Positions 1 through 29,832 of a DNA stretch of 29,832 bases are shown here, in pieces (position 1 is the stretch's first letter; the number at the start of each line of letters is the position of its first letter). The stretch covers positions 1 to 29,832 of IMG/VR virus record IMGVR_UViG_3300046413_000896. One strand, given 5' to 3'. The translations under genes were made by a program, and so were the position numbers. The notes beneath the pieces were generated by a model. It was not told the origin of the DNA and made no database searches. It was given only the letters and a program-made list of their open reading frames with translations. Origin of the DNA: a virus.

Positions 1-1317
1 GGCTCCTGTGATAAATACTGGAACAATCGCAGCTCCTACTGTCCTTGCTATCAAACCTCCGGCTGCTGCCGCTCCTGCAGAAGCACCTGCTGCCGTTCCC
101 GCCATGTTTATAGGGAGTGCTGCCGTTCCCGCTGCTGCCGCCATCATTGCTGCCTTTTGCGCACCATAGACCCCAGACATGCTTACCACCAAAGCATCGT
201 ACTCCACTACAAGCGCAGCCACCAATTCCGCTTCTGTGACCAAGGCAGTGTTGTGCGCTGAAGTAGCTGCAGTAGCGGCCACGGTAGCTGTTGTATCAGC
301 GGCTATACTCTGAGCCAAAGCCCAGTTTGCCACAGTCATAACGCCTCTGTAAGCCATCCACATTTTGCCAATGTTTAACAGCGCGTGACCAAAATTTAAT
401 ATTGTTTCTTTATTTTCCCTTAGGTAGCCTATGCCATCTTTAAGCGTAACAAAAAGATCTTTTAATTCAGTAGACTCCCCAAAAACCAGGCTGTTTTTAA
501 ACCTTAAAAATGCGATGCTTAGGTCATTTAAATTGCTCTGAATAGTGTTGGTACTCTCAGGCAAAAAACCTTCTAAAGATTGGGACTGCTTTTCAATGGC
601 TCGTAAAAGAACCATTGGATCAATATCTGTAAGTTTGCCTTTGTTACGGAGCTTGGCCAGTTCGTGTACGCTTACTCCCAGCTCGTCCGCTATAAATTTA
701 CCTATGCCAGACAGCTGCATCTCCAGTGGACGAAGGTGACGGGCATCCATAGCACCAGCTTCCAACATCTTACCGAGGTTCATTACAGCCGCATCAAGCT
801 GTCCGTCACCGAGGCCTTTCACCTTACCTATAAGCAGCAGTTCATCGTGCAGTTTACGCACTTCGTCCCCTGCTATACCACTACCGGACAGCATCGCAAG
901 GAACTTACCGTAAGAGTCTGTAGCCCCTTGTAGCTCTATCTTAAATTTGTCGGCCTCTGAGGATATAAAGGCGTTGTTGATAGCTCCTTCCTGCGCATTT
1001 TCTGATGCGAAAGTTATCCTCTTTACTGCAGTTTCGTAATCAGCAGCCCCCTGTACCGCATCCTTTACGAAATTAAATGCGCTATGCAGCCCGAAGCTAA
1101 CCCCAAAGGCTGCCGCCATGCCGCGCATAGCATCAGTTGTGGCTTGCAGAGATTTTGTTGTTGCGTTTAGTTCGGACGGTACTTTTTTAAGAGCACCGTT
1201 CAAAGTTGTTATAGACCTTTCTGCCCTACCAGCAGAGGTTTCCATGCTCCTCAGTTCGGCTTCCGCTCGCTGCGTGCCATCTATGTAAACTACATATCTT
1301 ACTTGCTGGTCTGCCAT
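1..1317 (-). CDS. Tail tape measure protein, N-terminal part (cut by window edge)
   Basis: The frame opens at ATG 1317 (MADQQVRYVVYIDG) and stays open to base 1, giving 439 residues of a longer protein. Tape measure proteins set tail length and sit inside the tail tube. Residues about 100-230 resemble the tape-measure N-terminal domain seen in many phages (alternating short helices, with GLGDGQLDAAVMNLGKM and HLRPLEMQLSGIGK). Past residue 300 the sequence turns Ala-rich and hydrophobic, typical of the transmembrane-like part of such proteins. Its ATG overlaps the TAA of the frameshifted chaperone reading frame (TAATG), which is the usual place for this gene in long-tailed phages. The C-terminus lies outside the window. 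Confident from both sequence and context. Confidence 0.88.
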   Translation of the reverse strand, partial: MADQQVRYVVYIDGTQRAEAELRSMETSAGRAERSITTLNGALKKVPSELNATTKSLQATTDAMRGMAAAFGVSFGLHSAFNFVKDAVQGAADYETAVKRITFASENAQEGAINNAFISSEADKFKIELQGATDSYGKFLAMLSGSGIAGDEVRKLHDELLLIGKVKGLGDGQLDAAVMNLGKMLEAGAMDARHLRPLEMQLSGIGKFIADELGVSVHELAKLRNKGKLTDIDPMVLLRAIEKQSQSLEGFLPESTNTIQSNLNDLSIAFLRFKNSLVFGESTELKDLFVTLKDGIGYLRENKETILNFGHALLNIGKMWMAYRGVMTVANWALAQSIAADTTATVAATAATSAHNTALVTEAELVAALVVEYDALVVSMSGVYGAQKAAMMAAAAGTAALPINMAGTAAGASAGAAAAGGLIARTVGAAIVPVFITGA

Positions 1318-1894
1318 TACTTGAAGTGTCTTAGGTCTAACATTCTCATTGCTCTCTGCATATTACCAATCATGTAACAGAGCTTGTCTATATCCCACGT
1401 CCGGACATCATCAGAGTAGCCATTGTAATGCAAAAGAAGGGCTACCTCTCCGGCCAGCCCTTCCTCACTCACACATATATCGTACTCCTCTAATTTTTTT
1501 TTATAATCGGCGTTGCCAACAGACTGAACTGGTTGAGGGCAAGGCAAGCGCCTTTCCAATACAGAGCCGAACCGTTTTTATCCAGTATGGCCTCGTGCGT
1601 TTCGCCTGGTATGATAAGCGACTCCAGCATCTGATGGCAAGCCTCCATTGAGAAGCCGTTAGAGAACTCCTGTCCTCTGTCCATCAATCTGAGCTGTCCT
1701 ATCAGGTCAGGCTCGTAAGCAAAACCTATGAGTGCGCCTGACGGATCAAGTTTCTCACTGCAAGGTATCACTATTGGGAAGACCTTACGGCCATTGCTGT
1801 TCTGTTCAATCTTGGCTTTCTGAGCGTCTACTCTCTGCCAAAGAGCCTCCATTTTCAGCTCTATTTCTTTTTTTGGGTCGATGTTTGGTTCCAT
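1317..1894 (-). CDS. Tail assembly chaperone, predicted -1 frameshift fusion (lambda gpGT analogue)
   Basis: Translation starting at 1894 that slips back one base on the A run at 1494-1502 would join residues 1-133 of the short form to 59 residues of the overlapping frame (KLEEYDICVSEEG to LDLRHFK), giving 192 residues. The second frame has no convincing start of its own and ends at TAA 1319-1317, overlapping the tape measure ATG. In lambda-like and Mu-like phages the longer minor product bridges the tail tube and tape measure. That this happens here is inferred from gene order, frame relation and the slippery heptamer. Confidence 0.72.
1490..1894 (-). CDS. Tail assembly chaperone, unshifted product (lambda gpG analogue)
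   Basis: A 134-residue protein starts at ATG 1894 (MEPNIDPKKEIELKMEAL) and ends in IIKKN just after a run of nine A. It lies between the tail tube gene and the tape measure gene, where phages encode the chaperone that coats the tape measure during tail assembly (lambda G, XkdN in PBSX-like phages). The start is one base after the tube stop. An acidic N-terminal helix is followed by a mixed alpha/beta body. The function is inferred from position and from the slippery stop region; sequence similarity alone is not decisive. Confidence 0.75.
   Translation of the reverse strand: MEPNIDPKKEIELKMEALWQRVDAQKAKIEQNSNGRKVFPIVIPCSEKLDPSGALIGFAYEPDLIGQLRLMDRGQEFSNGFSMEACHQMLESLIIPGETHEAILDKNGSALYWKGACLALNQFSLLATPIIKKN
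1494..1502 (-). other. Programmed -1 ribosomal frameshift site (A9 run)
   Basis: On the minus strand the zero frame reads ATA AAA AAA AAT TAG, so the heptamer A AAA AAA is in the right phase for a tandem -1 slip. The slip bypasses the TAG at once and enters the downstream frame as AAA TTA GAG. Nine A in a row inside a coding gene, just before its stop and just before a tape measure gene, fit the known tail-chaperone recoding signal. Confidence 0.72.
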
Positions 1895-1895
1895 G

Positions 1896-2312
1896 TTATT
1901 GTGGGTCGTTCAAGCCTGCAAATATACAGTCTATAACTTTAAAATGTTTTGTTTCTCCGGTCTTAGCATCCACACCGTTGTTCTTGAACTCCACGTTAGT
2001 AAGAGTGTCAGTGTATGGTATTGGGTTGCGTACGGTAGGTTTCCACAGCACTTTAACCACAAAGGCTGGTATCAGAGTGATGTCGCCACCTGGTGCTGCT
2101 GCCTCCAGACGCTTCAGCTCGTCAAGACTCATCTTGATCTGCATGCCGTCGTCCTTCACGTCACCGTAGCCCCTGCTGACAACCTTAGCGCCCACACCGT
2201 GATGGTCTTCTTTCATGCGTTCACGGTTGTAACGCACTTCCTGTGCCTCAAGCAGCGCAACTCCGCCTATGAGGATCTGTATGTCTGCCCACGATTTATT
2301 AGCTACTATCAT
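1896..2312 (-). CDS. Tail tube protein (probable)
   Basis: The 138-residue protein starts at ATG 2312 (MIVANKSWADIQI). Size and position, directly after the sheath gene and before the chaperone pair, match the tail tube protein of contractile phages, which polymerises into the inner DNA conduit. The sequence is beta-rich, with NPIPYTDTLTNVEFKNNGVDAKTGE near the end looking like tube-type strands. The phrase ITLIPAFVVKVLWK suggests a core strand. A TATATTTG on the minus strand (1926-1919) inside its last codons could be an internal promoter for the chaperone, but no matching TTTG lies upstream. The call rests mainly on gene order. Confidence 0.62.
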   Translation of the reverse strand: MIVANKSWADIQILIGGVALLEAQEVRYNRERMKEDHHGVGAKVVSRGYGDVKDDGMQIKMSLDELKRLEAAAPGGDITLIPAFVVKVLWKPTVRNPIPYTDTLTNVEFKNNGVDAKTGETKHFKVIDCIFAGLNDPQ

Positions 2313-2318
2313 CTGTTG

Positions 2319-3893
2319 TTACAGTTTTGCTTTGAATGAAATTGGTACCTCGATGAAGTCTGCAGTGACTGTTGGCTGGATGGCCACACCTACCACAATC
2401 TTACCGGTACTGAGAATGTTCTGTGTGTCGCTGATAGTCACCTTGAAGCCACTGATCTCTCCTGCTGCCTGCATCTGCGAGCCTACAGGGATAACTGCGC
2501 TGTCAAACACCTGGATAGAGGTGTAAGATATGGTGCCGTCAGCATTGAGCTGTATCTGGCTTTTCAGCAGGTCTATGATTGCTCCGTATACCAGCCTAAC
2601 TGCCTTCATCATGGTCCTTGTACGGCTGATGCGGTAGTATGGGCTTGTCTGCGCAATGTTGGTCCAGTCGTTGTTGAAGAACGTACCAACCTTGTTAGGT
2701 ATTGTGGTAGCGAACAGATAGCGGTACGCGTCCAGTTGGTCAAGCAGAGAGCTCGCCAGTGTGCTTACCTTGTTACCATTGGCCAGTGCAGGAACAGCCA
2801 TCTCAGTGCCATCACTGACATTGAAAGCGCCTATCTCACCGATGTCCTGGTTAACAGCGGCTACGCTCAGACAACCGAGTGTATTGCCGATGTCCTGTAT
2901 GCTCACGCCGCTGTTGATGTACAGCTGTGCGCCTGCTGCCTCACCATCCTGGTGGATGTCAGTAGTCACGAAGTAGTTACTTACGTTCTGCTGGTTCTCC
3001 AGTGTAGATGGATCAGTTATTGCTTTGATGTTTGGTGCGTAGATGATGGCTCCAAGCGGGTTGTATGCGCCAAAGAGATCCTCTCCACGTGCCTGTAGTT
3101 TAGTGCCGTTGGCTGTTACGTTGGCTGCTGAAGTAGCAGTGTTGTCATACACACCCATCACCCTTATCACACCCAGTGCTGCGTTCTGCAGAGTAACTAC
3201 GTCAGCAAAGGTAGAAGATACCGAACTGAAGAAGCCTATCCACAACACGCCGCTTGTGTTCTGTGCGAAGAAACGAGATACGATGTAGTACCACAGCGCT
3301 TTATTACTTGCGACACCGGCAGTAGCACCTCCGCTACCTGTACCGAACTGCTGAGTGATGGCCGTTGTAGCCGTACCTGTAGCAGTAAGCGCAACTGGTG
3401 TTGCGGTAACAGCAGGGTTCAGGCCTATGCCTATTCCCGGACGAGCTGTCAAAGTGATAGCTCCTGCGGTGTTAGTGGCTGTGTAGCCTGTAAGATAGGT
3501 GCGTGCATTGATTGCTGCCACTACTGCTGCTGCAAAAGTGGTAGCTGTAGGAGTTGCAGGGGCTGTGCCTGTTCCCAGGTCAACCACAGTTGTGCCTGTA
3601 GGGTTGGTTGAGGTAACAGGGTTAACTTCTGTCACTTTTATCTGCAGTGTGTCGCCGGCCGTTATAGAACCACTGATGGTCACTATGGCTTTAGCAGCAG
3701 TTTCATCGCTGTAGTTGTTGCTTATGCCCTTGCTTACCGCATCTGACAGGCTGTAGACCGGTTGGTATGCGTTGGTGGCAAAGGAACCCGGAGCGGTACC
3801 GTACAAGCATATGCCTGCCACGCCATCATTGCTGAGTGCGGCCTGCCCTAAACTTTCGTTACCTAATATGAATGATACCTGACTGCGTGCCAT
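2319..3893 (-). CDS. Contractile tail sheath protein (DUF2586-like)
   Basis: The 524-residue protein starts at ATG 3893 (MARSQVSFILGNESLGQ). It forms the contractile outer cylinder that drives the tube through the envelope. The N-terminal part (VAGICLYGTAP) and the C-terminal half (DIHQDGEAAGAQLYINSGVSIQDIGNTLG, later TRTMMKAVRLVYGAIIDLLKSQ and AAGEISGFKVTISDTQNILSTGKIVVGVAIQP) have the sheath pattern: a core domain in which both ends join, followed by a polymerisation arm. Residues about 65-195 look like an inserted Thr/Ala-rich beta-sandwich (ISGSITAGDTLQIKV) that would face outward. Adjacent tube and chaperone genes support the call. Confidence 0.82.
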   Translation of the reverse strand: MARSQVSFILGNESLGQAALSNDGVAGICLYGTAPGSFATNAYQPVYSLSDAVSKGISNNYSDETAAKAIVTISGSITAGDTLQIKVTEVNPVTSTNPTGTTVVDLGTGTAPATPTATTFAAAVVAAINARTYLTGYTATNTAGAITLTARPGIGIGLNPAVTATPVALTATGTATTAITQQFGTGSGGATAGVASNKALWYYIVSRFFAQNTSGVLWIGFFSSVSSTFADVVTLQNAALGVIRVMGVYDNTATSAANVTANGTKLQARGEDLFGAYNPLGAIIYAPNIKAITDPSTLENQQNVSNYFVTTDIHQDGEAAGAQLYINSGVSIQDIGNTLGCLSVAAVNQDIGEIGAFNVSDGTEMAVPALANGNKVSTLASSLLDQLDAYRYLFATTIPNKVGTFFNNDWTNIAQTSPYYRISRTRTMMKAVRLVYGAIIDLLKSQIQLNADGTISYTSIQVFDSAVIPVGSQMQAAGEISGFKVTISDTQNILSTGKIVVGVAIQPTVTADFIEVPISFKAKL

Positions 3894-3920
3894 TTATTGA
3901 TCTTTTAAAATGAGTATTGA

Positions 3921-4328
3921 TTATTTCTTACCGCCTTTGGCCTTAGCAGCCAGAAGTGCTTTCAGTTCATCGTCTGATATCTCCAGCAAGCTCAGGATGG
4001 CCTCTTTAGTAAGGTCTACCTGTGGGAGTATCAGTCCTGCACCTGCTACCGGCTTGATGGCCAATACCTGCTCTGGTGTCAGGGTGCTGACTATCTTGAA
4101 CTGAGTGTCTTCAGCATCAGTGGCAGTACGTATAACATCTTTCACAGACTTGCCTGTGAGGATGCCGTTCGCACTTCTCTCAGGCACGTCACGAAGACGT
4201 GTGTACAGGCTGCCTTTGTGGTCAAAAGCCCTGAAATGGTGCCTGCCGTCAGAAGTGAAGTGTACTTCTTTTATGTTCTTGTGCGTGAGCAAAGTGTCAT
4301 GCAGCTCTTGTGTTACTATCGGTTCCAT
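3921..4328 (-). CDS. Virion-module protein of unknown function
   Basis: A 135-residue protein starts at ATG 4328 (MEPIVTQELHDTLL). The N-terminal half is mixed alpha/beta (KEVHFTSDGRHHFRAFDHKG). The C-terminal half is helical (EAILSLLEISDDELKALLAAK) and ends in a basic tail, KAKGGKK. It lies between the exported protein gene and the sheath gene, in the same direction, with 27 bases to the sheath. I do not recognise the family. A head-tail joining or assembly role is possible from position only. Confidence 0.6.
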   Translation of the reverse strand: MEPIVTQELHDTLLTHKNIKEVHFTSDGRHHFRAFDHKGSLYTRLRDVPERSANGILTGKSVKDVIRTATDAEDTQFKIVSTLTPEQVLAIKPVAGAGLILPQVDLTKEAILSLLEISDDELKALLAAKAKGGKK

Positions 4329-4368
4329 GCTTGTTGCTTGAGAAGTGGATTAATGTGTGGGAGATGAA

Positions 4369-4815
4369 TTAGTAGGTGTAGTTGAGGTTACGTGATGTTT
4401 CCACCAGGTTCTTACCGTCAAAATACAATTCCAGATGGCATCTCTTGCTGGCCGTAAGCGCTATCCTATACGTGCCTGTGCTCACCACGAAGTTACCGAG
4501 CAGTGCGAATACGCCTGTCTGTGCCGGGTTTATGACATCTATGATGACGATATCGCCTTTGTACATGCCTGCAGCACTTTTAAGCCTGAAGGCAGCACTA
4601 TCCGTGATAGTTACTTTGTAGTACGTTACTGCTTTGGCAGGACGTACATCCAGAGTGTCCAGTGTTGAGCTGGCGGCATCAGTGCGCGATACGCTCTGGT
4701 AGCCGATAACATTAGAACTGTAGTCACCGTTCACATCGTTACGTGTGCTGGTGTTCTGTGCGAAGGACAGAATACTGAAAGTCAGAAGCGATATGATCGC
4801 AAAAAGTTTTTTCAT
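4369..4815 (-). CDS. Exported small protein with Sec signal peptide in the capsid region
   Basis: The likely start is ATG 4815, giving 148 residues that begin MKKLFAIISLLTFSILSFA followed by QN. This is a standard signal peptide: two Lys, a 13-residue hydrophobic core, and a cleavage site near residue 19. The mature part is beta-rich, with YYKVTITDSAAFRLKSAAG, GDIVIIDVINPAQTGVFALLG, and ELYFDGKNLVETS, like the small beta domains of head decoration or fibre proteins. A longer in-frame start at 4905 would overlap the capsid gene and hide the signal, so I reject it. A TATCTTTG box at 4851-4844 gives it a possible promoter of its own. It could be a moron acting at the cell surface or a decoration protein; neither is shown. 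Confidence 0.72.
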   Translation of the reverse strand: MKKLFAIISLLTFSILSFAQNTSTRNDVNGDYSSNVIGYQSVSRTDAASSTLDTLDVRPAKAVTYYKVTITDSAAFRLKSAAGMYKGDIVIIDVINPAQTGVFALLGNFVVSTGTYRIALTASKRCHLELYFDGKNLVETSRNLNYTY

Positions 4816-4843
4816 TGCTTTGTTTGTTTTGAAATGATTTATG

Positions 4844-4851
4844 CAAAGATA
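4844..4851 (-). promoter_or_regulatory. Candidate -7 promoter box for the exported protein gene
   Basis: The minus strand reads TATCTTTG, matching the Bacteroidota -7 consensus TAnnTTTG, 28 bases before ATG 4815. No TTTG sits at the expected -33 distance, so this is half of a promoter pattern only. Confidence 0.45.
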
Positions 4852-4855
4852 GCAA

Positions 4856-4879
4856 ACTTCACGGATTAAACCGTGAAGT
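4856..4879 (-). terminator. Hairpin at the end of the capsid gene, possible terminator
   Basis: A perfect 9-bp inverted repeat (ACTTCACGG / CCGTGAAGT, 6-base loop) spans the capsid stop codon at 4866-4868. On the minus strand it is followed by TTGCTATCTTTG, moderately T-rich but without a clean T run. It could attenuate transcription, protect the capsid mRNA end, or bind a regulator of the adjoining promoter box. Confidence 0.45.
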
Positions 4880-5855
4880 CTGCTGCTGTCAGTGTTGTCC
4901 AACAAGCGATCTCGTTACCGAACTTGATCTGTGTGTTGAATTTCATCAATGCTTTGATGAAGTATGTTTCATCCTGAACACGAGTCCTGTCAATCTGCAG
5001 GGTGTTCTCGTCTTCCTTACTGTTCATACCGATGTGCAGAGCACCCATAAGGTCCTTCGTGCCTTCGCAGAACAGGATAGTGTTGTCAGGAAAACCGTTC
5101 AGTACCACGATCTCGTATCCACCGAATACACGCTGGCCGCTCTCCCTGTACTCAATACCTTTGTAGGTAGGAGAAAGCAGGAACTGCCTCCAGATGTCCG
5201 CTGTCTTAGGCGACATCATGTACTTCATCCTGTCGTACTTGCCTACCAACGCCTTTTTATAGGTGGTGATAAGGGTAAGCAGCTCATTCATAGCTGCGAG
5301 TATGTTTGAGGTTGTGAGCGTTGCCGGTGAAGCAGCGTTCAGTACAGTCGCGTCATTCACAATACGCTTCATGAAGCCGTCACAGAACTGCAGGTCATAC
5401 CTGGAGTCAGACTGGTCAGTGATAGACTGGAAGTCGGTAGAACTCATCCACCAGCCAATCTCCATGTTCTGTCCGAAGGTTGTCTGCATCACCATGTACA
5501 ACACGTAGCTCGTGAAGTCCGGTGTCAGGTTACGCTCCAGCATCAACCTTGTAAGGTCAACACTTTCCCACTGTGCCTCAAGGACAGATGGGTTGTACGT
5601 CATGTACAGCATCGCCGACTCTGGCTGCAGAATTTTCTCTGCTACCGTGATGGTGCCACGAGGATCTGTTGGCGTAGGGTTACGTGGCTGGAGGCCGCCG
5701 CTGAACGTCATGTTACTGATGTTCACCTTGTATTTGATACCGTCCCACACACTCACCACACCGCTGCGGATAGTCTGCGCCTCAAAAAGTGCTGGTAGCC
5801 AGTACTGGCTCGCGTGGGTACCTGTATACGAGGTTCCCGTCATTACTACTGCCAT
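4866..5855 (-). CDS. Major capsid protein (HK97-fold, probable)
   Basis: The 329-residue protein starts at ATG 5855 (MAVVMTGTSYTG; a second ATG five codons in is possible). Size, position directly after the protease/scaffold gene, and the mix of a long central helix region (SNILAAMNELLTLITTYKKALVGKYDRMKYMMSP in part) with a C-terminal GGYEIVVLNGFPDNTILFCEG segment fit phage capsid subunits. The motif of a long helix followed by a P-domain strand that names a target position is usual for capsid proteins. The subunits form the icosahedral shell. Its stop lies inside a 9-bp hairpin. No N-terminal pro-sequence is evident, which fits a separate scaffold. Confidence 0.78.
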   Translation of the reverse strand: MAVVMTGTSYTGTHASQYWLPALFEAQTIRSGVVSVWDGIKYKVNISNMTFSGGLQPRNPTPTDPRGTITVAEKILQPESAMLYMTYNPSVLEAQWESVDLTRLMLERNLTPDFTSYVLYMVMQTTFGQNMEIGWWMSSTDFQSITDQSDSRYDLQFCDGFMKRIVNDATVLNAASPATLTTSNILAAMNELLTLITTYKKALVGKYDRMKYMMSPKTADIWRQFLLSPTYKGIEYRESGQRVFGGYEIVVLNGFPDNTILFCEGTKDLMGALHIGMNSKEDENTLQIDRTRVQDETYFIKALMKFNTQIKFGNEIACWTTLTAADFTV

Positions 5856-5914
5856 GTTGCTATAGTTTTATTTTAGTTGCTTAATGGTTTGTCTATTTAT
5901 TTGATCTTTATGCC

Positions 5915-6982
5915 TTAGATACGCACAGGTGCTGAAGTCATGTAATCGCTTACACTCAGGATAGTGCTACCTGTTCTTGCAGGTGCCTGCTCACCGTTAC
6001 CACCGATCTGCGGTGCTTTTGGTGCCTGTGCGTTTACGTTGAGTGCTTCCAGCAGTTGTTTAGTGCCATCGAAGTCTTCAGTGGCCATCTTTGTCCACTT
6101 AGCCACTATCTCAGGCTTGTCTGCTATACGCTTGCCCTTGTGCTCGTTTACCAGAGAAGTTGCAGCCGCCAGTTTAGCGCTGTTCTCAATCTCTGTGAGT
6201 TTTGCAGTAGCCTCATCACGTTCAGCGTTTGCAAGGTTCAGCGTTTCAGTCAGCGTTTCGATCTTAGCGGCGTGTGCTGCTACTTTCTGCTCTGCTTCAT
6301 TTTTAGCTGAAAGGATATTGCGAATAGCCGCTTCCTGTGCTTCTGCGCTGGCTTCGTTATGGAGCTGCAGCATTTCGTTAATTTTGCTCATATGCTTAAT
6401 TGTTGAAAGTCTTTTTTGTATGTGCTTTTCTGAAACCGAGTTAACCTCTGTGACATCGGAGCTGTTTGTAAATTCAAGTATCTCACTGCAGTTAACCACC
6501 TCATCATACAAGCCGTATTCTTTGGCCATTTGTGTTGTGATGATCGTTTCGCTCCTCATCAGCTCTCTCATGGCATCTTTAGTGAGTGTGCTGCGAGAGG
6601 ATAGCATGGTTGCTACGCTGTCGTTCATCTCCTCTATGGTGACTCCTGCTGCGTTTACCGCTTCATGCACAAGACCGAGGCCGTGTGATGTCCAGATACG
6701 CTTGTTACCTGCCTGGTAAACCCAACCGGCTGTGCTGTCCACGATGCCCTGGTTGATGGTAGTTACGTTAAGCCCGGAGTTCTTCAGTGCGGAGTACATG
6801 CTGTAGCCTTCAGCCACATTACCACCCTTACTGTTTATCCATACCTCAACCTCCTTTTTACCAGAGCTGACAAGTGAAAGAACTTCTCTGCTGAACTGCT
6901 GTCCATCACCCTTTTTAATAACGCCATCGAGTAGCATTATCGGCTTTGCTGCCTGTGGGTTCTGTACAAAAACGTAATTCAC
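5915..6982 (-). CDS. ClpP-like prohead protease fused to scaffold domain
   Basis: I choose GTG 6982 (355 residues); a TTG at 7030 and an ATG near residue 16 are alternatives. Residues about 14-150 are a ClpP/S14-type protease: GIVDSTAGWVYQAG aligns with the ClpP nucleophile segment (Ser83), and GLGLVHEA aligns with the histidine segment (His106). The INSKGGNVAEG stretch is the oxyanion-side loop. Residues about 195-300 form a charged coiled coil (EAQEAAIRNILSAKNEAEQ onward), as in scaffolds that shape the prohead. The C-terminus is flexible, Pro/Gly-rich. An ATG at 6391 (MSKINEMLQLHNE) falls exactly at the join and could start a separate 158-residue scaffold. The capsid gene follows after about 60 bases. 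Confidence 0.85.
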   Translation of the reverse strand: MNYVFVQNPQAAKPIMLLDGVIKKGDGQQFSREVLSLVSSGKKEVEVWINSKGGNVAEGYSMYSALKNSGLNVTTINQGIVDSTAGWVYQAGNKRIWTSHGLGLVHEAVNAAGVTIEEMNDSVATMLSSRSTLTKDAMRELMRSETIITTQMAKEYGLYDEVVNCSEILEFTNSSDVTEVNSVSEKHIQKRLSTIKHMSKINEMLQLHNEASAEAQEAAIRNILSAKNEAEQKVAAHAAKIETLTETLNLANAERDEATAKLTEIENSAKLAAATSLVNEHKGKRIADKPEIVAKWTKMATEDFDGTKQLLEALNVNAQAPKAPQIGGNGEQAPARTGSTILSVSDYMTSAPVRI

Positions 6983-7018
6983 GATATAAAGATGGAAATA
7001 AGAAAATGTTATCCCTAC

Positions 7019-7034
7019 AAGGTTGCGCAACCTT
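7019..7034. promoter_or_regulatory. Perfect 16-bp palindrome, candidate operator
   Basis: AAGGTTGCGCAACCTT is a perfect palindrome with no loop, lying directly after the RHH gene stop and before the protease start. With no spacer it is a poor hairpin but a good dimer-binding site. Proximity suggests it is bound by the RHH protein encoded next to it; this is inference. Confidence 0.45.
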
Positions 7035-7222
7035 TATTTCAAAAGTTCTGAAACCTTGGTAGTAGTGCCTTTTGACTTTTCAATCCTGTCTATCTTTTCC
7101 TTGACAGCATCAATGATGAACTGACTCATATTTCCTTGCGCATGCTGCACTATTTTCTTCTTCATAGGCAGAGGTGGCAGGAAGCTGACCCTGCGCGTTT
7201 TGTACTGTTCGTTATACTCCAT
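7034..7222 (-). CDS. Small ribbon-helix-helix (Arc/CopG-like) DNA-binding protein
   Basis: The 62-residue protein starts at ATG 7222. It shows the ribbon-helix-helix layout: basic strand KTRRVSFL (8-15), helix A about 17-29 (LPMKKKIVQHAQG), a Gly-Asn turn at 30-31, and helix B about 32-48 (MSQFIIDAVKEKIDRIEKS), then a polar tail. Such proteins dimerise and insert the ribbon into the major groove at palindromes. It sits between the tail fibre gene and the protease gene, an unusual place for a regulator, with a perfect palindrome touching its stop codon. It may autoregulate or time the capsid genes. Fold call is by pattern only. Confidence 0.68.
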   Translation of the reverse strand: MEYNEQYKTRRVSFLPPLPMKKKIVQHAQGNMSQFIIDAVKEKIDRIEKSKGTTTKVSELLK

Positions 7223-7264
7223 AGTCGGTGTTTTTGGTTATTGTCAGCCTCAGACTCTCTGCCT

Positions 7265-7294
7265 CAAATATTGTTAGTCAAGTTCAAATTCAAA
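7265..7294 (-). promoter_or_regulatory. Weak candidate promoter before the RHH gene
   Basis: The minus strand carries TTTG (7294-7291), an 18-base spacer, and AATATTTG (7272-7265), one mismatch from TAnnTTTG. It overlaps the last codons of the tail fibre gene and lies 43 bases before ATG 7222. One mismatch and a short spacer make this tentative. Confidence 0.3.
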
Positions 7295-8038
7295 ATCCAT
7301 GCTGGTGCCAGACACCGCAGGTGCTGGGGCCTCATCATAGTACACCGCTACCGCTCCTGTGTTGTCTATGCGAACTGTAGTAACTGCTCCTACTGCGGAT
7401 ATCGCTTTTGCCACGTTCTTTGTAGGCCTATAACCAACAGGCAACGCAAAGACAGGGTACACGTCCGAAGAGTCCCCTCCCGCGTCATACAACACGCCTC
7501 TCATAAATACGGTGTTTTTCTCACGCTTGTATCTAAGAGGGTTGGACGGATCCTGCGATCCGTTAGTATAGCTCGCATTAGCCACGGTTGTGTAGCCGGT
7601 GTCCACGAACTTCAGTGCAGAGAAGTCACAGATGCTGCCAGTACCAGAGGTGCCATTACTGAGCGTTACTCTCCTGAGCTGGTGTACGTTGTGAGTAGCG
7701 CCTGTTTCAAAGGTTGTAGGATCTGCTGCCGCATAAGTCACAGCCAGATTTACCAGCGTCACGTTGGGCGTGGTAGGATCTGTCAGTGTAGCACCTGCGA
7801 AATACAGTACCTCTCCGTTATAGTACACCAAACCTGCGCTGTACGAGGTAACGCCTGCTCCGGCTGTGGTTTTCAATCCGGCTACTACGTACACGTTTCC
7901 AGAGGAGAACGTGCGGCCAACAATACCTGTAGCCAGTGCATTGAGCACGTTGGTGTAGGAGTTCTGCAAATGGTCGAGGCTGGTGGGTGCTATGAAGGGC
8001 TGTCCGTCAGCGGAGTAGGTGGTGAGTATCTTATCCAT
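7274..8038 (-). CDS. Tail fibre / receptor-binding protein (probable)
   Basis: The 254-residue protein starts at ATG 8038 (MDKILTTYSADGQPF). The N-terminal part (FIAPTSLDHLQNSYTNVLNAL) looks like a baseplate-attachment helix. The middle (GLVYYNGEVLYFAGATL) and the end (VFALPVGYRPTKNVAKAIS, then TTVRIDNTGAVAVYY) carry the short beta phrases, including LPxGYRP, found at the tips of many phage fibres and lower baseplate proteins. It follows the baseplate J gene and one CBM-bearing gene, as fibres do. It likely contacts the host surface; the receptor cannot be read from sequence. No separate fibre chaperone gene is seen next to it. Confidence 0.68.
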   Translation of the reverse strand: MDKILTTYSADGQPFIAPTSLDHLQNSYTNVLNALATGIVGRTFSSGNVYVVAGLKTTAGAGVTSYSAGLVYYNGEVLYFAGATLTDPTTPNVTLVNLAVTYAAADPTTFETGATHNVHQLRRVTLSNGTSGTGSICDFSALKFVDTGYTTVANASYTNGSQDPSNPLRYKREKNTVFMRGVLYDAGGDSSDVYPVFALPVGYRPTKNVAKAISAVGAVTTVRIDNTGAVAVYYDEAPAPAVSGTSMDFEFELD

Positions 8039-8039
8039 G

Positions 8040-8744
8040 TTAGTAAGTTAATATCCCGTATACTAAGCCTGCGGGTACAAGCCTGTCCACATAGCTGCGC
8101 AGAGTGGCCTCTCTGATGTCAGCTGAGGCTCCCAGTGCGTTGAATACTGCTGTGGGCACGTTGATGTAAAAATAGAAAGTTGATGCTCCTGCATATGCCG
8201 GAGGGTTGAACATAAAACCGGTACTGAATGTCGGGTACATCTTGCTGCTCGCAGCCGCTGTCGGGTACATGACAAACGATGTACGTACAATATCTCTGTT
8301 GGTAACGTATATGTCGCTGAATGTGCCGCTACCTCCGTAGGGTGAAGGGTAGGGAGGCTGCCTGAAAGTAGTTCCGAATATCCGGTTAAGCGCCCACGTA
8401 AGGTTTAGGTACTTACCGCTGAACTTCGTGCTCTCACTCACACCGATAAAGCTGTCCAGTACTTTAACCCACCATGCGCTGTCAGTAGTCGGGTTTGCCA
8501 GGTTAGCATTTGCCAGACTCTCGTACTCGCCGTCCAGCATGCGCACAAGGTCACCCTTGCTGTATGTAACAGTTACGTCCCAATAGCCGAAGTCTGTGCT
8601 TCCGTTCATAAAGTACTGGAAGCGGCGGTTCAGTTGCTTGTTGTCATCAGCAAGGGACTGAGCCAGCACAATACTGTTCACCGTGCGCTCATCGCCCGGT
8701 AAAAGCTCAATAACCTGTTGATCTACGTTTAGTACTGGTACCAT
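8040..8744 (-). CDS. Tail/baseplate protein with CBM5/12-like carbohydrate-binding module
   Basis: The 234-residue protein starts at ATG 8744, which shares its base with the J gene end. It occupies the slot where gpI usually follows gpJ, but the sequence does not look like gpI. Residues about 50-95 (GYWDVTVTYSKGDLV, YESLANANLANP, SAWWVKV) have the aromatic spacing of chitin/cellulose-binding modules of the CBM5/12 type: W, YxxGDxV, Y, NxxNP, WW. The C-terminal half is beta-rich and Pro/Gly/Tyr-rich. It may help the baseplate hold surface polysaccharide. Carbohydrate binding is inferred. Confidence 0.6.
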   Translation of the reverse strand: MVPVLNVDQQVIELLPGDERTVNSIVLAQSLADDNKQLNRRFQYFMNGSTDFGYWDVTVTYSKGDLVRMLDGEYESLANANLANPTTDSAWWVKVLDSFIGVSESTKFSGKYLNLTWALNRIFGTTFRQPPYPSPYGGSGTFSDIYVTNRDIVRTSFVMYPTAAASSKMYPTFSTGFMFNPPAYAGASTFYFYINVPTAVFNALGASADIREATLRSYVDRLVPAGLVYGILTY

Positions 8745-9622
8745 TACTCTGCTATGTAGGTTAAACTATCTGCCAATGTGTGTCCTGTTGCGGTTTCAGG
8801 TACTATGTACCCTGCTACCGTAGCCCACCTGCGTGATACGACTGTGTTGCCAACCACGAGGTCAGTGCCAGAGCCATAAGATGTGGCATCAGCTCTCGCC
8901 TGTACGTTGTTTACCACTATGTCATTCACTCCGGTTACTGCTCGTATGGCTACCTCCAGACTGGAGAGTAGCACTGTACCATTGAAAGGTATGCCTCCGA
9001 GGTAGGCTGTGATGGCCGCCTCAACTCTCTCTTGTATGACTGCGCTGTAGCCACCTTGGTAGTAGATGTCCGCATCTATGTATATCTTGTCGCTGTTGCC
9101 GCTCTGCACGTTGTATATCAAGCCTGGGACTGCCAGTATGTTGACATAGCTCTGTGCTGCAGCCAGCGCTCCTGCGAAAGCAGTGTCAAGGTCTGCAGGA
9201 GCGCCTGCCACCTGTGCTGCTACTTTTATAGTAGTAGTGCCAAAAATACCCGGAACCACAGAGCAGTATTTTATCACTCTCTTGGCTGCGTTTACCGTAG
9301 GGTAGCCCACTGTGAAGTTGGTGGTGTTGAACTGGAGTACTTGTGGCGTAGTGGCATCGAACTGGAACAGATACATCTGCTGCTGGAACCACGGACCGGT
9401 CTGTGGTGCTGCTGCGGCCACGATGGCGTTGACATCGGCCATGTACGCTACCCACAGCTGCTCCAGAGAGTTATCTCCGACTGCCGCCATGTAGGTAAGC
9501 AAAAGCCTGTAGTCATACGCACTCATCTCGGCAGGCACTATTGTGATGCCTACTGCTGCCGCCTTTGCTACCAGGGCGGTTAAGAGTTGTGCCTGTATCG
9601 TTTCTATGCTCCTCGCTGTCAT
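8744..9622 (-). CDS. Baseplate J-like protein
   Basis: The 292-residue protein starts at ATG 9622 (MTARSIETIQAQLLTAL). The segment KIYIDADIYYQGGYSAVIQERVEAAI, followed by LLSSLEVAIRAVTGVNDIVVNNVQ, is the typical C-terminal region of gpJ/Mu gp47 baseplate wedge proteins, in which a strand is followed by a helix and a second helix. Family members often run 300-400 residues, so this one is a little short. The baseplate wedge holds the tail end and passes the contraction signal. The neighbouring fibre gene supports the call. Confidence 0.74.
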   Translation of the reverse strand: MTARSIETIQAQLLTALVAKAAAVGITIVPAEMSAYDYRLLLTYMAAVGDNSLEQLWVAYMADVNAIVAAAAPQTGPWFQQQMYLFQFDATTPQVLQFNTTNFTVGYPTVNAAKRVIKYCSVVPGIFGTTTIKVAAQVAGAPADLDTAFAGALAAAQSYVNILAVPGLIYNVQSGNSDKIYIDADIYYQGGYSAVIQERVEAAITAYLGGIPFNGTVLLSSLEVAIRAVTGVNDIVVNNVQARADATSYGSGTDLVVGNTVVSRRWATVAGYIVPETATGHTLADSLTYIAE

Positions 9623-9632
9623 TATCTCTCTT

Positions 9633-10544
9633 TTATGCGCCTACTCCGAGGGGTAGGTTAGCGTTGAATATCATTGTGTCGCCCACAGCAAACCCGCCTC
9701 CCGCGCTGTTGTCCAGTACTCCTCCATCTCCCAGCAATACATCGTAGTTCTGGTTGCCTATGAGGAATGGCAGCGCAAGGTTGATACCGGGAGTGCTTGC
9801 CAGATAAGGCATCGTGAACGTGCCGTCATCATTTACCGCATATTGCAGCGGTATCGTCACGCCATTGGCCAGTGTCTGAGTGATGAGCGGGTTTGGTGTG
9901 GCCACCAGTTCTGCTCTCACCTCGCACACCTTCCAGATGTAGCTTATCATTGGATCCACCGGTGGCTCGCCTGCTTCAGTGAAGCCTGTCTGCAGTTCCA
10001 GATTAGTAGGTGGAGTGCTGTAGATAAACCTTGTCTGGTCAGGGTCGTACATACTGCCCTTGGTATCTTTCAGACACGACTTGAAGCTGAGTATGTAGTG
10101 GTAGATATTACCGTGGTCATAATCTTGTTCCTCATCCTCGCAGAACATGGTGCTACAGCTCTCTGGCTCGAAGCCCACGAACTCACTCTTGACGAGATCA
10201 CGTAGCTGAAACACCATGAGATTTTGGTCCATGTTCTCGTCATCCCCTGCATCGAGTTGGCCGTGAACGATATGTATTTTCCAGCAGACATCTGTGACAG
10301 TTATGTTGTCGGCCATCTGCATACTTTTCTCCGGGCGCATCTCCAGAAAGCAGGAAGGGCTCTCATAGAACACTCCTGAGCCGTCCAGCATTTTACGCAC
10401 TTGGTTATTCCACACAGCTGTCTTCTGGAACAGGAACGTAGGGCGTGACCTCTCTGCGTCTGCTACATTTGTCCAGTCGTAGGGTATCGCCCTCGCCTGC
10501 GCAAGGATGCTGTTAATTGCGGAAAGTATGCAGCTTGTTGCCAT
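9633..10544 (-). CDS. Virion-module protein of unknown function (303 aa)
   Basis: The start is ATG 10544 (MATSCILSAINSILAQA), overlapping the end of the preceding gene by one base. The first half is acidic and rich in aromatic residues (DDENMDQNLMVFQLRDLVKSEFVGFEP, in part) and has the alternating pattern of tail-terminator or neck proteins. The C-terminal 60 residues are Gly-rich strands (LLGDGGVLDNSAGGGFAVGD). I do not recognise a family. Position between the gpG-like block and the baseplate genes suggests tail completion or a baseplate component. Confidence 0.62.
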   Translation of the reverse strand: MATSCILSAINSILAQARAIPYDWTNVADAERSRPTFLFQKTAVWNNQVRKMLDGSGVFYESPSCFLEMRPEKSMQMADNITVTDVCWKIHIVHGQLDAGDDENMDQNLMVFQLRDLVKSEFVGFEPESCSTMFCEDEEQDYDHGNIYHYILSFKSCLKDTKGSMYDPDQTRFIYSTPPTNLELQTGFTEAGEPPVDPMISYIWKVCEVRAELVATPNPLITQTLANGVTIPLQYAVNDDGTFTMPYLASTPGINLALPFLIGNQNYDVLLGDGGVLDNSAGGGFAVGDTMIFNANLPLGVGA

Positions 10545-10918
10545 TAGTTTTTACCTGCGAGTCCTATTATTTTACCTTTTACTTGTTCCGGCTCCACCTG
10601 CACATTGCCGATGATGCCTGTGAGTCCTTCTCTGATGAAGTCTATCACTTCAGGAGAGAAAGCGTCCTGTGGTGCTGCCAGTATCTGCCTGAGATCACCT
10701 ATGCTTATTGCCCAGACGATCTTCTGGCTCTGAGCCTTGCGCATAGTGTCGACTGTGCTCTCAGCCATGTCTATCGTTTCGTCAAGGTCTTCACCGAAGG
10801 CCTCTATCTCTTTCAGCAGACCCATGAGCTTTTCAGCCTTGGCTGTCAGCACATTGAGTGTTTCCAGTGCGCGTTCAGCGTCTATCTCAAATTTGTTTGT
10901 TACGGTGCTACCTTCCAT
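10544..10918 (-). CDS. Small helical virion-module protein, unknown
   Basis: The 124-residue protein starts at ATG 10918, 19 bases inside the gpG-like gene, so the two are likely translationally coupled. Residues 10-60 form an acidic amphipathic helix with heptad-like leucines (ALETLNVLTAKAEKLMGLL, then IEAFGEDLDETIDMAEST), suggesting a coiled coil. The rest (VIDFIREGLTGIIGNVQ) is compact. No family recognised; assembly or joining role is only suggested by its neighbours. Confidence 0.6.
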   Translation of the reverse strand: MEGSTVTNKFEIDAERALETLNVLTAKAEKLMGLLKEIEAFGEDLDETIDMAESTVDTMRKAQSQKIVWAISIGDLRQILAAPQDAFSPEVIDFIREGLTGIIGNVQVEPEQVKGKIIGLAGKN

Positions 10919-11397
10919 ATTAGTCCTGTTTTGGTTTGGAGAATGTTTATTTGAATTACTGTTAGTGCTTCTGTTTGCTTCATAAATGGCCTTGCAGGCA
11001 TATATGGCGTTCCATCATTCACATACCCGGCGTATGGTACCGGGTTAATCATCACGCTCACCGCACCCCAATTTGTTATGCTGCTGTCGGCCTTTACCGT
11101 CTTGTACCTCAGTCGTCCCGATGTACCAGCTATTATCTTCCTTGTCTGCCAGTCCGTTCCCTGATCTCTCTTGAACATCTTGCCTGACGGCTTGTTTATC
11201 CCTTTCACTACCTGGTTCTCGTGGTACATGTTGCCAGGTGTGCGCCTCGCTACTTCTTCCCACTTATCACTGCCCAGCTGCTCTTTGTCAAAGGCCTCTC
11301 CGAAGTAAACCTTTGAGGCCTTCATTATGTCTATAGCCGCACTCTTGATGGCAGGCTTCAGCGCATCTGCTACCTTGCCAAACCCGAACTTGCTCAT
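10900..11397 (-). CDS. Virion morphogenesis / head-tail joining protein (Mu gpG or HK97 gp10-like)
   Basis: The 165-residue protein starts at ATG 11397 (MSKFGFGKVADALK). The C-terminal phrase YAGYVNDGTPYMPARPFMKQT is the hallmark of the gpG/gp10 family: a tyrosine near G, then the PARPF signature, with a helix following. The N-terminal helix (ALKPAIKSAAIDIMKASKVYF) is also usual. These proteins complete the connector between head and tail. The length fits the family range. It overlaps the next gene by 19 bases. Confidence 0.78.
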   Translation of the reverse strand: MSKFGFGKVADALKPAIKSAAIDIMKASKVYFGEAFDKEQLGSDKWEEVARRTPGNMYHENQVVKGINKPSGKMFKRDQGTDWQTRKIIAGTSGRLRYKTVKADSSITNWGAVSVMINPVPYAGYVNDGTPYMPARPFMKQTEALTVIQINILQTKTGLIWKVAP

Positions 11398-11398
11398 A

Positions 11399-11905
11399 TT
11401 ACCCGATTTCAGGCTCGCCGTACATTGTCTGCTCGAACAGCATCACTGCGTCACCATCGTTAACGTCTATCTGCGCCAGCCTGTCACAGATGTTCTTGCT
11501 CTCCGCCACACTGCTGCGTTGTATCTCCACGAACTCAGCGAATATGTTGAACGCAGATATGTCTATCCTGAAAGCCTCTTTAGCGTTCGTGTCGTACTGC
11601 ATGTATAGCGCCTGCTCAATGGCTTTCTGTCCGTATATCGTGTCAGCAAAGCTCTCAAAGTCCTGTGCTACTGCGAGGGCAGGCATCTTTACCTTGCAGC
11701 CCCAATCACGCAAGAAATTTATTATTTTCTGCGCATGCGTCAACTCTGCTTCTGCCTCCTTGTCGTAGTAGCTGGCTGCATTGAAATAGCCGTTAAGGTT
11801 ACACCACGTTGCAGCAGCACGGTAGAAGTAGAACGCTGTGTACTCGTCCTTCAACCTGTCCTGAAACAGGTCCATAAGCGGCAGTATAGGATTGAAGTCT
11901 TCCAT
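11399..11905 (-). CDS. Ferritin-like diiron protein in the head gene cluster
   Basis: The 168-residue protein starts at ATG 11905, sharing one base with the portal stop. It follows bacterial ferritin closely in length and order: helix A with LKDEYTAFYFYRAAATWC, helix B with EAEAELTHAQKIINFLRDWG, helix C around YGQKAIEQAL, helix D with FNIFAEFVEIQ, and a short C-terminal helix. Iron ligands that can be placed against E. coli FtnA are Glu21, Glu54, His57 and Glu97; Glu124/Glu127 lie near the last site, but the FtnA Glu130 position seems shifted. If active it would oxidise and store Fe(II); it might instead be structural. No iron gene stands next to it. Portal lies upstream, gpG-like gene downstream. 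Confidence 0.7.
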   Translation of the reverse strand: MEDFNPILPLMDLFQDRLKDEYTAFYFYRAAATWCNLNGYFNAASYYDKEAEAELTHAQKIINFLRDWGCKVKMPALAVAQDFESFADTIYGQKAIEQALYMQYDTNAKEAFRIDISAFNIFAEFVEIQRSSVAESKNICDRLAQIDVNDGDAVMLFEQTMYGEPEIG

Positions 11906-13353
11906 TATCGTTTTATTGCGGCTATTGCCTGTGTTTTCTTAGGCGTGTTGTCACGCTTCATGTTGTCGTTCTTGATAGGGTCTTTGCCTTGTGCCTGCAT
12001 CTTAGGATCACGTATCACGTTCTTGTCGGGCATCACCTCTATGCGTGAGCACTTGATGCCTGTCATGTTTGTGAACTGCGCAGGATCCATCTGCAGCCCT
12101 GCTTGGGCCATTGTGAGGCCGAGGGTGGCTATCTTCTGGTTCTTGTCTGCCTCCTGTGCTGCTATAGCCCTCTCCTCCGTATCATTGAGGAAGTGTATCT
12201 TAGCACCCTGTGGTAAGCGGACTCCGAGGTTACGGAGCTTAGGTATCACGCTTTCGTTCACAATGTTGGTAACGAAGTCACCATCTATCATGCGCTTGGC
12301 GTTCATGGCCTTAGCTACCTGCGTATTACCCATCGTGTCACGGGTAGCGTCACCGCCACCGCTGTTCTGGCTACCACCTGCCAGAGGCTCAGTAGTGCTG
12401 TCCACGAAGTTGGCGTGTCCACCTATCCATTTGCTGATGTCGCTCTTGGCTCTGTGGTCAAAGTCATTATAGGCCTTGTAGCCGTTACCACGGCTGCCAT
12501 CGTTGAGGAAAGACAGCTCGTCAGTAAGTCCGGTTATCATGTAGCCGTTATGGCCCATGTCACGCATCGCTGCTTGCTTCTTGGCCATCTCCTCCTCATC
12601 TGTGTCGTTGGTCTTCAACACACGATAAGGCTGCGCAAACATCTCAATGAAGTCAGTGTTGTACTGCACGTTGTTACGCTGGAGGATTTCCAGTGCAGAC
12701 ACTATGTACAGCAGACCGTAGCCACAGCCGTTAATACCGTTCTCCTGCAGGGTTGGTACCCATATGTGCCACGGCTCATACTCGCTGCTGTCCCAGCTAT
12801 ACCCGTTAGGTGACTTCTCGTATATTGAAACGTGCTTACGGTCAGGAGAGATGTTCCACCTCTTGACACAAACCAGCTTGTCAGGCACATTGTCTACTAT
12901 CTCACCAATACTGATAAGGCTGTAGCCGTAATAAGTAGCATCGAGTATCATGCCCAGCATCTGCTGCTTGAACCACGCCTTCTCAAAGTACTCCGTCCAT
13001 TCCTCCAGTTTGTTACCGTTGCTGTCTACTATCTCAAAGTCACGCAGCAGCGTGAGCTCCTTGCGGCGCTGCATACATGCCGCAACGTGCGCATTGAGCC
13101 TCGTCTTCTCGTAGAGCTTCTGCATCGTGACCCGGAATGGCCACCCTGCCTGCTCTGCCTCTGATTTAGCCTCTACCCAAGTTGAAAGGTCAACCTTGGC
13201 CTGCTCATAACTCTTTGGGAATATGACATTACTAAGGTTGTGCGAAGGTAGTTTGCTACCTCCGGCATCACGTATGAACGCTTGCGAGCTGTTAGGGCCG
13301 CTACCAGCTCCCTGAAACCCCATCCATGCGCCTACCCTATTAAAGAAACCCAT
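11905..13353 (-). CDS. Portal protein (DUF935 / Mu gp29-like)
   Basis: The 482-residue protein starts at ATG 13353 (MGFFNRVGAWMGF). The portal is the ring at one head vertex through which DNA passes. The order fits the Mu gp29-like family: RLNAHVAACMQRRKELTLLRDFEI, GMILDATYYGYSLISIGEI, a crown-side segment WNISPDRKHVSIYEKSPNGYSW, then EILQRNNVQYNTDFIEMFAQPYRVLKTN, and FLNDGSRGNGYKAYNDFDHRAKSDISKWIGG. Family size is usually 450-550 residues. It lies two bases after the adaptor gene and leads into the ferritin-like gene. The basic C-terminus (DNTPKKTQAIAAIKR) is typical. Confidence 0.84.
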   Translation of the reverse strand: MGFFNRVGAWMGFQGAGSGPNSSQAFIRDAGGSKLPSHNLSNVIFPKSYEQAKVDLSTWVEAKSEAEQAGWPFRVTMQKLYEKTRLNAHVAACMQRRKELTLLRDFEIVDSNGNKLEEWTEYFEKAWFKQQMLGMILDATYYGYSLISIGEIVDNVPDKLVCVKRWNISPDRKHVSIYEKSPNGYSWDSSEYEPWHIWVPTLQENGINGCGYGLLYIVSALEILQRNNVQYNTDFIEMFAQPYRVLKTNDTDEEEMAKKQAAMRDMGHNGYMITGLTDELSFLNDGSRGNGYKAYNDFDHRAKSDISKWIGGHANFVDSTTEPLAGGSQNSGGGDATRDTMGNTQVAKAMNAKRMIDGDFVTNIVNESVIPKLRNLGVRLPQGAKIHFLNDTEERAIAAQEADKNQKIATLGLTMAQAGLQMDPAQFTNMTGIKCSRIEVMPDKNVIRDPKMQAQGKDPIKNDNMKRDNTPKKTQAIAAIKR

Positions 13354-13354
13354 G

Positions 13355-14308
13355 TTAGTAGTTATTTACGTTTTTTATATCTCCACCCGTCCTTGTCTTC
13401 AACCCTCTCTGCGGCTGTACCATAGGCAGCACCAATGTGGTGAGGCCTTGCGCAGCATCGTTGAGGTCTGATAGCACGCCTCTGTAGTCCTCAAGCCAGT
13501 GTTCCGGCTTGTTACCCGGTGCGAGCAGTGGAGATAGCCTGAACACGGTGATAACCACCATTCCCGCCTTTATCGTCTGGTTTCTGTTGTCACCTGCTAC
13601 CCACCAGTCGGTGTCAGTGAGCGGAGTGCCTGCAGGAACCAAAAATGCTGTTTTATTGTTCCAATACTTCTGTGTAGCGTTCAGCGGACTGTCGGGAAAC
13701 ACGTTCCAGAAAGGAAGGTTCTCGTAAGTCGTGTACTGTAGCTGCACCTGATGGTTCGCCACAGTGCTTGGCTGCACGTTTGTGTACTTATATCCTCTCC
13801 ACCACACTATGTCGCCTGAGTTGTACAGGTTCCTGTAGTTGAACATGGGCTTGTATGGCTCTGTCAGCGTAGCAGGTGCCGGTTCTCCCTGTATAGTGCA
13901 GTCATTAGGAAACCCTACGTAGAAGATGTCATTGGTCTTGCCTGCTAAAGCCCATTTTGACGGAAGGAAAGTAGCGTCACTGTTGCCAGTGATGCAGAAA
14001 TAGCCAGAACCGAGATGAATGACGGCTGCGCCCACCACATAGACAGTGCTGGCCGCCCACTCAGTGAACCCTGACGCTGACAAAGCTATGGTTGCACGCT
14101 CTCCTGCCCCATATGCGCGGGTTTTATCCCATGGAGCGGTCGCTGTGAGTTCTAAATCAAGATCGTATTTCTGTGTAATACGCTGAACTACGTCCTGCAT
14201 GGCCTGTTTTTCAGCAATAAGTCGCTTGTCAGGATCCGCCTGCGTCAGTTGTCGCAGATAGTCGCCCTGAATGTAGGTCTTATAATCGTTTAGTACAAGA
14301 TATCCCAT
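13355..14308 (-). CDS. Head-tail adaptor (DUF1320/Mu gp36-like) with large internal insertion
   Basis: ATG 14308 (MGYLVLNDYKTYIQ) gives 317 residues; a TTG 12 bases upstream is less likely. Residues 1-56 (LNDYKTYIQGDYLRQLTQAD, then helix to YDLDLEL) match the start of DUF1320 adaptors. The last ~70 residues (MVVITVFRLSPLLAPGN, EDYRGVLSDLNDAAQG, TLVLPM) match their end, where a helix and VxExYxxALxWL-like segment close the fold. Between them lie about 190 residues with two CBM-like aromatic patterns (WAASTVYVVGAAVIHLGSGY; LYNSGDIVWWRGYKY). Normal family members are near 140-160 residues, so an insertion is likely. It would sit between portal and tail, facing outward. Split-domain reading is inference. 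Confidence 0.6.
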   Translation of the reverse strand: MGYLVLNDYKTYIQGDYLRQLTQADPDKRLIAEKQAMQDVVQRITQKYDLDLELTATAPWDKTRAYGAGERATIALSASGFTEWAASTVYVVGAAVIHLGSGYFCITGNSDATFLPSKWALAGKTNDIFYVGFPNDCTIQGEPAPATLTEPYKPMFNYRNLYNSGDIVWWRGYKYTNVQPSTVANHQVQLQYTTYENLPFWNVFPDSPLNATQKYWNNKTAFLVPAGTPLTDTDWWVAGDNRNQTIKAGMVVITVFRLSPLLAPGNKPEHWLEDYRGVLSDLNDAAQGLTTLVLPMVQPQRGLKTRTGGDIKNVNNY

Positions 14309-14318
14309 AGCAAAACGC

Positions 14319-14365
14319 AAAAGCCGCTCTCAGCAAGGGTTACGGCCCTGCTTCAAACGGCTTTT
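14319..14365 (-). other. Extended hairpin in the adaptor gene leader
   Basis: An outer 8-bp stem (AAAAGCCG / CGGCTTTT) encloses an inner stem (AGCA and GGG against CCC and TGCT, one bulged base, 6-base loop). It lies 11 bases before ATG 14308. On the minus strand the outer arm ends in TTTT, so it could act as a terminator or attenuator for the terminase transcript, or as a structured 5' leader. Confidence 0.5.
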
Positions 14366-14423
14366 AGCTGGTAGTTTCGTTACACATTGAGTTGTTTGCC
14401 TGCGTCTTCACAGGCTGTAGCCC

Positions 14424-14456
14424 CAAAAATACGGATATTCCCGCCAAATATCCAAA
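14424..14456 (-). promoter_or_regulatory. Bacteroidota-type promoter for portal and downstream genes
   Basis: The minus strand reads TTTG (14456-14453), exactly 21 bases, then TATTTTTG (14431-14424), a full match to the TTTG N19-21 TAnnTTTG consensus. It begins just after the large terminase stop. Transcription would start near 14417, leaving about 110 bases of leader with the hairpin at 14319-14365. Confidence 0.66.
14433..14453. promoter_or_regulatory. Inverted repeat inside the promoter spacer, candidate operator
   Basis: GGATATT and AATATCC form a perfect 7-bp inverted repeat with a 7-base centre, filling the spacer between the -33 and -7 boxes. A dimeric repressor or activator bound here would control the promoter. 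Followed on the minus strand by GTATTTTT, it could alternatively serve as a weak terminator for the large terminase mRNA. Confidence 0.45.
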
Positions 14457-14462
14457 AATATT

Positions 14463-15974
14463 TTAAAAATAGTTGTGAGGCGACCTTTTACCCACTTTCC
14501 ACTCCATCCGCTTACCTCCTGTCTGGAACAAGCTATACTCCCGGACGAAGGCATGGCACATGATGTAGTCGAAAAGGTCGGTGAAGTGTCCCCAGCGCTG
14601 CACGCCTCTCACTCCGTCCACGGTTGTCTTGGTCTTGTCCTTGCCGTTACCGTCCGGTGACTCCGAGGTGTTCACGAAGTCAGCGATGGTATGCGTGCAG
14701 GTGGGGCTGATGGTGACAAATATGCCTCCGTAGTTGACACCGAACACTGCATTGATGAAATTACCTCTCATCGCCACGTTGGGGTTCATCTTGTCAACCC
14801 TCATCTTAGGCTTGAAGTACTCCAGGTACTCTCTTATGAGCGCATAGAAGTCCCTGCCTTTCTCCTGCTTCACGTCATCCTTGCGACTGGTGGCATCTCC
14901 GTACACGTACATGGCCGCCTGATGGTCTTTACCCATAGGCCCATACCGTTTGTATATCTCGTTGCAGACCCAGCGCAGGGTGTTGTGCGGGTTCTTGGCT
15001 GCTATCTCATCTATCATGTACAAGTTCTTACCATCCATCTGGAATATGCCCACAGGTAGGTAAGGGTTCAGGTTCTCGTCCCAGCTGATGTGGAGCGCAA
15101 GTCCGGGCTTGTACTCGCAGTGCGCTACGTGCAGTGACCGGTTGAACATCTTGTAGAAAGGCTGGCCGGTGGCGCTGACACCCCACTGACCGTTAAGGAT
15201 GGCATCCACGCGGGTAGGGTCGCCGCCTGCCTGCTGTATGAGTGAATGGCGGTAGTCCTCGTGGTCGAGAAAGTAGTTGTGTATGTATAGGGAGAAATGT
15301 TCTATGATGTTGGTCTGGATAGGTACACCCTTGTCATCCTTCAGCGGGTTCTCCTTATTGAGCAGCTCAGTCCTGATCCAGTGCTCCTCAAACACGTCAC
15401 AGTTGTTGAAGCAGCCGACAAAGCATTTCTTGGCACCCATCTTACGCAGTCGGCTCTGGAGCATACCAAAGCTCTTGAACTCGATCTGGTTCATCTCATC
15501 TATAAAGATGTGCGTAGGGTTGTCCCAGCCCTTGATACTCTCATGGTCATCACAGCCGAATGGCTTGAACTTGTTGCCGTTGGCGACACAGGTAATCTCC
15601 TTGCTGCCATTGGCGGCCTCACTGAAGCTAAACAGGTGTGCCAGCCTCATATCCTTCAGCGTACTGATGATGCTGGAGTGCAGCTCCTTTTTGGCAAGCT
15701 CAAATACCTGTCGGCCATAGTAGCACTTGAAGTACGGATCTGAGATGCACTCCAGTATCAGCTCCTGTATGCGGTCCGTGGTCTTGGAGGAGCCATACGT
15801 CCCGTACAGTATGAGCAGTTGCTTTTTCTGCGTAGCCGGTCTGTTCCACACCTGTATGAAGTGGTCGTTGACCGGAAAGCCTCCCGCGCCTCTGAGGGCT
15901 TCCTGCTGCTGGTAGGTGAGCTTCACCCACGTACTCGCAGGCACAATATGGTACCCTGGGTATTTAGTTTGCAT
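14463..15974 (-). CDS. terL: Terminase large subunit (DNA packaging ATPase and nuclease)
   Basis: The 503-residue protein starts at ATG 15974 (MQTKYPGYHIVPASTW). It pumps DNA into the prohead and cuts it. Walker A is GTYGSSKT (58-65). Walker B is HIFIDEMNQ, near residue 153. The C-terminal nuclease shows its acidic residues in LHISWDENLNPY, VYGDATSRKDD and GHFTDLFDYI, as in RNase H-fold terminases. The protein has the usual length and lies directly after the small subunit, 11 bases apart. Packaging style (headful or cos) cannot be decided by eye. Confidence 0.9.
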   Translation of the reverse strand: MQTKYPGYHIVPASTWVKLTYQQQEALRGAGGFPVNDHFIQVWNRPATQKKQLLILYGTYGSSKTTDRIQELILECISDPYFKCYYGRQVFELAKKELHSSIISTLKDMRLAHLFSFSEAANGSKEITCVANGNKFKPFGCDDHESIKGWDNPTHIFIDEMNQIEFKSFGMLQSRLRKMGAKKCFVGCFNNCDVFEEHWIRTELLNKENPLKDDKGVPIQTNIIEHFSLYIHNYFLDHEDYRHSLIQQAGGDPTRVDAILNGQWGVSATGQPFYKMFNRSLHVAHCEYKPGLALHISWDENLNPYLPVGIFQMDGKNLYMIDEIAAKNPHNTLRWVCNEIYKRYGPMGKDHQAAMYVYGDATSRKDDVKQEKGRDFYALIREYLEYFKPKMRVDKMNPNVAMRGNFINAVFGVNYGGIFVTISPTCTHTIADFVNTSESPDGNGKDKTKTTVDGVRGVQRWGHFTDLFDYIMCHAFVREYSLFQTGGKRMEWKVGKRSPHNYF

Positions 15975-15985
15975 ATTATTTTGGG

Positions 15986-16627
15986 CTATATCTCCTCGTG
16001 ATCTGTGTACTCCTCGTCCTCTGTCTGACCCGGTCCTATCTGGGCGGCCTTCGTGTGTACCTGCAGCAGGGCATCAAATTGCTCAGATGTTAATTTATGC
16101 TGCACGTTCACATTGTGGTTAACATCCTGGTTATTACCGAAGCGGCGGGGCTGGAGCTTGATAAGTTTGAATTTCATTACATCTATCATCAACTTCCGTC
16201 TGTTCGTTTCAGCGAAAGCCTCCGCGCCTGAGAGGGGCATACCGGGGTTCTCCTCTGCGTCCACTTCCCGGCCATTGTGTGTCAGCGGAGCGTTGGCGAT
16301 CCACGAGATGTCATCGTACATCAACTCTGTCTGGAACTCGCGTGCGCGGGTGTACGCGCGCCAGAAGTCTTCATGCTTACTCAACCATGTCCAGGCTGAC
16401 TTGGAAGCCACACCTACCTTCTTGCACGCCGCCTCAAAGCCCTCCTTGCCCGTGGCGAGTACATTACATATCTCCGTGGCTATCTCGATGCTGTAGCCTG
16501 TAGGCCTTCCCATCACGGCAGGTACCTTGGCCTTAAGAGGAGCTGAGGGTTTGGCCTTCTTGGCCGGTTTAGGCGCCTTCTGGGCAGACGGCTGTTTGTC
16601 TGTGAGGTCAAATAGTAGACTACTCAT
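15986..16627 (-). CDS. terS: Terminase small subunit
   Basis: I choose ATG 16627 (MSSLLFDLTDKQPS), giving 213 residues; a longer start at 16768 would overlap the upstream gene for over 130 bases. A basic Lys/Pro/Ala linker (residues 12-35) is followed by the TerS DNA-binding region: GRPTGYSIEIATEICNVLATG, then ACKKVGVASKSAWTWLSKH with the helix-turn-helix, and FWRAYTRAREFQTE. The central part (DVMKFKLIKLQPRRFG) and the acidic tail EDEEYTDHEEI are usual. It selects the packaging site and loads the large subunit, whose gene follows. Confidence 0.84.
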   Translation of the reverse strand: MSSLLFDLTDKQPSAQKAPKPAKKAKPSAPLKAKVPAVMGRPTGYSIEIATEICNVLATGKEGFEAACKKVGVASKSAWTWLSKHEDFWRAYTRAREFQTELMYDDISWIANAPLTHNGREVDAEENPGMPLSGAEAFAETNRRKLMIDVMKFKLIKLQPRRFGNNQDVNHNVNVQHKLTSEQFDALLQVHTKAAQIGPGQTEDEEYTDHEEI

Positions 16628-16629
16628 AT

Positions 16630-16833
16630 TTATACGTTTGTTAAGTTGTAAGCTGACATCCACGCAACCCAAGGAGTTCCCTGAACTCTTGAGATCTGCA
16701 CACTCCTTTGGTACCATTTTCTGCGGTCTACTACTGAATATGAGAACCCCCCGTATGGTGACCACCATCGTTTAAGGTATGCCCTTGGCCTGAGCTTTAG
16801 CACTTCTGCCTCGTAGTCAATGTAGTCCATCAT
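16630..16833 (-). CDS. Small basic aromatic protein, first gene of the leftward virion module
   Basis: ATG 16833 (MMDYIDYEAEVLKLRP) gives 67 residues; the stop at 16630-16632 is two bases before the small terminase ATG. An upstream ATG at 16908 would run through the promoter, so I reject it. The protein is rich in Trp, Tyr and Arg (LKRWWSPYGGFSYSVVDRRKWYQR). The leader is short, about 10 bases from the predicted start site. Family not recognised. It may help the terminase, or be a regulator, given that it leads the operon. Confidence 0.62.
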   Translation of the reverse strand: MMDYIDYEAEVLKLRPRAYLKRWWSPYGGFSYSVVDRRKWYQRSVQISRVQGTPWVAWMSAYNLTNV

Positions 16834-16848
16834 ATGCAAGTGTTTGTG

Positions 16849-16878
16849 CAAATATAAGTAATCTGCCGAAACTACAAA
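16849..16878 (-). promoter_or_regulatory. Leftward promoter of the packaging and virion operon
   Basis: The minus strand carries TTTG (16878-16875), an 18-base spacer, and TATATTTG (16856-16849), a full -7 match with a spacer one base under the usual range. Transcription should begin near 16843, only about 10 bases before ATG 16833, and read through both terminase genes. Confidence 0.62.
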
Positions 16879-16952
16879 ACATTTCCTATAACTGAAGTTG
16901 GGCGGCAAATATTTGAGCGAGCTGATCTACGGCTGGTTAATTTGAAGGAGAG

Positions 16953-17036
16953 GAAATCTGGGAGGTTGGGAGGTTGAAAGGCTGGAAGGCTGGAAGGCTG
17001 GAAGGCTGGAAGGCTGGGAGGTTGGGAGGTTGGGAG
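16953..17036. repeat. Tandem array of a degenerate 8-bp unit (GAAGGCTG/GGAGGTTG)
   Basis: About ten consecutive 8-bp units run from 16953: GGAGGTTG twice, AAAGGCTG once, GAAGGCTG four times, GGAGGTTG twice, then a partial unit. It lies in the non-coding stretch between the divergent promoters. Two further units, AAGGCTGT, stand at 17406-17421. A minus-strand frame across it gives only a Pro/Ser/Leu repeat and is not credited as a gene. Confidence 0.85.
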
Positions 17037-17219
17037 CAGAGTGCGGCACCAAAGTCTATAATGCAGACCGGAAATATTTATGTATTGACCGTTCCACCAT
17101 TTTGGCCCTGGGCCTCCGGCCATTGCCACCCCTTGCCACTCGGTAGCAGATAAGCCCGTTTGGCTATCAATTTTCCGTCTCATAATTAGCATTATGTTAA
17201 ATACAAGTTTTATAAGGCG

Positions 17220-17238
17220 TAAAAGCTCACTGCTTTTA
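17220..17238. terminator. Hairpin TAAAAGC / GCTTTTA in the control region
   Basis: Perfect 7-bp arms around a TCACT loop. Each strand ends in a short T stretch, so it may be a weak bidirectional terminator that isolates the two divergent operons. No long T run follows, hence the low confidence. Confidence 0.35.
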
Positions 17239-17241
17239 AGC

Positions 17242-17260
17242 ATGATAGTATTACTATCAT
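17242..17260. promoter_or_regulatory. 19-bp perfect palindrome, candidate operator
   Basis: ATGATAGTATTACTATCAT reads as 9-bp arms around a single central T. Such a compact odd-length palindrome is typical of a repressor dimer site. It lies between the two divergent promoters, about 360 bases from the right one and 390 from the left one. Confidence 0.5.
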
Positions 17261-17309
17261 TACAGATAGTCTGACCACTACCCTACCCTATTAGTTATGT
17301 GTTGGGATC

Positions 17310-17373
17310 CTGCATACCTGCATACCTGCATACCTGCATACCTGCATACCTGCATACCTGCATACCTGCATAC
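17310..17373. repeat. Eight perfect tandem copies of CTGCATAC
   Basis: Eight identical 8-bp units run without interruption from 17310 to 17373, then CTGG. No reading frame of note crosses it. Perfect short arrays change copy number easily by slippage. It lies upstream of the rightward promoter at 17584. Confidence 0.92.
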
Positions 17374-17583
17374 CTGGTAAACATGTAAAAAAATAAAAAT
17401 ATTTTAAGGCTGTAAGGCTGTGAGCTTTTATAATAGGCTTATAGCCTTATAAGGTTATACACCTATTTAGCCGTATTATATTGATTAACTACATAAATAA
17501 TCGAATTTACCACATAAAAACACATTATAAAATAAAACACTTGTCAGGCTGGGATCGTGTTTGAAGGTTATTTTGAAAATAAA

Positions 17584-17616
17584 TTTGGAAATTCAAACAA
17601 GTTAACCGTATATTTG
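17584..17616 (+). promoter_or_regulatory. Rightward Bacteroidota-type promoter of the small-gene cassette
   Basis: TTTG at 17584-17587, exactly 21 bases, then TATATTTG at 17609-17616: a full match to TTTG N19-21 TAnnTTTG. The start site should be near 17622, about 28 bases before ATG 17650. Confidence 0.75.
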
Positions 17617-17649
17617 CATATCAATTAACCACAAAAAAAACAATTTTTT

Positions 17650-17886
17650 ATGAGTAACACAATTAATAACATGTTTGCCGATGCTGTTTTGAATTGCACT
17701 AATACCAATAATACACATTTGCGTGCAGTTATACGCTGCAAAGATGGAGAGTTGATTGTGACGGCCTTGTATAGTGCCGATATTTTAAAAGAGGGTATAA
17801 AAGAATACACCGACGGCGGCCATACTTTTGTAAAGTTTATATCTGAAGATATTTTTAACCGTATAATAGCCAACCGTAATAAATAA
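17650..17886 (+). CDS. Small early protein, unknown (78 aa)
   Basis: First gene after the rightward promoter, starting MSNTINNMFADAVLNC. It is a compact alpha/beta protein: an N-terminal helix, strands LRAVIRCKDGELIVTALYS, helix ADILKEGIKEY, and a last segment HTFVKFISEDIFNRII. The leader is A-rich (eight A, then CAATTTTTT). I do not recognise a family. As promoter-proximal gene in a phage early-like operon it may act first on the host, but nothing in the sequence shows how. Confidence 0.68.
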   Translation: MSNTINNMFADAVLNCTNTNNTHLRAVIRCKDGELIVTALYSADILKEGIKEYTDGGHTFVKFISEDIFNRIIANRNK

Positions 17887-17936
17887 GCGTATTAATTTAA
17901 TTAATTTCTAACCAATCAAAAAAAAAAACAAAGTTT

Positions 17937-18359
17937 ATGACAAAGTTATCTTTAAACATTCGCAACGAAAACTACAACGTATCAGCCACTTTGCTTGAAA
18001 ATGGAGTTCCTGCACCTTGGGCCGGCGCTAAAAACAATACCTACCACAATAAATTTAAATTATCTGTAAGTACCGCCGCCGGCCGCACGTCCTTTACTTT
18101 TTACGGTTCTATGTTTGACTATCAAAACGGTGTTACTGAATTGGACGCGGCCGCGCTTAGATCAGCGCTACAGTGTTTCTTTTCGGATGCCTCCAGCGCG
18201 TCGGGTTCCTTTACTGATTTTTGCAGTGAGATTGGATATAATGAAGATAGCCGCGCCGCCTATAAGATATACACGGCTTGCCGCAAAAGTGCCGCAAAAG
18301 TGGCGCGCCTCACCTCTACAGATGTCTACGCTCTTATAGAAGCGCTTGACGCTGAATAA
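17937..18359 (+). CDS. Small early protein, unknown (140 aa)
   Basis: Starts at ATG 17937 (MTKLSLNIRNENYNVSA), 50 bases after the preceding gene, with an A-run leader like that of the first gene. The first half is beta-rich (NKFKLSVSTAAGRTSFTFYGSM), the second helical (AAALRSALQCFFSDA; SRAAYKIYTACRKSAAKVARL). The phrase VYALIEALDAE closes the protein. It resembles no family I know. Soluble, with no signal or membrane segment. Confidence 0.68.
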   Translation: MTKLSLNIRNENYNVSATLLENGVPAPWAGAKNNTYHNKFKLSVSTAAGRTSFTFYGSMFDYQNGVTELDAAALRSALQCFFSDASSASGSFTDFCSEIGYNEDSRAAYKIYTACRKSAAKVARLTSTDVYALIEALDAE

Positions 18360-18395
18360 TTTATTAATTAATCAAACCTAATAAAATTTAATTTT

Positions 18396-18668
18396 ATGAG
18401 TACTTCAAACACCATTACACCGGACCATTTCACGCGCGTAAATTCCGACTATTACGGCAACCCGCGTTATGTTTGTCACTTTACGCACTTTATTACCGAC
18501 AACGACAACGGCGGCGCTCTTGAAAAATACGCTATAGCCTGTAAACGTGCTAACAAGATAGGCGGCGCAAAGTACCGCGCAAAAAATTACGGCGGCGGCG
18601 TTGTGTTTCAATCTTATAGCTTGCAAGATACATGCAAGGCTATTAATGAATTAATGAAAAAATATTAA
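18396..18668 (+). CDS. Small early protein, unknown (90 aa)
   Basis: Starts at ATG 18396 (MSTSNTITPDHFTRVN), preceded by the leader CCTAATAAAATTTAATTTT also seen before the next genes. Basic and Gly/Tyr-rich: a strand RYVCHFTHFI, a helix KYAIACKRANKIGG, then AKYRAKNYGGGVVFQSYSL and a last helix. The pattern of a short strand, basic helix and strand could be a nucleic-acid-binding fold, but I cannot place it. Confidence 0.66.
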   Translation: MSTSNTITPDHFTRVNSDYYGNPRYVCHFTHFITDNDNGGALEKYAIACKRANKIGGAKYRAKNYGGGVVFQSYSLQDTCKAINELMKKY

Positions 18669-18723
18669 TCAGTTTCAGCCCCTATAAACCTATCTATTTT
18701 TAACCTACTAAAATTTTAATATT

Positions 18724-18990
18724 ATGACATATTTTTATGACCGCTCAGACATTGTGAGCTTTTACGAACTTACAGAAGACCAACAAAAAGAAAATATATC
18801 TTTATTGGATCAACAAATTGCAGAAGATACAAGCTATGTAATTTTGAAAAATGAGGCGCTACCGCTTTGTATGTTTATGCGTACAAATAGTAAATTTATA
18901 CACGGCGTGTATGTAATTTCTAATACCTCTGCGTATACGGTAACTCTAAGCCGTTGTAACTCTGAAGCCGTTGTAGCTTATGGGGGATAA
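18724..18990 (+). CDS. Small early protein with ELTxxQQKExI motif, unknown (88 aa)
   Basis: Starts at ATG 18724 (MTYFYDRSDIVSFYEL) after the leader CTACTAAAATTTTAATATT. The segment FYELTEDQQKENISLL resembles FNELSAEAQKVAISNN at the start of the next gene, so the two may share an N-terminal helix-hairpin. The rest has alternating strands (FIHGVYVISNTSAYTVTLS). No family recognised. Confidence 0.66.
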   Translation: MTYFYDRSDIVSFYELTEDQQKENISLLDQQIAEDTSYVILKNEALPLCMFMRTNSKFIHGVYVISNTSAYTVTLSRCNSEAVVAYGG

Positions 18991-19018
18991 ATTTATATAA
19001 CTACTAAAATTTAATGAT

Positions 19019-19615
19019 ATGAAGACGTACACAGTTAACACATACGAATTTAACGAATTAAGCGCAGAGGCGCAAAAGGTTGCAATATCTAACAACATAG
19101 ACGTAAATACACATTACGATTGGTGGAGCTGCACCTATGAAAAATTTAAAGAAACTGCAAAAAATGCAGGTTTTGAAGTAGATAAAATATATTTTTCTGG
19201 ATTTTATTCACAAGGAGACGGCGCTATGTTTGAAGGATCAATACACCCAACAGACTTATATAAATTATTGAGGTTATACCCTGAAAGCATAGATAAACGG
19301 GTTATACGCCTTATTGAGTCGGGGGTGATAGAGTTTCAATGGAAAGTTAATCACCGAGGTCATTATTATCATTCTCGCTGCTCAAATATGTATTTTTATT
19401 ACAATTTTTTCTACAATAACTGTAACGACTATAAAAATATAGAAGCCGAGATAGCGCACTTAGAAGGTCATATTGAATATGTGTATCATACTATTTGCTC
19501 AGAATTGTATAAAAGTTTGCAGGCTGAATACGACTATTTAAGCAGTGAAGAGGCAATAAAAGAAGCACTAATCGTAAATAATTATGAATTTTTGGAAAAT
19601 GGGAAAAACTATTAA
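19019..19615 (+). CDS. Phage protein with FSGFYSQGDGAMFEG motif (198 aa)
   Basis: Starts at ATG 19019 (MKTYTVNTYEFNELSAEA). The N-terminal layout (FNELSAEAQKVAI, then a Trp-rich stretch YDWWSCTYEKF, AGFEVDKIYFSGF, SQGDGAMFEG) recurs in many phage and plasmid proteins whose function I cannot name. The C-terminal half is helical and Tyr-rich (AEIAHLEGHIEYVYHTIC; SLQAEYDYLSSEEAI). It is the largest gene of the rightward cassette. A 24-residue hydrophobic frame overlaps its last bases in another frame. Confidence 0.7.
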   Translation: MKTYTVNTYEFNELSAEAQKVAISNNIDVNTHYDWWSCTYEKFKETAKNAGFEVDKIYFSGFYSQGDGAMFEGSIHPTDLYKLLRLYPESIDKRVIRLIESGVIEFQWKVNHRGHYYHSRCSNMYFYYNFFYNNCNDYKNIEAEIAHLEGHIEYVYHTICSELYKSLQAEYDYLSSEEAIKEALIVNNYEFLENGKNY

Positions 19616-19673
19616 AAACCTACTAATATTTATCATGCTGCTGATATTGGCCGCATTAATTCAAAACTTTTAA
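19599..19673 (+). CDS. 24-residue hydrophobic peptide (possible single membrane segment)
   Basis: ATG 19599 opens MGKTIKNLLIFIMLLILAALIQNF in a frame that overlaps the last 17 bases of the preceding gene, so translation may be coupled. Positive residues at the start and one hydrophobic run make a membrane segment plausible. An inner ATG at 19635, preceded by CCTACTAATATTTATC (like the leaders of neighbouring genes), would leave 12 residues. Small size makes chance possible. Confidence 0.4.
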   Translation: MGKTIKNLLIFIMLLILAALIQNF

Positions 19674-19677
19674 TATT

Positions 19678-20148
19678 ATGGAACAAAAATCCGTTAACGC
19701 GGGCACGCTCGAATTTCTAAAATTGTACTTTCCTACTGACATTGAAATTATAAGGCCCTCCGGCATGCTTACAGTAATTAAAATAAGCCCGCGCGCTAAC
19801 TACGCGGCTACTGCTTTTAATTATGTGGGCGCAAATACGGCCGTTAAAATTGTCAACAGTTCCCCGGATTTTATACGGTCCGTTATGGCCGCGCCGGTTA
19901 AATTTATGTTCAGAAACGGCGTAAATAAAAAGAAATTTAAGGAATTTGCAGCGGCCGAACTTGCAAAGGTTGGAGAGTTAAGGCGCCGATCCACTGCAGT
20001 TAAAAAGTTGTTACCAAAATTGCTGAAAAATTGCACCTATCACATTATTACAGATAATGTTTTTTCTGCAATTTACGGTGACATACCTTGCAAACTACAT
20101 ATAATTACCGGTAAAAATTTCTTTTATCAGTTCACAATTTTAGAATAA
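19678..20148 (+). CDS. Small early protein, unknown (156 aa)
   Basis: Starts at ATG 19678 (MEQKSVNAGTLEFLK), again after an A/T leader ending TTTTAATATT. Compact alpha/beta with strands SGMLTVIKISPR and KIVNSSPDFIRSVMA, a basic middle (RNGVNKKKFKEFAAAELAKV, GELRRRSTAVKKLLPKLLKN), and a C-terminal set of strands (CTYHIITDNVF; KLHIITGKNFFYQFTIL). The basic centre might bind nucleic acid. No family recognised. Confidence 0.66.
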   Translation: MEQKSVNAGTLEFLKLYFPTDIEIIRPSGMLTVIKISPRANYAATAFNYVGANTAVKIVNSSPDFIRSVMAAPVKFMFRNGVNKKKFKEFAAAELAKVGELRRRSTAVKKLLPKLLKNCTYHIITDNVFSAIYGDIPCKLHIITGKNFFYQFTILE

Positions 20149-20154
20149 TATGCC

Positions 20155-20469
20155 ATGAAACGTAAAAATAAAACAAAGGTAGAAACGGCCCACAACCGTA
20201 AAAGCGCTAAGGAGCTGGACCCTATAAGCGCTTACAAGCGTATAAACGAGGAATATTTACTAATATATGATACCTGCGAAATTTTAGAAGTACTACGAGA
20301 TAATACAGACTGTAGTAACAGCTGGGATAGTCCTTTACAATTTATAGCCGGTGAGCTGAAAACAGAAATACACGACCAAATTGACGGCCTTATTACCAAC
20401 CTGGAAACGGCCATGCAGCAGCTGAGATACGAAGCCAAAATAACAATACTAACATTAAACAAAAAATAA
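20155..20469 (+). CDS. Small helical early protein, unknown (104 aa)
   Basis: Starts at ATG 20155 (MKRKNKTKVETAHNR). A basic N-terminus is followed by helices: YKRINEEYLLIYDTCEILEVL, then FIAGELKTEIHDQIDGLI and NLETAMQQLRYEAKITI, with acidic and hydrophobic spacing that suggests a small helical bundle. It is 6 bases after the previous stop and 2 bases before the next start, so it shares the transcript. Family not recognised. Confidence 0.64.
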   Translation: MKRKNKTKVETAHNRKSAKELDPISAYKRINEEYLLIYDTCEILEVLRDNTDCSNSWDSPLQFIAGELKTEIHDQIDGLITNLETAMQQLRYEAKITILTLNKK

Positions 20470-20471
20470 TT

Positions 20472-20651
20472 ATGTCACGAAAAAAGAAAGACACGCGCGG
20501 CGGCGCTCGAATTGGCGCCGGCCGTCCTCCAAGCCTATTAGGCACAAAAAAACAGGTACATATAAGCCTGTACGATGTTGAAAAGGATAAAATAGTTACT
20601 TTGTACGGATCTGTTCAAAATTGGGTAAATTCAGAACTTCAAAAGTTATAA
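20472..20651 (+). CDS. GGARxGAGRPP small protein, ribbon-helix-helix-like (59 aa)
   Basis: Short gene: MSRKKKDTRGGARIGAGRPP, then TKKQVHISLYDVEKDKIVTLYG and SVQNWVNSELQKL. The GGARxGAGRPP block recurs at the start of many phage and plasmid DNA-binding proteins. After it comes the ribbon-helix-helix order: a strand QVHISLY (28-34), helix DVEKDKIVTLYG, turn, and helix SVQNWVNSELQKL. It is the last gene before the terminator and may autoregulate the cassette. Its size resembles the RHH protein at 7034-7222. Confidence 0.72.
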   Translation: MSRKKKDTRGGARIGAGRPPSLLGTKKQVHISLYDVEKDKIVTLYGSVQNWVNSELQKL

Positions 20652-20658
20652 CAATTTT

Positions 20659-20691
20659 AAATAGCTATCTTCTAAGGTAGCTATTTTTTTT
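20659..20691 (+). terminator. Rho-independent terminator of the rightward cassette
   Basis: A 12-bp stem with one G-T pair (AAATAGCTATCT / AGGTAGCTATTT) and a TCTA tetraloop runs into T nine times from 20683 with one break-free block. It closes the operon a few bases after the last stop and just before the tandem arrays. Confidence 0.88.
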
Positions 20692-20692
20692 A

Positions 20693-20762
20693 TCCTCACA
20701 GATCCTCACAGATCCTCACAGATCCTCACAGATCCTCACAGATCCTCACAGATCCTCACAGA
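20693..20762. repeat. Seven perfect tandem copies of TCCTCACAGA
   Basis: Seven identical 10-bp units run from 20693 to 20762, then TCCTGTAG. The same 10-mer occurs once more, alone, at 23114-23123 beside the iteron-like array. It lies directly after the cassette terminator in the convergent gap before the helicase gene end. Confidence 0.92.
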
Positions 20763-20768
20763 TCCTGT

Positions 20769-20857
20769 AGTAACGGTGGAACTGTAGTAACGGTGGAACT
20801 GTGGAACTGTGGAACTGTGGAACTGTGGATCTGTACTAACGGTGGAACTGTACTAAC
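20769..20857. repeat. 8-bp array GGAACTGT with AGTAACGGT spacers
   Basis: Six exact copies of GGAACTGT (20778, 20795, 20803, 20811, 20819 and 20844) and one variant GGATCTGT at 20827. The outer ones are joined by AGTAACGGT or ACTAACGGT. It ends three bases before the helicase stop. Together with the 10-bp array it fills the 200-base convergent gap. Confidence 0.85.
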
Positions 20858-20859
20858 GA

Positions 20860-22248
20860 TCAGCCTAAATATTTTTTAACCCTGGCTTTTACTGCAAACA
20901 TTAACGCGTCCTGGCCTACGGCCTTATCTTGCAACGCCTGAAAAACATCTATATCCATAGTACCTGCCGCGGCGTATCTCCTGTTAACTACCGGCCGCGT
21001 CTGGCCTTGCCTATATAGCCTGGCAATAGCTTGCAGGTAAAGCTCCAAGGACCAAGTACCACCGAACCAGCCCAAATTATGGCCACCGTCCTGCATATTC
21101 AATCCATGGCCGGCGCTGGCCGCATGTGCTAATAAAAACGATATCTTTCCCCGGTTCCAGTCTGATATGTCCCCGGTGCCTTGCAACTTATGAGGCTTAA
21201 AGGCCTTCAGGTCCCTTAATATACGCTCCAGATCGTGCCGGTATTGGTAAAACAGTAGAAACGGCTGACCTTGTACGGCTTCCAGGTCATCAGCCAACGC
21301 GTCAATCTTGCAACGGTGGACTTCATAGTAACTGCCGTCCTCCCTATATACCGCACCATTGGCAAACTGCAGCAACTTACCTGTAAGGCTGGCCGCGTTA
21401 ACGGCTGATATACTGTCCAGCTCTGCCAACTGCAGTACCTGATCCCTTTCAAACTGCAGATACTGCTTCATAATGTCAGGAGGCAAAGTAACGGTCACAT
21501 CCTGGTCAAGCAACGGCGGAAGGGTCAGGTAGTCCTCAGCCTTCATACTGATACAAATATCGCCTATTTTCTCATATATCTCCCGCTCGTAGATGTCCGA
21601 ACCTATCAGCGGATCCTCAGTGCGCAAATTATACTCATATATCACATGGCCGTTCCGCTTGCCGGGATTGAAGTAACGGTCGCGGTAACTGGTAACGGTC
21701 TTGCCCAGCCGCTCGCCCTTATCCAGCAGGTATATCTGAGGCCAAAGGTCCAGTAGGCCGTTAGGTGCAGGTGTGCCTGTCAACCCTATTACCCGGTTAA
21801 TGTGTGGCCGCCATGACCGCAGTGCCTTGAACCTGGCTGCCTTAGAACTCTTGAAACTGCTGAGCTCATCAATAACGACCGTATCAAACGGTGATCCGCC
21901 GTTATATTGTGCAACTAACCAAACCACGTTCTCCCTGTTGATGGCATAAATGTCCGCATTGGCACGTAGGGCGGCCTTCCTTTGGCTTTCGGTGCCAGTA
22001 ACGACCGATACCCTCAAATGGCTTAAATGGTCCCATTTTTGGACTTCTTTTGGCCATGTGTCCTCTACAACCCGTTTAGGGGCGATAACTAACACCTTTT
22101 TAGCTTCTTTTGTCTTCAAAAGTGTGTCAACGGCTGAAAGGGTGGCAACGGTCTTGCCCAGGCCCATATCCAGAAAAAGTGCGCAGTAACGGTTGTTAAG
22201 TATGTGCTCAATGGCGTGCTGCTGGTAATCGTGTGGTACAAATCTCAT
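20860..22248 (-). CDS. SNF2-family DEAD/DEAH-like helicase
   Basis: The 462-residue protein starts at ATG 22248 (MRFVPHDYQQHAIEHIL). It has the Q-like motif YQQHAIEHI, Walker A LDMGLGKT (26-33), motif II VIDELSSFKSSKA (DE box, an unusual DELS), motif III LTGTPAPNGLLDLW, and motif VI QAIARLYRQGQTRPV. Phage SNF2-type helicases of this length act in DNA replication or recombination. It follows the VRR-NUC gene by one base, a pair often found together in phages, hinting that they act as one complex. Confidence 0.86.
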   Translation of the reverse strand: MRFVPHDYQQHAIEHILNNRYCALFLDMGLGKTVATLSAVDTLLKTKEAKKVLVIAPKRVVEDTWPKEVQKWDHLSHLRVSVVTGTESQRKAALRANADIYAINRENVVWLVAQYNGGSPFDTVVIDELSSFKSSKAARFKALRSWRPHINRVIGLTGTPAPNGLLDLWPQIYLLDKGERLGKTVTSYRDRYFNPGKRNGHVIYEYNLRTEDPLIGSDIYEREIYEKIGDICISMKAEDYLTLPPLLDQDVTVTLPPDIMKQYLQFERDQVLQLAELDSISAVNAASLTGKLLQFANGAVYREDGSYYEVHRCKIDALADDLEAVQGQPFLLFYQYRHDLERILRDLKAFKPHKLQGTGDISDWNRGKISFLLAHAASAGHGLNMQDGGHNLGWFGGTWSLELYLQAIARLYRQGQTRPVVNRRYAAAGTMDIDVFQALQDKAVGQDALMFAVKARVKKYLG

Positions 22249-22249
22249 T

Positions 22250-22759
22250 CTAAGGCGTTTTTAGCTTGTTTTTGGCTTTCTGAAGGTCTACATCCTGCCG
22301 CATCTGGTTTTGAGCCGCTACGAGGCTGTTATTGTCATCTATGACGAAACAACGGAAGCCCATCCGCTCCACTTTCTGCTTTTCGACTTCCTGTTTAGGT
22401 TTTAACGGCTTTCCAGTTGTTTTGATCTCTGCAAACCAACACATACCTGGTGGTGCGTATAAAGCTCGGTCGCTGAGTCCGGTTATTTGTCCGCCGTGCT
22501 GCTTTCTGGCTTCTCCGCCTATCGTCTTCATAAATGCAACCAATTTACGCTCCAGCAACTTTTCGCTGTATACAATTCGTGACGTAGGCCGTTTGCTTGT
22601 CTTGCTCCCCTCCTTTTTGCCATACTGCCTATCAAGCGATAGCACCCCACCCACCAATTTTAAGCCACCCTCAGTTTCCCCGCTCACAACCTGACTACCT
22701 TTGATTTCTATTTTGCTATTCAAACTTTTTACTGCTTTCATATCATTATTTTTAAGCAT
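22250..22759 (-). CDS. VRR-NUC domain nuclease
   Basis: The 169-residue protein starts at ATG 22759 (MLKNNDMKAVKSLNS); a second ATG at codon 7 is possible. The first 65 residues are polar and low complexity. The nuclease domain follows: KLVAFMKTIGGEARKQHGG, then ITGLSDRALYAPPGMCWFAEIKTTGKP with the acidic (D) and ExK catalytic pair, QEVEKQKVERMGFRCFVIDD with the usual Gln. VRR-NUC enzymes cut branched DNA. The helicase gene follows within one base. The iteron-like array lies upstream in the 481-base gap. Confidence 0.82.
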   Translation of the reverse strand: MLKNNDMKAVKSLNSKIEIKGSQVVSGETEGGLKLVGGVLSLDRQYGKKEGSKTSKRPTSRIVYSEKLLERKLVAFMKTIGGEARKQHGGQITGLSDRALYAPPGMCWFAEIKTTGKPLKPKQEVEKQKVERMGFRCFVIDDNNSLVAAQNQMRQDVDLQKAKNKLKTP

Positions 22760-22870
22760 TTCAGCATTTCGTCAAAAACCTCAATTTTAATCCTTTACAA
22801 TTTTATTTAATTTGGCAAAAATGTCAACAATGTCAACAAAAAAAATGAAAATTTTTACACCGAGAGCGAT

Positions 22871-22901
22871 TAGGCAAGCAAAGTGCCTTTTTTCTTGCCT
22901 A
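22871..22901. other. Inverted repeat TAGGCAAG / CTTGCCTA within the iteron gap
   Basis: Perfect 8-bp arms with a 15-base centre between the two halves of the TGTTGACAT array. A related ATTAGGCA / TGCCTAAT pair overlaps it (22869-22912). It may be a second protein site. Confidence 0.5.
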
Positions 22902-23135
22902 GTCTGCCTAATTCATTCTCAGAGATTTTTTATACTTTTTTTGTTGACATTGTTGACATTTTGGCTGTATGCAGCCACCAGAGCGGCTTTAGGATGTCAA
23001 CACAAAAAAAAATTCTTGTTGACATTTGTTGACATTTGTTGACATTTTTTTCCATTTTCTGGAAAATGTCAACAAGACCGATCAGCCTCTAAAAAATTCT
23101 TGTTGACATTTTCTCCTCACAGATAGTATTGTTTT

Positions 23136-23143
23136 CAAATATA
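23136..23143 (-). promoter_or_regulatory. Candidate -7 box within the iteron region
   Basis: The minus strand reads TATATTTG, matching TAnnTTTG, directed toward the nuclease gene. No TTTG lies at the -33 distance. If used, transcription would start near 23129 and run through most iterons as a roughly 370-base leader. Confidence 0.35.
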
Positions 23144-23240
23144 AACTTTTTAACCTTTATACTTTCGGCAGTTGACATGATTATCAATTTACTAAATCAA
23201 ACACCAAAATACCTATAAAAACAACCACTCAACCTCACCC

Positions 23241-24071
23241 CTAACAACCTGCCAACCACCCAACGTAATCACCCTCGTTCTCCTTTTTGGCACAAGACAT
23301 TTCACCCTTCAGCATGTCCTTTTCAGCCTCCAGGTGCGGGTTGTTTTCAGGCAGTTTGGTACACATCAGCTCACCGTCAGGACCCCACGATAACAGGTAG
23401 CTGGGACGCGCATCACCGCCTTTCGCCTTGTTGACAAACGCCTCATACCTGTCACGTGCCCGCATCTCCTCATCACCCTCCCTGAGCATATCGGCCACTC
23501 TGACCTCGGCATCGGGCGAGATGACCACAGCTGTCTGGGCACACTCATCTATTCCTTTCCTCATATCCGTACCCCACTTCACACGCACAGCCTTAGACAG
23601 CGCAACGATGGATGCATGGGTAGCTTTGAACAGATCATACACAGGCTCGAAGGCCTTGCTGTGCAGGCGTGCTGCCTCCTCAGGCATACCGGCTTTCATA
23701 AGCTCACTGAACACCTGACGTGCCACCGGCCATATGGCTGCTATGCTGGTGTGATACCCCAGCTGGAGCGGGTCGTGTGGTGTGATGTTACCGGTGCGCC
23801 ATCTCACATGCACCTGGAACCCTTCAGGCCTGTTGACGATGGTATGCCCCGCGTAGGCTGCGATGCTGAGGATCTTGTCCTCCACGGTCTGTATGCCTGC
23901 GCGAGTCAGCAAGCCCTCTGCCTCCTCCCAGGCCAGCTCCTCCTCTACATGCAGGAGTGTTATACAAGACCCTTCGTGTGTAACGTAGTACACGTCTGTG
24001 CCTTCGTAGTTCTGTGCTGTGCTGCACACAGCCTCTGGCCATGCTGCGAGTACTCTCTGTTTATTTGTCAT
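23241..24071 (-). CDS. Replication-module protein, unknown (276 aa)
   Basis: Starts at ATG 24071 (MTNKQRVLAAWPEAVCS), three bases after the primase-helicase stop. The protein is mixed alpha/beta with a strand YYVTHEGSCITLLHV and many acidic helices (EEELAWEEAEGLLTRAG, then DAEVRVADMLREGDEEMRARDRYEAF). The end is acidic and Lys-rich, KKENEGDYVGWLAGC. I do not recognise a family. Its tight link to the primase-helicase suggests a replication accessory role. Confidence 0.66.
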   Translation of the reverse strand: MTNKQRVLAAWPEAVCSTAQNYEGTDVYYVTHEGSCITLLHVEEELAWEEAEGLLTRAGIQTVEDKILSIAAYAGHTIVNRPEGFQVHVRWRTGNITPHDPLQLGYHTSIAAIWPVARQVFSELMKAGMPEEAARLHSKAFEPVYDLFKATHASIVALSKAVRVKWGTDMRKGIDECAQTAVVISPDAEVRVADMLREGDEEMRARDRYEAFVNKAKGGDARPSYLLSWGPDGELMCTKLPENNPHLEAEKDMLKGEMSCAKKENEGDYVGWLAGC

Positions 24072-24074
24072 TGG

Positions 24075-26519
24075 TTATTGTTTTTTAAGTATTTTAGTTC
24101 TTACATATCCTCGCTGCATACCGTACAAAGGGAAGCGCATAGCGCCCTTACTGGATCGCTCCCAGCCTCCCGCCTCCAGCAGCAACTTGTGTACTTCTTT
24201 TGTGTTGTACTTCGTCAGGTCCTGCGGCTTACCACCCAGCACCTCACACCATATCTCTGCGGCACACACTCTGTCCCGGTAAGTAGTGCCGGCTGCCTGC
24301 ACGCTGTCTGACAGCTCGTTGCCTGCGAGCCATGCACGCCTTGCGAATATGTCCATATCCTTCCAGTCGTCAGGCAGCTGTGTGTCCAGATACTGGCGCA
24401 CCATCCCCACTCGCTCGTCCACCTCAGTGTGTTCAGCCTGCACCTCTCTGGCCATCTGCTCCACCATTGCGTTGAGATGCCACTTCTCGCCTCTGCGATA
24501 TGCAGCCACGGCCTCACCCCAGATCTGATCTACCTCCTCCTGCTCCATGTCCCACACGTCCTGCTCAGAGGCCTCACACACCACAGGCCAGAAGCGCCTG
24601 TCACCACCGCTGCCCCTCAGAGGCTCGTAGTCGTTGGTAGTGGCCACTATGATGCACTGGCGAGGGAAGTCTTCCACCCTACGGCCGTAAGCCACACGGA
24701 AGCGGTCTACCTGCTTACTGATGAAATGCTTAACAGCCTCTACCTCCGCTTTCTTCATACCCGCCAGCTCGCCCATCTCCACCAGCCACACACCCTGCAG
24801 TGCCTCATACGCATCTTTACCTACCACAGTGGTGAGGCTGTCACTGAACCAATCGTTGCCGAGCTTCTTGAATATCGTACTCTTACCTATACCCTGCTCA
24901 CCGATGAGCGTCAGCACATTGTCAAACTTGCATCCCGGCTCGAATATCCTGGCCACAGCGGCAATAAGCGTCTTGCGCGTCACCTCTCTGGTATATTCGT
25001 TGTCTTTAGCACCGAGCCTGTCTATGAGCACTGTACTCAGCCGCTCGTCACCATCCCACGCCGCCTCACAGCGCGTCAGGTAGTCACGCACAGGATGGAA
25101 GGACCGCTCCAGCATCACTACGTTGATGGCATCTAGCACCTTGCCCACATGGCTGATACCGTAGCGCTTCTCGATGTAGGCACGGAGTGCGCTGTCATCC
25201 TTGTCAGTCAGATATCTGGTCTGGTGTGTGACCTTACGCCAAGGCAGATTTCGCAGCGCCACCTCCCTGTGCTCGAACAGGTTGAGGGACAATCGGCCTT
25301 TCAGCCCAGGGTCGTTGGTGAGCACAAGCCTTATATTCTCAGTAGTAGAGCGGTAGTTGCCCTTGCCATCCACGTCCATTTCTCCCAGCCACGTGGTGTC
25401 AGCCTCGCCTACCTCAGCACCTGCACCCTCGGCCACCTCGTCTGCGAAGTCATCCACAGCAGAGGTCTTGGAGGCCAGACGCTCGGCACCCAGCAGCGTG
25501 CGCACAGCAGTGTCTTTGGTGGACAGCTCCACCATCGAGTTGTAGGAAGGCATCTTGTTGGCAGGTGTGTCCGGCTGTGTGCGCTCGTCCTCATGTCCGA
25601 ACTTGTGCAGGCGCAGCAGGTCCCATGAGTTGCAGAGCTTGCCACTGATAGGATCCGTGCCGTGGTGACTGTACGCCCACTTGTCCTCATACACCACCAT
25701 GCCTGCACCGGTGCTACCACCAGCGTAAGTATATCTACTGTCCTCATCAGTTGTCGAGTAGACATCAGAGAGGTATTTCTCGATCACCTCAGATATAGAG
25801 TAGGTACGGCAGAAGGCGCCCACTATGCCTGTCTTCTCTGTAGGGTCCTGCTGCTTGCGTATGGACTGGAGCACGATGGTGCTCTCCCTGTCACTCAGAG
25901 GCCACTCGCTGCAGTCTTTCCAGTTGTGGTAGCTGGAGAGCACGGCATCAGGGTCAAGCCACGGGCCATCCTGGTACTCGAACAGGTACTCACCATCCTT
26001 GCTGGTAGATGGCCAGTACATGAGGCGGTATGGCTGGTAGCCTGTGTGGTCGAACATCTCTATACCCAGCTCACCGGCTATGCGCCTGCAGATGGCCTCG
26101 TACTCATCACACATCACAGGGCGCAGCAGCGGCAGCACTATGCGCAGACGAGGCTTCGCAGCAGTGTGCTTGTGTGTGGAGTAGAACAGCACAGCGTTGT
26201 CGTATAGGAGCCTGAAGATGTCAGGCACTCCAGGATCTGCGAAGTCCAGATCCATAGTGATGAGTGAGCGGTGGACCACAGACCCATTCTTACGCTTACC
26301 ACCGGCCAGATAGCCACCAACAAAGCCACCGATGTCTTTTATCTCATCCTGTCGTGTCTTTTTCTCAGCGAGGTACTGTGCCTGCGTTTCAGCCGTGCGG
26401 TGCGTGTTGGAGCACTTGTTGACAATCTCGCTCCAGGTCACCTCTCTGTTGCGCCATGAGGCTGCTTTTCGGCTGTTCCCGGTTGCGATGTCAAGAGGTC
26501 CGTCATGTATAAGTTGCAT
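24075..26519 (-). CDS. Primase-helicase (AEP-like primase with VapE/VirE-type ATPase)
   Basis: The 814-residue protein starts at ATG 26519 (MQLIHDGPLDIATGN). The N-terminal part carries the archaeo-eukaryotic primase pattern: ITMDLDFADPG (Asp90, Asp92) and YSTHKHTAAKPRLRIVLPL (His116 region). The middle is a linker with low complexity. A VirE/VapE-type ATPase follows: Walker A IGEQGIGKSTIFKK around residue 540, then GVWLVEMGEL (Walker B-like), and IIVATTNDYEPLRGSGGDRRFWPV (sensor and arginine region). The C-terminal part is a winged-helix-like tail. It likely starts or drives phage DNA replication. Confidence 0.85.
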   Translation of the reverse strand: MQLIHDGPLDIATGNSRKAASWRNREVTWSEIVNKCSNTHRTAETQAQYLAEKKTRQDEIKDIGGFVGGYLAGGKRKNGSVVHRSLITMDLDFADPGVPDIFRLLYDNAVLFYSTHKHTAAKPRLRIVLPLLRPVMCDEYEAICRRIAGELGIEMFDHTGYQPYRLMYWPSTSKDGEYLFEYQDGPWLDPDAVLSSYHNWKDCSEWPLSDRESTIVLQSIRKQQDPTEKTGIVGAFCRTYSISEVIEKYLSDVYSTTDEDSRYTYAGGSTGAGMVVYEDKWAYSHHGTDPISGKLCNSWDLLRLHKFGHEDERTQPDTPANKMPSYNSMVELSTKDTAVRTLLGAERLASKTSAVDDFADEVAEGAGAEVGEADTTWLGEMDVDGKGNYRSTTENIRLVLTNDPGLKGRLSLNLFEHREVALRNLPWRKVTHQTRYLTDKDDSALRAYIEKRYGISHVGKVLDAINVVMLERSFHPVRDYLTRCEAAWDGDERLSTVLIDRLGAKDNEYTREVTRKTLIAAVARIFEPGCKFDNVLTLIGEQGIGKSTIFKKLGNDWFSDSLTTVVGKDAYEALQGVWLVEMGELAGMKKAEVEAVKHFISKQVDRFRVAYGRRVEDFPRQCIIVATTNDYEPLRGSGGDRRFWPVVCEASEQDVWDMEQEEVDQIWGEAVAAYRRGEKWHLNAMVEQMAREVQAEHTEVDERVGMVRQYLDTQLPDDWKDMDIFARRAWLAGNELSDSVQAAGTTYRDRVCAAEIWCEVLGGKPQDLTKYNTKEVHKLLLEAGGWERSSKGAMRFPLYGMQRGYVRTKILKKQ

Positions 26520-26565
26520 AATAATTAATGTAAAGGGAGGATAAAAGTAAGGTATTTGCTGTCAA

Positions 26566-26817
26566 TTACAGCAGGTCTGATAAAAGCATTGACAGTATTA
26601 TGGTGGCGGTCATCAATACGCAAGCTACGGATATCGTGGCAAACATTTCCCATATGGAGTCCACGAACACCGTATAGTAGGCACCTTCTTTTCTAATGAT
26701 GTACCGCTGTCTGAGGTAAGCTACCACAGCGCAAATAGCAGTGACTATAGCACAAGATATAAGTATTGCGAACATAGATGCCCCGGCGTGCAGGATATAA
26801 AGTATTTTAGCTATCAT
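26566..26817 (-). CDS. Small two-span membrane protein (83 aa)
   Basis: Starts at ATG 26817 (MIAKILYILHAGASMF). Two hydrophobic spans are visible: ASMFAILISCAIVTAICAVV (about 13-33) and FATISVACVLMTATIILSMLL (about 58-80), joined by a basic loop YLRQRYIIRKEG. Its ATG overlaps the preceding stop by four bases (ATGA). It has the size of a holin or a superinfection-exclusion protein, but holins usually sit with lysis genes, which are not present here. Function open. Confidence 0.6.
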   Translation of the reverse strand: MIAKILYILHAGASMFAILISCAIVTAICAVVAYLRQRYIIRKEGAYYTVFVDSIWEMFATISVACVLMTATIILSMLLSDLL

Positions 26818-27146
26818 GGTTTTGATTTTTGCCGGTTAAGGAAGACAACGCCATCATACACCGCATTGAATAAGGCGATGTATTGACCGTTTATGGGGCG
26901 TTTAGCCATACAGCACCATATTAAATGTTGGTTGCTTGATAATAATGGCAATTCACCCATCACATCCATCGCCACCTTGTGCAATGCGTTAAGGTCGGTG
27001 AGGTAGGGCAACTGGTCGGGCGGGTACATCTTACCATCTTTGCATAGATAGTCCGATTCAGGTGTTGATATGGACGGGGGTAGGTACTCCCATCCATCCC
27101 GCTCCGCTATCACTCTTGTCTGTTTAATCTGTGTTTGTGTGACCAT
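26814..27146 (-). CDS. Small early protein, paralogue of the gene at 27990-28355
   Basis: I prefer ATG 27146 (MVTQTQIKQTRVIAERDGW), because the paralogue begins MTQTQIEQTRVIALRDKW; an ATG at 27161 is five codons longer. The two share TQTQIxQTRVIA at the start, YLTxLxxLHxVAMDV in the middle, and PINGxYIxLFNAVYxGxVxL near the end. The segment between is unlike, so they diverged after a duplication. Helical, soluble. I do not know the family. Confidence 0.64.
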   Translation of the reverse strand: MVTQTQIKQTRVIAERDGWEYLPPSISTPESDYLCKDGKMYPPDQLPYLTDLNALHKVAMDVMGELPLLSSNQHLIWCCMAKRPINGQYIALFNAVYDGVVFLNRQKSKP

Positions 27147-27169
27147 GTGTGACGTTCTCATAGAAATGT

Positions 27170-27754
27170 TTAGTTGGTTATCTTCTCAATTTTATAGTAA
27201 AAAACATAATCGTTATTGTCCCATGCTGTCTGCCCGATTTTGGGAACTATATGTCTATGAAATTCAGACATAATATTAACTGCGTTCCTATTGTAAATTG
27301 TATTCAATGATATAATGCTTAAAATCATATTAGCCGTTATGCCTTGCACCCTTACCGCCTCACAGCTTACAGGTTCGAAAAAGGTGCGTGCTGCTGAACG
27401 GGGCATGGACGCAGCACCAACAACTCTGTGTGGGTTGTTTGGGACGGCACCAAAACGAAATATGTGGTCTGTACAAAACTGCTGCTCGTAATCTCCTGTT
27501 TCTCCAAGCGATAAGAGCTTATACTCTCCAAGCTGATAACATTTCTCTCTCACATACACAGGCTCGTTGAGGGCGTAGGGTATGCCAGTACGACTATGCA
27601 CGTTACCTTGCGGGTCTTCGTACAATATCTGATTATCCAATATACTGCAACCATATGCGGGAGGCTGCTTCCCCATCTTAACAATTATCGCTGTCTGCTC
27701 GCCACTATGTAACGCAGATGCTTCGGATTGTGTGGCTATGTATGATTTTTTCAT
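27170..27754 (-). CDS. ASCH-like phage protein (194 aa)
   Basis: Starts at ATG 27754 (MKKSYIATQSEASALHSG). The order is that of a phage family with an ASCH-like beta-barrel: an N-terminal strand with a GxxT phrase, VYVREKCYQLG, then AASMPRSAARTFFEPVSCEAVRVQGIT (family version MPRWASR...ITLEVTDVRVERLQDI), and a C-terminal GQTAWDNNDYVFYYKIEKI (family version sWdaNPWVWVxeF). ASCH-like domains are thought to bind RNA or modified bases. Length is typical of the family. The MPRSAAR region is well conserved, but the function is unknown. Confidence 0.62.
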   Translation of the reverse strand: MKKSYIATQSEASALHSGEQTAIIVKMGKQPPAYGCSILDNQILYEDPQGNVHSRTGIPYALNEPVYVREKCYQLGEYKLLSLGETGDYEQQFCTDHIFRFGAVPNNPHRVVGAASMPRSAARTFFEPVSCEAVRVQGITANMILSIISLNTIYNRNAVNIMSEFHRHIVPKIGQTAWDNNDYVFYYKIEKITN

Positions 27755-27759
27755 TTTGT

Positions 27760-27993
27760 TTAAAATAAAGTTGGGTCTTGTGATTTTAGTCTTTTAGAAA
27801 ACATATCAAACAGTGTAGATTTAACGTGCTGACTAGATTGTCCAACAGGATATGAGCAATAATGCGTAAATTTAAAAGCTCCATTATTGCATATAAACTC
27901 AAAACAAACCATTCCCATATCTGACCTACTACTCAGGTAGTCGGATATAACATACCCGTTGTCTTTTGCTATTTTAATAAACTTCTTTTTCAT
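27760..27993 (-). CDS. Small early protein, unknown (77 aa)
   Basis: Starts at ATG 27993 (MKKKFIKIAKDNGYVI), overlapping the preceding gene's stop by four bases. It is basic, with an N-terminal helix KKKFIKIAKDNG, strands MGMVCFEFICNN and AFKFTHYCSYP, and a C-terminal helix KSTLFDMFSKRLK. Several Cys and Tyr residues are noted. No family recognised. Confidence 0.6.
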   Translation of the reverse strand: MKKKFIKIAKDNGYVISDYLSSRSDMGMVCFEFICNNGAFKFTHYCSYPVGQSSQHVKSTLFDMFSKRLKSQDPTLF

Positions 27994-28355
27994 TTCTCTT
28001 GATTTTGTAAGTAAACAATACCCTCATAGACTGCATTGAATAGGTCTATGTATTCACCGTTGATGGGTGGTTTGACACATGAACACTCTATAGTAGCTTC
28101 AATGTTTAATTTTTTAAATGAATTATCCTCATGAAGTTTACTAAGCACATCCATCGCTACTGGATGCAGCCAATCCAATGAGGTGAGGTATTTCACGTCA
28201 GATATAGCAGTAACGTCATGATAGCAGTCGAATTTGCCGCCATGACCAAACCACAATGTTTGCCTGTGGCACTCTGCGTATGTTCCTTCAGGTATTTCCA
28301 GCCACTTATCGCGTAGGGCTATCACTCTTGTCTGTTCAATCTGTGTTTGTGTCAT
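27990..28355 (-). CDS. Small early protein, paralogue of the gene at 26814-27146
   Basis: Starts at ATG 28355 (MTQTQIEQTRVIALRD), overlapping the preceding stop by four bases. Its 121 residues share the TQTQIxQTRVIA head, the YLTSLDWLHPVAMDVL middle, and the PINGEYIDLFNAVYEGIVYL end with the paralogue. Three Cys and two His residues (FGHGGKFDCYHDV, IECSC) lie in the variable part, but no clear metal motif is formed. Function unknown. Confidence 0.64.
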   Translation of the reverse strand: MTQTQIEQTRVIALRDKWLEIPEGTYAECHRQTLWFGHGGKFDCYHDVTAISDVKYLTSLDWLHPVAMDVLSKLHEDNSFKKLNIEATIECSCVKPPINGEYIDLFNAVYEGIVYLQNQEK

Positions 28356-28588
28356 TGGTTTGTGGTTTTAGTAAAAGTTACTTTATTTGGGTTAAAAGTT
28401 CTAAGTATAGAACCATCATCAAATACAATGTCATAATACCATTTATCGCCTTCACCCATTGCCTGATGTTCTAATATTTCAACTACCCCGCCAATGCCTA
28501 CTTCAGCATGTGAAAAGGTTTCTGGGTAGTCGCTGTGCTGTGTACACATAGCGGGAGTATAGTCGTATGTTATTGATTTTATCTGCAT
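28352..28588 (-). CDS. Small early protein, unknown (78 aa)
   Basis: Starts at ATG 28588 (MQIKSITYDYTPAMC). A small beta-rich protein with the phrase VGIGGVVEILEHQAMGEGDKWYYDIVFDDGS, which looks like a Tudor/SH3-type barrel in which paired strands pack a charged loop. The end, RTFNPNKVTFTK, is basic. It is first of a tightly overlapping block of three genes. No family recognised. Confidence 0.6.
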   Translation of the reverse strand: MQIKSITYDYTPAMCTQHSDYPETFSHAEVGIGGVVEILEHQAMGEGDKWYYDIVFDDGSILRTFNPNKVTFTKTTNQ

Positions 28589-28631
28589 GTTTTATTTTTT
28601 TTAGCACTATTGTTATCGGTGAGTTTTTGAT

Positions 28632-29832
28632 TTAAAATTTTACAAGTTCCATAAACCTTTCTACTCCATATGCACCGGTCTTTTTCAGTAGTGGCACCAG
28701 ATCTCCTGCTTTCATTTCTTTCACATCAGCCATGCCGTTGCGCTCCAGCCAGTCTTTGCATCCAAATTCACAGGCTCCGGTTACTGTTCTGTAATGCTGA
28801 ATGCTTACTACCGTATCCGCATAGATTGGCTCATTCTTCATTTTCTCGGCTACCAGCTTGAATTGCATATCCTTGATAGCATCCTTCGCTGTTTTGCCAT
28901 GCGCAGTAAAGCCATCTTTTTCAGCTACATAGCAATCCGTGCGGGTTATAACTTCTTTTTTGAGGAAATCAAAATTGTAACCGTTATATATGGTTGTGCC
29001 TTTTGTGTTTCTCTTAGAAGTAATAACGTAGCAGTAGCCATCTACATCTTTTACTTCCAGCTTCAGCTTGCCTATTCTAAGGGTTGTCAACGCCTGATTG
29101 GCGCGGAAGCATTGGCTACCTGCCTCTGTGAGTGCTGGTAAGCTGATGGTAGTCAACGCCTGATTGGAGATGAAGCAGTAGTTACCTGCCTCTGTCAGTG
29201 CAGGTAAGCTGATGGTAGTCAACGCCTGATTGGAGATGAAGCAGTCGCTACCTGCCGTTGTCAGTGCTGGTAAGCTGATGGTAGTCAACGCCTGATTGTA
29301 GCAGAAGCAGTAGCTACCTGCCTCTGTAAGTGCTGGTAAGCTGATGGTAGTCAACGCCTGATTGTAGCTGAAGCAGTAGCTACCTGCCGTTGTCAGTGCT
29401 GGTAAGCTGATGCTCGTCAACGCCTGATTGGAGCTGAAGCAGTAGCTACCTGCCGTTGTCAGTGCAGGTAAGCTGATGGTAGTCAACGCCTGATTGTAGC
29501 TGAAGCAGTCGCTACCTGCCGTTGTCAGTGCTGGTAAGCTGATGGTAGTCAACGCCTGATTGTAGCTGAAGCAGTAGCTACCTGCCGTTGTCAGTGCTGG
29601 TAAGCTGATGCTCGTCAACGCCTGATTGGAGCAGAAGCATTGGCTACCTACCTCTGTCAGTGCAGGTAAGCTGATGCTCGTCAACGCCTGATTGGAGCAG
29701 AAGCATTCGTTACCTGCCTCTGTGAGTGCAGGTAAGCTGATGGTAGTCAACGCCTGATTGGAGATGAAGCAGTAGTTACCTGCCTCTGTCAGTGCAGGTA
29801 AGCTGATGGTAGTCAACGCCTGATTGGAGATG
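28632..29832 (-). CDS. BspA-like leucine-rich-repeat protein (N-terminus beyond window)
   Basis: The frame is open to the right edge; no start codon is credited, since TTG at 29816 lies within a repeat. Eleven complete 22-residue repeats follow the form TTISLPALTEAGxxCFxxNQAL, the LRR_5/BspA type seen in Bacteroidota surface and phage proteins. After the last one come about 150 residues: LRIGKLKLEVKDVDGYCYVI, KDAIKDMQFKLVAEKM, and a tail HYRTVTGACEFGCKDWLERNG, then LVPLLKKTGAYGVERFMELV. No signal peptide can be checked. It may bind a host protein or surface ligand. Confidence 0.8.
   Translation of the reverse strand, partial: ISNQALTTISLPALTEAGNYCFISNQALTTISLPALTEAGNECFCSNQALTSISLPALTEVGSQCFCSNQALTSISLPALTTAGSYCFSYNQALTTISLPALTTAGSDCFSYNQALTTISLPALTTAGSYCFSSNQALTSISLPALTTAGSYCFSYNQALTTISLPALTEAGSYCFCYNQALTTISLPALTTAGSDCFISNQALTTISLPALTEAGNYCFISNQALTTISLPALTEAGSQCFRANQALTTLRIGKLKLEVKDVDGYCYVITSKRNTKGTTIYNGYNFDFLKKEVITRTDCYVAEKDGFTAHGKTAKDAIKDMQFKLVAEKMKNEPIYADTVVSIQHYRTVTGACEFGCKDWLERNGMADVKEMKAGDLVPLLKKTGAYGVERFMELVKF
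29088..29832 (-). repeat. Array of 66-bp direct repeats coding for LRR units
   Basis: Eleven full 66-bp units and a partial one encode the 22-residue LRR repeats. They are almost identical in DNA, with changes concentrated in the codons for residues 10, 13, 14, 17 and 18 of each unit. Near-identity at DNA level invites gain or loss of units by recombination. Confidence 0.88.

Follow-up and report, generated by a model that had tools for sequence, protein, structure and literature searches.

A ferritin gene in the head operon of a Mu-like phage and its relatives: a phage branch with an apparently retained catalytic iron site

Why a phage should encode a ferritin in the midst of its head genes is the question raised by a locus of the virus record IMGVR_UViG_3300046413_000896 (IMG/VR), analysed here over positions 1 to 29,832 (hereafter the window). 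The initial annotation had offered three roles for this gene, namely a cargo protein delivered with the DNA, an iron-scavenging aid to the host, and a structural reuse of the fold. As summarized in Table 1, the coordinates assigned to the ORF were right, and the coding strand was the minus strand, the plus strand carrying an internal stop at this position. The ORF, running from 11905 to 11399, comprised 168 codons with an ATG start, and its product, described earlier as equal in length to bacterial FtnA, was indeed close in size to the cellular ferritins compared herein. Its placement between portal and gpG-like genes was likewise borne out by the matches obtained on either side. The start of the ferritin gene overlapped the stop of the portal gene (TAATG), the ATG of the gpG-like gene lay one base past the ferritin stop, and both GC (0.495) and GC3 (0.645) fell between the extremes seen in the adjacent head genes. 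The gene is thus integrated in the head operon with a composition matching its neighbours, and the gene order and overlap suggested that it is expressed together with the head genes, late in infection.

Table 1. Features of the window considered in this study
Feature	Position	Strand	Evidence
DUF2586 protein, probably tail sheath (inferred)	2319..3893	minus	PF10758 7.1e-21
Clp-fold head maturation protease	5915..7030	minus	PF00574 5.4e-16; phrog_94
gpG/neck1-like protein	10900..11397	minus	phrog_5 1.1e-5
Phage ferritin, 168 aa	11399..11905	minus	Pfam, PDB phmmer, AlphaFold model, ligand alignment
Mu-type portal	11905..13353	minus	PF06074 2.7e-38; phrog_113
Gp36-type adaptor with CBM5/12-like insertion	13355..14320	minus	PF07030 0.0034, PF02839 4.7e-5; both below Pfam cut-off
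Terminase large subunit	14463..15974	minus	PF04466 1.5e-19
Terminase small subunit	15986..16768	minus	PF20901 2.2e-18

The ferritin homology of the encoded protein was real and far beyond chance. The protein matched Pfam Ferritin (PF00210) with an E-value of 7.8e-12 and 45.8 bits (gathering cut-off 24.5), Ferritin and Rubrerythrin being its only Pfam matches, and bacterial ferritins were the best sequences in a phmmer search of the PDB (best 1.7e-8) as well as the best match of the family profile (5c6f, 5e-26). Its score against the FtnA equivalog NF007638 was 33.2 bits, below the cut-off of 178. An AlphaFold2 model built from a 30-sequence alignment (mean pLDDT 92.3) showed the five helices A-E of a classical ferritin (residues 8-37, 41-67, 86-114, 116-143 and 151-162), that is, a four-helix bundle followed by a short helix E. 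The top 50 Foldseek matches of this model in the PDB were ferritins and one bacterioferritin (query TM 0.80-0.88 among the top matches), and its comparison with the ferritin from V. cholerae (3qz3) by VIA-align gave a Z of 22.1 and 1.5 A over 159 residues. The residues named earlier as iron ligands (Glu21, Glu54, His57 and Glu97) were in register with FtnA Glu17, Glu50, His53 and Glu94, while Gln129 and Tyr28, which complete the centre, corresponded to FtnA Gln127 and Tyr24. These six FtnA residues constitute the A/B ferroxidase centre, and the positions of Glu49, Glu126, Glu129 and Glu130, which form the bacterial C-site, were occupied by A53, I128, S131 and S132 in the window protein. Both the profile search and the model of the single subunit upheld the ferritin assignment of the initial annotation. 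A reading of the conserved C-terminus as a cargo peptide was dropped, as this segment lies in the ordinary ferritin helix E.

A scan of IMG/VR with four sequences identified 52 loci encoding relatives, some of them near-duplicates, and all 30 aligned members matched both Pfam Ferritin (E<=0.01) and phrog_16594, a family without an assigned function. When 31 phage sequences were aligned with seven cellular ferritins, Glu17, Tyr24, Glu50, His53, Glu94 and Gln127 (FtnA numbers) were found to be kept in 31/31 phage sequences, whereas Glu49, Glu126, Glu130 and Trp122 were lost in 31/31 and Glu129 in 25. At position 46, every phage sequence had Glu where the cellular ferritins have His or Gln, and the Gln-x-x-Ser/Ala pattern of the phage ferritins recalls that of animal H chains. 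The maximum-likelihood tree separated the phage sequences from the cellular ferritins with 100/100 support, a monophyly to be read in view of the retrieval of the loci by a signature peptide and of the comparison with only seven cellular ferritins. Within the phage branch, the window ferritin was the deepest member, on a long branch (1.3). The pairwise dN/dS among the relatives ranged from 0.03 to 0.21. As judged from the alignment and the tree, the phage ferritins appear to form a distinct branch in which the catalytic iron site is kept and the bacterial C-site is lost, and their turnover may differ because of the loss of these C-site ligands.

The separation in the tree also bears on the origin of the gene. 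Ferritins are common in bacteria, and PF00210 was found in 14/14 control genomes, which counts in favour of the window gene being a recently acquired host gene, or an assembly artefact, having no role in the phage. This accidental origin nevertheless seems highly improbable to us, given the separate branch, the neighbour-like composition and the frame overlapping the portal stop, together with the core status of relatives in a phage lineage described below. As for the distribution outside IMG/VR, a tblastn search of INPHARED with three family members as queries detected no relative, and a further search gave matches at chance level only. A search of genome contigs yielded two with a family ferritin, one of which carried T4-like phage genes; in the other, the ferritin adjoined a dUTPase-like ORF, as in viral loci. 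Among 192 genomes of the phylum of the contig carrying T4-like genes, one other match was obtained, and it was weak.

In the direction of transcription, the genes of the window are arranged in the order of TerS, TerL, adaptor, portal, ferritin, gpG/neck1-like protein, tail and baseplate genes, Clp-fold protease and DUF2586 protein. The portal has relatives in phages of Bacteroides, Flavobacterium, Porphyromonas and Winogradskyella, and thus a Bacteroidota host is likely. In the Flavobacterium phage lotta8-1 and the Winogradskyella phage Peternella_1, the corresponding order is TerL, adaptor, portal, MuF (SPP1 gp7 family), small ORFs and gpG; the window ferritin therefore occupies the place that MuF takes between portal and gpG in related Mu-like phages. 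With a threshold of E<=10, PF04233 (MuF) went unmatched throughout the 29.8 kb record, which may be a fragment, so that a MuF gene elsewhere is possible. The portals of Mu-like phages proved, on alignment, too divergent to serve for another scan, and single-sequence scans of IMG/VR with the portal and TerL detected no near kin of the window phage. As separate observations on the window, the Gp36-type adaptor (13355-14320) has 321 aa including the CBM5/12-like insertion, perhaps a carbohydrate-binding module at the neck, versus 140-190 aa in related phages, and the ORF at the end of the record (28632-29816) contains about ten LTTISLPALTEAGNYCFISNQA-type repeats and looks leucine-rich and BspA-like by eye.

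The position in the slot of a minor head protein, with the MuF match absent from the record, counts in favour of two alternative explanations. One is that the fold has been reused as a component of the head or neck substituting for MuF, the iron site being a relic. A purely structural reuse is disfavoured by the retention of the iron-centre ligands throughout the relatives and by evident purifying selection: the five ferroxidase ligands and the Tyr are invariant across the family, dN/dS is well below 1, and other relatives are located outside head modules. We consider this explanation quite unlikely, and it is the one of the three initially proposed roles that fared worst. The other is that ferritin subunits or cages are packaged in the head, close to the portal and where MuF would otherwise be, to act in the particle or to enter the next host with the DNA, and the same slot and missing MuF match are in its favour.

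Packaging would also suit a group of podovirus-like relatives (contigs up to 87 kb), in which the ferritin lies between giant virion-type proteins. Matches to terminase, portal and virion proteins were found upstream of the ferritin on the same strand, and the giant protein downstream has a DarB-like stretch, its phage matches including PLxRFG/DarB-like proteins. This lineage was sampled through its portal, and of the 17 records taken (about 30 kb or longer), 12 had the ferritin, which accounts for every contig that covers its locus (12/12); in the remaining five, to judge from where the portal lies, this locus apparently fell outside the contig. Retrieval via the downstream giant protein gave the ferritin directly upstream in 21/21 loci. 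The ferritin looks like a core gene in this 60-70 kb podovirus-like lineage, and its fixed position between the giant proteins counts in favour of virion cargo. With regard to the giant proteins themselves, the ORF directly upstream of the ferritin (e.g., L020:1200-7967:+ and L001:1952-5998:+) is very variable (780-2650 aa) and ends with a conserved C-terminal -CP in nearly all cases (not in L036 and L042), and the downstream protein usually starts with MAxPCK; these ends could be interaction or sorting tags. One ferritin-bearing contig of this kind also has an ORF starting MKKVICWWSGGITSAVACK (L071:6940-7818) that is PAPS-reductase-like by eye, PAPS reductase being another ROS-linked gene named in PMC6802176.

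In a second group, of T4-like relatives, a tail-protein-like ORF and an aminotransferase are found in the vicinity of the ferritin. A prohead protease of the gp21 type (PF03420) is present in this group and a Gp23 capsid match was obtained in two members, while a 208 kb relative gave neither match. Most T4-like members possess an N-terminal extension ending in [LI]xE-Q. Prohead proteases of the gp21 kind cut after Glu, and leaders of 10-20 residues target proteins into the head in T4 (PMC5694885, PMC3012670). The extension, with the protease and capsid genes nearby, would therefore be in line with packaging. We compared the leader with internal windows and by a leave-one-out ungapped profile. 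The motif [LIVMF]xEQ occurred 27 times at the N-termini of the other proteins of these phages versus a mean of 11.4, with 0/1000 draws reaching 27; however, enrichment was also seen for some control motifs, and the ferritins did not stand out in the profile. The leader as a capsid-targeting sequence is thus suggestive only. The window protein, moreover, has no such leader, and PF03420 gave no match in the window. Apart from the ferritins, many proteins of the T4-like and 208 kb phage contigs (L182-L194, L197-L207) carry at their start a short leader, basic in character, that terminates in [LI]xE, often EQ (e.g., MKTIKLTESDIQRLVKKVLNEQ); such leaders are over-represented at the N-termini in these contigs and are possibly capsid-targeting.

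The third group adjoins genes for nucleotide metabolism, the ferritin being located beside dUTPase with RNR, UvsX and DnaB-type helicase genes near, and not among head genes. This arrangement is at variance with virion cargo and supports a role inside the cell. Furthermore, an assembled 12-nm ferritin cage could not leave through the tail channel. Virion cargo is accordingly an explanation that we take seriously but hold to be less than probable. On balance, we favour the view that the window encodes a true ferritin, probably active in catalysis and belonging to a phage-specific branch, which is produced during late infection to control iron and ROS within the cell. Retention of the ligands and the Tyr, the presence of helix E and the selection on the relatives all point to a ferritin with a functioning ferroxidase. 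At the diiron centre (A site Glu21/Glu54/His57; B site Glu54/Glu97, Gln129 being close by), Fe(II) would be oxidised, and a cage of ferritin subunits, provided that it assembles, would store the ferric product, by which free Fe(II) and Fenton chemistry would be lowered in the infected cell during phage DNA synthesis and packaging. The site of action would then be the cell and not the virion, although the constant location of the gene amid virion-type genes in two lineages is equally consistent with virion cargo. Of the roles initially proposed, an iron-related aid during infection is thus favoured over cargo. Ferritin, Dps and Mn-catalase of phages have likewise been read by earlier authors as ROS/iron control (PMC6802176, PMC8008677 and PMC6669764). 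Because the catalytic iron site is retained in the ferritin branch, these phages probably handle iron while infecting, and they may do so within the particle itself.

Among known systems, FtnA (PF00210; NF007638; PDB 3qz3, 1krq, 1eum) shares helices A-E, the A/B ligands and Tyr24 with the window protein, but the identity in structural alignments is 17-23%, and the phage branch is without the C-site Glu49/126/130 and Trp122 and has Glu in place of His/Gln46. The phage ferritins in BFVD (A0A6J5MFB8, A0A8D9C9X5), compared by name and fold alone, have the same fold (query TM 0.73-0.86, target TM 0.86-0.95) and phage origin. Ferritin in freshwater phages has been mentioned (PMC6802176), and so the existence of phage ferritins, a few of which are annotated in BFVD, is already known; a search of openly accessible papers turned up no work treating these proteins as a family. 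The Dps-like proteins and Mn-catalases of Gratiaviridae and Lactobacillus phages (PMC8008677, PMC6669764) belong to the same ferritin-like superfamily with a proposed iron/ROS role, but they are members of the Dps or catalase families, whereas the window protein has the ligands of classical ferritins and helix E. As far as our tools show, a phage ferritin branch that has lost the C-site, is core to one lineage and holds a fixed place among late genes appears to be new, and so does the presence of a ferritin where a Mu-like phage would have MuF; proteins of the MuF/SPP1 gp7 type (PF04233) share that portal-gpG position and differ in fold. With its third iron site altered and its genes fixed among the late genes of unrelated phages, this branch opens to direct test both the control of host iron by phages and the older issue of virion-borne iron. 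Encapsulins pair an HK97-fold shell with a ferritin-like iron protein, and the window ferritin would be alike if it is cargo, although here the shell is a tailed-phage head and the C-terminal motif is an ordinary helix E. It is conceivable, if rather unlikely in our estimation, that several unrelated phage lineages package active ferritin in their HK97-fold heads as a standard component, the MuF position having been taken over in the window phage; such particles, with an iron-oxidising or iron-bearing cargo, would be the virion counterpart of the encapsulin-ferritin compartments.
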